Source of the DNA: Halomonas alimentaria
GTDB taxonomy: Bacteria > Pseudomonadota > Gammaproteobacteria > Pseudomonadales > Halomonadaceae
DNA length: 64,000 bases
Reading direction: 5' to 3'
NCBI RefSeq assembly: GCF_009902005.1
Contig: NZ_WUTT01000001.1
Coordinates: 1,452,541 to 1,516,540, forward strand
Below, piece by piece: positions 1-64,000 of the stretch; position 1 is the stretch's first letter; the number at the start of each line of letters is the position of its first letter. Both the position numbers and the translations under genes were made by a program. The notes beneath the pieces were generated by a model, which was not told the origin of the DNA, did no database searches, and worked only from the letters and a program-made list of their open reading frames with translations.

Positions 1-998
1 CTGACCAGCCGCGGCATCAGGAATCCCGGCAGCAGCTCCCTGAGGCCCGCGACCAGTTCGCGGGCCTCGTCGTCCGGGACGTCGAAGTGGGCCGCGCCGG
101 CTACCGGGTCGAGCACATGCAGATAGTAGGGCAGCACGCCGGCTTCGAAGAGCCGTTCGGAGAGCGTGGCCAGCGCCGCCACCGAGTCGTTGACCCCGCG
201 CAGCAGCACGCTCTGGTTGAGCAGGGTTACCCCGGCCGCGCGCAGGCGGGCACAGGCGGCGATGACGGCGTCATCGATCTCGTGGGGGTGGTTGATATGC
301 AGCACCATCACCTTCTGCAGGCGAGTGCCTCCGAGCCAGGTGAGCAGGGTGTCGTCGATGCGATCGGGGATCACCACCGGCAGGCGGGTATGAATCCGCA
401 GGCGCGTCAGGTGGGGGATCTCCTCCAGGCGCGCCACCAGCCAGGCGAGGCGCCGATCGCTGGCGGCCAGGGGGTCGCCGCCGGAGAGGATCGCCTCGTG
501 GATTGTGGTGTCGTCACGTAGGGTGTCGAGGGTCGCCTCCCACTGGGCCATGGAGGGGGAGTTCTCGGCGTAGGGGAAGTGGCGACGGAAGCAGTAGCGG
601 CAGTTCACCGCACAGGCAGGGCTCGCGATCAGCAGCACGCGCCCCGAGTACTTGTGGATCAGCCCCTTGGCCGGGGTATGCGCGGCCTCTTCCAGCGGGT
701 CGGCAACATAGCCTGGCGTGGGCCGGACCTCCTCGTCTAACGGGAGTACCTGACGCAGGAGGGGGTCGTGGGGATCGCCAGGTCGCATGCGCGAAAGGAA
801 GGCCTCCGGCACGCGCACCTCGAAGAGCTCATGGCCAGCCTCTGCCCCGGGCAGCCAGCGCTCGTCCAGCCCCAGGCGGCGACACAGCTCGCGCGGGTCG
901 CGGACGGCGCCGGCCAGCTGGGCCTGCCAGGCGGGCTGCAACGTCAGCGGTTCGCCTTCGTCATGACGCTGCAAAGGGGCGGGGCTTCGGGTTATCAT
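1..998 (-). CDS. epmB: EF-P (R)-beta-lysine 2,3-aminomutase EpmB, 3' part outside window
   Basis: Radical-SAM lysine 2,3-aminomutase of the EpmB type, which turns (S)-alpha-lysine into (R)-beta-lysine for attachment to elongation factor P. The reading frame is open from an ATG at 998 to the window edge (about 332 codons), so the C-terminus is missing. The radical-SAM cluster motif CRYCFRR follows PACAVN around residues 125-140. PLP-enzyme-like stretches such as ILSGGDPL and LHINHPHEI follow. It is divergent from efp (118 bp between starts), and epmA lies just beyond, so all three genes of the lysylation pathway are together. The enzyme acts in the cytoplasm with 4Fe-4S, SAM and PLP. The exact start is an inference, but the frame is certain from the cysteine motif. 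Confidence 0.93.
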   Translation of the reverse strand, partial: MITRSPAPLQRHDEGEPLTLQPAWQAQLAGAVRDPRELCRRLGLDERWLPGAEAGHELFEVRVPEAFLSRMRPGDPHDPLLRQVLPLDEEVRPTPGYVADPLEEAAHTPAKGLIHKYSGRVLLIASPACAVNCRYCFRRHFPYAENSPSMAQWEATLDTLRDDTTIHEAILSGGDPLAASDRRLAWLVARLEEIPHLTRLRIHTRLPVVIPDRIDDTLLTWLGGTRLQKVMVLHINHPHEIDDAVIAACARLRAAGVTLLNQSVLLRGVNDSVAALATLSERLFEAGVLPYYLHVLDPVAGAAHFDVPDDEARELVAGLRELLPGFLMPRLV

Positions 999-1115
999 GC
1001 GGCACCAGTCAATGCTGACGAGATTGCGCCTCGTAAGGCATGCCCTCGTCGAAAATCGTTTCCCAGTGCGCCGCCGGGGCTCCGGTGACGCGCTCAAATC
1101 CATGGGTGAGTGAAG

Positions 1116-1682
1116 ATGGCGAACTATTCTACCAACGAATTCAAGGCCGGTCTGAAGGTGATGCTCGACGGCGACCCCTGTGCGATCGTCGAGAACGAGT
1201 TCGTCAAGCCGGGCAAGGGCCAGGCGTTCAACCGCGTCAAGCTGCGCAACCTGATGACCGGCCGCGTCTGGGAGCGCACCTTCAAGTCCGGCGAGAGCCT
1301 GGAAGGCGCCGATGTCCTGGATCTGGATATGGAGTATCTCTATAACGATGGCGAGATGTGGTACTTCATGAAGACCGACGGCTCCTTCGAGCAGTATCCG
1401 GTGGAGAAGAAGGCCCTGGGCGACACCGAGAAGTGGCTCAAGGAGCAGGTGGTCTACACCATCACTCTGTGGAACGACAACGCCATCAGTGTGAGCCCGC
1501 CCAACTTCATCGAACTCGAGGTGACCGAGACCGACCCCGGCCTGAAGGGCGACACCGCCCAGGGCGGCTCCAAGCCGGCGACCCTCTCCTCCGGTGCCGT
1601 GGTGCGTGTGCCGCTGTTCATCAACGAGGGCGAGGTCCTCAAGGTGGATACGCGGAGCGGCGAGTACGTCTCCCGCGCCTGA
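1116..1682 (+). CDS. efp: Translation elongation factor P
   Basis: 188-residue EF-P, the normal length, with the KOW-like N-terminal domain followed by two OB domains. EF-P enters the ribosomal E site and rescues polyproline stalling. The modified residue is Lys34 in the loop VKPGKGQAF; a lysine here fits beta-lysylation by EpmA/EpmB, while rhamnosylated EF-Ps carry arginine. An ATG at 1116 gives the canonical MANYSTNEF start; an in-frame GTG six bases upstream is less likely. A purine-rich site (GGGTGAG) precedes it. The gene is divergent from epmB and is followed by a 120-bp structured repeat before epmA. Confidence 0.98.
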
Positions 1683-1704
1683 TTGCATTTAGCTGCGAGC
1701 TGAA

Positions 1705-1824
1705 AGCGGCGCCGGGGACAGGTCGAAGCGGAGGTCCTATGCCACGGATGGCATCGGTAGCGCCCAGGGATGGGTTTACAGCGCCTCCGCGTAGGCCTGT
1801 CGCCGGATAAGCCGCGGCTTTGCA
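1705..1824 (+). repeat. Structured interspersed repeat, copy 1
   Basis: This 120-bp intergenic element has a second copy of identical length in opposite orientation at 6555-6674. It can fold into an outer stem (1712-1734 with 1784-1806, 19 of 23 positions complementary plus a G-T pair) enclosing a perfect 6-bp hairpin ATGCCA/TGGCAT (1739-1744 and 1749-1754) and a second hairpin around the conserved core at 1757-1784. No ORF or ribosome-binding site is visible inside. It lies between efp and epmA, so it would be transcribed if the two form one unit. Confidence 0.8.
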
Positions 1825-1829
1825 CTATG

Positions 1830-1853
1830 AAGGCCACGCTTATGCGTGGCCTT
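1830..1853 (+). terminator. Hairpin before epmA
   Basis: Perfect 10-bp stem AAGGCCACGC/GCGTGGCCTT with a TTAT loop. There is no T-tract after it, so it may be a weak terminator or attenuator between efp and epmA rather than a strong stop. Confidence 0.5.
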
Positions 1854-1875
1854 GGCGATTCTGGAGACCCTGAAG

Positions 1876-2862
1876 ATGATCGACGACTGGCGCCCCACGG
1901 CGACCATCGTGACCCTGCGCGAGCGGGCGCGGTTGATTGCCGAGGTGCGCACCTTCTTCGCCGAGCGCGGCGTGCTGGAGGTGGAGACCCCGGTGCTTGG
2001 CCATGGCGGCAGCACCGATGTGCATCTCGCGTCGCTATCCGCCGAGGCCACCACGCCTGCCGGGCGCGAGCGGCTGTGGCTGCAGACCTCGCCGGAGTTC
2101 GCCATGAAGCGGCTGCTGGCGGCGGGCGCAGGGCCTATCTTTCAACTGGCGCGCTGCTTTCGCGACGGCGAGGTGGGGCGGCGCCACAACCTCGAATTCA
2201 CCATGCTGGAGTGGTACCGCCCGGGCCTCCCTCTCGCTGCCCTCATCGAGGAGACCACCGATCTGGTGCGCCGGGTGCTGGGCCGAGAATCGGGGGATGA
2301 CCCCGTACCTCTGCGGCGTCGCCGTTATCGCGAGCTGTTCCGGGAGGCCCTGGGCATCGACCCCTTCACCGTGCCTATCGAAACGCTGCGTCGGCTGGCG
2401 GCGGAGCGGGGCGGACTTGCCATGGACGATGCCCCTCGTGACGACTGCCTCGACCTGCTGATGAGCCTGGTCATCGAGCCGCAGCTGGGGCGGGGCGGGG
2501 TCGAGGCGGTGGTGGACTACCCGGCGAGCCAGGCGGCCCTGGCCCGGCGCCACCGAGACCCCGAGGACGGGGAGTGGGTGGCCTCGCGGTTCGAGCTCTA
2601 TCTTGAGGGGCTGGAGCTCGCCAACGGCTACGACGAACTCACCGATGCCGCCGAGCAGGCCGCGCGCTTTGCCGAGGACAACGCCACCCGACGGGCGGCG
2701 GGGCTGCCGGAGGTAGACGTGGACGTGCGCCTGCTGGCGGCACTCGAGCACGGCATGCCAGCGGGCAGCGGCGTGGCACTTGGCATCGACCGGTTGATCC
2801 AGCTGGCGCTGGGCCACGAGAGCGTGGCGGAGGTCATGGCCTTCGCCACGCCGCGCTGTTAA
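1876..2862 (+). CDS. epmA: EF-P--(R)-beta-lysine ligase EpmA
   Basis: Class II lysyl-tRNA-synthetase paralogue without the anticodon-binding domain. It activates (R)-beta-lysine with ATP and transfers it to Lys34 of EF-P. The protein has 328 residues, normal for EpmA and far shorter than LysRS. Motif 2 is visible as [20 protein letters not shown] and motif 3 as [15 protein letters not shown] near the C-terminus. I chose the ATG at 1876 (GGAGA about 8 bases upstream) over a GTG at 1846, because the latter lies in the hairpin and adds unconserved residues. Its TAA stop shares the TTAA sequence with the stop of the convergent psd gene, a four-base overlap. Confidence 0.96.
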
Positions 2863-3695
2863 ATCGCCCCCAGCGACTGCCCCATCTGCACCTTGGCGCC
2901 GGGCTCGAGGCCGTCGGCGAAGTCCACCGGCTCACTGAACGCCATCACCACCGTGGAGCCGAGCTTGAAGCGGCCCATCTCCGCGCCCTTCTCGAGCCTG
3001 ATCGGGGTGTCGAAGCGAATGCGCTGCAAGTCACCCTTGGGCAGCGGGGTGATCTGGCCCGCCCATACCGTCTCGATGGCGGCGACGATCATCGCCCCCA
3101 CCAGCACCATGGCCATGGGGCCCTGTTCGGTGTCGAAGTGGCACACCAGGCGCTCGTTGCGGGCGAAGAGGCCGGCGACATGTTCGGTGGTGGCGGCGTT
3201 GACCGAAAAGAGCCGTCCCGGCACGTAGACCATCTCGGTCAGGGTGCCGGAGAGAGGCATGTGTACCCGGTGGTAGTCGCTGGGCGAGAGGTAGACCGTG
3301 GCGAAGCTGCCGCCCAGGTAGCGGGTTGCGGCCTCCACGTCGCCACCCAGCAGCGCCTCGGCGGAGAAGCGGTGCCCCTTGGCCTGCATCAACTGGCCCG
3401 CCTCGATGGTGCCGAACTGCGAGAGCCGCCCGTCGGCGGGGCTGACCAGCCCCTCACTAATGGGGCGCACGCCGTCCTTCAGCGCCCGGGTGAAGAAGTC
3501 GTTGAAGGTGGCGTAGGCCGTCGGATCCGGCTCGACGGCCTCGGCCATGTCCACCCCGAAGCGCCGGATGAAGGTGCGCACCAGGGCATTCTTGATCACC
3601 GGGTGGCGACACTCGGCGAGTTGACCCACCAGCCGCGAGAGCAGGTGGTGGGGCAGGGGGTACTGGATCAGGGCAAACAGCTTGGATAGGGACAC
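2859..3695 (-). CDS. psd: Phosphatidylserine decarboxylase proenzyme
   Basis: Makes phosphatidylethanolamine from phosphatidylserine at the inner membrane. The 278-residue proenzyme cleaves itself at the LGST motif: Gly246/Ser247 become the end of the beta chain and the N-terminal pyruvoyl group of the alpha chain. A Tyr-His motif (SDYHRVHMP) typical of the family is present. The order psd-(rhdA)-rsgA-orn resembles that of other gammaproteobacteria. It overlaps the epmA stop by four bases. Upstream lies a 222-bp gap holding a REPIN-like element. Confidence 0.97.
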
Positions 3696-3731
3696 TAGGC
3701 GGGGAGCTCTCTAAGGCTTAGGGGTATTGGT

Positions 3732-3869
3732 TGTAGGAGGGAGGCTCCGCCTCGCGACTGGAGGCCGAAGGCCTCCCGGTAAGGTTGCAAGGCTTGGGCA
3801 ACACCACCAGTGCGCCTGACGGCGCCAATCGCGATGCAGAGCCGGGATGCCGGACCGATCCCTCCTACA
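3732..3869. repeat. REPIN-like inverted pair of REP sequences
   Basis: Two REP-like units face each other. Unit 1 (3732-3757) is TGTAGGAGG, then a 5-bp palindrome GAGGC-TCC-GCCTC, then GCGA. Unit 2 (3869 back to 3829, minus strand) starts with the same 11 bases TGTAGGAGGGA and also ends in CGCGA after a longer palindromic middle. Between them lies a hairpin GGAGGCC-GAA-GGCCTCC (3760-3776). The GTAG head plus palindrome is the layout of REPs moved by RAYT transposases. It occupies the psd-rhdA gap. Confidence 0.7.
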
Positions 3870-3917
3870 GTTCGCTTGCACGTTGATGTGCCAAGCGCCA
3901 TTTTTGAAGTTTCCAGC

Positions 3918-4748
3918 TTACTTCTCGACCGGGGTGTCGTCGCGATTGCCCCACTCCTTCCAGGAGCCGGCATAGCCGCGGATCTTCTCGAACCCCAGCG
4001 CCTTGCCTACCAGCCAGGTGAAGCCGCTGCGGTGGTGGCTCTGGCAGTGGGTGACCACTTCCATATCCGGGGTCAGGCCCAGCGCCTCGAGCTCGGTGAT
4101 CAGTTCGGCATAGTCGCGGATGCGCAGGCCGCGCTCGCGGTCCATGGCCTGGGTCCACTCCAGGTTTACCGCGCCGGGAATATGGCCCAGGCGCTTGTTC
4201 TCGCCCTTCTCGCCGCGATACTCCTCGGGGGAGCGGGCGTCCCATATCGCGAAGCCCTTCTCGTCCAGGCGCTCGACCAGTTCGCTGCGCTCGATCTGCA
4301 CCTCGGGCCGGAGGATCTCCGCCTCATACTCGCTGGGAGTGGGCCGGCTCGCCTCGCTTTCGAGCGGCTTGCCCGCCTCGCGCCAGGCGTGGATGCCACC
4401 GTTGAGGTAGGAGTAGCGGGTGTGGCCGATCAGTTCCAGGGTCCACAGCAGGCGACCCGCCCAGCCACCGCCCTCGTCGTCGTAGGCGACCACGTGGGTG
4501 TCCCGGGTCAGGCCCAGTTCGCTGAACAGCGCCGAGAGCTGCTCGACGGTGGGCTCGAGGCATGGCACCTCGCCTTGGCCGCGCATCAGCCGGGCCTTAT
4601 CGAGGAACACCGCGCCAGGCACGTGGCCCTCGGCGTAGCTCTCGGCGCGCATCGGCACGTCGACGATCAGCAGCGAGGCATCGTCGAGATGCTCGGCGAG
4701 CTCTTCCGGCTCGACAATCAGCGGCAGCAGGTTGGCTTCGGAACTCAT
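3918..4748 (-). CDS. rhdA: Thiosulfate sulfurtransferase (tandem rhodanese), RhdA type
   Basis: 276 residues forming two rhodanese domains; the N-terminal one is inactive (no catalytic Cys) and the C-terminal one carries the persulfide-forming Cys235 in the loop CQSHHRSG. That loop resembles CQTHHRS of Azotobacter RhdA, as I recall it, rather than the CGSGVTA-type loop of 3-mercaptopyruvate sulfurtransferases, so thiosulfate or another small sulfur donor is the likely substrate. A good ribosome-binding site (AAAGGAG) precedes the ATG at 4748. It is cytoplasmic with no signal peptide. It sits between psd and rsgA on the same strand. Confidence 0.9.
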   Translation of the reverse strand: MSSEANLLPLIVEPEELAEHLDDASLLIVDVPMRAESYAEGHVPGAVFLDKARLMRGQGEVPCLEPTVEQLSALFSELGLTRDTHVVAYDDEGGGWAGRLLWTLELIGHTRYSYLNGGIHAWREAGKPLESEASRPTPSEYEAEILRPEVQIERSELVERLDEKGFAIWDARSPEEYRGEKGENKRLGHIPGAVNLEWTQAMDRERGLRIRDYAELITELEALGLTPDMEVVTHCQSHHRSGFTWLVGKALGFEKIRGYAGSWKEWGNRDDTPVEK

Positions 4749-4810
4749 GGGGCTCTCCTTTCCGGTATCAGGGGCTGGCCTGGTGTCAGGTCCTTGGTCT
4801 CTGCGCGCCC

Positions 4811-5845
4811 TCAGCTCGCCTCCAGCGAGTCGAGAATGCGGCGGTAGCTGGCGAAGCGCTCGGGATGAATCTCGCCACGTTCCACCGCTTCCAGCAGGGC
4901 GCAGCCGGGTTCCTGGCGGTGGCGACAGTCGCGGAACCGGCAGTGGCCCAGGAAGGGGTGGAACTCGATGAAACCCTCGGTGACCTGCTGCTCGTCGAGG
5001 TGGATCAGGCCGAATTCGCGAATCCCCGGGGAGTCGATCAGTTCGGCACCCTCCGCTTCCGGCAGGCGATAGAGCCGTGCGGTGGTGGTGGTATGGGTTC
5101 CCTTGCGTGAATCCTTCGACAGCTCGCCGATGCGAAGTTCCTCGTCGGGCAGCAGGCGGTCGATCAGCGACGACTTGCCCACGCCGCTCTGGCCCACGAA
5201 TACAGAGGTGCGGCCGGCGAGGCGGGCATGCAGGGTGTCGAGGCCCCCCTCACGCTCGGTGGTGGTGGTCACTACCGGGTAGCCCAGTCCCTCGTAGCGG
5301 CGCAACAGCGCCATCAGCTCGCCACCGTCATCGGGCAGCAGGTCGACCTTGTTGAGCACCAGCACCGGAAGGATCCCGGTAGCCTCAGCGGCCACCAGGT
5401 AGCGGTCGATCAGGTTGGGGTGGGGCTCGGGCTCCACCGCGAAGACGATCAGGATCTGATCGATATTGGCCGCCACCGGCTTGAGCTGGCCGCGGGCATC
5501 GGGGCGTTCGAGCACGCTTGCACGCTCGCCGCGGGCCACCACCACGCCCTCCACGGTGCGTCCCTCGGCATCCGTCCTGCCGCGCCACACCACCCGGTCA
5601 CCGGTGACCAGGCCCTCGAGGTTGGCGCGCAGGTGGCAGCGTATCACCTCGCCATCGGCGTCCGGTCGCACGTCCAGAGTGCGCCCGAAGTGGGCGATCA
5701 CCCGACCCGGCTGCTCGGGACCGTAGTCCCCCGCGGCGAGCAGCTCGTCCTCCGGGACGTCACGTCGGGTCGCACGCTCGGCGCGTTCGGCCTGGATCTT
5801 CTCGATACGCCAGCGCTGCTGGCGGCTCAGCTTGCGTTTGCTCAT
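4811..5845 (-). CDS. rsgA: Small ribosomal subunit biogenesis GTPase RsgA
   Basis: 344-residue circularly permuted GTPase that assists late 30S maturation. The order is N-terminal OB-like domain, then G4 (LNKVDLL), then G1 (GQSGVGKSSLI), then G3 (DSPGIREFGL), and a C-terminal zinc knuckle with Cys/His in HCRFRDCRH...PGC. The N-terminus is basic (MSKRKLSRQQRWR), as usual. It is divergent from orn, with a symmetric palindrome between the two genes that contains TACAAT on both strands. Confidence 0.97.
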   Translation of the reverse strand: MSKRKLSRQQRWRIEKIQAERAERATRRDVPEDELLAAGDYGPEQPGRVIAHFGRTLDVRPDADGEVIRCHLRANLEGLVTGDRVVWRGRTDAEGRTVEGVVVARGERASVLERPDARGQLKPVAANIDQILIVFAVEPEPHPNLIDRYLVAAEATGILPVLVLNKVDLLPDDGGELMALLRRYEGLGYPVVTTTTEREGGLDTLHARLAGRTSVFVGQSGVGKSSLIDRLLPDEELRIGELSKDSRKGTHTTTTARLYRLPEAEGAELIDSPGIREFGLIHLDEQQVTEGFIEFHPFLGHCRFRDCRHRQEPGCALLEAVERGEIHPERFASYRRILDSLEAS

Positions 5846-5861
5846 GAGGCCCTGATGCTCG

Positions 5862-5881
5862 GTACAATGAAGGCATTGTAC
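5862..5881. promoter_or_regulatory. Symmetric palindrome with -10-like hexamers on both strands
   Basis: GTACAATG-AAGG-CATTGTAC is a perfect 8-bp inverted repeat in the 95-bp space between rsgA and orn. Each arm contains TACAAT, a good sigma-70 -10 hexamer, one facing each gene. No convincing -35 hexamers are visible, so the promoter reading is inference; it could also be an operator. Confidence 0.5.
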
Positions 5882-5940
5882 TCATCCATGACGCCGGCTG
5901 TCGCCAGGTTGCGAGCCGGCCCCGCAGGAGAAGGCTTTCC

Positions 5941-6546
5941 ATGAGTTCGCAAGCGTCAGCGAAAGAGAGCAAGCAGGATCCCCGCAAGCAGCGCCTGGTG
6001 TGGATCGATCTGGAGATGACCGGGCTGGACCCGGAGAAGGAACGCATCATCGAGGTGGCCACCCTGGTCACCGACGCCGAGCTCAACGTGGTCGCCGAGG
6101 GACCGGTGATTGCGGTCAGGCAGCCCGACGCCCTGCTCGGGGCGATGGACGAGTGGTGCACGAAGACCCACGGCGAGTCGGGGCTGACCGCGCGGGTGCA
6201 GGCCAGCGATATCGACACCGCCGAGGCCGAGCGGCGTACCCTCGAGTTCCTGCGCGAGCATGTCGACTCCGGCACCTCGCCGATGTGCGGCAACAGCATC
6301 CATCAGGATCGCCGCTTCCTGGAACGCGAGATGCCCGAGCTGCTGGCCTTCTTCCACTACCGCAACCTGGATGTCTCCACCCTCAAGGAGCTGGCCAAGC
6401 GCTGGAATCCCGGCGCCATGGCCGGCTTCAAGAAGCGCAACGTGCACCTGGCCATGGACGACATCAAGGAGTCCATCGCCGAGCTGGCCCACTACCGCGA
6501 GACCTTCCTGCGCCTGCCGGGCCAGTGGAGCGACGAGGAGGAATAG
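5941..6546 (+). CDS. orn: Oligoribonuclease
   Basis: 201-residue DEDDh 3'-5' exoribonuclease that degrades 2-5 nt RNAs, including pGpG from cyclic-di-GMP turnover. Asp23 and Glu25 ([10 protein letters not shown]), the later Asp in [10 protein letters not shown], and the His/Asp pair in [11 protein letters not shown] form the metal site. Its N-terminal tail is about a dozen residues longer than in Escherichia coli. A strong AGGAGA site precedes the ATG. It is convergent with queG, with the second copy of the 120-bp structured repeat between them. Confidence 0.98.
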
Positions 6547-6554
6547 GCCTCGTT

Positions 6555-6674
6555 GGCACAGGCGCGGCTTTTCCGGCGTCGGGTCCGATCGGGGGCGCTG
6601 TGAACCCATCCATGGGCGCTACCTCGGCCGTCCCTGGTCCTCGGACCCCCTCCGGACCAGCCCCCGGCGCCGCT
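6555..6674 (-). repeat. Structured interspersed repeat, copy 2
   Basis: 120 bp, collinear without gaps with the repeat at 1705-1824 when read on the minus strand. The core at 6595-6622 matches copy 1 at 26 of 28 positions, and the outer 13 bases at one end are identical. The stem arms differ in sequence from copy 1 but remain largely self-complementary. The inner ATGCCA/TGGCAT hairpin of copy 1 is not preserved here. It lies between the convergent orn and queG genes and may also serve as their shared transcript end. Confidence 0.8.
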
Positions 6675-6690
6675 CACTACCGCGGTGTCC

Positions 6691-7794
6691 TCAAGCGCTA
6701 GTAATGACGTTCTGGCGCCTTTCCTGCTGCCGGCCCAGCGCCCAGCGCACATGCTCGCGAACCAGGTCGGAGGGGTAAGCCAGCCGCGCGCGCAGCGCGG
6801 CCTCCACGGCTACGCTCCAGGGGGCGTTGCCCAGCCCTACGGCGAGGTTGCGCAGCCAGCGCTCATAGCCGATGCGGCGGATCGGGCTGCCGGCGGTCTT
6901 GTCCAGGAACTCCTCCTCGCCCCAGGCGAACAGCGACAGCAGGCTGGCGCGGTCGAGATCGTTGCGCGGCGTGAAGTCCTTCTCGGCAGTGGGGGTGGCG
7001 AAGCGGGTGAAGGGGCAGACCAGCTGGCAGTCGTCGCAGCCGAACACGCGGTTGCCCATGGCCTCGCGGTAGCGCTCGGGAATCACGCCGAACAGCTCGA
7101 TGGTCAGGTAGGAGATGCAGGCCCGGGCGTCCACCACGCGGTCCTCGACGATGGCGCCGGTGGGGCAGGCCGTGCGGCAGGCGCTGCAGCTGCCGCAGTG
7201 CTCGCCCTCGAAGGGCGGGTCCACCGGCAGCGGCAGGTCGGTATACAGCTCGCCCAGGAAGAACAGCGAGCCGGCCCGGGGGTTGAGCAGCATGGCGTTC
7301 TTGCCGACCCAGCCGAGCCCCGCCTTGCGGGCGAGGGCGCGCTCCATCACCGGTGCCGAGTCGACGAAGGCGCGGTAGCCGAAGGGCCCTGCCTCGGCCT
7401 CGATCCACTTGGCCAGCGTCGCCAGACGCTTGCGCATCAGCTTGTGATAGTCGCGGCCGGTGGCATAGCGCGATACATAGGCCGTCTCGGGCCGCTCCAG
7501 CGTGGCCAGGGTCTCCACCTCGGCGGGCAGGTAGTCCAGGCGCACGCTGATCACCCGTATGGTGCCCGGCACCAGCTCGGCGGGGCGGGTGCGCTTGGTA
7601 CCGTGCTTGGCCATGAAGCCCATCTCGCCATGCTGGCCGGCATCCAGCCAGCGCGAGAGGCGCGCCTCATCCTCGGCCAGGTCGACATCGGTGATGCCGA
7701 GCTGCTGGAAGCCGAGTTCGACTCCCCAGGCCTTGATGCGCTCGGCCAGGGCATGCAGATCGGGGGCGTCGGCGTGGACAGACGAGGAAGACAT
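6691..7794 (-). CDS. queG: Epoxyqueuosine reductase QueG
   Basis: 367-residue cobalamin- and iron-sulfur-dependent enzyme that reduces epoxyqueuosine to queuosine in tRNA position 34, the last step of the pathway. Two ferredoxin-like 4Fe-4S motifs are visible around residues 195-255: CGSCSACRTACPTGA and CDDCQLVCP. The N-terminal half is the cobalamin-binding domain. It is divergent from nnr, the same arrangement as in E. coli. The B12 dependence makes the cobalamin adenosyltransferase at 21022 relevant to corrinoid supply, although QueG itself uses cobalamin as a redox cofactor. Confidence 0.97.
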   Translation of the reverse strand: MSSSSVHADAPDLHALAERIKAWGVELGFQQLGITDVDLAEDEARLSRWLDAGQHGEMGFMAKHGTKRTRPAELVPGTIRVISVRLDYLPAEVETLATLERPETAYVSRYATGRDYHKLMRKRLATLAKWIEAEAGPFGYRAFVDSAPVMERALARKAGLGWVGKNAMLLNPRAGSLFFLGELYTDLPLPVDPPFEGEHCGSCSACRTACPTGAIVEDRVVDARACISYLTIELFGVIPERYREAMGNRVFGCDDCQLVCPFTRFATPTAEKDFTPRNDLDRASLLSLFAWGEEEFLDKTAGSPIRRIGYERWLRNLAVGLGNAPWSVAVEAALRARLAYPSDLVREHVRWALGRQQERRQNVITSA

Positions 7795-7829
7795 GATCGC
7801 GGAAACACCGTGCAGGGGGCCTGCGTCAC

Positions 7830-7857
7830 TTGGCGCAAGCCACGAAGGCTTTACACT
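7830..7857 (+). promoter_or_regulatory. Putative sigma-70 promoter of the nnr operon
   Basis: TTGGCG (7830-7835), 16-bp spacer, TACACT (7852-7857), in the queG-nnr divergent gap about 65 bp before the nnr start. Hexamers match 4 of 6 (-35) and 4-5 of 6 (-10). Confidence 0.45.
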
Positions 7858-7920
7858 GTTCGATAAGCGCGTTCATCGAACCATCGCCATGATAAAGCAT
7901 TGCCACCCGGGAGACACCGC

Positions 7921-9438
7921 ATGGCCGACAGCCATCCTGCCGTATCGCTGCACCCGCTCTACCGTGCCGAGCAGGTGCGTGAGCTCGACCGGCGGACCAT
8001 CGCCGGTGGCATCGAGGGCTTCGCCCTGATGCAGCGCGCCAGCGCTGCCGCCTGGCAGTGCCTCAGGGAGCGCTGGCCCGAGGTTCGCTCGCTGACGGTG
8101 CTGTGCGGCGCCGGCAACAACGGCGGCGACGGCCATGTGCTGGCCGCCCTGGCCGCCGCGGAGGGGCTTGCGGTGCAGCGCATCCTGCTCAAGGAGCTCG
8201 ACGAGCTGAGTGGCGATGCCCGCCGTGCCGCGGACATGGCAACCGCAGCCGGCGTCGGTGCCGAGCCGTGGAGTCCCGGCATGGCGTTTTCCGGCCAGCT
8301 GCTGGTGGATGCCCTGCTGGGCACCGGTCTCGATGGCGAGGTGCGCGGCGGCTTCCGCGAGGCGATCGCGGCGGTCAACGCGAGCGCCAAGCCGGTGCTG
8401 GCCATCGATATTCCCTCGGGATTGCATGCCGACAGCGGCGCGGTGCTCGGCGAGGCGGTGCGTGCCGCCGCCACCGTGACCTTTATCGGCGACAAGCTGG
8501 GGCTGCATACCGGGGCGGCAGCGGATCATGTCGGCGAGCTCGCCTTTCGGGCGCTCGGTGTGGACGCCCTGGCCGAGGCCGACCTGCTGCCCGCCGCCCG
8601 CCTGCTCGATGCCTCCTTGATAGAGGCCTGGCTGCCGCCGCGTGCCCGCACTACCCACAAGGGGGACTGTGGCCATGCGCTGATCCTGGGCGGAGCGCCC
8701 GGCTTCGGGGGGGCGGCGCTGCTGGCCGCCGAGGCCTGTGGGCGCCTGGGAGCGGGCAAGGTGAGCCTGGCTACCGCACCCGAGCACGTCACCGCCAGCC
8801 TGGTGCGGCGTCCCGAGGTGATGGCCCACGGTGTCCGCGGTGCCGCCGATCTCGGCGCGCTACCCACCCTTGCCGACGTGCTGGTGGCAGGGCCTGGCCT
8901 GGGGCAGGGCAGCTGGGGGCAGGGCGTGCTGCAGGCGGCGCTGGCTGCCGGCAAGCCGCTGGTGGTGGATGCCGATGGCCTCAACCTGCTGGCCGCACAC
9001 TTCGCCGGGATGCGCCGTGAAGACTGGATCCTGACACCGCACCCCGGCGAGGCGGCCCGCCTGCTGGGTTGCACAGCCGCCGAGGTCGAGGCGGATCGCC
9101 CCGGAGCGGCGAGGGCGCTGCGCGAGCGCTGGGGTGGCGTGATCATCCTCAAGGGCGCGGGCAGCCTGGTCGAAGGCCCCGCAGGGATGGCCGTCTGCCC
9201 CTTCGGCAACCCGGGCATGGCCAGCGGCGGAATGGGCGATGCGCTCTCCGGGATGCTCGGCGCCCTGCTGGCCCAGGGTGTGCCCCTGGAGAGTGCCGCC
9301 CGGCTGGGCGTGCTGGTGCACGCCCGGGCCGCGGATCTCGCCGCGGCAGAGGCCGGTGAGCGTGGTCTGCTGGCCGGCGATCTGGCATCCTATGCGCGAA
9401 TTCTGGTCAACCCGACAGGGTTTGATGGCGACCTGTGA
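7921..9438 (+). CDS. nnr: Bifunctional NAD(P)HX epimerase / ADP-dependent dehydratase
   Basis: 505 residues. The N-terminal YjeF domain (about 1-215; motif GAGNNGGDG) epimerises hydrated NAD(P)H, and the C-terminal ribokinase-like domain (about 235-500; motifs TPHPGE and GNPGMASGGMGD) dehydrates the S form using ADP. This repairs damaged cofactor. The ATG at 7921 follows GGGAGAC. It starts a tightly packed run nnr-tsaE-amiB-mutL-miaA-hfq-hflX; its TGA overlaps the tsaE ATG. Confidence 0.97.
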   Translation: MADSHPAVSLHPLYRAEQVRELDRRTIAGGIEGFALMQRASAAAWQCLRERWPEVRSLTVLCGAGNNGGDGHVLAALAAAEGLAVQRILLKELDELSGDARRAADMATAAGVGAEPWSPGMAFSGQLLVDALLGTGLDGEVRGGFREAIAAVNASAKPVLAIDIPSGLHADSGAVLGEAVRAAATVTFIGDKLGLHTGAAADHVGELAFRALGVDALAEADLLPAARLLDASLIEAWLPPRARTTHKGDCGHALILGGAPGFGGAALLAAEACGRLGAGKVSLATAPEHVTASLVRRPEVMAHGVRGAADLGALPTLADVLVAGPGLGQGSWGQGVLQAALAAGKPLVVDADGLNLLAAHFAGMRREDWILTPHPGEAARLLGCTAAEVEADRPGAARALRERWGGVIILKGAGSLVEGPAGMAVCPFGNPGMASGGMGDALSGMLGALLAQGVPLESAARLGVLVHARAADLAAAEAGERGLLAGDLASYARILVNPTGFDGDL

Positions 9439-9965
9439 TGGCAAGGGCGAGGGCGATGCGGCTGCGACTCGATGACGAAGAGAGCCAGGTGGGCCTGGGC
9501 GAATGCCTGGGGCGTGCCCTGGAGGGGCGTGGGCGAGTCTATCTCGTCGGTGAGCTGGGGGCCGGAAAGACCACCCTGGCGCGCGGCGTGCTGCGTGCCT
9601 ATGGCCATCGCGGCGCGGTGAAGAGCCCCACCTACACCCTGGTGGAGCCCTACGAGCTCGATGGGGTGCGGGTCTACCACTTCGATCTCTATCGGCTGGG
9701 GGATCCCGAGGAGCTGGAGTTCATCGGTGGTCGCGACCTGCTCGGCGACGACGCCCTGAGCCTGATCGAGTGGCCCGCCCGTGGCGCCGGCTGGCTGCCC
9801 GCCCCCGACCTGCGCATCGAGCTTGGCGTGGTCGGCAGTGGCCGAGAGGCCCGGCTGGAGGCGCACAGTGCGCATGGACGAGCCGCCCTGGCCCGCCTGG
9901 ACGCCATGCCCGCCGTCGCCGAATGGCGCCTCGCCGATGGTCGTCGCAAGGGGAGTACCCCATGA
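9438..9965 (+). CDS. tsaE: tRNA t6A37 biosynthesis ATPase TsaE
   Basis: P-loop ATPase that drives the TsaB-TsaD-TsaE cycle making threonylcarbamoyladenosine at tRNA position 37. Walker A is GELGAGKTT at residues 38-46, followed by the family signature KSPTYTLVEPY. The start at 9438 overlaps the nnr stop (TGATG), implying translational coupling; an internal ATG at 9456 is the alternative and would give the more usual N-terminal length. The end overlaps the amiB start by four bases (ATGA). The protein is about 175 residues, slightly longer than average because of a C-terminal tail. Confidence 0.94.
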   Translation: MARARAMRLRLDDEESQVGLGECLGRALEGRGRVYLVGELGAGKTTLARGVLRAYGHRGAVKSPTYTLVEPYELDGVRVYHFDLYRLGDPEELEFIGGRDLLGDDALSLIEWPARGAGWLPAPDLRIELGVVGSGREARLEAHSAHGRAALARLDAMPAVAEWRLADGRRKGSTP

Positions 9966-11410
9966 GGTTGGCTGCCCTGCATCGTCTGCTGGCACTGGGT
10001 GCATTGCTTCTGGCTCCGCTGGCCGGAGTGCAGGCCGGCGAGGTGGAGAACCTGCGCCTGTGGGCGGCGCCCGATCATGCGCGGCTGGTCTTCGACCTGG
10101 CATCGCCCACCCGGGCCGATGTGTTCTCCCTCGACAATCCGCGCCGCCTGGTGATCGATCTGGACGATAGCCGCATGGGGGCCGATCTCGACGGCCTCGA
10201 CCTGACCGGTAGCGCCATCAGCCGCATCCGTTCCGGCGTGCGGGATGGCAGCGGTCTGCGCGTGGTGCTCGACCTCGAGCGCGAGGTGGACCCGCGGCAC
10301 TTCTCCCTGGCGCCCAACGACCAGTACGGCCACCGCCTGGTGGTGGACCTCGAGTACCCCGGTGAGAGCGCGGTGGAGGACCCCATCGACCCCATCGAGG
10401 CGATGATCCGCGAGCAGGAGATCGCCGCCAAGCGTGCCCAGGCCCAGGTCGATCTCGGCGGCGCGGCCGCGGTGCCAGAGCCCGAGGCGCCGGTGCAGCG
10501 TGCCCAGCCCCATCCCCGGCGCGATATCATCATCGCCATCGATGCCGGTCATGGTGGCGAGGACCCGGGTGCCATCGGCCCCGCGGGGACCCGCGAGAAG
10601 GACGTGGTGCTGCAGATCGCCAAGCGCCTCCAGCAGCGGGTCAACGCCACCGAGGGCTTTCGCGCGGTGATGATCCGTGACAGCGATTACTATGTGGGGC
10701 TGCGCCAGCGTACGCGCATCGCCCGCGAGCAGAAGGCGGACTTCTTCGTCTCCATTCACGCCGATGCCTTCAACAGCCCTCGCCCCAACGGCAGCTCGGT
10801 CTATGCGCTCTCCCAGCGCGGGGCTACCTCCGAGACCGCCCAGTGGCTGGCCGAGAGCGAGAACCAGGCCGACCTGATCGGCGGCGTGGACGGCAACCTG
10901 TCGCTCAAGGACAAGGACGAGGTGCTGCGCGGCGTGCTGCTCGACCTGACCATGACCGCGACGCTCAACGACTCCCTCTCCATCGGTGGGCAGGTGCTGG
11001 ACCGCATGGGGCGCGTCAATCGCCTGCACAAGTCGCGGGTGGAGCAGGCCGGCTTCGTGGTGCTCAAGTCACCGGATATTCCCTCGCTGCTGGTCGAGAC
11101 CGGCTTCATCTCCAACCCCGAGGAGGAGCGGCGTCTGCGCGATTCGGGCCACCAGGAGAAGATGGCCCGGGCCATCTTCGCCGGCCTGGAGGAGCATTTC
11201 CGCACCAACCCGCCACCGGCCAGCCTGCTGGCCTGGCAGCGCGACAACGGGCGGAGTACCGCCGGCAACGAGTACCGCATCCAGCCGGGGGACACCCTCT
11301 CCGAGATCGCCTCGCGCCATAACGTGCCGGTGGGCCGCCTCAAGCAGGCCAACGAGCTCAATGGCGACGTGATCCGGGTCGGCCAGGTACTGCGCATCCC
11401 CCGTTCATGA
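9962..11410 (+). CDS. amiB: N-acetylmuramoyl-L-alanine amidase with AMIN and LysM domains
   Basis: 482-residue periplasmic septal amidase that splits daughter-cell peptidoglycan. The order is a signal peptide (about 1-25, ending VQA), an AMIN septal-targeting domain (about 27-130), a linker, a zinc amidase_3 domain (about 190-420) with ligand motifs [23 protein letters not shown] and LVETGFISN, and a C-terminal LysM (about 435-480; [13 protein letters not shown]). AmiB of E. coli lacks LysM, while Pseudomonas AmiB and this one carry it. An AAGGGGAG site precedes the ATG, which overlaps the tsaE stop. It is upstream of mutL, as in E. coli. Confidence 0.95.
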
Positions 11411-11426
11411 CGTCCCCTGGAGCCCT

Positions 11427-13382
<1,956 letters not shown>

Positions 13383-13386
13383 GCCC

Positions 13387-14325
13387 ATGATCGATAAGCG
13401 CCCCCCCGCGATCTTGCTGATGGGTCCCACCGCCGCCGGCAAGACCGACCTCGCCATCGAGCTCCATGAACGCCTGGGCGTGGAGCTGATCAGTGTCGAC
13501 TCGGCCATGGTCTATCGTGGCATGGACATCGGCAGCGCCAAGCCCTCGGCGCAGGAGCTGGCCCGCGCGCCGCACCGGCTGATCGATATCCGCGATCCTG
13601 CCGATCCCTACTCGGCGGCGGAGTTTCGCGAGGACGCCCTGCGTGAGATGCGCGAGATCAGTGCCGCGGGCCGGGTGCCGCTGCTGGTGGGCGGCACCAT
13701 GATGTACCTCAAGCAGCTGCTGCATGGCGTGGCCAACCTGCCGAGTTCCGACCCGACGGTGCGCGCCGAGCTCGAGGCCGAGCTTGCTGCCCGCGGCATG
13801 GCCGCCCTGCATCAGGAGCTTGGCCGCGTCGACCCGGGCTCGGCGGCGCGAATCCACCCCAGCGACCCCCAGCGGCTGCTGCGCGCCCTGGAGGTCTTTC
13901 GCATCAGCGGGCGGACCCTCAGCGAACTGTGGGCCGAACAGCGCCCGGAAACCTTTCCCTGGCGTACGCTGTCGATAGGGCTCGCGCCGGGCGAACGGCT
14001 CGTGCTGCACGAGCGTATCGCCACACGCTTTGCGGCCATGCTCGAGGGTGGCCTGATCGAGGAGGTCGACGCCCTGCGGTCGCGCGGCGATTTGACGCCG
14101 GCGCTGCCCTCGATGAAAAGCGTAGGGTATCGTCAGGTATGGGAGTACCTCGACGGCGAGGTCGACCGCGCCGGTCTCGAGCAGCGCGGCATCGTGGCGA
14201 CCCGGCAGCTGGCCAAGCGGCAGCTGACCTGGATGCGCAGCTGGGAGGCGCTGCACTGGGTGGATACCCTGGGCGACGACCCCCTGGCGGAGGTGTTGAA
14301 ACTCGTGCGCCATTTCGGCACTTAG
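13387..14325 (+). CDS. miaA: tRNA dimethylallyltransferase MiaA
   Basis: 312-residue enzyme adding an isopentenyl group to A37 of tRNAs reading UNN codons. Walker A is GPTAAGKT (13-20); the [16 protein letters not shown] segment and the Asp of the substrate channel are present. MiaB, encoded at 59350-60693, performs the next step (methylthiolation). It sits between mutL and hfq, as in E. coli, where its expression is linked to hfq. Confidence 0.98.
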
Positions 14326-14363
14326 CGTAAGATACGGTGTTTCCTAGGCCGCTGGCCGGGCCG

Positions 14364-14391
14364 CTTGAAAAGGCCCCCGAAAACCCCAATA
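14364..14391 (+). promoter_or_regulatory. Putative sigma-32 heat-shock promoter of hfq
   Basis: CTTGAAA (14364-14370), 13-bp spacer, CCCCAATA (14384-14391). The -35 is a perfect match to the sigma-32 consensus; the -10 shares CCCCA and partly the rest. It lies 36 bp before the hfq start. The same region carries heat-shock control in E. coli. Confidence 0.7.
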
Positions 14392-14426
14392 ACCCAACCC
14401 CAGAGACACATCCAGGGAGAGAAAAA

Positions 14427-14675
14427 ATGTCCAAAGGGCAGTCGCTTCAAGATCCGTACCTGAACATCCTGCGCAAGGAGCGTATCCCGGTATCGATCTT
14501 CCTGGTCAACGGCATCAAGCTGCAGGGCCAGATCGAGTCCTTCGACCAGTTCGTCATCCTGCTGCGCAACACCGTCAGCCAGATGGTCTACAAGCACGCC
14601 ATTTCCACCGTGGTCCCGTCGCGCAACGTGCGACTGCCGGCCCAGGATCCTGCCGCGCCGCAGGAAGATGAGTGA
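14427..14675 (+). CDS. hfq: RNA chaperone Hfq
   Basis: 82-residue Sm-like hexameric protein that binds small RNAs and mRNAs. Sm1 is [16 protein letters not shown] and Sm2 holds the YKHAIST motif (Tyr55-Lys56-His57). The C-terminal tail is short and acidic (ends QEDE), much shorter than the E. coli tail. The ATG follows CAGGGAGAG. Frame extension upstream is rejected because it runs through the heat-shock promoter. hflX follows eight bases later with a TTG start. Confidence 0.98.
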
Positions 14676-14683
14676 GGTAGTGA

Positions 14684-16006
14684 TTGTTTTTTGAACGCCC
14701 CGACGCCGGTGAGACGGCGGTACTCGTCCATATGGACTTCCAGGACGAAAAGGAGCGCGAGGATCCGGGTGAACTCCTGGAGCTCGTGCGTTCGGCCGGC
14801 GCCGTGCCGGCCACCCTGCTGACCGGCAGCCGCAAGCGTCCCGACTCGCGCACCTTCGTGGGCTCCGGCAAGCTCGAGGAGCTGCGCGAGGCGCTCGGTG
14901 TCCATGGCGCCGAGCTGGTGATCTTCAATCATGGCCTGAGCCCCTCCCAGCAGCGCAACCTCGAGCGCGAGCTCAAGTGTCGCGTGATCGATCGCACCGG
15001 CCTGATCCTCGATATCTTCGCCCAGCGGGCGCGTACCCACGAGGGCAAGCTGCAGGTGGAGCTGGCCCAGCTGGAGTACATGTCGACCCGCCTGGTGCGG
15101 GGCTGGACCCACCTGGAGCGCCAGAAGGGCGGTATCGGCCTGCGTGGCCCCGGCGAGACCCAGCTGGAGACCGACCGGCGGCTGCTGCGTGGGCGCATCA
15201 AGGCGATCCACAAGCGCCTCGACAAGGTGCGTACCCAGCGCGACCAGAACCGTCGCTCCCGGGCCCGCGCCGAGATTCCCAGTGTCTCGCTGGTGGGCTA
15301 TACCAACGCCGGCAAGTCAACGCTGTTCAACGCGCTTACCGAATCGAAGGTCTATGCGGCCGACCAGCTCTTCGCTACCCTCGACCCGACGCTGCGGCGC
15401 CTGGAGATCGAGGATGTGGGGCCGGTGGTGATGGCCGATACCGTAGGCTTCATCCGCCACCTGCCGCACAAGCTGGTGGAGGCCTTCCAGGCGACCCTGC
15501 AGGAGGCCGCCGAGGCCAGCCTGCTGGTGCACGTCATCGACGCCGCCGATCCCGACCGCGAGCTCAATGTGGAGCAGGTCGAGACGGTGCTCGACGAGAT
15601 CGGCGCCCTGGAGGTGCCGACGCTCAAGGTGATGAACAAGATCGACCTGCTCGACAGCGCACCGCGTATCGAGCGCGACGGCGAGGGGCGCCCCGAGGTA
15701 GTGTGGCTCTCGGCCCGCGAGGGCAGGGGGCTCGAGCTGCTGGAGCAGGCGCTCTCGGAGTGTCTGGCCGATGATGTCATCGATTTCGCGCTGACCCTGG
15801 AGCCCGAGCAGGGTCGCCTGCGCGCCGGCCTGCACGAGCTGGGCGCGGTGCGCGAGGAGCGCTTCGCCGAGGATGGCCAGACACACCTGCAGGTGCGGCT
15901 GCCGCGCCGCGACTTCCTGCAGCTGATGGCGCGGGTCGGCGAGCGGGCCGAAGACTACCTGCCGGCGTCGCTGAGCGAGCGTGAGGCGTGGGAGGAGACC
16001 CCCTAG
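14684..16006 (+). CDS. hflX: Ribosome-associated GTPase HflX
   Basis: 440-residue GTPase that splits stalled 70S ribosomes under stress. The N-terminal domain (1-190) ends in the highly conserved ARTHEGKLQVELAQLEY and GGIGLRGPGETQLE region. The G domain has G1 GYTNAGKST, G3 DTVGF and G4 NKID. The TTG at 14684 is chosen because the resulting MFFERPDAGE aligns with the family N-terminus; GTGAGG lies upstream. Being close behind hfq, it probably shares the heat-shock promoter. Confidence 0.96.
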   Translation: MFFERPDAGETAVLVHMDFQDEKEREDPGELLELVRSAGAVPATLLTGSRKRPDSRTFVGSGKLEELREALGVHGAELVIFNHGLSPSQQRNLERELKCRVIDRTGLILDIFAQRARTHEGKLQVELAQLEYMSTRLVRGWTHLERQKGGIGLRGPGETQLETDRRLLRGRIKAIHKRLDKVRTQRDQNRRSRARAEIPSVSLVGYTNAGKSTLFNALTESKVYAADQLFATLDPTLRRLEIEDVGPVVMADTVGFIRHLPHKLVEAFQATLQEAAEASLLVHVIDAADPDRELNVEQVETVLDEIGALEVPTLKVMNKIDLLDSAPRIERDGEGRPEVVWLSAREGRGLELLEQALSECLADDVIDFALTLEPEQGRLRAGLHELGAVREERFAEDGQTHLQVRLPRRDFLQLMARVGERAEDYLPASLSEREAWEETP

Positions 16007-16090
16007 ACGGGGCATGAACAAGACAGGATCGCAACCGAGGCCCCGGCCGGCATCTCCGGTCGGGGCAGCAACGCATAGTGGAGAAGACCT

Positions 16091-17323
16091 ATGGCCTGGA
16101 ATGAGCCTGGTGGTGGTGGCAACCAGCACGACCCCTGGAGTGGGGGTGGTCGTCGCGGCGGCGGTAACGGCGGCGGTGGCAAGGGCGGTGGCAATCAGCC
16201 GCCGGACCTGGACGAGGCCCTGAAGAAGTTTCAGGACAAGCTCAACGGCATGCTGGGTGGCCGCGGGGGCAAGAAGGGCGGATCTGGCGGCAAGGGCGGC
16301 GGTGGCAAGCCGCGCAATGCCTTCACCCTGCCGGGCCTGCTGATCGTGGTGGCCCTGGCCATCTGGGCGGCCTCGGGCTTCTACCTGGTCGACCAGTCCG
16401 AGCGCGGTGTCGTGTTGCGCTTCGGCAAGTTCCAGGAAGTCGTCACGCCGGGCCTGCAGTGGAATCCGCCGCTGATCGACGACGTGCGCATGGTCAACGT
16501 GACCCGGGTGCGCTCGCTGACCCAGACCCAGTCGATGCTGACTCGCGACGAGAATATCGTCGAGGTCGAGATCTCGGCCCAGTATCAGGTCTCCGATCCG
16601 CGTGACTTCGTGCTCAACGTGCGCAACCCGCAGCTCTCCATCGAGAACGCCCTGGACAGTGCCCTGCGTCACGTGGTCGGCGGCACCGACATGATCGATA
16701 TCCTGACCTCCGGTCGCGAGATCCTCGGTAGCTCTGTGGCCAGTCGCCTGCAGTCCTATCAGGACAGCTACGGCACCGGCATTCGCCTGCAGACCATCAA
16801 CATCGAGTCCACCTCGGCGCCGGACCAGGTAATCGATGCCTTCGACGATGTCATCCGCGCCCGCGAGGATCGCCAGCGCACCATCAACCAGGGCATGGCC
16901 TACGCCAACGCCATCATCCCCGAGGCCCAGGGCCAGGCTCAGCGCATTGTCGAGCAGGGCCAGGGCTATCGCGAATCGGTAGTCGCCGAGGCGCGTGGTC
17001 AGGCCAGCCGCTTCAGCGCCCTGCTTACCCAGTACGAGGATGCGCCGGCGATCATGCGTGAGCGCCTCTACCTCGATGCTGTCAGCGAAGTGTTCGGCAA
17101 TACCTCCAAGGTGATGGTCGATGTCGCCAATGACGCGCCGCTGATGTACCTGCCCCTGGATCAGCTGGGCAGAAGCGGCAGCAGCAGCGCACAGCAGGGC
17201 GAAGAGGGCGAACTCGACCCGCGGGTGCTGGAGCGCCTGCGCGGCACCCAGGGCGCCTCGTCGTCTTCCGGCAACACCAGCAACAGCAGCAACACCGGTG
17301 GTATCCGCAGGGAGGGCCGCTAA
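16091..17323 (+). CDS. hflK: Membrane protease regulator HflK
   Basis: 410-residue band-7/SPFH protein that with HflC forms the inner-membrane cage around FtsH. The N-terminus (1-75) is cytoplasmic and almost entirely glycine with lysine and arginine. One transmembrane helix (about 78-97) follows, then the periplasmic SPFH domain and a long helical region rich in Glu/Ala/Gln, then a Ser/Asn/Gly tail. The 84-bp hflX-hflK gap has no clear promoter. The stop is followed directly by the hflC ATG. Confidence 0.97.
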   Translation: MAWNEPGGGGNQHDPWSGGGRRGGGNGGGGKGGGNQPPDLDEALKKFQDKLNGMLGGRGGKKGGSGGKGGGGKPRNAFTLPGLLIVVALAIWAASGFYLVDQSERGVVLRFGKFQEVVTPGLQWNPPLIDDVRMVNVTRVRSLTQTQSMLTRDENIVEVEISAQYQVSDPRDFVLNVRNPQLSIENALDSALRHVVGGTDMIDILTSGREILGSSVASRLQSYQDSYGTGIRLQTINIESTSAPDQVIDAFDDVIRAREDRQRTINQGMAYANAIIPEAQGQAQRIVEQGQGYRESVVAEARGQASRFSALLTQYEDAPAIMRERLYLDAVSEVFGNTSKVMVDVANDAPLMYLPLDQLGRSGSSSAQQGEEGELDPRVLERLRGTQGASSSSGNTSNSSNTGGIRREGR

Positions 17324-18208
17324 ATGATCAATAATCGTTCCCTGCTCATTGTCGGCGGCCTGGCGGCCGTCGCCTGGCTGGCCAGCAACAGCCTCTACGT
17401 GGTCGACGAGACCGAGCGTGCGGTCAAGCTGCGCTTCGGTGAGATCATCGAGGAGAACATCCAGCCCGGCCTGCACTTCAAGGTGCCGATCACCCAGACG
17501 GTGCGTACCTTCGATACCCGGCTGCTGACCCTGGATACCGAGCCCAGCCGCTACCTGACCCTGGAGCAGAAGGCGGTGATCGTCGACTCCTACGTCAAGT
17601 GGCAGGTGGTCAATCCGACCCAGTACTACGAGGCCACGGCGGGTGACGAGCTGATGGCCAGCCGGCTGATCCAGCCGCGGGTCGATGAGAGCCTGCGTAA
17701 CGAGTTCGGTCGCCTCGACCTGCAGCAGATCATCGCCGAGCGTCGCGATGACCTGATGACCGGTCCCACCGAGGAGCTCGACCAGCTGCTGCGCGATGAG
17801 CTGGGGGTGGCCATCCGCGATATCCGCGTCAAGCGTATCGACCTCCCCGAGGATGTCTCCTCGGCGGTCTACGAGCGCATGCGCTCCGAGCGTGAGCGCG
17901 AGGCCCGCGAGTGGCGCGCCCAGGGTCAGGAGGAGGCCGAGCGCATCCGCGCCAACGCCGACCGCCGTCGGCAGGTGCTGCTGGCACAGGCCAACGAGCG
18001 TGCCGAGACCCTGCGCGGTGAGGGCGACGCCGAGGCCGCGGCCATCTTCGCCGAAGCCTATGGCAAGGATCAGGAGTTCTTCAGCTTCTGGCGCAGCCTG
18101 AACGCCTATCGCGACAGCTTCGCTGGCGATGACAACATGCTGGTCCTGGATCCCTCCAGCGACTTCTTCCAGTACCTGAAGAGCCCCGCGCCAGGCGGCG
18201 GAGAGTAA
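17324..18208 (+). CDS. hflC: Membrane protease regulator HflC
   Basis: 294-residue SPFH partner of HflK. A short N-terminal transmembrane helix (about 5-22) is followed by the band-7 domain (VDETERAVKLRFGEI) and an Arg/Glu/Ala-rich coiled coil (about 185-245). The ATG abuts the hflK TAA with no spacer, implying coupled translation. Two hairpins follow, the second being a strong terminator, so the nnr-hflC run appears to end here. Confidence 0.97.
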   Translation: MINNRSLLIVGGLAAVAWLASNSLYVVDETERAVKLRFGEIIEENIQPGLHFKVPITQTVRTFDTRLLTLDTEPSRYLTLEQKAVIVDSYVKWQVVNPTQYYEATAGDELMASRLIQPRVDESLRNEFGRLDLQQIIAERRDDLMTGPTEELDQLLRDELGVAIRDIRVKRIDLPEDVSSAVYERMRSEREREAREWRAQGQEEAERIRANADRRRQVLLAQANERAETLRGEGDAEAAAIFAEAYGKDQEFFSFWRSLNAYRDSFAGDDNMLVLDPSSDFFQYLKSPAPGGGE

Positions 18209-18213
18209 ACCAT

Positions 18214-18239
18214 CCGGCCGGGCCTGCGGGCCCGGCCGG
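18214..18239 (+). terminator. GC-rich hairpin after hflC
   Basis: 11-bp perfect stem CCGGCCGGGCC/GGCCCGGCCGG with a 4-base loop, six bases after the hflC stop. There is no T-tract; it probably protects the 3' end or slows polymerase before the terminator at 18276. Confidence 0.5.
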
Positions 18240-18275
18240 GGTTCATCCCCGGTGCAAACGTGGTAGACTCCTGAC

Positions 18276-18298
18276 ACCGGGCGAGGCCCGGTTTTTTT
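18276..18298 (+). terminator. Rho-independent terminator of the nnr-hflC run
   Basis: Stem ACCGGGC/GCCCGGT with a GAG loop followed by seven Ts (18292-18298). This is the clearest terminator in the window and separates hflC from hisZ. Confidence 0.9.
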
Positions 18299-18407
18299 GT
18301 GGCCGTCTATCAACAAGACCGCGCCAGCCCGTCGCACGCCTGACGCTCGCCGGGCCAAGGAAAAGCGTCTTTATCACGGCCATTCACTGCCTTGCAGGAT
18401 GATTGAC

Positions 18408-20940
<2,533 letters not shown>

Positions 20941-20977
20941 GCGAGAGCTCTCCCGGTAGACACCGTCCCGTTATCCA

Positions 20978-21007
20978 CAGCAGGCCTCGCGCGAGCGGGG
21001 CCTGCTG
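20978..21007. terminator. Hairpin between purA and cobO
   Basis: CAGCAGGCC paired with GGCCTGCTG around a GC-rich centre. It lies midway between convergent stops and could serve both. There is no clear T-tract. A perfect DnaA-box 9-mer TTATCCACA (20971-20979) abuts its left side. Confidence 0.55.
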
Positions 21008-21021
21008 CGTTCGGGGAGTGG

Positions 21022-21621
21022 TCAGTAGTCGATGCCGCGGCGCGCCTGTACGCCCGCATTGAAGGCGTGGCGCACTTCCTGCATCTCGGTCACGGTATCG
21101 GCCATCTCGAGCAGCTCGCGGTGGGCATTGCGCCCGGTGACGATCACGCTCTGCTCGGCGGGACGGTTCTCGATGGCGCGCCGCACGGTGTCGATGTCGA
21201 GGTAGCCGAACTTGAGCATGTAGGTGATCTCGTCGAGTACCACCAGGTAGACATCGGGGTCGGCCAGCATGCGCTCCGCCTCGGCCCACACCTCGCGGCA
21301 GGCGGCGGTATCCGCCTCGCGGTTCTGGGTCTCCCAGGTGAAGCCGGTACCCATGATGGCGACCTCGAGGTTGGGGTCCTCGACCAGCCGCTCGCGCTCG
21401 CCGCACTCCCACTGTCCCTTGATGAACTGGATCACCCCGACGCGGTAGCCGTAACCCAGTGCGCGGGTCACGGTGCCCCAGGCGGCGGTGGTCTTGCCCT
21501 TGCCGTTGCCGGTGAAGACCAGCAGCAGGCCGCGCTGTTCGGTGGCGGCGGCGACCTTCTCGTCGACGTGGGCCTTGAGTTTCTGCATCGACTGCTTGTG
21601 GCGGGTATCGCGATCGCTCAT
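21022..21621 (-). CDS. cobO: Cob(I)yrinic acid a,c-diamide adenosyltransferase (CobO/BtuR)
   Basis: 199-residue CobA/CobO-type adenosyltransferase that transfers the adenosyl group of ATP to the cobalt of corrinoids. The P-loop GNGKGKTTAAWG lies near residues 38-49, followed by the family segments VIQFIKGQW and LDEITYMLKFG. The ATG at 21621 has GGAG five bases upstream. No other cobalamin synthesis gene is in the window, so salvage is as likely as de novo synthesis. It follows the ATP-grasp ligase gene on the same strand after 67 bp; no functional link between them is evident. Confidence 0.95.
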   Translation of the reverse strand: MSDRDTRHKQSMQKLKAHVDEKVAAATEQRGLLLVFTGNGKGKTTAAWGTVTRALGYGYRVGVIQFIKGQWECGERERLVEDPNLEVAIMGTGFTWETQNREADTAACREVWAEAERMLADPDVYLVVLDEITYMLKFGYLDIDTVRRAIENRPAEQSVIVTGRNAHRELLEMADTVTEMQEVRHAFNAGVQARRGIDY

Positions 21622-21688
21622 CGGGGCTCCATATGCTGTACAAGGCTTGTAGAGGAAAGCGACAGCATACGCGAGCCGTGGCCCGACG

Positions 21689-23185
21689 TCAGCTCCCCTG
21701 GCGTACCCGCGCCTCCATGCGTGACAGGAATACCGCCATGATGCGCTCATAGAGACCCCGACCGAGCACGGCATCCTCGATGCCGGCATCGATATTGGGG
21801 TTGTCGTTGACCTCGATCACCACCACCCGGTCACCGGCCTGCTTGAGGTCGACGCCATACAGGCCGTCGCCGATCAGCCGACAAGCCTTGAGGGCCGCCC
21901 TGATCACCGCCGGCGGCACCTCCTCCGGGGCATGGGTGGTGAAGCCGCCGCTCCTCACCCCGGCAGCGGAGTGGTCGTAGATCTGCCAGTGGCCGCGGGC
22001 CATGTAGTAGCGGCTGGCGAAGAGCACCTGGCCATCGAGCACGCCGATGCGCCAGTCGTATTCGGTGGGCAGCCACTCCTGGAGCAGCAGCAGGGCCGAG
22101 TCGTGGAACAGGCGGTCCGCCTGGTGTTCCAGCTGTGCCAGGTCGGTGACCTTGACCACGCCGCGGGAGAACGAGCCGTCGGGGACCTTGAGCACCAGCG
22201 GGAAGTCGAGGCCGTCGAGGCGTTCGGCCAGCGGGCGACGGTCGCCGCGCTTGAGCAGTACGCCATCCGGTGCCGGCACGCCGCGGGCGCGCAGCAGGGC
22301 GTGCAGGTAGACCTTGTTGGTGCAGCGCAGGATATCCCGTGGCGAATCGATCACCACCAGCCCCTCGTGTTCGGCACGGCGCGCCATGCGATAGGTGTGG
22401 TGGTCCAGGGCAGTGGTCTCGCGAATGAACAGGGCGTCGAACTCGGCGATTCGTCCGGCATCGCGGCGGGTGATCAACGAGACATCGATGCCGAGCCGGC
22501 GTCCGGCCCGGATGAAGGCCTTCAGCGCCCCGCGGTTGCTGGGGGGCAGCGCCTCCCCGGGATCGACCAGGATCGCCAGGTCGAAGCGGTAGCGGCGCCG
22601 CGACTTGGGTGTGCGCCAGACCTTGCGGGAGTGGCGGTTGAGGGCGCTGGCGAAGAGGTCCTGCTCCGCGGGTGCCAGGTCGCGCAGGCGCAGCGGCTTG
22701 AGGCGAGAAAGCCGCCACTGGTCGTGGCGGCGCACCAGTCGGGCCTCCAGCAGGGGGCAGGGCAGGCGTTCGAAGAGCTTGCGTGCCAGGCGCTCGAGGC
22801 CGGGTTGATGACACTCGCCGAACAGCACGCGCAGGGTCACGGCATCGCCGGAAAGCCGGCCGCGCCGCGCCAGTTCGCCGAGCAGCGGGGCCAGGGTATC
22901 GAGCTGCAGGTCGATCAGCGCCTTGCGCGACAGCTCGTTGAGCGTTTCCACCGTGGGCAGCACCCGCTGGCCGCGGGCCTGGGCCAGCAGCGACACATAG
23001 TAGCCGGTGCCCAGGTAGTCGAGCTCACCGCACAGGTTGATCACATGGGTAGTGCGTTCGCTTTCGGTGCCGCTGCGGTGGCGGCGGTCCAGCGAAAGGT
23101 AGTCGTCGGCGCTGATCAGGTCTTCACTGGGATAGTAGGGCTGCCAGTCGGCGAGGCGGTCGACGACGATTCGCAAGGGGCACAT
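21689..23185 (-). CDS. RimK-like ATP-grasp ligase with N-terminal RLAN-type domain
   Basis: About 498 residues. The N-terminal ~200 residues resemble the domain found ahead of some RimK-like ligases (RLAN); they contain INLCGELDYLGTGYYVSLLAQ. The C-terminal ~290 residues are an ATP-grasp fold: VLKVPDGSFSRGVVKV (ATP-binding strand and loop), LLQEWLPTEYDWRIGVLDG, and the metal site VVVIEVNDNPNIDAGIED. Such enzymes form amide bonds between a carboxylate and an amino acid or peptide. Substrate unknown. The ATG at 23185 lacks a good ribosome-binding site, so the start is uncertain. It is divergent from a GNAT gene of the type that co-occurs with this ligase family. Confidence 0.85.
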   Translation of the reverse strand: MCPLRIVVDRLADWQPYYPSEDLISADDYLSLDRRHRSGTESERTTHVINLCGELDYLGTGYYVSLLAQARGQRVLPTVETLNELSRKALIDLQLDTLAPLLGELARRGRLSGDAVTLRVLFGECHQPGLERLARKLFERLPCPLLEARLVRRHDQWRLSRLKPLRLRDLAPAEQDLFASALNRHSRKVWRTPKSRRRYRFDLAILVDPGEALPPSNRGALKAFIRAGRRLGIDVSLITRRDAGRIAEFDALFIRETTALDHHTYRMARRAEHEGLVVIDSPRDILRCTNKVYLHALLRARGVPAPDGVLLKRGDRRPLAERLDGLDFPLVLKVPDGSFSRGVVKVTDLAQLEHQADRLFHDSALLLLQEWLPTEYDWRIGVLDGQVLFASRYYMARGHWQIYDHSAAGVRSGGFTTHAPEEVPPAVIRAALKACRLIGDGLYGVDLKQAGDRVVVIEVNDNPNIDAGIEDAVLGRGLYERIMAVFLSRMEARVRQGS

Positions 23186-23362
23186 GGTGGCGGCTACCGG
23201 ATAGGGAGGAGGGCGGCCGGGGCGGGCCGAACTGTGGCCAGAATGCGCCTGGCTCGCGGCCACGGCAAGGCGGATGCTGAGTGAAAATATTTCATGCTCC
23301 TGCCTCGCTGACATCGGCCCCGAGCACGCTCAGAATCGGCCGGGTACCCTCTGGAGAGCCCC

Positions 23363-23854
23363 ATGACCATTCAGCTGCGTCGGGCCACCGGCCACGACCT
23401 CGACGCCCTCTTTCGCCTGGAGCAGAGCGCCTTTACCGGCGACCGCTTCTCCCGCCGCCAGCTCTGGCACCTGCTCAACCGCGCCCATGCCGATACCTGG
23501 GTGCTGGAGCGCGACGCCGAGGCGCTCACCCCGGTGCGGCTGCTGGGTTACGGTACCCTGCTGTTCCGTCACGGCAGTACCCGCGCTCGGCTCTACTCCT
23601 TCTGTGTGCACCCGGAGTTCCGCGGCTCGGGCCTCGGGCGTCAACTGCTCGAAGCCCTGGAAGGGGAGACCCGGGGGCGAGGCTGCACCCGCCTGGGGCT
23701 CGAGGTGCGCGCCGACAACCGTGCGGCGCTGGCGCTCTACCGGCGCATGGGGTTTCGGCTCGAGCGCTGGTTGCCGGAGTATTACCAGGATGGCTGCGCC
23801 GCCTGGCAGATGGTCAAGGCGCTGGAGCCTGCGGCGCCGGTGGCTCAGGGCTGA
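23363..23854 (+). CDS. GNAT N-acetyltransferase, RimI-like, paired with the ATP-grasp ligase
   Basis: 163-residue GNAT protein. The acetyl-CoA loop is [17 protein letters not shown] (about 83-99), followed by [19 protein letters not shown] typical of RimI-like enzymes. The N-terminal motif [15 protein letters not shown] resembles the GNAT half of the fused GNAT/C39-peptidase proteins that sit next to RLAN-RimK ligases; here no peptidase domain follows, and the gene ends after the GNAT fold plus a short tail. A GGAGAG site precedes the ATG. It is divergent from the ligase (178 bp gap) and upstream of yajQ. It may acetylate a product or protein N-terminus; the substrate is unknown. Confidence 0.85.
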
Positions 23855-23895
23855 TAGAATCCCCGCATCCATTTCCTACCTTGCCAGGAGCCGCC

Positions 23896-24381
23896 ATGCC
23901 CTCCTTCGATATCGTCTCCGAGTTCGACAAGCACGAAGCCAGCAACGCCGTGGATCAGGCCAACCGCGAGGTCCAGTCGCGCTTCGATTTCAAGGGCGTC
24001 GATGCCAGCTTCGCGCTCGAGGGTGAGAGCGTGAAGCTCGAGGCCGAGGTGGACTTCCAGCTCAAGCAGATGCTCGACGTGCTGCGCAACAAGCTGATCG
24101 GCCGTGGCATCGACGCGCGCTGCCTCGATATCCAGGAACCGGTGCTCTCCGGGGTGCGTGCCCGCCAGGAGGCGCACCTCAAGCAGGGCCTCGAGCAGAA
24201 GGAGGCCAAGGACATCGTCAAGCGCATCAAGGAGAGCAAGCTCAAGGTGCAGGCGCAGATCCAGGGCGAGAAGGTGCGCGTCACCGGCAAGAAGCGCGAC
24301 GACCTCCAGGCAGTGATGGCCCTCCTGCGCGGTGAGCAGGGCCCTGATCTGCCGCTGCAGTTCGACAACTTCCGCGACTGA
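23896..24381 (+). CDS. yajQ: YajQ-family nucleotide-binding protein
   Basis: 161-residue member of the YajQ (DUF520) family, two ferredoxin-like folds. The signature [20 protein letters not shown] is at the N-terminus, with [10 protein letters not shown] and [12 protein letters not shown] also present. Family members bind nucleotides; a Xanthomonas homologue is a cyclic-di-GMP effector. AGGAG precedes the ATG at 23896. It is 41 bp behind the GNAT gene and may be co-transcribed with it. A large GNRA-capped hairpin follows. Confidence 0.95.
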
Positions 24382-24395
24382 CCCGCGCGCTTCGG

Positions 24396-24432
24396 GGCAT
24401 CGAGGGGCCGCGAAAGCGGTCCGCTCGATGCC
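24396..24432 (+). terminator. Extended hairpin with GAAA tetraloop after yajQ
   Basis: Outer stem GGCATCGAG/CTCGATGCC and inner stem GGCCGC/GCGGTC capped by GAAA, 15 bases after the yajQ stop. There is no T-tract, so it is either a weak terminator or a stable RNA 3' structure. Confidence 0.5.
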
Positions 24433-24530
24433 GTTGGCGCGGAGCCCATGGCGTTCATAGGGGATGGCGATTGGCGTGCCGTGCTCGGCTGGTCTTCAAT
24501 GAAGGACGAGACGTCGTCGGAGGCTGTGCC

Positions 24531-24902
24531 ATGTCATCCATCCCCCGCCTGGCCTTCCTGCTGATCGCCTGGCTCAGTTTTGGCCTCGGCGTGATCGGTG
24601 TCTTCGTGCCGCTGATGCCCACCACCTGCTTCATGCTGCTGGCGGTATGGTCTGCCTCGAAGGCGTCGCCGAACTTCGCCCGCTGGATCCGTGAGCATCC
24701 GCGCTTCGGCCCCGCGGTGCTGGCCTGGGAGGGCGAGCGTGCCATCCCGCGCCACGCCAAGCAGCTGGCCGCCGGCATGCTGGCCCTTTCCATGTTGGTG
24801 CTGGCGCTGACTGTCAGCCTGCTGTGGCTCAAGCTCGCGCTGATCGGCGGCCTTGCCCTGCTCGGGGCCTGGATCGTCACCCGGCCGGAGCCGGCCCTGT
24901 GA
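24531..24902 (+). CDS. ybaN: YbaN-family (DUF454) inner-membrane protein
   Basis: 123 residues with three predicted transmembrane segments (about 5-40 and two overlapping spans in 82-115). The DUF454 signature G-x-F-V-P-L-M-P-T-T is present as GVFVPLMPTTCFMLLA, followed by SPNFARWIREHPRFGP. Function is not known. The ATG at 24531 has CGGAGG upstream. It precedes pepN, which has its own promoter. Confidence 0.9.
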   Translation: MSSIPRLAFLLIAWLSFGLGVIGVFVPLMPTTCFMLLAVWSASKASPNFARWIREHPRFGPAVLAWEGERAIPRHAKQLAAGMLALSMLVLALTVSLLWLKLALIGGLALLGAWIVTRPEPAL

Positions 24903-24909
24903 GGGTGCT

Positions 24910-24939
24910 TTGAGCTCGGGGGGCGCGGCGCCGTACAAT
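24910..24939 (+). promoter_or_regulatory. Putative sigma-70 promoter of pepN
   Basis: TTGAGC (24910-24915), 18-bp spacer, TACAAT (24934-24939), about 30 bp before the pepN start. The hexamers match 4 of 6 and 5 of 6. Confidence 0.6.
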
Positions 24940-24968
24940 GGTCGCAATTCTCGACAGGAGCACCACGC

Positions 24969-27599
24969 ATGTCCGATCCCCAGGCGACCTACCTGAGCGA
25001 TTACCGTCCCCCCGCCTACCGCGTCACCCATGCCGACCTCACCTTCGACCTCGATCCCGCCACCACGCGGGTCAAGGCACGCCTGCACCTGGCGCGTCAC
25101 CCCGAGCGTGAGCCGGGTGAGCCGCTGGTGCTCGACGGTGAAGGGCTGTCTCTCAAGGCCATCTCACTCGACGGCGAGCCGCTGGAGGCGGACGAGTATG
25201 CGGTAGACGACAAGCACCTGACGGTGCACCGGGTGCCCGAGGCGTTCCACCTCGACACCGAGGTGGAGATCGCCCCCGAGGCCAACACCGCCCTGGAGGG
25301 GCTCTACCTCTCCAACGGCATGTACTGCACCCAGTGCGAGGCCGAGGGCTTCCGGCGCATCACCTTCTACCCGGACCGCCCGGACGTCATGGCGACCTTC
25401 TCCACCACGGTGATCGGTGGTACCGGCGAGCCGGTGCTGCTTTCCAACGGCAACCCGGTGGAACGCGGCGAGTTGCCGGGCGGCCGCCACTTCGTCACCT
25501 GGGAGGACCCGCATCCCAAGCCCAGCTACTTGTTCGCCCTGGTGGCCGGCGACCTCAAGAAGGTCGAGGATGCCTTCACCACCGCCAGCGGGCGCGAGGT
25601 GACCCTGCAGATCTGGGTCGAGGAGGAGAACCTCGACAAGACCGATCACGCCATGGCCTCGCTGAAGCGCGCCATGCGCTGGGACGAGCAGGCCTACGGC
25701 CGCGAGTACGACCTCGACCTGTTCATGATCGTGGCGGTCAACGACTTCAACATGGGCGCCATGGAGAACAAGGGGCTCAACATCTTCAACTCGGCGGCGG
25801 TGCTGACCCATCCCCACACCGCCACCGACGCCGCCTTCCAGCGGGTCGAGAGCATCGTCGCCCACGAGTACTTCCACAACTGGTCGGGCAACCGGGTGAC
25901 CTGTCGCGACTGGTTCCAGCTCTCCCTGAAGGAGGGCTTCACGGTGTTCCGTGACCAGTGCTTCTCCGCCGACACCAACTCCCCGGCGGTCAAGCGCATC
26001 GAGGATGTCGCCTTCTTCCGCACCGCCCAGTTCGCCGAGGACGCCGGCCCCACCGCCCACCCGGTGCGCCCCGACCACTACATCGAGATCGGCAACTTCT
26101 ACACCCTGACCATCTACGAGAAGGGGGCCGAGGTGGTGCGCATGCTCGCCAACCTGGTGGGCGAGGCCGCCTTCCGACGTGGCAGCGACCGCTACTTCGA
26201 GCGCTTCGACGGTCAGGCGGTGACCATCGAGGACTTCGTCGACTGCATGGCCGAGGCCTCGGGACTGGACCTTTCCCAGTTCATGCACTGGTACTCCCTG
26301 TCCGGTACCCCGGAGATCGATGCCTTCGGCGAGTATGACTACGCCAAGGCCGAGTATCGCCTGATCCTGCGCCAGCGCACTCCGGCGACCCCCGACCAGC
26401 TCGACAAGCAGCCGCTGCACATCCCGGTGCGCCTGGGCCTGGTGGGTACCAAGAGCGGCCGTGACCTGCCGCTGACCCTGGATGGCGAAACGCTGGGAAG
26501 CGATGCGGTGATCCACCTGCGCGAGGCGGAGCAGGAGTTCCTGTTCACCGACGTCTCCGAGGCCCCGGTGCCCTCGCTGCTGCGCGGCTTCTCGGCGCCG
26601 GTCAAATTGCGCTTCCCCTATGGCCGCGAGGACCTGGCCTTCCTGCTGGCCAACGACTCCGATGGCTTCAACCGCTGGGATGCCGGCCAGCGCCTGGCCA
26701 TGCTGGCCCTGGACGACCTGATCGCCGCGCACCGCAATGGTGTCGAGAAGGTGATGGATCCGCGGGTCACCGAGGCCTTCCGTGGCCTGCTGGAGGGGGA
26801 GCCCGAGGACCGCGCGGTGCTGGCCGAGATGATCACCCTGCCCAGCGAGGCCTACATCGCCGAGCAGCAGCCACTGGTGGACGTCGACGCCATCCACGCC
26901 GCCCGGGAGTTCATGCGTCGCGGGCTGGCCACGGCGCTGCGGGATGACTTCCTGCGCGTCTACCGCGAGAACCAGGACGACAGCCCCTACGCGCCCACGC
27001 CGGAACAGATCGCCCGGCGCAGCCTGAAGAACGTGGCGCTCGCCTATCTCATGGCCATCGAGGACGAGGACGGCGTGCAACTGGCCCGCGAGCAGTTCGA
27101 GGCCGACCACAACATGACCGACGTGCGCCATGCCCTGACCCTGCTGACCCACAGCAGTCGCGACGAGCTCAGCGAGCCGGCGCTCAAGGCCTTCGGCGAG
27201 AAGTGGGCCCATGACCCGCTGGTGATGGACCAGTGGTTTGCGATCCAGGTATCACGCCCGCAACCCGACGTGCTCGAGCGGGTGAAGTTCCTGATGCAGC
27301 ACCCGGCCTTCTCGCTGAAGAACCCCAACAAGGTGCGCGCACTGATCGGCACCTTCGCCGGCCAGAACCGGGTCAACTTCCACCGTATCGACGGCGCGGG
27401 CTACCGCCTGCTGGCCGACACCGTGATCGAGCTCAACCGCCTCAACCCGGAGATCGCCGCACGGCTGATCACCCCGCTGACGCGCTGGGCGCGCTTCGAC
27501 GAGGAGCGCCAGGAGCTCATGAAGGGCGAGCTCGAGCGCATCCGTGCCGAGGAGCTCTCGCCCAACGTGTATGAGGTGGTGGAAAAGGCCCTGGCCTGA
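24969..27599 (+). CDS. pepN: Aminopeptidase N (M1 family)
   Basis: 876-residue zinc aminopeptidase, the main broad-specificity aminopeptidase in related bacteria. GAMEN exopeptidase motif at 263-267 and the zinc site HEYFH at 299-303 (catalytic Glu300), only two residues shifted from E. coli PepN. The C-terminal domain is all-helical. It is cytoplasmic, with no signal peptide. AGGAG precedes the ATG. A perfect GC hairpin with T's follows the stop, so it is probably a single-gene unit. Confidence 0.98.
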   Translation: MSDPQATYLSDYRPPAYRVTHADLTFDLDPATTRVKARLHLARHPEREPGEPLVLDGEGLSLKAISLDGEPLEADEYAVDDKHLTVHRVPEAFHLDTEVEIAPEANTALEGLYLSNGMYCTQCEAEGFRRITFYPDRPDVMATFSTTVIGGTGEPVLLSNGNPVERGELPGGRHFVTWEDPHPKPSYLFALVAGDLKKVEDAFTTASGREVTLQIWVEEENLDKTDHAMASLKRAMRWDEQAYGREYDLDLFMIVAVNDFNMGAMENKGLNIFNSAAVLTHPHTATDAAFQRVESIVAHEYFHNWSGNRVTCRDWFQLSLKEGFTVFRDQCFSADTNSPAVKRIEDVAFFRTAQFAEDAGPTAHPVRPDHYIEIGNFYTLTIYEKGAEVVRMLANLVGEAAFRRGSDRYFERFDGQAVTIEDFVDCMAEASGLDLSQFMHWYSLSGTPEIDAFGEYDYAKAEYRLILRQRTPATPDQLDKQPLHIPVRLGLVGTKSGRDLPLTLDGETLGSDAVIHLREAEQEFLFTDVSEAPVPSLLRGFSAPVKLRFPYGREDLAFLLANDSDGFNRWDAGQRLAMLALDDLIAAHRNGVEKVMDPRVTEAFRGLLEGEPEDRAVLAEMITLPSEAYIAEQQPLVDVDAIHAAREFMRRGLATALRDDFLRVYRENQDDSPYAPTPEQIARRSLKNVALAYLMAIEDEDGVQLAREQFEADHNMTDVRHALTLLTHSSRDELSEPALKAFGEKWAHDPLVMDQWFAIQVSRPQPDVLERVKFLMQHPAFSLKNPNKVRALIGTFAGQNRVNFHRIDGAGYRLLADTVIELNRLNPEIAARLITPLTRWARFDEERQELMKGELERIRAEELSPNVYEVVEKALA

Positions 27600-27620
27600 A
27601 CCTCCGCGTCTTCAACGACA

Positions 27621-27648
27621 AGCGCCGCCCCTCGGGGCGGCGCTTTCA
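27621..27648 (+). terminator. Rho-independent terminator of pepN
   Basis: AGCGCCGCCC-CTCG-GGGCGGCGCT followed by TT, 21 bases after the pepN stop. It may also end the convergent small membrane-protein transcript. Confidence 0.75.
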
Positions 27649-27662
27649 CGTCGGGATGGCGG

Positions 27663-27950
27663 TCAATATATGAGCCAGCTCAATACAACGAAGCCCAGCA
27701 GCAGCCACACCAGCGTGGCGACGATGGCGCGGCGGGTCAGGGCCCGGAACGCCTTCCACAGCATCCACAGGCCGACCACCAGGATCAGCAGGCTGACGAT
27801 GGAGGTGGAGATGCCCAGCGAGCCGGCCAGCCCCTGGAGGAAGCCGCGGGCGGAGTCGCCGATATTGGCGAAGAAGCCGGTCAGCAGGTCGACGACGAAG
27901 CGGATGATCTCGCCGAGGGTCCTGCCGATCCAGGTGAAGAACTCTTCCAT
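27663..27950 (-). CDS. Small membrane protein of unknown function
   Basis: 95 residues. An amphipathic N-terminal half (MEEFFTWIGRTLGEIIRFVV...) is followed by two hydrophobic segments near 47-68 and 72-93 separated by a short basic loop (ALTRRA). No known domain recognised. It is on the same strand as, and 80 bp downstream of, the CPA2 antiporter gene, so it may be expressed from its own promoter in that gap or by read-through. Codon use is like its neighbours. Confidence 0.7.
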   Translation of the reverse strand: MEEFFTWIGRTLGEIIRFVVDLLTGFFANIGDSARGFLQGLAGSLGISTSIVSLLILVVGLWMLWKAFRALTRRAIVATLVWLLLGFVVLSWLIY

Positions 27951-28030
27951 GTCAGGTTCCGTGGCAGTTCGAGAAGTAGCTCAAGGTAACCACGCCGGGA
28001 GCGATTGTCATCTTCGGGGTGCGGCATGAA

Positions 28031-29629
28031 TTAGCCGAGCTGGCTTGAAACCGGCTCGATGCCTGACTCCTCGGCGGCGCTGTCGGCCAGGGCTCGGCCC
28101 GCCTCGTCATAGACATGGAAGACGGCGCTGGCACCCAACTCGCGGATCGGATCGATCTCCTCGGGAAACTCGACCACGGCGGTGATCTTTCCGGGGAACT
28201 GGCGCGACCGCAGCTGCTTTATGGCAAACAGGTTGCCTGCGTGATGCGGCATGGCCAGTACCACCATGTGCACATCGGGAGACATCAGCAGCTTGTCCCA
28301 GAAGTCGGAGTCGAGAGCGTCACCTTCCACCACGTTGAATCCACGTTCCGTCAGCATCCTGACGCTGGCCGGGTTGCTGTCGATGCCGAGGATTCGTAGC
28401 CCGTATTCCTTCTGGAGGCGCTGGTAAACGCTGCGTCCGATGCGCCCCATGCCCAGCACTACCGCCTCGGCATCCCCCACCTCGATGGGGCGGTCGCTGG
28501 GTGTGAGTTGCATGGAGTCGCGTCCTGGCAGTCGCTTGGCCAACCAGCGATAGATTCCCTCGCTGACGGCGTTGATCATCGCCGAGAGGCCGAAGCTCAG
28601 TGCCACCGCCAGCGAGATGACCACCAGCCACTCTTCCGTCAGCAGCCCGCCGGAGACTGCGATGGCGCCCACGATGAGGCCGAATTCGGAATAGTTGGAG
28701 AGGCTCAGGGTGGCCAGAATCGAGGTGCGGTTGCGCATCGGGAAACGCATGAATACCAGCAGGTAGAGCAGGCTCTTGAGCGGCAGCAGCGCCAGCAGCA
28801 GCAGCGCCATGGCCAGGTGCGAGCTATCCGGCATGGCGGTGAGGCCGATGGCCAGGAAGAAGCCCACCAGCAGCAATTCCTTGATGTTGAACATCGAGCG
28901 AGCCAGGGTCTGAGCGGCTGGATGTGGGGCCAGCAGCAGCCCGATGATCAGGGCGCCGAGATCCCCCTTGACGCCGAGTGCTTCGAACAGGGAGTAGCCC
29001 AGCACCAGGGCGAGCAGCATGCCGAAGAGGATCTGCATCTCGCCATGGCCGAGACGGTCCAGCAGTCGGCGCAGCAGCGGGGCGAGGGGGATCAACAGCA
29101 CCAGGCCCAGCGCCCAGGGGCTTGGAAGCTTGCCGGTAGAGCCGGTGATGAAGAGCACCGCGAAGATGTCCTGCATGATCAGTACGCCGATGGCCAGGCG
29201 GCCATAGGCGGTCTGGGTCTCGCTGCGCTTCTCCAGCACCTTGATCACGAACACCGTGCTCGAGAAGGAGAAGGCGAAGCCAAGCAGCAGCAGTGTCTGC
29301 CACTGGCTGTCGGCCAGCAGGCTCAGTCCCCAGCCCTTGAACAGCGCCAGCAGACCGAAGAACAGCAGCGTCGAGCCCAGCATATGCAGGGTGGCACCGC
29401 CCCAGACATCTCCGCGAAGCAGGGTGCGTACATCGAGCTTGAGGCCAATGGTGAACAGCAGCAGGGTGACCCCGATGTCGGAGATCAGCTCGAGCAGCGG
29501 GGTATTTTCATAGCCCAGGGCGTTGAGGGCGAAGCCGGCGACCAGGAAGCCCACCAAGGGGGGCAGGCGCAGGGCCAGGGCGGCAAACCCGCCGATGAAG
29601 GCGGCGAGAAGAAAGGCCGGTTCGATCAT
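28031..29629 (-). CDS. CPA2-family cation:proton antiporter with RCK_N domain (Kef/YbaL-like)
   Basis: 532 residues. The N-terminal 370 hold about 12-13 membrane spans of a monovalent cation:proton antiporter; the C-terminal part is a cytoplasmic NAD-binding TrkA-N/RCK domain (VVLGMGRIGRSVYQRL, about residues 405-520). No RCK_C domain follows. It could export K+ or Na+ in exchange for protons, which fits a halophile, but ion specificity cannot be read from sequence. The ATG follows AGGGA. It is divergent from lemA. Confidence 0.9.
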   Translation of the reverse strand: MIEPAFLLAAFIGGFAALALRLPPLVGFLVAGFALNALGYENTPLLELISDIGVTLLLFTIGLKLDVRTLLRGDVWGGATLHMLGSTLLFFGLLALFKGWGLSLLADSQWQTLLLLGFAFSFSSTVFVIKVLEKRSETQTAYGRLAIGVLIMQDIFAVLFITGSTGKLPSPWALGLVLLIPLAPLLRRLLDRLGHGEMQILFGMLLALVLGYSLFEALGVKGDLGALIIGLLLAPHPAAQTLARSMFNIKELLLVGFFLAIGLTAMPDSSHLAMALLLLALLPLKSLLYLLVFMRFPMRNRTSILATLSLSNYSEFGLIVGAIAVSGGLLTEEWLVVISLAVALSFGLSAMINAVSEGIYRWLAKRLPGRDSMQLTPSDRPIEVGDAEAVVLGMGRIGRSVYQRLQKEYGLRILGIDSNPASVRMLTERGFNVVEGDALDSDFWDKLLMSPDVHMVVLAMPHHAGNLFAIKQLRSRQFPGKITAVVEFPEEIDPIRELGASAVFHVYDEAGRALADSAAEESGIEPVSSQLG

Positions 29630-29845
29630 GGACGCTCCCTGTTCTATGCATCGTACGTGATGAGTAGTTTACGGAAGCCGGTGCTTGAATGGCATCGTTG
29701 CATGAGAAGGTTACCGCTCGAGGATGATTCAACCCCGTCGAGCGCTCCTGGCTGGCCCGCCGTGATCGCCATCGGCACCGTCTGCGGCTAAGGTTAGGCA
29801 AGGACGCCGGTGGTCGGCGTCGCCTGCATGCTACATGAGGACGCC

Positions 29846-30442
29846 ATGGACCTTTCGCTGATCCTGCCTGTCGTGTTGCTGGTTGCCCTGCTGATCTATG
29901 CCGTCAGCATCTACAATCGCCTGGTGGCCCTGAAGAACCGCTTCCAGAATGCCTTTGCGCAGATCGAGGTGCAGCTCAAGCGGCGCCATGACCTGATCCC
30001 CAATCTGGTGGAGACCGCGCGGGCCTACATGGCCCACGAGCGGGAGACGCTCTCCGCGGTGACCGAGGCGCGCAATGCCGCCGAGGTCGGCCTGAAGCAC
30101 GCCGCCGCGGATCCCGGCAATGCCGCCGCCATGGCCGAACTGGCCGGTGCCGAAGGGGCGCTGGGATCTGCCCTGGGGCGCCTCAACGTGGTGATGGAGG
30201 CCTATCCGGATCTCAAGGCCTCGGAGAACATGCAGCAGCTCTCCGAGACCCTGACCAGCACCGAGAATCGCGTCGCCTTCGCCCGCCAGGCCTTCAACGA
30301 TGCCGTGATGCAGTACAACACCTACAAGCAGAGCTTCCCGCCGGTGATCCTGGCCGCCTCCTTCGGCCACAAGCAGGACGCCGCCCTGCTGGAGTTCGAG
30401 GACAGTGCGGAGATCCAGGCCGCGCCCCGCGTGAGCTTCTGA
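29846..30442 (+). CDS. lemA: LemA family protein
   Basis: 198 residues. One N-terminal membrane span (about 4-23) is followed by long helices with the LemA signature YNRLVALKNRFQNAFAQIEV and KRRHDLIPNLVET. The ATG at 29846 has GAGGA seven bases upstream; an earlier GTG in frame is unlikely. The next gene, 13 bp on, encodes an M48 metalloprotease, a pairing seen in many bacteria and thought to concern membrane protein quality control. LemA molecular function is not established. Confidence 0.93.
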   Translation: MDLSLILPVVLLVALLIYAVSIYNRLVALKNRFQNAFAQIEVQLKRRHDLIPNLVETARAYMAHERETLSAVTEARNAAEVGLKHAAADPGNAAAMAELAGAEGALGSALGRLNVVMEAYPDLKASENMQQLSETLTSTENRVAFARQAFNDAVMQYNTYKQSFPPVILAASFGHKQDAALLEFEDSAEIQAAPRVSF

Positions 30443-30455
30443 GCGGAGGCCCCGC

Positions 30456-32366
30456 ATGGACTTCTTTACCGCCCAGGATCGTGCCCGGCGGCTCTCGGCT
30501 CGGCTGGTCCTGCTGTTGCTGCTCGCCGTCGTGGTCCTGGTGGTGCTGACCTGCGTGCTGGTGGCGCTGGCCGTGGTGGTGGTGAACCCGGAGCGGATGG
30601 GCGCCGGTGACCCGCTGGCGGCGGCGCTGGAGCCCAGGCTCTTCGCCCTGGTGGCGGGGGGCGTGGTGGCCATCGTGGTGCTGGGTGGCCTGGTGCGTCA
30701 CCTGCAGCTGCGTGTCGGCGGCTATGCGGTGGCCGAGGCCCTGGGCGGGCGCCCCCTGGCACTGGATACCCGGGATGAGGATGAGCGGCGCCTGCTCCAT
30801 GTGGTGGAGGAGATGGCCATCGCCTCGGGGATGCCGGTGCCGGCGGTCTACCTTCTGGATGACGCCGCCATCAATGCCTTCGCCGCCGGGCATGACTCCC
30901 ATGATGCCGTCATCGGCGTGACCCGCGGCGCCATCGAGCACCTCGACCGTGATCAGCTGCAGGGCGTCATTGCCCATGAGTTCAGCCATATCCTGCATGG
31001 CGACATGCGCCTCAACCTGCGCCTGGTGGCGCTGCTCCACGGCATCCTGGTGATCGGCCTGGCGGGCCGCTTCCTGCTGCGCGGGCTCGCTGGCGGCCGG
31101 CGTCGGGGTTCCCGGCGCGGTGGCCATGTGGCGATCATGGGCCTGGGGGTGGCGCTGATGGCGGTGGGCTACGCCGGTACCCTGTGCGGCAACCTGATCA
31201 AGGCGGCGGTAAGTCGCCAGCGCGAGTTCCTGGCCGATGCCAGTGCCGTGCAGTACACCCGCAACCCCGAAGGCATCGGCGGGGCCCTCCAGACCCTGGC
31301 CGCCTATCGCCTCGGCTCGCACCTGCTGGCGGCCAATGCCGCCGAGTTCAGCCATCTCTATTTCGGCAGTGGCGTGCGCAGCCTGAGCCGATTCACGGCG
31401 ACCCACCCGCCGCTGGAGGCGCGCATCCGTCGCGTGCTGCCGCGGTGGGACGGCCGCCTGCCCGAGCCCTTCGCACCGACGCCCAGGGCCGCTCCTGAGC
31501 CTCCGTCCTCGCCGGCCACGCCCTCCCATGCCACTCCCCTCGGTGGGGCGGCACTGGCCGGGGCCGCACTGGGGGCCGCCGCGGTGGCCAGTGTCGGCCG
31601 CCCCGACGATGCGGCGCTGGCCAGCGCCCGCCGGCGCCTGACCGGGCTCGATGCGCGGCTGATCGAGGCGGCCCACGAGCCCTTCGCGGCCAGGGCGCTG
31701 GTCTATGCCATCCTGATGGGGGTCGACCCGGCCAGCCGCAACGCCCAGCGAGCGGTGCTCGAGCGCCAGGCGCTGCCCGAGGTGCTGGTCGAGCTGGAGG
31801 CCCTGGCCGAGCCGCTGGCGGGCCTGTCGCCCGGCGACCGGCTGCCGCTGATCGAGCTGGCGCTTCCCGCACTGCGTGCATTGAGCCCCGCCCAGGGGGC
31901 ACGCTTCCGTGCCTGCCTGGATGGGCTGATGGCCGCCGAGGAGGCGCCGGGTGCCCTGCAGTGGGCGCTTCACCGGCTGGTCAGGTCGGGGCTGGATGGG
32001 GAGCGCCGCGCCCACCGTGACCGGCGCCTGGCCGACCTGGCCGGTCCGCTCTCCCGCCTGCTCTCGACCCTGGCCCTGGCGGGGCAGGCCGAGCGAGATG
32101 CGGCACAGGCGGCCCTGGAGCGGATCGCCTCGGTGCTGGGCGTGTCGCTGGACCTGGTCGTCGAGCCGGCCACTCCCCGCGAGCTGGACTGGGCGCTGGA
32201 GCGCCTGGCGCGGCTGCGCAACGAGGAGCGGGCACCGCTGCTTGCCGCCATGGTCTGCTGCGTGGAACAGGATGGGCGGGTCGAACCCCGGGAGGCCGAA
32301 CTGCTGCGAGCGGTGGCCTGGACCCTGGGGGTCCCGCTGCCGCTGGGGGCACTCGATGAGGCATAA
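30456..32366 (+). CDS. M48 family membrane metalloprotease with long C-terminal extension
   Basis: 636 residues, over twice the length of HtpX. Two N-terminal membrane spans (about 15-43 and 63-80) precede the M48 domain with the zinc site HEFSH at 174-178 and the third ligand in REFLADASA (about 255). Two further hydrophobic segments lie around 187-245. From about 330 a proline/alanine-rich linker leads to about 250 residues of Leu/Ala/Arg-rich helix, ending in CCVEQDGRVEPREAELLRA, which looks like part of a TerB-like helical domain. It is coupled to lemA. Its target and the role of the extension are unknown. Confidence 0.9.
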   Translation: MDFFTAQDRARRLSARLVLLLLLAVVVLVVLTCVLVALAVVVVNPERMGAGDPLAAALEPRLFALVAGGVVAIVVLGGLVRHLQLRVGGYAVAEALGGRPLALDTRDEDERRLLHVVEEMAIASGMPVPAVYLLDDAAINAFAAGHDSHDAVIGVTRGAIEHLDRDQLQGVIAHEFSHILHGDMRLNLRLVALLHGILVIGLAGRFLLRGLAGGRRRGSRRGGHVAIMGLGVALMAVGYAGTLCGNLIKAAVSRQREFLADASAVQYTRNPEGIGGALQTLAAYRLGSHLLAANAAEFSHLYFGSGVRSLSRFTATHPPLEARIRRVLPRWDGRLPEPFAPTPRAAPEPPSSPATPSHATPLGGAALAGAALGAAAVASVGRPDDAALASARRRLTGLDARLIEAAHEPFAARALVYAILMGVDPASRNAQRAVLERQALPEVLVELEALAEPLAGLSPGDRLPLIELALPALRALSPAQGARFRACLDGLMAAEEAPGALQWALHRLVRSGLDGERRAHRDRRLADLAGPLSRLLSTLALAGQAERDAAQAALERIASVLGVSLDLVVEPATPRELDWALERLARLRNEERAPLLAAMVCCVEQDGRVEPREAELLRAVAWTLGVPLPLGALDEA

Positions 32367-32429
32367 GTCGGCTTGCGAGGGATGGTCCGCTCTGCTGCAA
32401 TGAGCCCTTTTCGTGACGGAGACGCTTGG

Positions 32430-33134
32430 ATGACGACTACATTCTGGAAGCCGACCCTGCTGGCCACGCTGCTGGCCTTGGGGCTGGCCGGCTGCGGCAA
32501 CGGCGATGAATCGACCGGCGGTGGCGATGCGTCACAGCCGGCGGAACAGGTGCCGGAGGAGCAGGCGGCGGAGGAGCAGGCGCCGGCCGTCGCGGAGTCG
32601 GATGACTCGAGTGCGGATGGGCAGGCCGCGGAAGAGGCGCCTCCCGCCGAGGAGGGGGAGTCCGAGACCATGTCGGCCGACGTCGAGGTCTCCGCCGATG
32701 TCGACTCCCTGGGAGAGTCTCCCGAGGACGCCCTGGAGGAAGAGGGCGCCCTGCCCGGCGAGGCCACTCGCGAGGATGTCGATGCCATCATCGAGGAGAC
32801 CGAGCGGCGCTTCGAGGAGGCCCAGCAGCGCATCGACGAGCAGTTCGAGCAGGCCGAGCAGGAAACTTCGGTGCCCGAACCCATGGAGGGCGATGACTTC
32901 GAGAGCAGCATCGACATCGACTCTTCCCTCGGTGAGGATCCTCTGACCGGTGAGGGTGCGGGCGAATCGGATATTGACGCCATCATCGAGGAGCAGGAGC
33001 GTCGCTTCGAGGAGGCCCAGCGTGAACTGGAGCAGCAGTTCGAGGAGATGGAGCGGGAAGTGCCGGAATTCGAGGACTTCAACGTCGAACCCATGGAGGG
33101 TGATACGACCGCCGATGAGGCCGTCGCAGAGTAA
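32430..33134 (+). CDS. Acidic lipoprotein with internal duplication, unknown function
   Basis: 234 residues. A lipoprotein signal peptide ends in LAGC (Cys22). Residues 23-115 are low-complexity Glu/Ala/Asp/Ser. A 45-residue unit then occurs twice: 116-160 starting DVDAIIEETERRFEEAQ and 181-225 starting DIDAIIEEQERRFEEAQ, each predicted to form an acidic coiled coil and ending in PMEGD. The protein is extremely acidic. The ATG at 32430 follows CGGAGA; the longer upstream frame would destroy the signal peptide. It lies 63 bp behind the M48 protease gene. I do not recognise a family. Confidence 0.8.
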   Translation: MTTTFWKPTLLATLLALGLAGCGNGDESTGGGDASQPAEQVPEEQAAEEQAPAVAESDDSSADGQAAEEAPPAEEGESETMSADVEVSADVDSLGESPEDALEEEGALPGEATREDVDAIIEETERRFEEAQQRIDEQFEQAEQETSVPEPMEGDDFESSIDIDSSLGEDPLTGEGAGESDIDAIIEEQERRFEEAQRELEQQFEEMEREVPEFEDFNVEPMEGDTTADEAVAE

Positions 33135-33198
33135 CGCCCCGCCGGCCCGGGCCTCGCACGCCGAGGGTTCGTCTCAGGATGTCGTCACCAGAAGCAAG

Positions 33199-33222
33199 AA
33201 GGCCCACCGTCTGGTGGGCCTT
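33199..33222. terminator. Bidirectional terminator between lipoprotein gene and cspA
   Basis: Perfect 10-bp stem AAGGCCCACC/GGTGGGCCTT with a GTCT loop between convergent genes. On the minus strand it is followed by a T-rich stretch (TTCTTGCTTCT), so it mainly serves the cold-shock gene. Confidence 0.75.
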
Positions 33223-33261
33223 GCTCGTTGGTTCGGCGGCGCCGTTCCGTCGAGTTGACGC

Positions 33262-33468
33262 TCAGTCGGCGGGCCGGATGTTGGAGGCCTGAAGGCCCTT
33301 CTTGCCCTGGGTCACCTCGAAGGTGACCTTCTGGCCATCCTGCAGGGACTTGAAGCCTTCAGCCTGAATCTCGGAGAAGTGCGCGAACAGGTCATCGCCG
33401 CCGTCGTCCGGGGAGATGAAGCCGTAGCCCTTGGTGTCGTTGAACCACTTGACAGTGCCAGTTGCCAT
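33262..33468 (-). CDS. CspA-family cold-shock RNA chaperone
   Basis: 68-residue single-stranded RNA/DNA-binding OB fold. RNP1 is KGYGFISPD and RNP2 is [10 protein letters not shown]. Small acidic proteins of this type melt RNA structure; whether this copy is cold-inducible cannot be told. The 263-bp gap upstream (to the divergent TM2 gene) is long enough for the extended structured 5' leader typical of cold-induced csp genes. The frame is the only conserved one here. Confidence 0.97.
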
Positions 33469-33731
33469 TTGTCGATTTCCTTAACATACGGATGGTGTTG
33501 CCGGCGCCAGCGCGTCGATCGCGCCATTGCCGCGGTGCCTGGCAGGCGAGAAGACAGCGTTCACTGCCCCCATTTTCGCCGACCAGTGCATCGATCGCGG
33601 TGCCTCGGCCAGACTTGCGCACGCTGCGCGTCGCAGGGAGACTATGCCGAGCCCGCAAGGTCACTCTAGTTGGAAAGCCCGGAGGCGTCCAGCGCCCCCG
33701 GGCCACTGTTTCCACCACCCTCGAGATCGCC

Positions 33732-34148
33732 ATGACTGCAACCCCACTCGCCTCGCGTGACACCCACAGCATGCTGCTCGGCTACCTGCTGTGGCTGTTC
33801 GGCTTCCTCGGTGCCCACCGCTTCTACTACGGCAAGCCGGTGACCGGCACCATCTGGTTCTTTACCCTCGGCCTGCTGGGGATCGGCTGGCTGATCGACC
33901 TCTTCCTGATTCCGTCCATGGATCGCCAGGCGGACCTGCGCTTTACCTCGGGGCCGATCAACTACTCACTGGCCTGGCTGTTGCTGACCTTCCTCGGGGT
34001 GTTCGGCCTGCACCGCTTCTATCAGGGCAAGTGGTTGACCGGGATCCTCTATCTGCTGACCTTCGGTCTGCTGGGACTGGGCGTGCTCTACGATTTCTGG
34101 ACCCTCAACGACCAGATCTCGATGCGCCACGCACGCCGCGCGGGATAG
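33732..34148 (+). CDS. Tandem TM2-domain membrane protein
   Basis: 138 residues made of two TM2 units in tandem: residues about 15-65 (GAHRFYYGK, then a second helix) and about 75-130 (GLHRFYQGKW, then a second helix). Each unit has two membrane helices joined by a short turn. The duplication fills almost the whole protein. TM2 proteins have no agreed bacterial function. The ATG at 33732 is chosen at the start of the conserved part; the open frame upstream would run through the cspA leader. It is followed after six bases by the LysE-type exporter gene, so the two are likely one transcript. Confidence 0.85.
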   Translation: MTATPLASRDTHSMLLGYLLWLFGFLGAHRFYYGKPVTGTIWFFTLGLLGIGWLIDLFLIPSMDRQADLRFTSGPINYSLAWLLLTFLGVFGLHRFYQGKWLTGILYLLTFGLLGLGVLYDFWTLNDQISMRHARRAG

Positions 34149-34154
34149 GGCAGC

Positions 34155-34799
34155 ATGCTGGTCGATGCCCAGTTCTGGCCCTTCCTGGTGGCCATCACCC
34201 TGCTCTCGGTCACCCCGGGGGTCGATACCCTGCTGGTGATCCGCAACACCGCCCGGGGCGGGGTGCGTGATGGGGTGCTGACCAGCCTGGCGATCTGCTG
34301 CGGGCTCTTCGTGCATGCCGCCGTCTCGGCCCTGGGCATCTCGCTGATCCTGCTGCAGTCGGCCTGGGCCTTCGGGTTGCTCAAGCTGGCCGGCGCCGCC
34401 TACCTGATCTGGTTGGGGGTTCAGGCCCTGTTGGCGGCCCGCCGCGGCCGGGGCCTGCCGGTGGCAGGGGTGAGCCGCGAGCGTCGTGCGGTGCCCGCCT
34501 GGAAGCCCCTGCGCGAGGGGCTGCTCTCCAACGTGCTCAACCCCAAGACCGTGGTCTTCTACATGGCCTTCCTGCCGCAGTTCATCGCGCCCGGGGATCC
34601 GGCGCTGGCCAAGTCGCTGTTTCTGGCCGGGGTGCACTTCGTGATCGCCAATATCTGGCAGGTGGGGGTGGCGCTGATGGTGGGTGGGGCTGGGCGGCTG
34701 CTGGCCAGCCCGGCCTTCGCGCGCTGGCTCAACGGGCTGACCGGCGCGGTGCTGATTGCCTTCGGCGTCAGGCTGGCGCTCGAGCGCTCTCCCGGCTAA
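34155..34799 (+). CDS. LysE/RhtB-family amino acid exporter
   Basis: 214 residues, about six membrane spans. The N-terminal family signature is SVTPGVDTLLVIRNTARGG, and the second half has NVLNPKTVVFYMAFLPQF. It probably exports an amino acid such as homoserine, threonine or leucine; the substrate is not predictable. It is co-directional with the TM2 gene six bases upstream and convergent with slt. A small CCGGAC/GTCCGG hairpin and a heptamer array follow. Confidence 0.9.
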   Translation: MLVDAQFWPFLVAITLLSVTPGVDTLLVIRNTARGGVRDGVLTSLAICCGLFVHAAVSALGISLILLQSAWAFGLLKLAGAAYLIWLGVQALLAARRGRGLPVAGVSRERRAVPAWKPLREGLLSNVLNPKTVVFYMAFLPQFIAPGDPALAKSLFLAGVHFVIANIWQVGVALMVGGAGRLLASPAFARWLNGLTGAVLIAFGVRLALERSPG

Positions 34800-34880
34800 A
34801 CCGGACTGCGTCCGGAGCTGTAAGCCTTAAGCTTTACGCTGTAAGGAAACCCCAGCCGCAAGCCCTGGTGGCTACACCCT

Positions 34881-36873
<1,993 letters not shown>

Positions 36874-37034
36874 GGGAACCCTCCAGCGTCGATTCTCGTG
36901 CAAACCACCATCCTCGCCGATGGGGGAACTCGGGGATAGTGTCGCCCGTGCACGACAACGCGTCGAGACTGTCGCCGCGACCGGGAATCGCCTATCGTGG
37001 AGTCCTGTTAGGCAGGAGTGGCAAGGAGGAGCCT

Positions 37035-37379
37035 ATGGCAGGCAAGGGCGGCAAGTTGAAGACGCGGCTGCGCGGGCGTTCCCGGGTGATCGGCCAGATC
37101 GTCCGGGCCCTGAAGCTGTTTGTGCCGATGCTCGGCGACGTGCTGCGTGGTCGCTATCGCCCCGTGCCCTGGGCGGCGATCCTGTGGATGCTCGCCGCGC
37201 TGGTCTATCTGGTCTCTCCCCTGGACCTGATCCCCGACTTCCTGGTGCTGGTGGGTGTGCTCGATGACGCGGTGATCGTGGGCTGGCTGCTGACCCGGGT
37301 TGACGCCGCCCTTGGGCCCTATCGCGCCTGGCGCGAGGGCGGGGTGGACGCGAACGAGGACGATGCCTCCACGACCTGA
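37035..37379 (+). CDS. DUF1232 (YkvA-like) membrane protein
   Basis: 114 residues: a basic N-terminus (GKLKTRLRGRSRVIG), a hydrophobic region at about 45-75 with the family motif SPLDLIPDFLVLVG, a second membrane segment, and an acidic tail. Function unknown in the family. AAGGAGGA lies five bases before the ATG. It precedes the thioesterase pair by 40 bp. Confidence 0.85.
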   Translation: MAGKGGKLKTRLRGRSRVIGQIVRALKLFVPMLGDVLRGRYRPVPWAAILWMLAALVYLVSPLDLIPDFLVLVGVLDDAVIVGWLLTRVDAALGPYRAWREGGVDANEDDASTT

Positions 37380-37419
37380 TACGATCGTTTGATCGACCAG
37401 CGAGACGAGCCCGACCCGC

Positions 37420-37908
37420 ATGACTTCTCCCACCGATGCCGACTGGCGGCGCGCCCTGAGCCGCTTCGTCAACGTGATCCCGCATACCCGTGAGCTGGGC
37501 CTCGAGGTGCTCGAGGCGTCGCCACGGCTGACCCGCATGCGCCTGCCCTGGCACGAGGACTTGCTGGGCGACAGCGCTCGCGGCCTGGTCCACGGCGGGG
37601 TGCTGACCATGCTGCTGGATACCGCCTGCGGCTCGGCGGTGCTGCCTGCGCTGCCGGCGCCGGAGGTGTGTCCGACCCTGGACCTGCGTGTCGACCACTT
37701 CCGTCCGGCGGTGGCCGGCCTCGACCTGCTGGTGGAGGCGCGCGCGCTGCGTGTCACCGCCTCGGTGGTGTTCACCGAGGGACGGGTCTGGCAGTCGGGG
37801 CAGGGTGACGTGGCCCGGGCCGTCGGTAACTTCGTGCGGCTGGGGCCGCGCAACACGCCGCCGGAGTTCGCTCAGGCGCTGTTTGCCGAGGAGAATGACC
37901 ATGCCTGA
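37420..37908 (+). CDS. PaaI-like hotdog-fold thioesterase, first of a pair
   Basis: 162 residues. The hotdog signature HGGVLTMLLDTACGSAV (about 58-74) gives the helix that packs in the fold; the preceding GLVHGG is characteristic of the PaaI/YbgC superfamily. It is likely an acyl-CoA hydrolase of unknown specificity. It overlaps the next thioesterase gene by eight bases. It is probably cytoplasmic. Confidence 0.88.
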   Translation: MTSPTDADWRRALSRFVNVIPHTRELGLEVLEASPRLTRMRLPWHEDLLGDSARGLVHGGVLTMLLDTACGSAVLPALPAPEVCPTLDLRVDHFRPAVAGLDLLVEARALRVTASVVFTEGRVWQSGQGDVARAVGNFVRLGPRNTPPEFAQALFAEENDHA

Positions 37909-38371
37909 GGGTATTTATGGTGTGGAGTGGCTGGCCAGGACCCGTGACGATCGCGATCTGGCGGCATGGCTCGAGCTGATGCCCTATGCGCGGCGCATCG
38001 GGGTATCGGCGCAGCCGGAGGCGCAGGGCGAGGGGCTGCTGTTCCGCCTCGACCCCCAGCCGGGGAACGTCGGCAACGTGATGCTGCCGGCACTGCATGG
38101 CGGGGTGGTAGCGGCCTTCATGGAGACCGCGGCGACGCTCGACCTGATGCTGGCTTCCCGGGAGCCGCGCCTGCCGCGCGTCGTCGATGTCTCCATCGAC
38201 TACCTGCGTACCGCTCGCCTGGTGCCTACCTATGCCCGCTGTTCGCTGCTGCGCGAGGGGCGACGCCTGGCCAATGTCACGGTCACCGCCTGGCAGAAGG
38301 ATGCCGCCGCGCCGGTGGCCACCGCGCGACTGCATTTCGTGCTGGGGGATCCCGCGAACTATCAGGAATGA
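37901..38371 (+). CDS. PaaI-like hotdog-fold thioesterase, second of a pair
   Basis: 156 residues. Signature [20 protein letters not shown] (about 62-81), then a [11 protein letters not shown] strand. The ATG overlaps the end of the first thioesterase gene by eight bases; GAGGAGA is the ribosome-binding site. The two proteins share the fold and general motif spacing but are clearly different in sequence, so they may form a hetero-oligomer. It is followed by the htpG heat-shock promoter. Confidence 0.88.
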
Positions 38372-38383
38372 CTCAGCTCGAGG

Positions 38384-38411
38384 CTTGAAAAGCGCCATCG
38401 CAACCCCATAT
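38384..38411 (+). promoter_or_regulatory. Sigma-32 heat-shock promoter of htpG
   Basis: CTTGAAA (38384-38390), 13-bp spacer, CCCCATAT (38404-38411): both elements match the sigma-32 consensus completely. Transcription would start near 38418, giving a 60-base leader before htpG. Confidence 0.9.
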
Positions 38412-38477
38412 CGACTGCCAGTTCCGAGTCGGTGGCCCGTCCACCGTCGTCATGTCGAAAGAAGGGGTTCACGCTAC

Positions 38478-40385
38478 ATGACTACCGCCACGCAACATGA
38501 AGAGACCCTCGGCTTCCAGACCGAGGTGAAGCAGCTGCTGCACCTGATGATCCACTCCCTGTACTCCAACCGGGAGATCTTCCTGCGCGAGCTGATCTCC
38601 AACGCCGCCGACGCCTGCGACAAGCTGCGCTACGCGGCGCTGGACAACGACGCCCTCTACGAAGGCGACAGCGAGCTGCGCATCGAGATCGAGCACGATG
38701 CCGAGGCGGGCACCGTCACCGTGCGCGACAACGGCATCGGCATGAGCCGCGACGAGGTGATCTCCAACCTCGGCACCATCGCCCGCTCCGGTACCGCCGA
38801 GTTCCTCAAGCAGCTCTCCGGTGAGCAGCAGAAGGACGCCCGCCTGATCGGCCAGTTCGGCGTGGGCTTCTACTCCGGCTTCATCGTCGCCGACGAGGTC
38901 TCGGTGCGCACCCGCAAGGCGGGCAGCGACCACGCCGAGGGCGTCGAGTGGCGCTCGAAGGGCGAAGGGGAGTTCACCGTCGCCGACATCGAGCGCGAGG
39001 CACACGGTACCGAGATCGTGCTGCACCTCAAGGCCGACGCCCAGGAGTTCGCCGACGACTTCCGCCTGCAGAGCCTGGTGCGCAAGTACTCCGACCATAT
39101 CGAGGTGCCGGTGCGCATGCCGAAGGTCGAGGCCGCCCGCGACGAGGAGGGCAACGAGATCGAGGGTAGCGAGACCGTCACCTGGGAAACGGTCAACGAG
39201 GCCACCGCCCTGTGGGTGCGTCCCAAGAGCGAGATCTCCGACGACGAGTACCAGGCCTTCTACAAGCACGTCGCCCACGACTTCTCGGATCCGCTGACCT
39301 GGAGCCACAACAAGGTCGAGGGCAAGCTCGAGTACACCAGCCTGCTCTATGTGCCGGGCCGGGCACCCTTCGACCTCTATGAGCGCGACGGCGCCCGGGG
39401 CGTGAAGCTCTACGTGCAGCGCGTCTTCATCATGGACGACGCCGAGCAGTTCCTGCCGCTCTACCTGCGCTTCATCAAGGGCGTGCTGGATACCCGGGAC
39501 CTGTCGCTCAACGTCTCCCGCGAGCTGCTGCAGCAGGATCCCCAGGTCGAGAAGATCAAGTCCGCGCTGACCAAGCGGGCGCTGGACATGCTCAAGAAGC
39601 TGGCCAAGGACAAGGAGGGCTACCAGACCTTCTGGAACACCTTCGGCAGCGTGCTCAAGGAGGGTCCGGCGGAGGACTTCGCCAACCGCGAGAAGATCGC
39701 CGGCCTGTTGCGCTTCTCCACCACGCATACCGACAGCGCCACCCAGGACCAGTCGCTGGCCGACTACATCGAGCGCATGCAGGAGGGGCAGCAGAAGATC
39801 TACTACATCGTCGCCGACGGCTTCAACGCGGCCAAGTCCAGCCCCCATCTGGAGATCTTCCGCAAGAAGGGCATCGAGGTGCTGCTGCTGCATGACCGCA
39901 TCGACGAATGGCTGATGAGCCACCTCACCGAGTTCGACGGCAAGAGCTTCGTCGACGTGGCCAAGGGCGAGCTCGACCTCGGCGAGATCGAGGGCGAGGA
40001 GGAGAAGAAGGCCCAGGAGGAGACCGCCAAGGCCAAGCAGGACCTGGTCAAGCGGGTCAAGGAAGCGTTGGGCGAGACCGTCCAGGAGGTCAAGGTGACC
40101 CATCGCCTCACCGACTCGCCGGCCTGCGTGGTGCTGCCCGAGCATGAGATGGGCTTCCAGATGCGCCGCATCATGGAGGCCGCCGGCCAGCCGCTGCCCG
40201 AGGTCAAGCCGATCCTCGAGCTCAACCCCGAGCATGCGCTGGTGGCTCGCCTCGAGGGCGCCGAGGGCGAGGGCTTCGCCGACCTGGCCCATATCCTGCT
40301 CGACCAGGCGATCATCGCCGAGGGTGGCCATCTCGATGACCCGGCCGCCTACGTCAAGCGCCTCAACGCCATGTTGAGCGCCTGA
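38478..40385 (+). CDS. htpG: Chaperone HtpG (Hsp90)
   Basis: 635-residue bacterial Hsp90. The GHKL ATP site is visible: [15 protein letters not shown] (about 36-50), DNGIGM and [15 protein letters not shown]. Middle and C-terminal dimerisation domains are complete; an acidic/lysine stretch ([16 protein letters not shown]) is near residues 515-530. The ATG at 38478 begins the conserved N-terminus ([20 protein letters not shown]). It has a consensus sigma-32 promoter upstream and a strong hairpin downstream, so it is a single-gene heat-shock unit. Confidence 0.98.
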
Positions 40386-40409
40386 CCCCGCCAGCTTTAT
40401 TCGCCTTTG

Positions 40410-40431
40410 CAGGCCGCCTTCGGGCGGCCTG
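40410..40431 (+). terminator. Rho-independent terminator of htpG
   Basis: CAGGCCGCC-TTCG-GGCGGCCTG, nine-base perfect stem with a TTCG tetraloop, 25 bases after the htpG stop. Confidence 0.75.
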
Positions 40432-40540
40432 CGCGATTCTGTCACTTGCCTTTTTCCCGGTTTCCCGTCAGCGTCGGTTTATGCCTCTTTTTCAGAGTGA
40501 TGACCTGGCATTGCAGGAGCCTTCGACGGAGATTCGACGG

Positions 40541-40570
40541 TTGTGCAATGCGGCATTGTCAGGTATGAAT
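40541..40570 (+). promoter_or_regulatory. Putative pntAB promoter with palindrome in spacer
   Basis: TTGTGC (40541-40546), 17-bp spacer, TATGAA (40564-40569). The spacer holds the perfect palindrome CAATGC-G-GCATTG (40546-40558). GGCATTG followed by CAGG occurs here (40552) and again at 40507, 45 bp upstream, so a regulator may bind both. Confidence 0.45.
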
Positions 40571-40619
40571 AAAAAGACTGCCCTATGCATGATTTCAATA
40601 ACCAACCGGGAGATCCAAC

Positions 40620-42191
40620 GTGAAGATTGGTGCACCCAGGGAGCTCGCCAAGGGCGAGGCGCGCGTCGCGCTGACCCCTGACAGCGCGAAGTTCATCCAG
40701 AAGCTTGGACATGACTGCCTGATCGAGAGCGGTGCCGGCGTGGCCGCCGGCTTCGACGACCAGGCCTACCGTGACGCCGGCGTCAACGTCGTCGACGGCG
40801 CCGAGGCGCTGTGGTCCGACGCCGAGGTGGTGATCAAGGTCCGCGAGCCCGAGGAGGCGGAGGTCAAGCACCTGCGCCAGGGCCAGACCCTGATCAGCTT
40901 CTTCTGGCCGGCCCAGAACGAGGAAATGCTCGAGAAGTGCCGTGCCCAGGGCGCCACCGTGGTGGCCATGGACATGGTGCCGCGCATCTCGCGTGCCCAG
41001 AAGATGGATGCCCTGTCATCCATGGCCAACATCGCCGGCTATCGCGCGGTGATCGAGGCGGGCAACAACTTCGGACGCTTCTTCACCGGCCAGGTGACCG
41101 CCGCCGGCAAGGTGCCGCCGGCCAAGGTGCTGGTGGTCGGCGCCGGCGTGGCGGGTCTCGCCGCCATCGGTACCGCCACCAGCCTGGGTGCCGTGGTGCG
41201 CGCCTTCGACGTGCGTCCCGAGGTGGCCGAGCAGATCGAATCCATGGGCGCCGAGTTCCTGTTCCTCGACTTCGAGGAGAGCCAGGACGGTGCCGAGACC
41301 GGCGGTTATGCGGCCCCCTCCAGCCCGGAGTTCCGCGAGAAGCAGATGGAGTGTTTCCGCGAGCAGGCCCCGGATATCGATATCGTCATCACCACGGCGC
41401 TGATCCCTGGCCGCCCCGCGCCCAAGCTGTGGCTCGAGGACATGGTCAAGGCCATGAAGCCGGGCTCGGTGATTATCGACCTGGCAGCCGAGAAGGGCGG
41501 CAACTGTGACCTCACGGTGCCCGACGAGAAGGTGGTGACCGACAACGGCGTGACGGTGGTCGGCTACACCGACTTCCCGTCGCGCATGGCGACCCAGTCG
41601 TCGCTGCTCTACTCCACCAACATTCGCCACATGCTCACCGACCTGACGCCGGAGAAGGATGGCCAGATCGTCCACGACATGGAGGACGACGTCATCCGTG
41701 GTGCCACGGTGACCCACGCCGGCGAGGTCACCTTCCCGCCGCCGCCGCCCAAGGTCAAGGCGATTGCCGCGGCCAAGCCCAAGCCCAAGGAGAAGGAGCC
41801 GACGCCCGAGGAGAAGAAGGCCGCCGAACTGGCTACCTTCAAGGCCCAGACCAAGCGCCAGGTGACCCTGCTCGGGGTGGGCGGCGCACTGATGCTGCTG
41901 CTCGGCCAGGTGGCCCCGGCCTCCTTCATGCAGCACTTCATCGTCTTCGCGCTGGCCTGCTTCGTCGGCTTCCAGGTGATCTGGGGCGTCAGCCACTCGC
42001 TGCATACGCCGCTGATGGCGGTGACCAATGCCATCTCCGGGATCATCATCCTGGGGGCGATACTGCAGATCGGTTCGGGCAGCGGGCTGGTAACGCTGAT
42101 GGCGGCCATCTCGGTGCTGGTGGCGACCATCAATATCGTGGGCGGCTTCCTGGTGACACGCCGGATGCTGGCCATGTTCCAGAAATCGTGA
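40620..42191 (+). CDS. pntA: NAD(P) transhydrogenase subunit alpha
   Basis: 523 residues. The N-terminal NAD(H)-binding domain I (about 1-380) contains [15 protein letters not shown] and [16 protein letters not shown] Pro/Lys-rich linker (about 375-400) leads to four membrane spans of domain II (about 418-515). This is the fused form as in E. coli, not split PntAA/PntAB. With PntB it uses the proton gradient to make NADPH from NADH, relevant to the PHA genes at 52-55 kb. It starts at a GTG with GGGAG upstream. Confidence 0.97.
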
Positions 42192-42207
42192 ACCGCGGAG
42201 ACAACCC

Positions 42208-43650
42208 ATGCTGAGTCAAGGATTCGTGTCTGCCGCGGCGATCGCGGCAAGTGTACTGTTCATCCTCTCCCTGGGGGGATTGAGCAATCAGGAGAAGGCC
42301 AAGCGGGCGGTGTGGTACGGCATCGTCGGCATGGCGGTGGCGGTGTTCTTTACCGCCTTTGGCCCGGGTATCGGCGCCTACGGCTGGATGATCCCGATGA
42401 TGGTCATCGGCGCCGCCGTCGGCGTCTATGTGGCCAAGAAGGTCGACATGACCGAGATGCCGCAGTTGGTGGCGGCGTTGCACAGCTTCGTCGGCCTGGC
42501 CGCGGTGTTTGTCGGCTGGAGCGCCGACCTGGAGCGGCGGCGCGTACTGGCGGCCCGCGCCATCGAGGCGGGCACCGACCAGTTCTCGGCCTTCGCCGGC
42601 CTGGTGGCTACCAAGGCGCCGGACGAGCTGATGTTCCTGCAAGTCGAGGTGGTGCTGGGCGTGTTCATCGGCGCGGTGACCTTTACCGGTTCGATCATCG
42701 CCTTCGGCAAGCTGGCCGGCAAGATCGACGGCAAGCCCCGTCAGCTGCCCGGTGGCCACATGCTCAATGCCGGCGCCGCGGTGCTCTCGCTGCTGCTGGC
42801 CATCCTCTATCTCAATGGTGCGGGCTTCTGGACCCTGCTGCTGATCGCCGCCCTGGCGTTCTTCATCGGCTATCACCTGATCATGGGCATCGGCGGCGCC
42901 GATATGCCGGTGGTGGTGTCGATGCTCAACAGCTACTCCGGCTGGGCCGCGGCGGCTATCGGCTTCACGCTCTCCAACGACCTGCTGATCGTCACCGGTG
43001 CCCTGGTGGGCTCCTCCGGTGCCATCCTGTCGTACATCATGTGCAAGGCGATGAACCGCAACTTCCTCAACGTCATCCTCGGTGGCTTCGGCGGCACCCA
43101 GGGGCCGGCGGCTGAGATCGAAGGCGAGCAGGTCGCCATCGACGCGGGCGGTGTGGCCAGCGCCCTCAACGATGCCGACAGCGTGATCATCGTGCCGGGC
43201 TATGGCATGGCGGTGGCCCAGGCGCAGAACGCGGTCAGCGAGCTGACCCGCAAGCTGCGCGCCGCGGGCAAGAACGTGCGTTTCGGTATCCATCCGGTGG
43301 CGGGACGCCTGCCCGGGCACATGAACGTGCTGCTGGCGGAGGCCAAGGTGCCTTACGACATCGTGCTGGAGATGGACGAGATCAACGATGACTTCTCCTC
43401 CACTGACGTGGTGATCGTCATCGGCTCCAACGATATCGTCAATCCGGCCGCCGAGGAGGATCCCAACAGCCCCATCGCCGGCATGCCGGTGCTGAAGGTG
43501 TGGGAGGCCAAGCAGGTGTTCGTCAGCAAACGCGGCCAGGGTACCGGCTACTCCGGTATCGAGAACCCGCTGTTCTTCAAGGAGAACACCCGGATGTTCT
43601 ATGGTGACGCACGCAAGAGCATCGACGACCTGCTGCCTCTCGTCGACTGA
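42208..43650 (+). CDS. pntB: NAD(P) transhydrogenase subunit beta
   Basis: 480 residues: about 8-9 membrane spans (1-265), then the NADP(H)-binding domain III (about 300-480) with [32 protein letters not shown] and [10 protein letters not shown]. 16 bases after pntA. A transcription terminator follows, so pntAB is a two-gene unit. Confidence 0.97.
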
Positions 43651-43697
43651 CGTTCTCGTCAATCTCGATCACGGTCCCGTCAGGGGCCGTACTCCGG

Positions 43698-43732
43698 GAC
43701 GCCCGGGCCGGTCACGGTCCGGGCGTCTTTTT
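43698..43732 (+). terminator. Rho-independent terminator of pntAB
   Basis: GACGCCCGGGCC paired with GGTCCGGGCGTC followed by TTTTT. A TACAAT hexamer (43736-43741) immediately after may be the -10 of gpsA. Confidence 0.85.
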
Positions 43733-43778
43733 CGCTACAATCCCCACATTCATCCATTCATCTCCTGCGGGGTTCATC

Positions 43779-44870
43779 ATGGCAGAGGAACGCATGCGGG
43801 TGGCGGTGCTGGGCGGTGGCAGCTTCGGCACTGCCCTGGCCAGCATCGCCGCCGACAACGGTGCCGAGGTGCGCCAGTGGCTGCGCGACCCAGCGCTGAC
43901 CGAGCAGATCAACCGCGAGCACATCAACGGTCGCTACCTGCCTGACTATGCCATCAACCCGGCGGTGGTGGCCTCCACCGAGATGGCCGAGGTGCTGCCC
44001 GGTGCCGGCCTGGTGCTGGTGGCCATTCCCTCCAAGGCATTTGGGGATGTGGTGCGCCAGGCGCGCCCCCACCTGACCCCCGACCAGATACTCGTCAGCA
44101 CCACCAAGGGTATCCAGGAGGAGGGATTCAAGCTGATGAGCCAGATCCTCGAGGAGGAGACCGGCTTTCCGCATATCGGGGTGATCTCGGGGCCCAACCT
44201 CGCCTCCGAGGTGGCCGACAAGCAGCTCACCGCCACGGTGATCGCCAGTGATGACCCCGAGACCCGTACCCGGGTGCAGACGGCACTCGGCTGTGACTAC
44301 TTCCGGGTCTATGCCAGCAACGACCGTTTCGGTGTCGAGCTCGGCGGAGCGCTGAAGAACATCTACGCCATCGCCGCCGGCATGGCCGCGGCCCTGGGCA
44401 TGGGCGAGAACACCCGCAGCATGCTGATGACCCGGGCGCTGGCCGAGATGAGCCGCTTCGCCGTGTCCCAGGGCGCTAACCCCATGACCTTCCTGGGGCT
44501 GGCTGGGGTGGGGGACCTGATCGTGACCTGCTCCTCGAGGCTTTCGCGCAACTACCGGGTCGGTTATGCCCTGGGCGAGGGTAAGTCCCTCGACGAGGCG
44601 GTGGATGCCCTGGGCCAGGTGGCCGAGGGGGTCAATACCGTGCGCCTGGTGCGCGACAAGGCGCGCGCCGAGGGCATCTACATGCCGCTGGCCGAGGGGC
44701 TCTACCAGGTGCTGTTCCGGGGCGTGCCGGCCAAGGAGATGGCGCGGCTGCTGATGCTGGGCGAGCAGAGCAGCGATGTGGAGTTCGTGCTGGCCCGGGA
44801 GGACGTGCAGCGTGCCCACCGCGAGCAGGAGGGCGCCACGCAGGGTGCCAAGGGGGGCGGGCATGGCTGA
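43779..44870 (+). CDS. gpsA: Glycerol-3-phosphate dehydrogenase [NAD(P)+]
   Basis: 363 residues. It reduces dihydroxyacetone phosphate to sn-glycerol 3-phosphate for phospholipid synthesis. Nucleotide-binding motif [10 protein letters not shown] (11-20), catalytic Lys in [17 protein letters not shown], and TTKG. The last 20 or so residues are an unconserved Gly/Gln/His tail that overlaps the sixA start by eight bases. It has no direct link to PntAB except redox supply. Confidence 0.97.
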
Positions 44871-45339
44871 ACGGCTGCTGATCATGCGCCACGGCGAGGC
44901 GGGGCCGGGCCACCCCGACGTCGAGCGTGAGCTGACCGGCCATGGCCAGCAGGAGGTGCGGCGCATGGCGGCATGGCTTGCCGACCGCGACGCCCTGGCC
45001 GGTCTGCGCCTGCTGGCGAGTCCCTACCGACGCGCCCGGCAAAGTGCCGCGGCGCTGGCCGAGGCGCTGGAGGCAGAGGTCGAGACGCTCCCCCTGATCA
45101 CACCGGATGACCCGCCTCAGGCGGTGGCCGACTGGCTGCTCGAGCAGTCGCCCGGACGGCCTTTGCTGCTGGTCAGCCATATGCCGCTGGTCGGGGCACT
45201 CACCGGGCTGCTGGTCGAGGGACGAGCGGATCTTGGCCTCGCCTTTCCCACCGCCGGGGTGGCGGAACTCGAGGCCGAGGTGTGGGCGGCGGGCTGCGCC
45301 CGCCTGGCGCGCTTTATGACCCCGGCCGATCTCGGGTGA
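44863..45339 (+). CDS. sixA: Phosphohistidine phosphatase SixA
   Basis: 158 residues of the histidine-phosphatase fold. The RHGE motif ([12 protein letters not shown], residues 5-16) provides the phospho-acceptor His, and HMPLVGAL is the second His motif. SixA dephosphorylates phospho-His on signalling or PTS proteins. AAGGGGGG precedes the ATG, which overlaps gpsA by eight bases. Confidence 0.93.
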
Positions 45340-45368
45340 GCCTAGATCAACCCCAGGTGAAGGCGCCG

Positions 45369-46316
45369 CTAGATCAGCCCGGCCATCTGCAGGCCGAAGG
45401 CGCCCAGGGTGATGGTGACGCTGGCCATCAGGGTGGTGAGCGCGATGATGTTGGCGGTGAGCACGGCGTTGCCGCCCATCGCCCTGGCCATCACGAAGGC
45501 CGCCGCCGCGGTGGGACTGGCGAAGAACAGGAACATCACGCCCAGCTCGCGCCCCTCGAAGCCGGCCAGCCAGGCCGCGCCGGTGGCCAGTATCGGAATC
45601 ACCACCATCTTCATCAGGCTGGCGCTGAGTGCCACCGCGCCGGACGCCTGCAGGGCGCCGAAGGAGAGGGTGGCGCCGATGCAGATCAGCGCCAGCGGCA
45701 GGGTCAGGGAGGCGAAGTACTCTCCCGAGGTCAGCAGCCAGCCGGGCAGCGGTGGTGCCAGCAGGGCCACCGGCAGCGCCGCCACCACGGCGAGGATCAG
45801 CGGATTGCGCACGATATGCGCGAGGATGTCGCGCCAGTCGACCCGGGCCTCGTCGCGGTAGGTGGCCAGGGCCACCACCGAGAAGGCGTTGTAGGTGAGG
45901 ATCACCACGCCGAGCAGCAGGCCACCGGCGGAGAGGCCGTAGTCGCCATACATGCTGGCCGCCAGCGCCAGGCCGACGATGCCGCAGTTGCCGCGGAAGG
46001 CGCCCTGGATGTAGCTGCCGCGGTCGGCCCGGGCCACGCGCAGCGCCGCCCAGCCCCACACTGCCAGGAAGCTTCCCAGGGTGGCCAGGGCGAAGACGCC
46101 AAGCAGCCGCGGGTTGAGGGTCGCCTCGAGGTCGGCACGGATGATGCTCAGGAAGATCAGCGTCGGCAGGGTGGCCTTGAACACCAGCTGTGAGGCGGTG
46201 GTGACGAAGGCCGCATCGATCCAGCGGGCGCGCTTGAGTCCCAGGCCGATGAAGACCATGGCGAAGACCGGCAGGGTGATCTCCAGGGTCGCCTGGAAGA
46301 TCGCCAGGGCCTCCAT
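45369..46316 (-). CDS. AEC-family auxin-efflux-type permease
   Basis: 315 residues, about ten membrane spans in two inverted halves. Motifs FRGNCGIVGLAL and FFASPTAAAAFVMA (helices 4 and 9, with Asn/Pro crossover) are typical of the auxin efflux carrier family; bacterial members export malonate, malate or other weak acids. Substrate unknown. Its ATG overlaps the stop of a tiny upstream ORF (TGATG), implying coupling. It is convergent with sixA. Confidence 0.9.
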   Translation of the reverse strand: MEALAIFQATLEITLPVFAMVFIGLGLKRARWIDAAFVTTASQLVFKATLPTLIFLSIIRADLEATLNPRLLGVFALATLGSFLAVWGWAALRVARADRGSYIQGAFRGNCGIVGLALAASMYGDYGLSAGGLLLGVVILTYNAFSVVALATYRDEARVDWRDILAHIVRNPLILAVVAALPVALLAPPLPGWLLTSGEYFASLTLPLALICIGATLSFGALQASGAVALSASLMKMVVIPILATGAAWLAGFEGRELGVMFLFFASPTAAAAFVMARAMGGNAVLTANIIALTTLMASVTITLGAFGLQMAGLI

Positions 46317-46414
46317 CAGCGCACCAGCCAGAAGCCGACCACCACGGCGGCGAGGACGGTGGCGAAGAAGAGTCGATTGCGGATCCGGGTATCGCGGGGC
46401 TTGCGGGCGGTCAC
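46316..46414 (-). CDS. Small single-span membrane ORF upstream of the AEC permease
   Basis: 32 residues (45 if started at the ATG at 46453). Starting at GTG 46414 with AGGAG six bases upstream, it reads as a basic N-terminus (TARKPRDTRIRNR) followed by one membrane helix LFFATVLAAVVVGFWLV. Its TGA overlaps the permease ATG by one base, so translation of the permease would depend on it. No homologue recognised. The evidence is the ribosome-binding site, the coupling and the hydrophobic segment. Confidence 0.55.
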   Translation of the reverse strand: MTARKPRDTRIRNRLFFATVLAAVVVGFWLVR

Positions 46415-46525
46415 GGGGGGCTCCTGGTTGCGGGGGACGGCTTGGCGAAACATGGTAATCCCGTTAGCCTGCTACCACCAGGCGCCCCACCCGCGCCGCG
46501 CTTCTCCCCGTATCAGGAAACGCCG

Positions 46526-47338
46526 ATGACGCCCGCCCAGACCGACCGTTCCACGCTGCTGTTCGCCCACGCCAATGGTTTCCCCGGGGTCTGCTATCGC
46601 AGTTTCCTGGCGCCGCTGGGCGAGCGTTTCGTGCTCCATCCGCTGGATCGGCTCGGCCACCACCCCGATTTCCCGGTGGGCCACAACTGGCTGGCGCTGC
46701 GCGACGAGCTGCTCCACGCCCTGGAGGATCTCGATACACCGGTGATCGGCGTGGGCCACTCCATGGGCGGCGTGCTGATGGCCATGGCCGCCGAGGCGGC
46801 GCCGGCACATTTCCGCTGCGTGGTGATGCTCGACCCGCCGCTGATGCTGGGCATGGATGCCTGGGGGATGAAGGTCGCCAAGCAACTGGGCCTGGCGGAT
46901 CGCGTCACCCCCGCCGGCAAGAGCCTGGGGCGGCGCACCACCTGGCCGGATCGCCAGGCGATGCGCCACTACCTGCGCCGGCGCGGGCTGTTTCGCCGCT
47001 TCACCGAGCAGGCCATGGACGACTACGTCGAGGGCGGCACCCGGCTGCTCGACGACGGTCAGGCGGTGCTGGTCTATGACCCGGATATCGAGGTGGAGAT
47101 CTTCCGCCACCTGCCGGATCACCTGGGAGACCTGCCGCGCCGACTGCGGGTGCCCCACGCGGTACTGGCCGGCGAGGATTCCGACCTGCTGACGCCGCGT
47201 CGCTGTCGCCGCCTGCGACGCCACGGGGTGCCGGTGCACCCGGTGCCCGGTACCCACATGTTTCCCATGGAGCATCCCGACGAGGCGCGGCAGGGCCTGC
47301 TGGCCGTGCTGGATGAGCTGCTCGGGGAGACAGCATGA
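46526..47338 (+). CDS. Alpha/beta hydrolase, first of a coupled trio
   Basis: 270 residues. Nucleophile elbow GHSMGG with Ser79, an HANGFPG oxyanion segment near the N-terminus (FAHANGFPG), and a final His in VPGTHMFPMEHPD. Substrate unknown; it may be a carboxylesterase. The ATG at 46526 follows CAGGA. It overlaps the next hydrolase gene by four bases (ATGA). Start choice is supported by the conserved N-terminus; a longer frame to 46442 exists. Confidence 0.88.
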   Translation: MTPAQTDRSTLLFAHANGFPGVCYRSFLAPLGERFVLHPLDRLGHHPDFPVGHNWLALRDELLHALEDLDTPVIGVGHSMGGVLMAMAAEAAPAHFRCVVMLDPPLMLGMDAWGMKVAKQLGLADRVTPAGKSLGRRTTWPDRQAMRHYLRRRGLFRRFTEQAMDDYVEGGTRLLDDGQAVLVYDPDIEVEIFRHLPDHLGDLPRRLRVPHAVLAGEDSDLLTPRRCRRLRRHGVPVHPVPGTHMFPMEHPDEARQGLLAVLDELLGETA

Positions 47339-48231
47339 GCGCGCCACAGGCCCTGCGTCTGGCCGGAGGGCGCCTGGCGGGGCTGGCCTGGGGGGAGGAG
47401 GGCGCCCCGCCGTGGCTGGCGCTGCACGGCTGGCTGGACAATGCCGCCAGTTTCTCGCGCCTGGCGCCGCTGCTGGCCGAGCGGCTGGGCGTGCGGGTGG
47501 TGGCCATCGATTTCGCCGGCCATGGCCAGTCGCACCACTCGCCCGGCGACTATGCCATCTGGGACTACTGCGATGACGTGCTCGACGCCGCCGATGAGCT
47601 GGGACTCGAAACGGTCACCCTGCTGGCCCACTCCATGGGGGCCGGGGTCGCCTGCCTGACCGCCGCGGCCCTTCCCGAGCGGGTGGCGCGGCTGGCGCTG
47701 ATCGATGGCCTGGGCTCGGTGACCACGCCTGCCGGCGAGGCCCCCCGGCAGCTGCGCCGGGGGCTGTTGGGCCATCGCCGCCCGCCCTCCGGCGGGGCGA
47801 GCTATGCTGATCAGGAGGAGGCCGTGGCGGCGCGAGTCAAGGGGGGAGCGACCCCGGTGGATGCCGGCACGATCCGCCCGGTGGTGGCTCGTAACCTGGG
47901 GGCGCTTCCGGACGGGCGCCTGGGCTGGCGTACCGACCCCCACCTGGTGCGCCCCTCGCCGGTGCGCTTGACGCCCGAACAGGTGGTGGCCTTCCTGGCA
48001 GAAATCGAATGCGCGGTGCTGCTGGTTGAAGGCGAGACGGGCATCCTCGGCGAGAAGGAGGCGGCACGGGTAGCGCGCAGTGCGCTATCGGGGCTCGAGC
48101 GCCGGGTGCTGCCGGGCGGCCACCATCTGCATCTGGAGCCCGACGCGGTGGCGGCAGTGGCCGACGCCATCGGCGCCTGGGCGTCACGCGACGCCGGACG
48201 GTCAGAGAAGCGAGGAGAAGCAGGCGAATGA
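47335..48231 (+). CDS. Alpha/beta hydrolase, second of a coupled trio
   Basis: 298 residues. HGWLDNAASF (oxyanion loop), AHSMGAG with Ser100, and a C-terminal GGHHLHLE with the catalytic His. It is distinct from the preceding hydrolase in sequence. It overlaps that gene and the patatin-like gene by four bases each, so the three are very likely one translational unit. Substrate unknown. Confidence 0.9.
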   Translation: MSAPQALRLAGGRLAGLAWGEEGAPPWLALHGWLDNAASFSRLAPLLAERLGVRVVAIDFAGHGQSHHSPGDYAIWDYCDDVLDAADELGLETVTLLAHSMGAGVACLTAAALPERVARLALIDGLGSVTTPAGEAPRQLRRGLLGHRRPPSGGASYADQEEAVAARVKGGATPVDAGTIRPVVARNLGALPDGRLGWRTDPHLVRPSPVRLTPEQVVAFLAEIECAVLLVEGETGILGEKEAARVARSALSGLERRVLPGGHHLHLEPDAVAAVADAIGAWASRDAGRSEKRGEAGE

Positions 48232-49301
48232 GCGACAGGACGGCAGCCTTCGCCGCGGGCAAGCGAGTGGCACTGGTGCTGGGCAGCGGCGGGGCGCGCG
48301 GCTATGCCCATATCGGCGTGATCGAGGAGATCGAGCGACGCGGCTACCAGGTCGTGGCGGTCTCGGGCTGCTCCATGGGGGCCCTGATCGGGGGGGTCTA
48401 TGCCGCCGGCCAGCTGCCGGCCTATCGCGACTGGGTGTGTCGACTCGACTACTTCGACGTGCTGCGCCTGGTGGATGTGACCTGGAGCCCCATGGGCGCC
48501 ATGAAGGCCAACAAGGTGATGGGCAAGCTGGAGACCCTGGTGGGAGACGCGCGCATCGAGGATCTGGCGATTCCGGTGACCACCGTGGCCACCGACATGA
48601 CCCGCCAGCGTGAGGTATGGTTCCAGAGCGGTTCTCTGCTCGAGGCGATCCGCGCCTCCATCGCCGTGCCCGGGGTGATCACCCCGGTGCACCGCGGCCA
48701 GCAGGTGCTGGTCGACGGGGGGCTGCTCAACCCGCTGCCGATCATTCCCTCCGTCTCCGCCGATGCCGACCTGGTGATGGCGGTCAACGTCACCGCCCAT
48801 AGTCCGCATCCGGTGACCCTGGAAGAGCTGCTGCCTCCCGAGGCTGCCCGTCTGGAGCGTGAGCGCGAGGCCGCTCGCGAAGCCTCGGGCAACGAGTTCA
48901 CCGCCTGGATCGCGGAGGTGAAGAGCGCCGCCAGCCGCTGGTTCGATGGCCTGGGCGGCGTCGGCGGCAGCGCCGAAGGGGAGTCGGACGAGACGAGTGA
49001 AGTGAGCAGCCGTCGTCGCGAGTGGGGGCGCCTGGACATGGTGCTCGCCTCCTTCGATATCACCCAGGCGGCGCTGGCCAAGTACAAGGTGGCGGGCTAT
49101 CCACCGGACGTGCTGATCGAGGTGCCCAAGACGGTGTGTGGTGCCTACGAGTTCCATCGCGCCGAGGCGTTGATCACCCTGGGTCGCCAGCTGGCGGTGG
49201 AGGCGCTGGATCGCTACGAGGGGCGCAACCATCCGGGGTGGGGTGGGCGAGGTATCATCGTCGGCCCCAGCCTGCCGGGCGACACGTTGCCGGGAGAGTA
49301 G
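48228..49301 (+). CDS. Patatin-like phospholipase of the RssA type
   Basis: 357 residues. Oxyanion motif GSGGARGYAHIGV (19-31), nucleophile Ser49 in SGCSMG, and the dyad Asp163 in LVDGGLLNPLP. The C-terminal region (about 205-270) is a charged linker and a helical segment. RssA-like proteins are lipid acyl hydrolases of unclear physiological substrate. It completes the three-hydrolase unit and is convergent with smrB across a seven-base gap. Confidence 0.92.
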   Translation: MSDRTAAFAAGKRVALVLGSGGARGYAHIGVIEEIERRGYQVVAVSGCSMGALIGGVYAAGQLPAYRDWVCRLDYFDVLRLVDVTWSPMGAMKANKVMGKLETLVGDARIEDLAIPVTTVATDMTRQREVWFQSGSLLEAIRASIAVPGVITPVHRGQQVLVDGGLLNPLPIIPSVSADADLVMAVNVTAHSPHPVTLEELLPPEAARLEREREAAREASGNEFTAWIAEVKSAASRWFDGLGGVGGSAEGESDETSEVSSRRREWGRLDMVLASFDITQAALAKYKVAGYPPDVLIEVPKTVCGAYEFHRAEALITLGRQLAVEALDRYEGRNHPGWGGRGIIVGPSLPGDTLPGE

Positions 49302-49308
49302 GCGAGTC

Positions 49309-49881
49309 TCAGCGCTCGCCACGGCGGCGCAGCAGCACGTAGACGGCGCCGGTACCGCCCTCGGCCTCCACGGCCGAGCAGAAGGCCAGCACCCCGGGCC
49401 ACTCACGCAGCCAGGCGTTGACGTGGCTCTTGAGTACCGGGTAGTTGCCATCCACGCCCCAGGCCTTGCCATGCACCACCAGCAGGCAGCGGCGCCGCTC
49501 TGCGGCGGCATCGCGCAGGAACCCCTCCAACTCCTCGCGCGCCTCCTCCAGGGTGTAACCGTGCAGGTCGAGCCCCGCCTCCCAGGCCATCTCGCCGCGC
49601 TTGAGGCGGCTGCGGGTACGCCACGGCAGGTCCGGCAGGGCGAAGTCGAGGTACTCCGAGGGGCGCACCGCCTCCACGCGGCCATCGGAGGTGCGTCCCC
49701 TGGCACTGTCGTCGCCCGCCGCCTGGGCGGCGGCCCGGCGCGCCGCGGCGGACGGGTCCTCGCGTTGCGGGCGCCCCGGATCGGCACGGTTACGCTCGAT
49801 CGGTCTGACTCCGGCCTGGCGCAAGGCCTGGCGGAAGGCGCTGATCTCGTCGTCATCCGGGCGGTGGCGATTTTTGCTCAT
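49309..49881 (-). CDS. smrB: Smr-domain protein SmrB-like
   Basis: 190 residues. The C-terminal Smr domain (about 108-190) carries LDLHGYTLEEAREEL and LLVVHGKAWG...VLKSHVNAWL; an N-terminal extension is charged and probably disordered. In E. coli the Smr endonuclease SmrB cleaves mRNA at collided ribosomes. The ATG at 49881 begins MSKNRHRPDDDE. It sits next to prmB-aroC, as in E. coli, which supports the SmrB identity. Confidence 0.9.
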   Translation of the reverse strand: MSKNRHRPDDDEISAFRQALRQAGVRPIERNRADPGRPQREDPSAAARRAAAQAAGDDSARGRTSDGRVEAVRPSEYLDFALPDLPWRTRSRLKRGEMAWEAGLDLHGYTLEEAREELEGFLRDAAAERRRCLLVVHGKAWGVDGNYPVLKSHVNAWLREWPGVLAFCSAVEAEGGTGAVYVLLRRRGER

Positions 49882-50006
49882 GGGGCAGGGCTCATGGGGC
49901 GCTGTCGGTTGGCGTGCGGGCGACCAGTATACCCGGCGTGGCGTGGCTGTGAACCGGCGGGCCGGGTTACAATCATCTCCCCACATCTCGACGTTCAGGT
50001 GCTCCC

Positions 50007-50960
50007 TTGGCCGATCAGCACGCCCCGCGCTCGACCTCCACGCTTACCCTTGCCGACGACCGGCTCGCCGCCGAACTGGTCACCCTGCGCGACTACCTGC
50101 GCTGGGCGGCCAGCGAGTTTCACCTTGCCGGCCTGTTTCACGGGCATGGCAGTGACTCGCCCTGGGATGAAGCGGTGGCCCTGACCCTGGGCGCGCTGCA
50201 CCTGCCCTGGAATGTCGACCCGGCGGTGCTCGACGCCCGCCTGCTGCCCATGGAGCGCAGCCGCATCGTCGCCCTGGTGCGTGAACGGATCACCTGCCGG
50301 CGTCCACTGCCCTACCTGCTCGGCGAGGCGTGGTTCGCCGGCCTGCCCTTCGATGTCGACGAGCGGGTGCTGATCCCGCGCTCGCCCATCGCCGAGCTGG
50401 TGGAAACAGGCTTCGCCGCCTGGTTTCCCGAGGAGCCGCCGGAGAGGGTGCTCGACCTGTGTGCCGGTTCGGGCTGCATCGGCATCGCTACGGCACTGCA
50501 CCTGCCCACCTGCGCGGTGGATCTCGCCGATATCAGCCAGGAGGCCCTGGCGGTGGCACGCCAGAACATCAGCCGCCACGATGTCGGAGCGCGGGTGCGC
50601 GCGGTGCATGCGGACCTCTTCGATGCGTTGCCCGACCGCTATGACCTGATCGTCTCCAATCCCCCCTATGTGGATGCCCGCGACCTGGCCACCATGCCCG
50701 CCGAGTTCCGCCACGAGCCCGCCCTGGCACTGGGTGCCGGCGCCGACGGCCTGGATATCGTACGGCGTATCCTGCGCGAGGCCCGCGAGCACCTGACCGA
50801 CCGTGGGGTACTGGTCGTCGAGGTGGGCAACTCCGACCACCACCTGGAGGCCGCCTTCCCGGAGGTGCCCTTCCTGTGGCTCGACTTCGAGCGCGGTGGC
50901 CAGGGGGTGTTCGCCCTCACCGCCGATGAACTCGACGCCCATGCGGCGTCCTTCGCCTGA
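50007..50960 (+). CDS. prmB: 50S ribosomal protein L3 N5-glutamine methyltransferase PrmB
   Basis: 317 residues. SAM-binding motif [14 protein letters not shown] and the catalytic NPPY ([11 protein letters not shown]). PrmB methylates a glutamine in the conserved L3 loop. I take the TTG at 50007 as the start: the resulting N-terminus is about 15 residues longer than E. coli PrmB, and TACAAT (49968-49973) lies 33 bases upstream. It precedes aroC by 31 bases. Confidence 0.94.
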
Positions 50961-50991
50961 TTCACCGACCCCGATCCCTCGAGGAGCGCCC

Positions 50992-52077
50992 ATGTCCGGC
51001 AATACCTTCGGCAAGCTGTTTACCGTCACCACCTTCGGCGAGAGCCACGGCCCGGCGCTGGGCGCCATCGTCGATGGCTGTCCGCCGGGACTGCCGCTCA
51101 GCGAGGAGGACCTTCAGCACGACCTGGATCGGCGTCGTCCGGGGACCTCTCGCCATACCACCCAGCGTCGGGAGCCCGACCGGGTGCGGATCCTCTCGGG
51201 TGTCTTCGAGGGGGTGACCACCGGCACCTCGATTGGCCTGCTGATCGAGAACACCGACCAGCGCTCCAAGGACTACTCGAAGATCAAGGACCAGTTCCGT
51301 CCCGCCCACGCCGACTACAGCTACCACCACAAGTACGGCATCCGCGACTACCGCGGCGGTGGTCGCTCCAGCGCCCGGGAGACCGCCATGCGGGTGGCCG
51401 CCGGGGCGATCGCCAGGAAGTACCTGGCGGCCCGGGGCATCATGGTGCGCGGCTACATGAGCCAGCTTGGCCCCATCGAGATCGCCTTCAAGAGCTGGGA
51501 GGCGGTGGATGCCAACCCCTTCTTCTGCCCGGACCCGGATCGTGTGCCGGAGCTCGAGGCCTACATGGACCAGCTGCGCCGCGACCAGGATTCGGTGGGC
51601 GCGAAGATCACCGTGGTGGCCGAGGGCGTGCCGCCGGGGCTCGGCGAGCCGGTGTTCGACCGCCTGGACGCCGAGCTGGCCCATGGCCTGATGAGCATCA
51701 ATGCGGTGAAGGGGGTGGAGATCGGTGACGGTTTCGCCGCCGTGGCCAGCCGCGGCAGCGAACACCGCGACGAGATGACCCCCGAGGGGTTCCTCTCCAA
51801 CCACGCCGGCGGGGTGCTCGGCGGCATCTCCAGCGGCCAGGCGATCATCGCCCATCTGGCCCTCAAGCCGACATCGAGCATCACCACCCCGGGGCGCAGC
51901 ATCGACGTCCATGGCGATCCCGTCGAGGTGGTCACCAAAGGGCGTCACGACCCCTGTGTGGGCATCCGCGCCACCCCCATCGCCGAGGCGATGATGGCGC
52001 TGACCTTGATGGATCACCTGCTGCGTCATCGCGGTCAGAATGCCGAGGTAACGGTGGACACCCCCGTGCTGCGTTGA
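50992..52077 (+). CDS. aroC: Chorismate synthase
   Basis: 361 residues. FMN-dependent last step of the shikimate pathway, EPSP to chorismate. Family motifs [18 protein letters not shown] (16-33), [40 protein letters not shown] and [16 protein letters not shown] are all present. GAGGAG precedes the ATG at 50992. It follows prmB, as in E. coli. The next genes are a PHA cluster, probably with their own promoter. Confidence 0.98.
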
Positions 52078-52135
52078 GGTTGGCCCTTTAGGGGCTGCTA
52101 CACTGCCAGACATTCCCAACGGACAGGGCAATGCC

Positions 52136-52588
52136 ATGAAGATCAATGTCGAGTTCGACCTTACCCCCGATGAGTTTCGTCACGCGCTGGGCCTGCCCAA
52201 CGTGGAGGCCTTCCAGAAGGACCTGCTGGACCGGATCCAGAAGCAGATGGAGTCCGGGGTCGAAGGGTATGACCCGATGAGCCTGATGCAGCCCTTCCTG
52301 CAGCAGACCGGCATGGGGCAGGGCATGACCCAGGGGCTCTCCCAGGGCCTTTCCCAGGGGCTCTCCAGCTTCGGTACCTACCAGCAGATGATGCTCGACA
52401 TGCTCAAGCAGGCTGGCCAGTCCGCCGGCCAGGCCCGGTCTTCGGAAGCCGAGGACAAGAGCGGCGAGTCCGGTTCGAAGGCTGGCAGCGCTTCCCCCTC
52501 GGGTAGCGCCAAGGCCTCCAGCCGTGCCAAGGCCAGCAAGGGGACCTCGACCTCCAGCACCCGTTCGCGGACCAAGCGCGAGAGCTGA
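52136..52588 (+). CDS. DUF6489-like protein with Gln-Gly-Leu-Ser repeat
   Basis: 150 residues. The N-terminal MKINVEFDLTPDEFRHALGLP resembles the DUF6489 N-terminus (recalled, not searched). Residues about 62-77 are four 4-residue repeats (QGMT, then QGLS three times) encoded by four 12-base units. The C-terminal 55 residues are Ser/Ala/Lys/Arg low-complexity. It lies 130 bp before the phasin gene, which suggests a granule-linked or stress role, but this is inference. Confidence 0.75.
   Translation: MKINVEFDLTPDEFRHALGLPNVEAFQKDLLDRIQKQMESGVEGYDPMSLMQPFLQQTGMGQGMTQGLSQGLSQGLSSFGTYQQMMLDMLKQAGQSAGQARSSEAEDKSGESGSKAGSASPSGSAKASSRAKASKGTSTSSTRSRTKRES
52319..52366 (+). repeat. In-frame 12-bp minisatellite (4 units)
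   Basis: Four 12-base units starting CAGGG, with the last three encoding identical QGLS. Units 2 and 4 are identical; unit 3 differs at wobble positions only. Each unit preserves frame, so length change would alter the protein without disrupting it. Confidence 0.9.
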
Positions 52589-52660
52589 CGCCGGCAATTC
52601 GCCTTTCATCGTCTTGCCGCCATAATCTTGCAACTAGGCCGGTGTCAGACTACGCTTTGT

Positions 52661-52670
52661 GCAGTGCAAC
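52661..52670. promoter_or_regulatory. GCAGTGCAA motif before the phasin gene
   Basis: GCAGTGCAAC, 58 bp before the phasin start. The same GCAGTGCAA recurs before phaC at 53160, where it is half of a perfect palindrome. Candidate site for a PhaR-type repressor. Confidence 0.35.
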
Positions 52671-52718
52671 ATCGTGGGCGGGCCGCCCACTACTGACCAC
52701 CGTTCGGGAGGACGTCCC

Positions 52719-53135
52719 ATGCAAGACAAGATGATCGAGAGCTTCAACGAGCAGACCCGCAAGTTCTTCGAACCGATGCGCAAGCTCAACTCCCTGATGC
52801 TGGACAACATGGAGAAGCTGTCCCAGTACCAGATGGAGTCCATGAAGCGCTACAGCCAGATGGGCACCGAGCGCATGCGCGATGCCAGCGAGGTTCAGGA
52901 TGCTGACAGTCTGCGCGACTTCGGTACCCGCCAGGCCGAAATGATGAACCAGCTCTCCGAGCAGATGATGGAGGACGCCAAGGCGCTCTCCGAGATGAGC
53001 GTGGAGTTCAAGGCCGAGATGGAGAAGCTCTTCACCGAGCAGGCCAAGGCCATGGGTGAGGCCGCCAAGCCGCAGGCCGACAAGGCCGAGCCGGCCAAGG
53101 CGCAGTCCTCGCGGGGCGGCAGCAGCAAGAGTTGA
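52719..53135 (+). CDS. phaP: Phasin (PHA granule-associated protein)
   Basis: 138 residues, mostly helical and amphipathic with a Lys/Ala/Glu-rich C-terminus; MQDKMIESFNEQTRKFFEPM begins the conserved phasin N-terminus. It coats polyhydroxyalkanoate granules and controls their number. GGGAGG lies before the ATG at 52719. phaC follows 140 bp on, with a palindrome and a hairpin between them. Confidence 0.88.
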   Translation: MQDKMIESFNEQTRKFFEPMRKLNSLMLDNMEKLSQYQMESMKRYSQMGTERMRDASEVQDADSLRDFGTRQAEMMNQLSEQMMEDAKALSEMSVEFKAEMEKLFTEQAKAMGEAAKPQADKAEPAKAQSSRGGSSKS

Positions 53136-53148
53136 GCGCGCGTCATGA

Positions 53149-53166
53149 GCACTGCGGGCGCAGTGC
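53149..53166. promoter_or_regulatory. CTGC-N4-GCAG palindrome between phaP and phaC
   Basis: GCACTGCG-GG-CGCAGTGC, a perfect 8-bp inverted repeat. Its core fits the CTGC-N3-4-GCAG pattern reported for PHA regulators of the PhaR type. It is 110 bp before phaC. Confidence 0.5.
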
Positions 53167-53197
53167 AATCTGGTCCTCGACAGGACCGCTGATCAGG

Positions 53198-53224
53198 CCG
53201 CCGTCCTCCACGTGAGGGCGGCGG
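53198..53224 (+). terminator. Hairpin between phaP and phaC
   Basis: CCGCCGTCCTC paired with GAGGGCGGCGG (one G-T) with a five-base loop. There is no T-tract; it could lower phaC expression relative to phaP. Confidence 0.4.
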
Positions 53225-53275
53225 ATCGTGCTATCTGACGTCGGCATGGCGTGGCCGACGCACCGGGAGGGTTCA

Positions 53276-55114
53276 ATGCAGCCAGGGGTTCAAGCACCGA
53301 CACAGGCCGAGCTGGAGGCGTGGAATGCACAGCTCCAGCAGATCGGCGAGGAGTATCGTCACCTGATGGGTGACCTGCTGGAGCGCATGGTGCCCAGCGA
53401 CGCCGCCGATTCGGTCTATGAGGATATGCGGAAGAGCTTCCAGACGGCGGCCGAGTCGCTGATGGGCAATCCGCCCCAGCTGTGGCAGACCCAGGCGCGC
53501 CTGATGCAGGATCAGTTCCAGCTGTGGCAGAACGGTCTGCGTGCCATGGCGGGCGAGCAGGTCGAGCCGCTGGTGACGCCGAACAAGGGGGATCGCCGCT
53601 TCAAGGACAAGGCCTGGACCAGCGACCCCTACTACCTGTCGATCATGCAGCAGTACCTGCTCTTCTCGCGCCTGGTCGAGGAGCTGATCGACGGCCTGGA
53701 CCTGCCCGTGGACCAGAAGCATCGGCTGGCGTTCTACGCCCGTCAGATGGTCAACGCCATGTCGCCCACCAACTTCGTCACTACCAATCCCGAAGTGATG
53801 CGCAAGACCATGGAGACCCGTGGCCAGAACCTGGTCGATGGACTGGCCCGGCTGCGCCACGACCTGGCCAACTCCGCCGAGGGCCTGAACGTCACCATGA
53901 CCGACCGCAGCGCCTTCGAGGTGGGCAGGAACATCGCCGTGACCCCGGGCTCGGTGGTCTACGAGAACGAACTGATCCAGCTGATCCAGTACACGCCCAC
54001 CACCGAGCAGGCCTACAAGACGCCGCTGCTGGTGATTCCCCCCTGGATCAACAAGTACTACATCCTCGACCTGCGCGAGGACAACTCCTTCGTCAAGTGG
54101 CTGGTCGACCAGGGCCATACGGTATTCCTGATCTCCTGGCGCAACCCCGGTCCCGAGCAGCGCGACCTGACCTGGGCCGACTACATGCAGCTCGGCCCCA
54201 TCGCCGGCATGGAGGCGATCGAGCAGGCCACCGGAGAGAAGTCGGTGAACCTGCTCAGCTACTGCGTGGGCGGCACCCTGGCGGCCTCCACGGTGGCCTA
54301 CCTGACCAGTACCCGTCGCGGGCGCAAGGTGAAGTCGGTCACCTACATGACCACCCTGCAGGACTTCCGCGATCCGGGCGAGATCGGCGTCTTCCTCAAC
54401 GAGCCGGTGCTGCAGGGCATCGAGGCCAAGATGGAGCGCGACGGCTATCTCGACGGCCGAGCCATGGCCTTCAGCTTCAACCTGCTGCGCGAGAACGACC
54501 TCTTCTGGTCCTTCTATATCAGCAACTACCTGAAGGGAGACGTGCCGGCCCCCTTCGACCTGCTCTACTGGAACACCGACGGTACCAACCTGCCGGCGGC
54601 GACCCACGGCTGGTACCTGCGCAACATGTACATGGAAAACCGCCTGGTCCAGCCCGGTGGCATCGAGCTCGATGGGGTCAAGATCGATCTGCGCAAGATT
54701 TCCACCCCGAGCTACTTCCTCTCCACCCGGGAGGACCATATCGCCCGCTGGAACAGCACCTACTACGGCGCGCTGCTGCCCAAGGGGCCGGTCAAGTTCG
54801 TGCTGGGTGGCTCGGGACATATCGCCGGGGTGGTCAACCCGCCGCACAAGAACAAGTACGGCTACTGGACCAACGACGCGCTGCCCGAGAGCCACGAGGA
54901 GTGGCTGGCCGGGGCCGAGCAGCACGAGGGCTCCTGGTGGCCGCACTGGCAGGCATGGATGACCGAGAACGGCTACGCCGACCCCGAGAAGATGGTGCCG
55001 GCACGCCAGCCCGGCGACGGTGAACTCGATATCCTCGAGCCGGCCCCGGGGCGCTATGTCAAGACGACCATTCCCGAGGTGGTGGGCGAAACCCCGGCTT
55101 CGCCGGGAGCTTAA
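53276..55114 (+). CDS. phaC: Class I poly(3-hydroxyalkanoate) synthase
   Basis: 612 residues. It polymerises 3-hydroxyacyl-CoA into PHA at granules. The active site is Cys330 (SYCVGGT), Asp487 (TREDHIARW) and His515 (GSGHIAGVVNPP), spacing equivalent to the Cupriavidus necator enzyme. The lipase-box position before the Tyr-Cys is Ser rather than Gly, a variant I recall as typical of Halomonas PhaC. The ATG at 53276 follows GGGAGGG; a longer frame to 53228 is unlikely. phaA/phaB are not in the window. Confidence 0.95.
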   Translation: MQPGVQAPTQAELEAWNAQLQQIGEEYRHLMGDLLERMVPSDAADSVYEDMRKSFQTAAESLMGNPPQLWQTQARLMQDQFQLWQNGLRAMAGEQVEPLVTPNKGDRRFKDKAWTSDPYYLSIMQQYLLFSRLVEELIDGLDLPVDQKHRLAFYARQMVNAMSPTNFVTTNPEVMRKTMETRGQNLVDGLARLRHDLANSAEGLNVTMTDRSAFEVGRNIAVTPGSVVYENELIQLIQYTPTTEQAYKTPLLVIPPWINKYYILDLREDNSFVKWLVDQGHTVFLISWRNPGPEQRDLTWADYMQLGPIAGMEAIEQATGEKSVNLLSYCVGGTLAASTVAYLTSTRRGRKVKSVTYMTTLQDFRDPGEIGVFLNEPVLQGIEAKMERDGYLDGRAMAFSFNLLRENDLFWSFYISNYLKGDVPAPFDLLYWNTDGTNLPAATHGWYLRNMYMENRLVQPGGIELDGVKIDLRKISTPSYFLSTREDHIARWNSTYYGALLPKGPVKFVLGGSGHIAGVVNPPHKNKYGYWTNDALPESHEEWLAGAEQHEGSWWPHWQAWMTENGYADPEKMVPARQPGDGELDILEPAPGRYVKTTIPEVVGETPASPGA

Positions 55115-55124
55115 AGCTGTAAGT

Positions 55125-55160
55125 AGAAGCGCCCAGCCGACTCATCGGCTGGGCGCTTCT
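55125..55160 (+). terminator. Rho-independent terminator of phaC
   Basis: A 16-bp perfect stem AGAAGCGCCCAGCCGA / TCGGCTGGGCGCTTCT with a CTCA loop, followed by TGTTTCTTCC. It is among the strongest hairpins in the window. Confidence 0.9.
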
Positions 55161-55191
55161 TGTTTCTTCCCCAATGTCTCTCGAAAGATCT

Positions 55192-56689
<1,498 letters not shown>

Positions 56690-56712
56690 CTTGGCCCTCC
56701 GTGGCAGGCGCG

Positions 56713-57594
56713 TCAGTCGTTGTCGTCGAGGCCGTCGTCCTCGTCGCAGGGCTCGGCCTCGAGCAGTCGGATGCGGCGGTTGTCGGCGTTGAGCACCGTG
56801 AAGCGCCAGCCGCCGATGACGGCGTGTTCGCCACGGGCGGGCAGGTGGCCGAAGCGCTGCATCACCAGTCCGCCGAGGGTGTCGAACTCCTCGTCGGAGA
56901 AGTGGGTCTGGAAACGCTCGTTGAAGTCCTCGATGGGCGTCAGGGCGCGGATGGCATAGCGCCCGTCGCCCAGCTCGCGAATATCCTCCTCCTCGTCGGC
57001 GTCATGCTCGTCCTCGATCTCGCCGACGATCTCCTCGAGGATATCCTCGATGGTGACGATGCCGGCGGTACCGCCATACTCGTCGACCACGATCGCCATA
57101 TGGTTGTGGGTGCTCTGGAACTCCTTGAGCAGGCTGTTGAGGCGCTTGGACTCGGGCACGAAGAGCGCCGGGCGCACCACCTCCTCGAGGCGGAAGGGCC
57201 TGCCGTTCTCCTGGCCACTGCGCAGCAACGGCAGGAGGTCCTTGGCCAGCAGGATGCCGTTCACCTCGTCGAGATTCTCGCCGATCACCGGATAGCGAGA
57301 GTGACCGGTCTCGAGGATGACCGGCAGGTACTCTTCCAGGGGCTGGTCCATGGCGATGGCGGTGACCTGGGAGCGCGGGATCAGCACCTCGCGAACCTGC
57401 TGGTCACTGATCTTGAGGGCGCCTTCGATGATCATCATGGCGTCCTGCTCGAGCTTCAGGCGACCTCCCGCCTGACGCAGGAACTCCAGCAGCTCGTCCC
57501 GTGAGCTGGGTTCGTCGCTGTCGCTGGAGAGCGCCCCCAGCAGTTTCTCGAGCCAGGAGCGGTTGCCCTGGCTACTCGATCGGTCTTCGCTCAT
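56713..57594 (-). CDS. corC: CorC-family CBS-domain protein
   Basis: 293 residues. Two CBS domains (about 65-190) bind adenine nucleotide, followed by a CorC_HlyC transporter-associated domain at the C-terminus (about 205-285). The protein lacks the membrane DUF21 domain. It is linked to magnesium and cobalt efflux in enterics. Its ATG overlaps the ybeY stop by four bases. Confidence 0.94.
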
Positions 57595-58079
57595 GAGTCG
57601 GTTCTCTCGTCCTCGGGTGCGGTCCGGTAAGGGTCGGCGATGCCCAGTTCGGCCAGGATCTCGCGCTCCAGCGCCTCCATGGCCTCGGCCTCGTCATCCT
57701 CGAGATGGTCGTAGCCGAGCAGGTGAAGGGTACCGTGAACCACCATGTGAGCGTAGTGATCGTGCAGCGACTTGTCCTGCTCGGCAGCCTCGGCGACCAC
57801 CACCGGGTGACAGATCACCAGGTCGCCGAGCAGTGGCAGGCTGACGCCGGGCGGGTTCTCGAAGGGGAAGGAGAGCACGTTGGTCGGGCGGTCCTTGCCG
57901 CGGTAGTCGCGGTTCAGCGTCTGGCTCTCCTCGGCGTCGACCAGGCGCACGCTGAGCTCGCTGTCGGCATCGACCTCATGCCGGCAGAGCACCGCGCCGA
58001 CCCAGGCCTCCAGCTGCGCCTGGCTCGGCAGCCCTTCGGCCTCGATGGCCACCTGACGGTCAACCCGGGGCTGGCTCAT
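57591..58079 (-). CDS. ybeY: Endoribonuclease YbeY
   Basis: 162 residues. The zinc site [11 protein letters not shown] near 115-125 defines the family. It processes 16S rRNA 3' ends and clears defective ribosomes. It overlaps corC and ybeZ by four bases each (ATGA), so the three are coupled. Confidence 0.97.
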
Positions 58080-59197
58080 GAGTCGCCTCGCTCGCGGTCG
58101 AGACGCTCCTGGCGTTCCTGACCCATTCGCCTTTCCTGCCCCATCTGCCTTTCCTGACGCAGTGCCTCGCGCTCCTGGTCGCGGGCCTGCTTGCGGGCGC
58201 GCTCCGCGGCCTCCTGCTCGGCCTCGAAGCTGTCGTAGGCCTCGATGATGCGCTGCACCAGCGGGTGGCGCACCACATCCTTGGCGGCGAAGTGGGTCAC
58301 ACCGATGCCGGGGGTGCCCTTGAGCACCTCGAGGACCTGGATCAGTCCCGAGCTCTGGCCGCGGGGCAGGTCGACCTGGGTGACGTCGCCGGTGATCACC
58401 GCGGTGGAGCCGAAGCCGATGCGGGTCAGGAACATCTTCATCTGCTCACGGGTGGTGTTCTGGCTCTCGTCGAGGATGATGAAGGCGTTGTTGAGGGTGC
58501 GCCCGCGCATGTAGGCCAGCGGGGCGATCTCGATCACCTGACGCTCGATCAGCTTGGCCACCTGCTCGAAGCCGATCATCTCGTAGAGGGCATCGTAGAG
58601 CGGGCGCAGGTAGGGGTCGATCTTCTGGGCCAGGTCGCCTGGCAGGAAACCGAGCTTCTCGCCGGCCTCCACCGCCGGGCGCACCAGCAGGATGCGACGC
58701 ACCTCCTGCTGGTTGAGGGCCTCCACCGCCGCGGCGACCGCCAGGTAGGTCTTGCCGGTACCCGCCGGGCCGATGCCGAAGTTGATGTCGTGGGCGCGGA
58801 TGCTCTGCACATAGCCCTGCTGGTTGAGGCCGCGGGGCTTGATCAGGGTGCGTGGGGTGCGGATCAGCACCTCGGTGGTGTCGGCATCCCCCTCGTCCTC
58901 CTCGAGGGCCTGCTGGCCGGACTCCTGCAGGAAAAGGTGCACGGTATCCGGTTCCAGATCGCTGGCCTCGGTCTCGCGGTAGAGGTGCTCGAGCACATTG
59001 GCGGCGGCCTTGACCCGGTGGATGGGCCCGGCCAGCTGGAAGATGTTGCCGCGGTTGCGCAGGGTGATGCCCAGGCGCGACTCCACCAGCTTGAGGTGCT
59101 CGTCACGCTGGCCGCAGAGGTTGGCCAGGCGGCGCGGGTCGTTGGGCTCGAGGGTCAGGGTGATGATGCGGTTGGCCTGGGAGGCTGGCTGGCTCAA
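58076..59197 (-). CDS. ybeZ: PhoH-like ATPase YbeZ
   Basis: 373 residues. Walker [13 protein letters not shown] (near 145) and Walker B ILDESQN. It partners YbeY in RNA quality control. It starts at TTG 59197 with a GGGGA site upstream; no downstream ATG fits. The last 40 residues are Gln/Glu/Arg-rich with repeated MGQER units. Confidence 0.94.
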
Positions 59198-59242
59198 GAC
59201 GGGCGGGTCCCCTGGATGATGAATGTGTAGGCTCAGCTTACT

Positions 59243-59262
59243 GCCCCGGCGTTTGCCGGGGC
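59243..59262. terminator. Hairpin between miaB and ybeZ
   Basis: GCCCCGGC-GTTT-GCCGGGGC, perfect 8-bp stem. There is no U-tract on the minus strand, so it may attenuate rather than terminate transcription from miaB into ybeZ. Confidence 0.45.
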
Positions 59263-59349
59263 AATGTGTGAAGGGCTATCGCGTCCGGAATGTGGTGCTC
59301 GAGCCCAGGGCCGCCGGATCAGCCCCGGCAGCAATACCCCTTGTCTGTC

Positions 59350-60693
59350 TCAGTAGATCTCCGGCGAGGCGAGCTCGCCGCGCAGGGAGTTGGGCAGTGC
59401 CTCGGTGATCTCCACGTCGACGAAATAGCCGATCAGCTCGGTGGGGTTGGGGGCACGGAAGTTGACCACCCGGTTGTTCTCGGTGCGGCCGGAGAGCTGG
59501 CCCGGGTCCCGTGGCGCGAAGCCGGTGACCAGGATGCGCTGGGTGGTGCCCACCATGCGCCGGCTGATCTGCATGGTCTGCTGGTTGATGCGCTCCTGGA
59601 GGATCGCCAGGCGCTGCTTCTTGACCTCCTCCGGGGTGTCGTCCTCGAGCGAGGCCGCCGGGGTGCCGGGGCGTGCCGAGTAGACGAAGCTGAAGGAGTG
59701 ATCGAAGCCGATGCGATGGATCAGGTCCATGGTGGCCTCGAAGTCCTCCTCGGTCTCGCCGGGGAAGCCGATGATGAAGTCCGAGGAGAAGCTGATATCG
59801 GGGCGCAGCGCGCGGATGCGCTCGAGCTTCTCGACATACTCCTCCACGCCGTGGCCGCGCTTCATGGCGGCAAGCACCCGATCCGAGCCGGCCTGTACCG
59901 GCAGGTGCAGGTGGCTGACCAGTTCGGGGATCTCGCCATAGGCCTCGATCAGGCTGTCGGAGAACTCCACCGGATGAGAGGTAGTGAAGCGGATGCGATC
60001 GATGCCCTCCACCGCCGCCACGCAACTGATCAGCTCGGCCAGGTCGATCTCGTCGCCCAGCTGGTTGAGGCCGCGGTAGGCGTTGACGTTCTGGCCGAGC
60101 AGGTTGATCTCGCGCACGCCCTGGTCGGCCAGGTGGATGACCTCGTCCATCACCGCCTCGAAGGGCCGCGATACCTCCTCGCCGCGGGTGTAGGGCACCA
60201 CGCAGAAGGTGCAGTACTTGGAGCAGCCCTCCATGACCGAGACGAAGGCGGTGGCGCCGTCGGAGCTCGGCTTGGGCAGGTGGTCGAACTTCTCGATCTC
60301 CGGGAAGGTCACGTCGACCACCGAGATCTGCTCCTGCTGTCGCGAGTCGAGCATGGAGGGTACCCGGTGCAGGGTCTGGGGGCCGAACACCATGTCGACA
60401 TGGGGCGCGCGCTTGCGCAGTGCCTCGCCCTCCTGGCTGGCCACGCAGCCACCCACGCCGATCACCAGGTCGGGATTGGCCTCCTTGAGCTTCTTCCAGC
60501 GCCCCAGCTGGTGGAACACCTTCTCCTGGGCCTTCTCGCGGATGGAGCAGGTATTGAGCAGGATGACGTCGGCATCGCGCTCGTCGTCGGTGAGCTCGAG
60601 CTGGTGAGATTCGCCGAGCAGATCCGCCATGCGCGCGGAATCGTACTCGTTCATCTGGCAGCCGTGCGTCTTGATGAAGAGTTTCTTCGCCAT
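59350..60693 (-). CDS. miaB: tRNA-2-methylthio-N6-dimethylallyladenosine synthase MiaB
   Basis: 447 residues. Three domains: N-terminal methylthiotransferase domain with Cys12, Cys49 and Cys83; radical SAM domain with Cys157-Cys161-Cys164 (GCSKYCTFC); C-terminal TRAM. It adds the methylthio group to i6A37 made by MiaA (13387-14325). A TATAAT hexamer 140 bases upstream marks the promoter. Confidence 0.98.
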
Positions 60694-60832
60694 AAGGATT
60701 GGGTCGTGGCGCCAGGCGCCCGACGTCTGTCACCGGTGGGTTCAGGGATGCGCGACACTCACGGCGGCGGACCGCCGGCGGCGCGGCAATGGATGGCGGT
60801 GGCCGTCCGGCCATCGTTGAAAACAGGCGCCC

Positions 60833-60838
60833 ATTATA
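60833..60838 (-). promoter_or_regulatory. -10 hexamer of miaB
   Basis: A perfect TATAAT on the minus strand. No good -35 at 16-18 bp, so either an activator is needed or the promoter is weak. Confidence 0.5.
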
Positions 60839-61002
60839 CGTGCCGTGCCCGTGTGGAACCAGCCCGCCGCCTGGCCAGGACGAGTATGCTAACCTAGCGT
60901 ACCCGGTCGTTGGGGCGAGCCCCTGGTCAGGTAATGACCAGCAATCCGAAAGCGGCGATGTGGCGCTGCCAGCGGACGACTTTCCCCGGGTTGTCCCGTC
61001 GG

Positions 61003-61025
61003 TTGTCCACAGAAGCTGTGAATAA
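61003..61025. promoter_or_regulatory. Inverted pair of DnaA-box-like 9-mers
   Basis: TTGTCCACA (one mismatch to the consensus TTATNCACA) and, five bases on, the reverse complement of TTATTCACA (full match). Direct binding of DnaA is inference. Confidence 0.45.
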
Positions 61026-61128
61026 CCATTGCGGCGTCGTTGCCGGGCATCCGGGATGCGACCGCCCCAGGGCCAGGCTGTTTTCCGGCACGCCGCTTCA
61101 GTCAGTACGCTTCAGTCAGGATCATGGC

Positions 61129-61767
61129 ATGACGACACACCACAGCACACGCACCGGCCTGGGCATCTGCCTGGGTACGCTACTCGGCCTGCTGGCCCTG
61201 CCGCTGGCGGCCCAGGAACAGAACGATACCGTCTGGGTCTCCGACTCCCTGACCACCTATGTGCGCAGCGGTCCCACCGATGGCTACCGCATCGTCGGCA
61301 CCCTCACCGCCGGCGAGCCGGTCGTGCGGCTGGAGACCAGCGGCGACTATACCCGCGTCCGCGGCCCCGGTGGCGACGATGTCTGGGTGCTCAGTCGCGA
61401 GATTCAGGAGGCCCCCAGCGCCCAGGTGCGCCTGCCCGAGCTGGAGCAGCGGGTGGCCGAGCTGGATGCCGAACTCGACGGCATCGATGAGGAGTGGGAG
61501 CAGCGCACCGCCGCACTGCGTGAGACCCTGGAGGTTCGCGAGGCCCGGGTCGCCGAGCTGGAGTCACGCAATCACGAGCTGGATGCCGAGGCGGAACGCT
61601 CCCGGCAGGCCGTGCGTGAGCTCGAGGCGCGCCTCAACACCCAGGAGCAGGACCTGCTGATGCGCTACTTCATGTATGGCGGTGGGGTGGCCGGTGCCGG
61701 CCTGCTGGTCGGCCTGATTGTCCCCCATCTGCCGCGTCGCCGCCGCAAGCGCGATCGCTGGTTCTGA
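61129..61767 (+). CDS. SH3-domain, coiled-coil membrane protein (TIGR04211/YgiM-like)
   Basis: 212 residues. Signal peptide (1-26, ending LAAQ), a bacterial SH3 domain (about 30-95, VWVSDSLTTYVRSGPTDGYRIVGTLTAGE), a long coiled coil (about 105-180), and a C-terminal membrane helix with a basic tail (RRRRKR). This matches the YgiM/TIGR04211 arrangement, linked to envelope integrity. The ATG at 61129 is the second of two close ATGs; the first is out of frame. Confidence 0.9.
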   Translation: MTTHHSTRTGLGICLGTLLGLLALPLAAQEQNDTVWVSDSLTTYVRSGPTDGYRIVGTLTAGEPVVRLETSGDYTRVRGPGGDDVWVLSREIQEAPSAQVRLPELEQRVAELDAELDGIDEEWEQRTAALRETLEVREARVAELESRNHELDAEAERSRQAVRELEARLNTQEQDLLMRYFMYGGGVAGAGLLVGLIVPHLPRRRRKRDRWF

Positions 61768-61789
61768 GTGCATGGAGGAAAAGGGAGAC

Positions 61790-62431
61790 ATGGAGAACGA
61801 GTGGCTGGCGCGCTGGCGCGAGGGGCGCATCGGCTTCCATCGTGACGCGCCGCATCCCGCGCTGCGCCATCACTGGCCGCGGCTGGGCGTGCGGCCCGGC
61901 GTCAAGGTGCTGGTGCCGCTATGCGGGAAGAGCCACGACATGCGCTGGCTGGGGCGTCACGACCACCCGGTGCTGGGCATCGAGCTGGCCCCCCAGGCGG
62001 TCGAGCAGTTTCTCGACGAGGGGGGCGAGGCCGTCTCTCGCTATCGCCAGGCGGGGTTCGAGATATGCCGCCAGGGCAATGTCGAACTATGGTGTGGCGA
62101 CTTCTTTCATTTTCATATCGCCCAGGCGGCCGAGATCGGAGCCTTCTACGATCGCGCCGCCCTGATCGCCCTGCCGCCCGCCACCCGCCAACGCTACGCC
62201 TTCCATCTGGCCCAGCTGATTCCGCCCGGAGCCAGGGGGCTGTTCATCAGCCTCAACCGGGCCGCCGGCGAGGAGCTGGCCGGTCCGCCGTTTCACGTGC
62301 CGGAAGCGGAGGTGCGCGAGCTGTTCGAGCCCAACTTCCAGATCACCCTGCTGGAGCGGGGCGATCCGGAGCCGGGCAGCGGTTTCCAGGAACATGTCTG
62401 GGCCATGGTGCGCCGCGGCCCCATCGACTGA
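61790..62431 (+). CDS. tpm: Thiopurine S-methyltransferase-like protein
   Basis: 213 residues. N-terminal W-x-x-G-x-IGFH motif (WREGRIGFH) and VLVPLCGKSHDMRWL for SAM binding, as in Pseudomonas Tpm, which methylates thiopurines, selenium and tellurium compounds. Starts at ATG 61790; an in-frame ATG 18 bases upstream is possible. It follows the SH3 gene after 22 bases. Substrate in this organism unknown. Confidence 0.92.
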   Translation: MENEWLARWREGRIGFHRDAPHPALRHHWPRLGVRPGVKVLVPLCGKSHDMRWLGRHDHPVLGIELAPQAVEQFLDEGGEAVSRYRQAGFEICRQGNVELWCGDFFHFHIAQAAEIGAFYDRAALIALPPATRQRYAFHLAQLIPPGARGLFISLNRAAGEELAGPPFHVPEAEVRELFEPNFQITLLERGDPEPGSGFQEHVWAMVRRGPID

Positions 62432-62434
62432 CCC

Positions 62435-63025
62435 TCAGCGGGCCAGCAGGCGGCCCAGTTCGGGATCCCGGAAGGCACGGTCCAGGCCGTCGGATAGCAG
62501 CTCGTTGACCATCCGGCTATTGGCTTCCTGGTCCGGGCGCACGGCAAAGCTCTGGGTGCGCCGAGAGGTGTAGGTGCCGGTATAGGTCGTGCCGCCATTG
62601 ACTGCCTCGGCGACGAATACCGCCTCCATGCGAGCCTCGCCGATCACCGGGCGGCTCTGGCCGCGGGCATAGCCCAGGTGGTCGAGTGTCAGGGTCAGGC
62701 TGGGGCGTCCTTCGGCGCGCTGGGTGGTGGGCTCGAAGCCCATCTCGCGCACCGCTCGCTCGGCCTCGCGCTGCAGCCGCGGCATCAGTTCGTGGGCGTA
62801 GACGGTGATGGTGGCGGTGGACATGGCGCTGCCGGTGCGGGTGCCGATCACCTCGCTGTCGCGACCGTCCGCGGCGATCACCGTGATCGCCTGGCCGCTG
62901 CCGGTCACCGGTACCTCGGCGCTGCGTTTCGGGTCAAGCTGAAGGGTCTGGGGAGCGGCGCAGCCGGCCAGCCAGCCAGTGGCGACCAGGGCCAGGGAAA
63001 GACGAAGAAAGCGTCGACGCAGCAT
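62435..63025 (-). CDS. yajG: YajG-family lipoprotein
   Basis: 196 residues. Lipoprotein signal peptide ending in LAGC (Cys22), then a beta-rich domain with the YajG pattern (TGSGQAITVIAADGRDSEVIGTRTG). Outer-membrane or periplasmic; function unclear. It is convergent with tpm, three bases between stops. Confidence 0.85.
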   Translation of the reverse strand: MLRRRFLRLSLALVATGWLAGCAAPQTLQLDPKRSAEVPVTGSGQAITVIAADGRDSEVIGTRTGSAMSTATITVYAHELMPRLQREAERAVREMGFEPTTQRAEGRPSLTLTLDHLGYARGQSRPVIGEARMEAVFVAEAVNGGTTYTGTYTSRRTQSFAVRPDQEANSRMVNELLSDGLDRAFRDPELGRLLAR

Positions 63026-63140
63026 GGAAAGCTCCCGTATCGAGGGTGAGTTCGGGGCGCAGTATAGCGCCGGGTACTCGCTCAGGGTACGACGTCGCCC
63101 CCTCGCTTACACTGTTGTCATACGTCGAAGGAGCCGAGAC

Positions 63141-63569
63141 ATGATCCGTCCCGCTACCGCCGAGGAGATTCCCGGGCTGGTCGATATCTGGCTGCGTGCC
63201 TCGATCCGTGCCCATCCCTTCATTCCCGAGGCGTTCTGGTCGTCCCGCGCCGAGGCCATGGCGCGGGAGCACCTGCCCCAGGCCGAGGAGGTCGCAGTGC
63301 TGGAAGTCGAGGGCAGGGTGATCGGTTTCGCCGCCCTCAACGGCGACCACCTCGAGGCGCTGTTCATCGACCCGAAAGTGCAGAGCTACGGCCACGGTTC
63401 GCGGCTGATGGCCCACGCCATGGCCGGCCACGAGCGCCTGACCCTGTGTGTCTACTCACGCAACGTGCGTGCGGTCTCCTTCTACCATCGGCTGGGCTTT
63501 CGCGCCGTGGAGGAGCGTGTCGAACCGCTCAGCGGCGAGAGCGAGACACTGATGGTATGGGAGCGCTGA
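63141..63569 (+). CDS. GNAT acetyltransferase (YjaB-like)
   Basis: 142 residues of the GNAT fold. IDPKVQSYGHGSRLMAHAM is the acetyl-CoA loop (a more divergent form), and VYSRNVRAVSFYHRLGFRA follows. The N-terminal MIRPATAEEIPGLVDIWL is typical. Substrate unknown. GAAGGAG precedes the ATG at 63141. Confidence 0.87.
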   Translation: MIRPATAEEIPGLVDIWLRASIRAHPFIPEAFWSSRAEAMAREHLPQAEEVAVLEVEGRVIGFAALNGDHLEALFIDPKVQSYGHGSRLMAHAMAGHERLTLCVYSRNVRAVSFYHRLGFRAVEERVEPLSGESETLMVWER

Positions 63570-63642
63570 GCCGGCGCTCCCCTGTCGCCGCGTCAGTCGT
63601 GCGGGGCCTGCGTAGCCCCCTGGAGTGCCAAGACGGCAAGCG

Positions 63643-64000
63643 CTACGTGCCAGCGAGACGATAACGTATCCTGGGTAGTGTGCGAGCCACCGGCGGCAGG
63701 CGGGTCGCCATGACCAGCGCCGCGATGGCGGCATACATCACCCACTCTCCGAGATCGGCGCGTACCACCCACAAGAAGTGCAGCAGTACCAGCCCCAGGA
63801 TGGGGTAGGCGAGCCGGTGCAGGGTCTTCCAGCGCTTGCCCAGGCGACGCATCGACCAGCGGTTGGAGGTGGCTCCCAGCGCGGCAAGGCCGATCAGCGC
63901 CAGCATGCCGACGATGATGTAGGGCCGTTTGACCAGCTCGCTGCCCAGCATGGCCCAGTCGAGCCCCAGGATGAACAGCGCGTAGCTGAGCATGTGCAGG
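63643..64000 (-). CDS. msrQ: Heme-binding subunit MsrQ, 5' part outside window
   Basis: The C-terminal ~119 residues of MsrQ (YedZ), the membrane heme b subunit of the MsrPQ periplasmic methionine sulfoxide reductase. The frame runs into the window edge (L-H before [12 protein letters not shown]), so the gene start is outside. It has four or so membrane segments and the conserved [20 protein letters not shown]. msrP is expected beyond the edge. Confidence 0.88.

Follow-up and report, generated by a model that had tools for sequence, protein, structure and literature searches.

Three described families stand closest to the repeat analysed here. YPAL/RU-2 is presented in the accessible parts of its literature as a family for which a conserved fold was predicted (PMC2267715) and which is mobile, occurs at filled and empty sites, lies with upstream genes and may affect the stability of upstream transcripts (PMC2229807). 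Ysr224 (Rfam RF02770), according to excerpts of the articles concerned, ranks among the 20 most prevalent sRNAs (PMC9029176) and is multi-copy with differing expression profiles (PMC12112432). TwoAYGGAY (Rfam RF01731), which shares its Rfam clan with RsmW, has been proposed as CsrA-binding in the quoted part of the RMfam paper (PMC4333381) and is listed for human gut, gammaproteobacteria and Clostridiales in that of PMC2864571. Within the openly licensed literature, no text naming both YPAL and CsrA was found, the texts on Ysr224 named neither YPAL nor TwoAYGGAY, those on TwoAYGGAY, as far as compared, named neither YPAL nor Ysr224, and the core letters of the repeat were not found; one excerpted article on palindromic repeats in Stenotrophomonas also mentions YPAL (PMC3733652).

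The regulator itself is described in the accessible text of PMC7652899. The CsrA site obtained by SELEX is RUACARGGAUGU, mostly presented in a six-nucleotide hairpin loop, with an invariant ACA and most hairpins having four or fewer base pairs; RsmE contacts the A and the GGA of an ANGGAN hexaloop, and a CsrA dimer bridges two sites, best when these are more than 18 nt apart. Here we describe a repeat with two copies in a 64,000-nucleotide stretch of the Halomonas alimentaria genome (the window). We put a probability of about 0.6 on its being the Halomonas-type branch of a gammaproteobacterial MITE-like family, the YPAL/Ysr224/TwoAYGGAY group, whose RNA could be bridged by a CsrA dimer.

Two copies in the window and 70 places in the host genome

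The consensus element consists of a multi-block outer stem that carries hairpin 1 and, closed by a junction of two pairs, hairpin 2. Copy 1 (outer stem and two-hairpin head, as drawn from alignment A1 described below) occupies 1706–1815 on the plus strand and was matched at 1714–1804 by covariance model R2 (E 3.4e-14). It lies between efp, encoding elongation factor P (1110–1682, plus strand, TIGR00038), the stop codon of which is 23 bp 5′ of the copy, and epmA/genX (1846–2862, plus strand, TIGR00462), the next gene in the 3′ direction, with a putative start codon. Hairpin 1 (1736–1757) carries the hexaloop ACGGAT at 1744–1749, and hairpin 2 with its junction (1760–1782) the hexaloop AGGGAT at 1766–1771, both of the form ANGGAN. 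Copy 2 occupies 6564–6673 on the minus strand (R2 match 6665–6575, E 1.9e-9), between the ends of queG on the same strand (6691–7794, minus strand, TIGR00276), with its stop codon 17 bp 5′ of the copy, and of orn, encoding oligoribonuclease, on the opposite strand (5941–6546, plus strand, NF003765), which ends 17 bp away. Both copies have the stop codon of a same-strand gene about 20 bp upstream.

A gapless 120-bp alignment of copy 1 (1705–1824, plus) with copy 2 (6674–6555, minus), reported in the preliminary description, was reproduced with 86 of 120 bases identical, including all of the first 13 and 26 of the 28 in the core (1757–1784), and the outer stem pairs in both copies, at 24 of 24 positions in copy 1 and 19 of 24 in copy 2 under the consensus structure. 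The inner hairpin that copy 2 was said to have lost is present as a bulged variant, which when folded keeps the loop CC[AGGGAC]GG (AGGGAC at 6630–6635, minus strand), and hairpin 2 of this copy has the loop ATGGAT at 6608–6613 on the same strand. A similar bulged hairpin occurs in another host copy (G000:C1:1192185, L060).

The case of only two copies in the genome, which would have spoken against that description, does not apply: covariance model R1 matched 70 element-strand places in the 3.29-Mb host genome (82 matches at E ≤ 1, less, by our own reading, nine opposite-strand duplicates and three very weak ones). R1 was built from A1, an alignment of 39 of 42 distinct host matches; of the three left out, one lies in a coding region and two have foreign sequence as their left half. 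All of the best 40 of 78 blastn candidates that were scored in the host genome matched, and the 16-base pattern GGATGGGTTNACAGCG, with at most one mismatch, occurred at 48 host places against none for a reversed-pattern control, so the repeat is far beyond chance. At least two ANGGAN hairpins are present in 65 of the 70 places, with the loops 22 nt apart in 63 and 69 nt apart in two; two of the 70 are deletion forms that keep the arms and lack the head, and 69 lie outside predicted genes. A search with window copy 1 alone gave no match in phage records and a single 1.8-Mb Halomonas record, with eight places, among plasmid records. In six loci (L046, L053, L191, L239, L310 and L317) another module, of the GGCTGGCCANGGATGGCCAGCAC...GCAGGGC type, replaces either the left half of the copy or an insertion in hairpin 1, and several of these module-swapped copies have a further CANGGANG hairpin.

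The paired loops resemble CsrA sites

Across the 39 aligned host copies, both hairpins keep the C, A, GGA and G of C-A-N-GGA-N-G without exception, and each N position holds three or four different letters. The head combines these two short hairpins with a fixed junction, AGCS...TTYACRGCG, on an outer stem that drifts. It resembles the CsrA site, as characterized in the accessible text of PMC7652899, in that its hexaloops are closed by a C-G pair, have their fixed and free positions in the same places and are suitably spaced; the sequence thus offers ANGGA in hairpin loops and two sites at a bridgeable distance, features of CsrA/RsmA sites. Among 117 heads collected across the class, hairpin 2 reads TACA-N-GGA-N-GTA in 46, which is nearly the whole SELEX site. 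The host copies depart from that site, however, in that the stem of hairpin 2 reads CC-A in 37 of 39, not AC-A as in SELEX, where ACA was invariant, and in that the stems of the element are strong whereas most SELEX hairpins have four or fewer base pairs (as given in the same part of PMC7652899). The pair next to the C-G closing pair is A-U, as in the SELEX site, in no more than those 46 of the 117 class-wide stems and in two of 39 host copies. CsrA binding to the element RNA is a specific prediction that can be tested.

A match to the CsrA gene is present in the host genome. Comparing two lists by eye, and taking CsrA as absent from two of the five negative genomes because the list of positives does not name them, we found CsrA in 72 of 77 element-positive genomes and in 241 of 292 others (Fisher p 0.019, kinship ignored). 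When completeness of 90% or more and contamination of no more than 5% were required, the numbers were 63 of 64 and 217 of 250 (p 0.0056, kinship again ignored). Four of the five element-positive genomes without a CsrA match (G065, G126, G157, G252 and G399) are incomplete, at 67–88%; the exception, G252, is 98% complete and has at least ten element matches.

CsrA sponge RNAs of the CsrB/RsmZ type also present GGA in hairpin loops as paired sites. They are dedicated sRNAs of few copies with many sites each, whereas each copy of the dispersed element has two. The sRNAs described in the accessible part of an article on CsrA sponges (PMC9788540) differ from the element.

Relatives across the Gammaproteobacteria

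R1 matched 34 of the 37 genomes that represent the genus (counting the host) and, elsewhere in the order, 5 of 21 from other families. A second model, R2, was built from an alignment (A2) of copies from across the class and by construction contains no copy with the 24-nt Halomonas spacing. R2 matched the host genome with E 6e-14; of 369 genomes sampled from the Gammaproteobacteria, 77 were positive, and these represent 69 of 272 genera. In a sample of the phylum 33 of 398 genomes were positive, all within the Gammaproteobacteria or nearer; at most 11 or 10 matches per genome were scored in the class and phylum searches, so that copy counts from them are at-least values and some weak matches may be missing.

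Searching genome contigs with hairpin 2 and the junction alone (AGCSNNCANGGANGNNTTYACRGCG) gave at least 117 stretches, and all 80 titles among the matches listed name gammaproteobacteria, by our own reading. Of the 117 heads with enough flanking sequence, 111 have complementary letters at both free outer pairs of hairpin 2 (CC/GG in 47, TA/TA in 46, TC/GA in 13, and rarer kinds), and the junction letters are coupled (C with G in 74, G with A in 42, G with G in one). Although the heads were found by hairpin 2 alone, CANGGANG lies within 40 nt upstream in 84 of 117 and downstream in none; a looser test, an ANGGA loop with a stem, was positive in 92. At the loci examined in three genomes (G039, G041 and G055), the head is kept and the long outer stem has a different, almost perfectly paired sequence in each copy. 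Copies in these genomes often form divergent inverted pairs about 25–110 bp apart (for example, at 1322–1414 minus and 1512–1604 plus in L158). In G051, stems and flanks are common to five of seven loci, which suggests a recent burst.

A Yersinia proxima copy (L219) ties the Halomonas repeat to YPAL: it was matched by R2 (E 1.2e-12) and is identical at 143 of 167 positions to the Y. pestis YPAL/RU-2 unit given in the accessible part of PMC2759123. YPAL/RU-2 shares with the window repeat the two ANGGAN hairpins, the AGCC...TTTACGGCG junction and the outer stem. The published unit is 168 bp long with its own ends and a C-G junction, whereas the window copies have the G-A type, and its target duplications of 3–26 bp (from the accessible text of PMC2229807) contrast with none identified at Halomonas copies. 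The window copies thus have the layout of head and stem but not the Yersinia ends of the 168-bp unit, and are not YPAL in the strict sense. They do belong to a broader YPAL/RU-2-like family as we define it here, by a two-hairpin ANGGAN head, an AGCS...TTYACRGCG junction and a longer stem in a dispersed intergenic repeat that is present or absent at orthologous sites.

The Rfam model of Ysr224 covers the same Yersinia copy (L219, 375–481 minus, 94 bits against a cut-off of 70), but its annotation follows the other strand, which lacks the ANGGAN loops. TwoAYGGAY is like the element in having two AYGGAY terminal loops on a poorly conserved external stem, whereas a high-copy, mobile nature is absent from its descriptions in the accessible parts of PMC4333381 and PMC2864571. 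In four further genomes of the order its model did detect members, with two places above the cut-off of 43 (47.6 and 43.5 bits), and the 43.5-bit place coincides with an R1 match. It gave no match at E ≤ 1 in the host genome and none at the cut-off on 18 loci from across the class. An Rfam scan of the 64-kb window at curated thresholds returned nothing, TwoAYGGAY included, and at permissive settings copy 1 was matched twice, at 16.7 bits; Ysr224 scored 16.7 bits there against its cut-off of 70. Because R2, a model of another spacing, finds both the window copies and YPAL, we group the window repeat with YPAL/RU-2, Ysr224 and TwoAYGGAY.

Unrelated carriers move the same head

The empty orthologous sites that the preliminary description had proposed to look for have candidates in the efp–epmA spacer: among 23 same-genus loci, the element is present in some form in eight and was not seen in 15. 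It is in the sense orientation in L175, L177, L187, L188, L191 and L192, antisense in L183 and a remnant in L186, the degenerate or antisense forms in L183, L186 and L187 being assigned by eye. The same spacer contains a second, unrelated palindromic repeat (CTCATACGNCGTTGAATCCCG type) in ten loci, as judged by eye (L176, L179, L181, L184 in degenerate form, L185, L188, L190, L195, L196 and L197), L188 having both repeats. In L177, L187 and L191 the efp stop codon is separated from the element by short tandem repeats of about 7 bp (GAGCTAC/GGGCTGC type).

Carriers transpose with target-site duplications in one distant genome (G305), where all nine fetched copies lie in a 161-bp carrier with inverted ends (AGCAATTCCC) flanked by direct duplications of 8–11 bp, the two features by which a MITE is recognised. 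In another genome (G124) the inverted ends have a different sequence (TTTTCAATG type) and extend over 28–34 aligned positions at each of the five copies checked, and further genus-typical carrier ends, identified by eye, surround an unchanged head in other genomes. Since the ends in G305 and G124 differ, unrelated carriers move the same head. A strong hairpin, GGTGCAGGGATGCACC or its complement-strand form, adjoins the carrier at the G124 loci (L361–L365), with a CANGGANG loop on one strand.

Such movement would also be expected if the folded strand were single-stranded DNA, its head being recognised by a transposase or another ssDNA enzyme for which, rather than for CsrA, the loops were kept. 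Single-stranded DNA would also tolerate the G-T wobble pairs reported below, and the host genome has three matches to the Y1 transposase family (L061, L062 and L063), two of them above the cut-off. However, none of the three lies beside an element copy, the nearest being about 10.6 kb away. The carriers differ between hosts while the head stays the same, which suggests that the head is cargo and not a transposase site, and the free N beside the fixed A and GGA follows the RNA-binding consensus. On this evidence we consider a role as an ssDNA substrate unlikely.

In REP/RAYT palindromes the stem letters are conserved, and a gene for a Y1 transposase lies next to them. A REP/RAYT origin was rejected, as the stems of the element vary, its loops are fixed and no copy has a Y1 match beside it.

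Placement relative to genes

At 69 host places (the one of 70 inside a predicted gene being omitted), the two neighbouring genes are both on the strand of the element for 40 copies and both on the opposite strand for 11, a same-strand bias of 40 to 11 (p 6e-5), and 13 copies are flanked by converging and five by diverging genes; 27 of the 40 same-strand copies start 20–50 nt past the upstream stop codon. A general rule of sense-strand placement in 3′ UTRs, suggested by the window and the host, failed beyond them. Among 40 high-scoring copies from seven other congeners, 19 were same-strand, 13 opposite-strand and eight diverging, without sense bias (p 0.38). The class-wide set (19 same-strand, 17 opposite-strand, 15 converging and 10 diverging, after omission of 65 of 126 copies: 33 near an end, 16 in crude open reading frames, 13 far from a gene and three without a flank) showed none either.

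Promoter and intrinsic terminator scans at both window copies found none, and terminator-like hairpins occur near few copies (for example, downstream of 6 and upstream of 4 of the 40 same-strand copies), so that a role as intrinsic terminator was unsupported. A short hairpin with a weak T-run, GGCCACGC...GCGTGGCC, lies at about 1830–1850 of the window between copy 1 and epmA; it went unflagged by the terminator scan and has a version in most same-genus efp–epmA loci, as judged by eye.

A generic hairpin that stabilises transcripts, as reported for Yersinia repeats, could act from such positions with no role for CsrA. The folds are very stable, at −66.9 kcal/mol for copy 1 and −61.5 kcal/mol for copy 2, the accessible text of PMC2267715 cites effects of ERIC and YPAL on mRNA stability in Yersiniae, and that of PMC2229807 considers the possible influence of YPAL on upstream transcripts. 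Stability by itself, however, leaves unexplained why A and GGA are kept in both loops of 39 of 39 host copies as the stems change, and why the junction is fixed across the class; we judge this explanation improbable.

Evidence for selection on the folded strand

Selection on folding, which the preliminary description had deduced from two copies, is supported by strong covariation across many. In A1, 96.6% of cells in paired columns pair, against 90.2% in shuffled alignments, and the covariation score is 0.228 against 0.101. Double changes occur in 17 pairs, compared with 7.6 after shuffling and 5–7 with the partner slid, so the lack of significant covariation among many aligned copies that would have counted against selection is not what the alignment gives. 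RNAalifold alone predicted 34 pairs from A1, 15 of them with double changes, and even the outermost arm pairs covary (columns 9–117: AU 13, GC 13, CG 8).

A2 comprises 46 of the 117 class-wide heads, selected for a spacing of 26 nt and for pairing at 14 or more of the 18 arm positions. Its 92.8% of pairing cells (57.9% shuffled) owe their arm pairing partly to this choice of rows with paired arms, hairpin 1 being unselected. Cells with double changes number 565, against 169 in shuffled alignments, and the covariation score reaches 0.886 (0.209 shuffled). How many pairs show double changes (32 of 35, against 29.9 shuffled and reached in 34 of 500 shuffles) does not discriminate, because the columns are so variable.

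The kind of imperfect pair distinguishes between strands. In the paired columns, G-T or T-G cells outnumber A-C or C-A cells by 69 to 9 in A1 (30 to 9 without one invariant G-U pair) and by 41 to 12 in A2, an excess that argues against a double-strand cruciform, which would not give such asymmetry. The course of change could be followed in a single orthologous spacer of Stenotrophomonas, where 30 loci gave 25 cut-outs, 21 of which were compared (12 of type C and nine of type B). Among type C sequences, pair 9–92 changes from GC to AT, 10–91 occurs as GC, GT and AT, 32–43 as GC, GT and CG, and 55–66 changes from TA to CG, with pair 34–41 broken in one row; in type B, 11–90 occurs as AT and GC, and 4–97 as GC, TA and two mismatched states. 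As double changes at this one locus pass through wobble or mismatched intermediates, they point to selection on the folded strand. That the pairing is instead kept by mutation, template switching correcting the imperfect palindromes of a neutral parasite, would suit the near-perfect stems that are unrelated between copies (G039, G041 and G055) and between genera, but it leaves unexplained the wobble and mismatched intermediates at single sites, the strand asymmetry of the wobble pairs and the conserved unpaired loop and junction letters, and is very improbable.

Discussion

The preliminary description, which had recorded neither the ANGGAN loops and the two-hairpin head nor the links to YPAL, Ysr224 and TwoAYGGAY, offered a mobile element, a binding site and an RNA motif as alternatives. 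Its interpretation is supported, and the three now look like aspects of one mobile, structured-RNA element to which a protein probably binds.

In the reading that we prefer, a mobile element bearing a CsrA-bridgeable RNA, the element strand would form a long stem, the sequence of which can drift provided that pairing is kept, topped by two short ANGGAN hairpins, 22 nt apart in the host, and a fixed junction. The element most likely acts as RNA. Because copies lie between genes, in the host mostly just 3′ of a same-strand stop codon, they can ride on neighbouring transcripts and would thus be transcribed in the host. There the stem may shield or shape the transcript end, and the head may serve as a pair of sites for one CsrA/RsmA dimer to bridge. 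The outcome would be either that a host mRNA is tied to CsrA or that free CsrA is titrated.

More tentatively, YPAL, Ysr224, TwoAYGGAY and the Halomonas repeat may possibly constitute one old mobile family with CsrA-binding RNA as its cargo, which, by inserting beside genes, would wire transcripts into the CsrA pool or drain it and so directly shape the set-point of a global post-transcriptional regulator.

The comparison links a high-copy repeat of the Halomonas type with three families that have carried separate names: a Yersinia MITE, an orphan structured RNA, and an sRNA family listed as one of the most prevalent in bacteria. It gives all of them one testable mechanism. R1 and R2 detect elements that the curated Rfam models mostly miss. 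In the host genome, the element copies amount to about 130 potential CsrA sites. If CsrA binds them, the Ysr224 annotation would denote the strand that lacks the motif, mobile elements would be a bulk source of CsrA sites, and the CsrA activity of a strain could vary through copy number alone.
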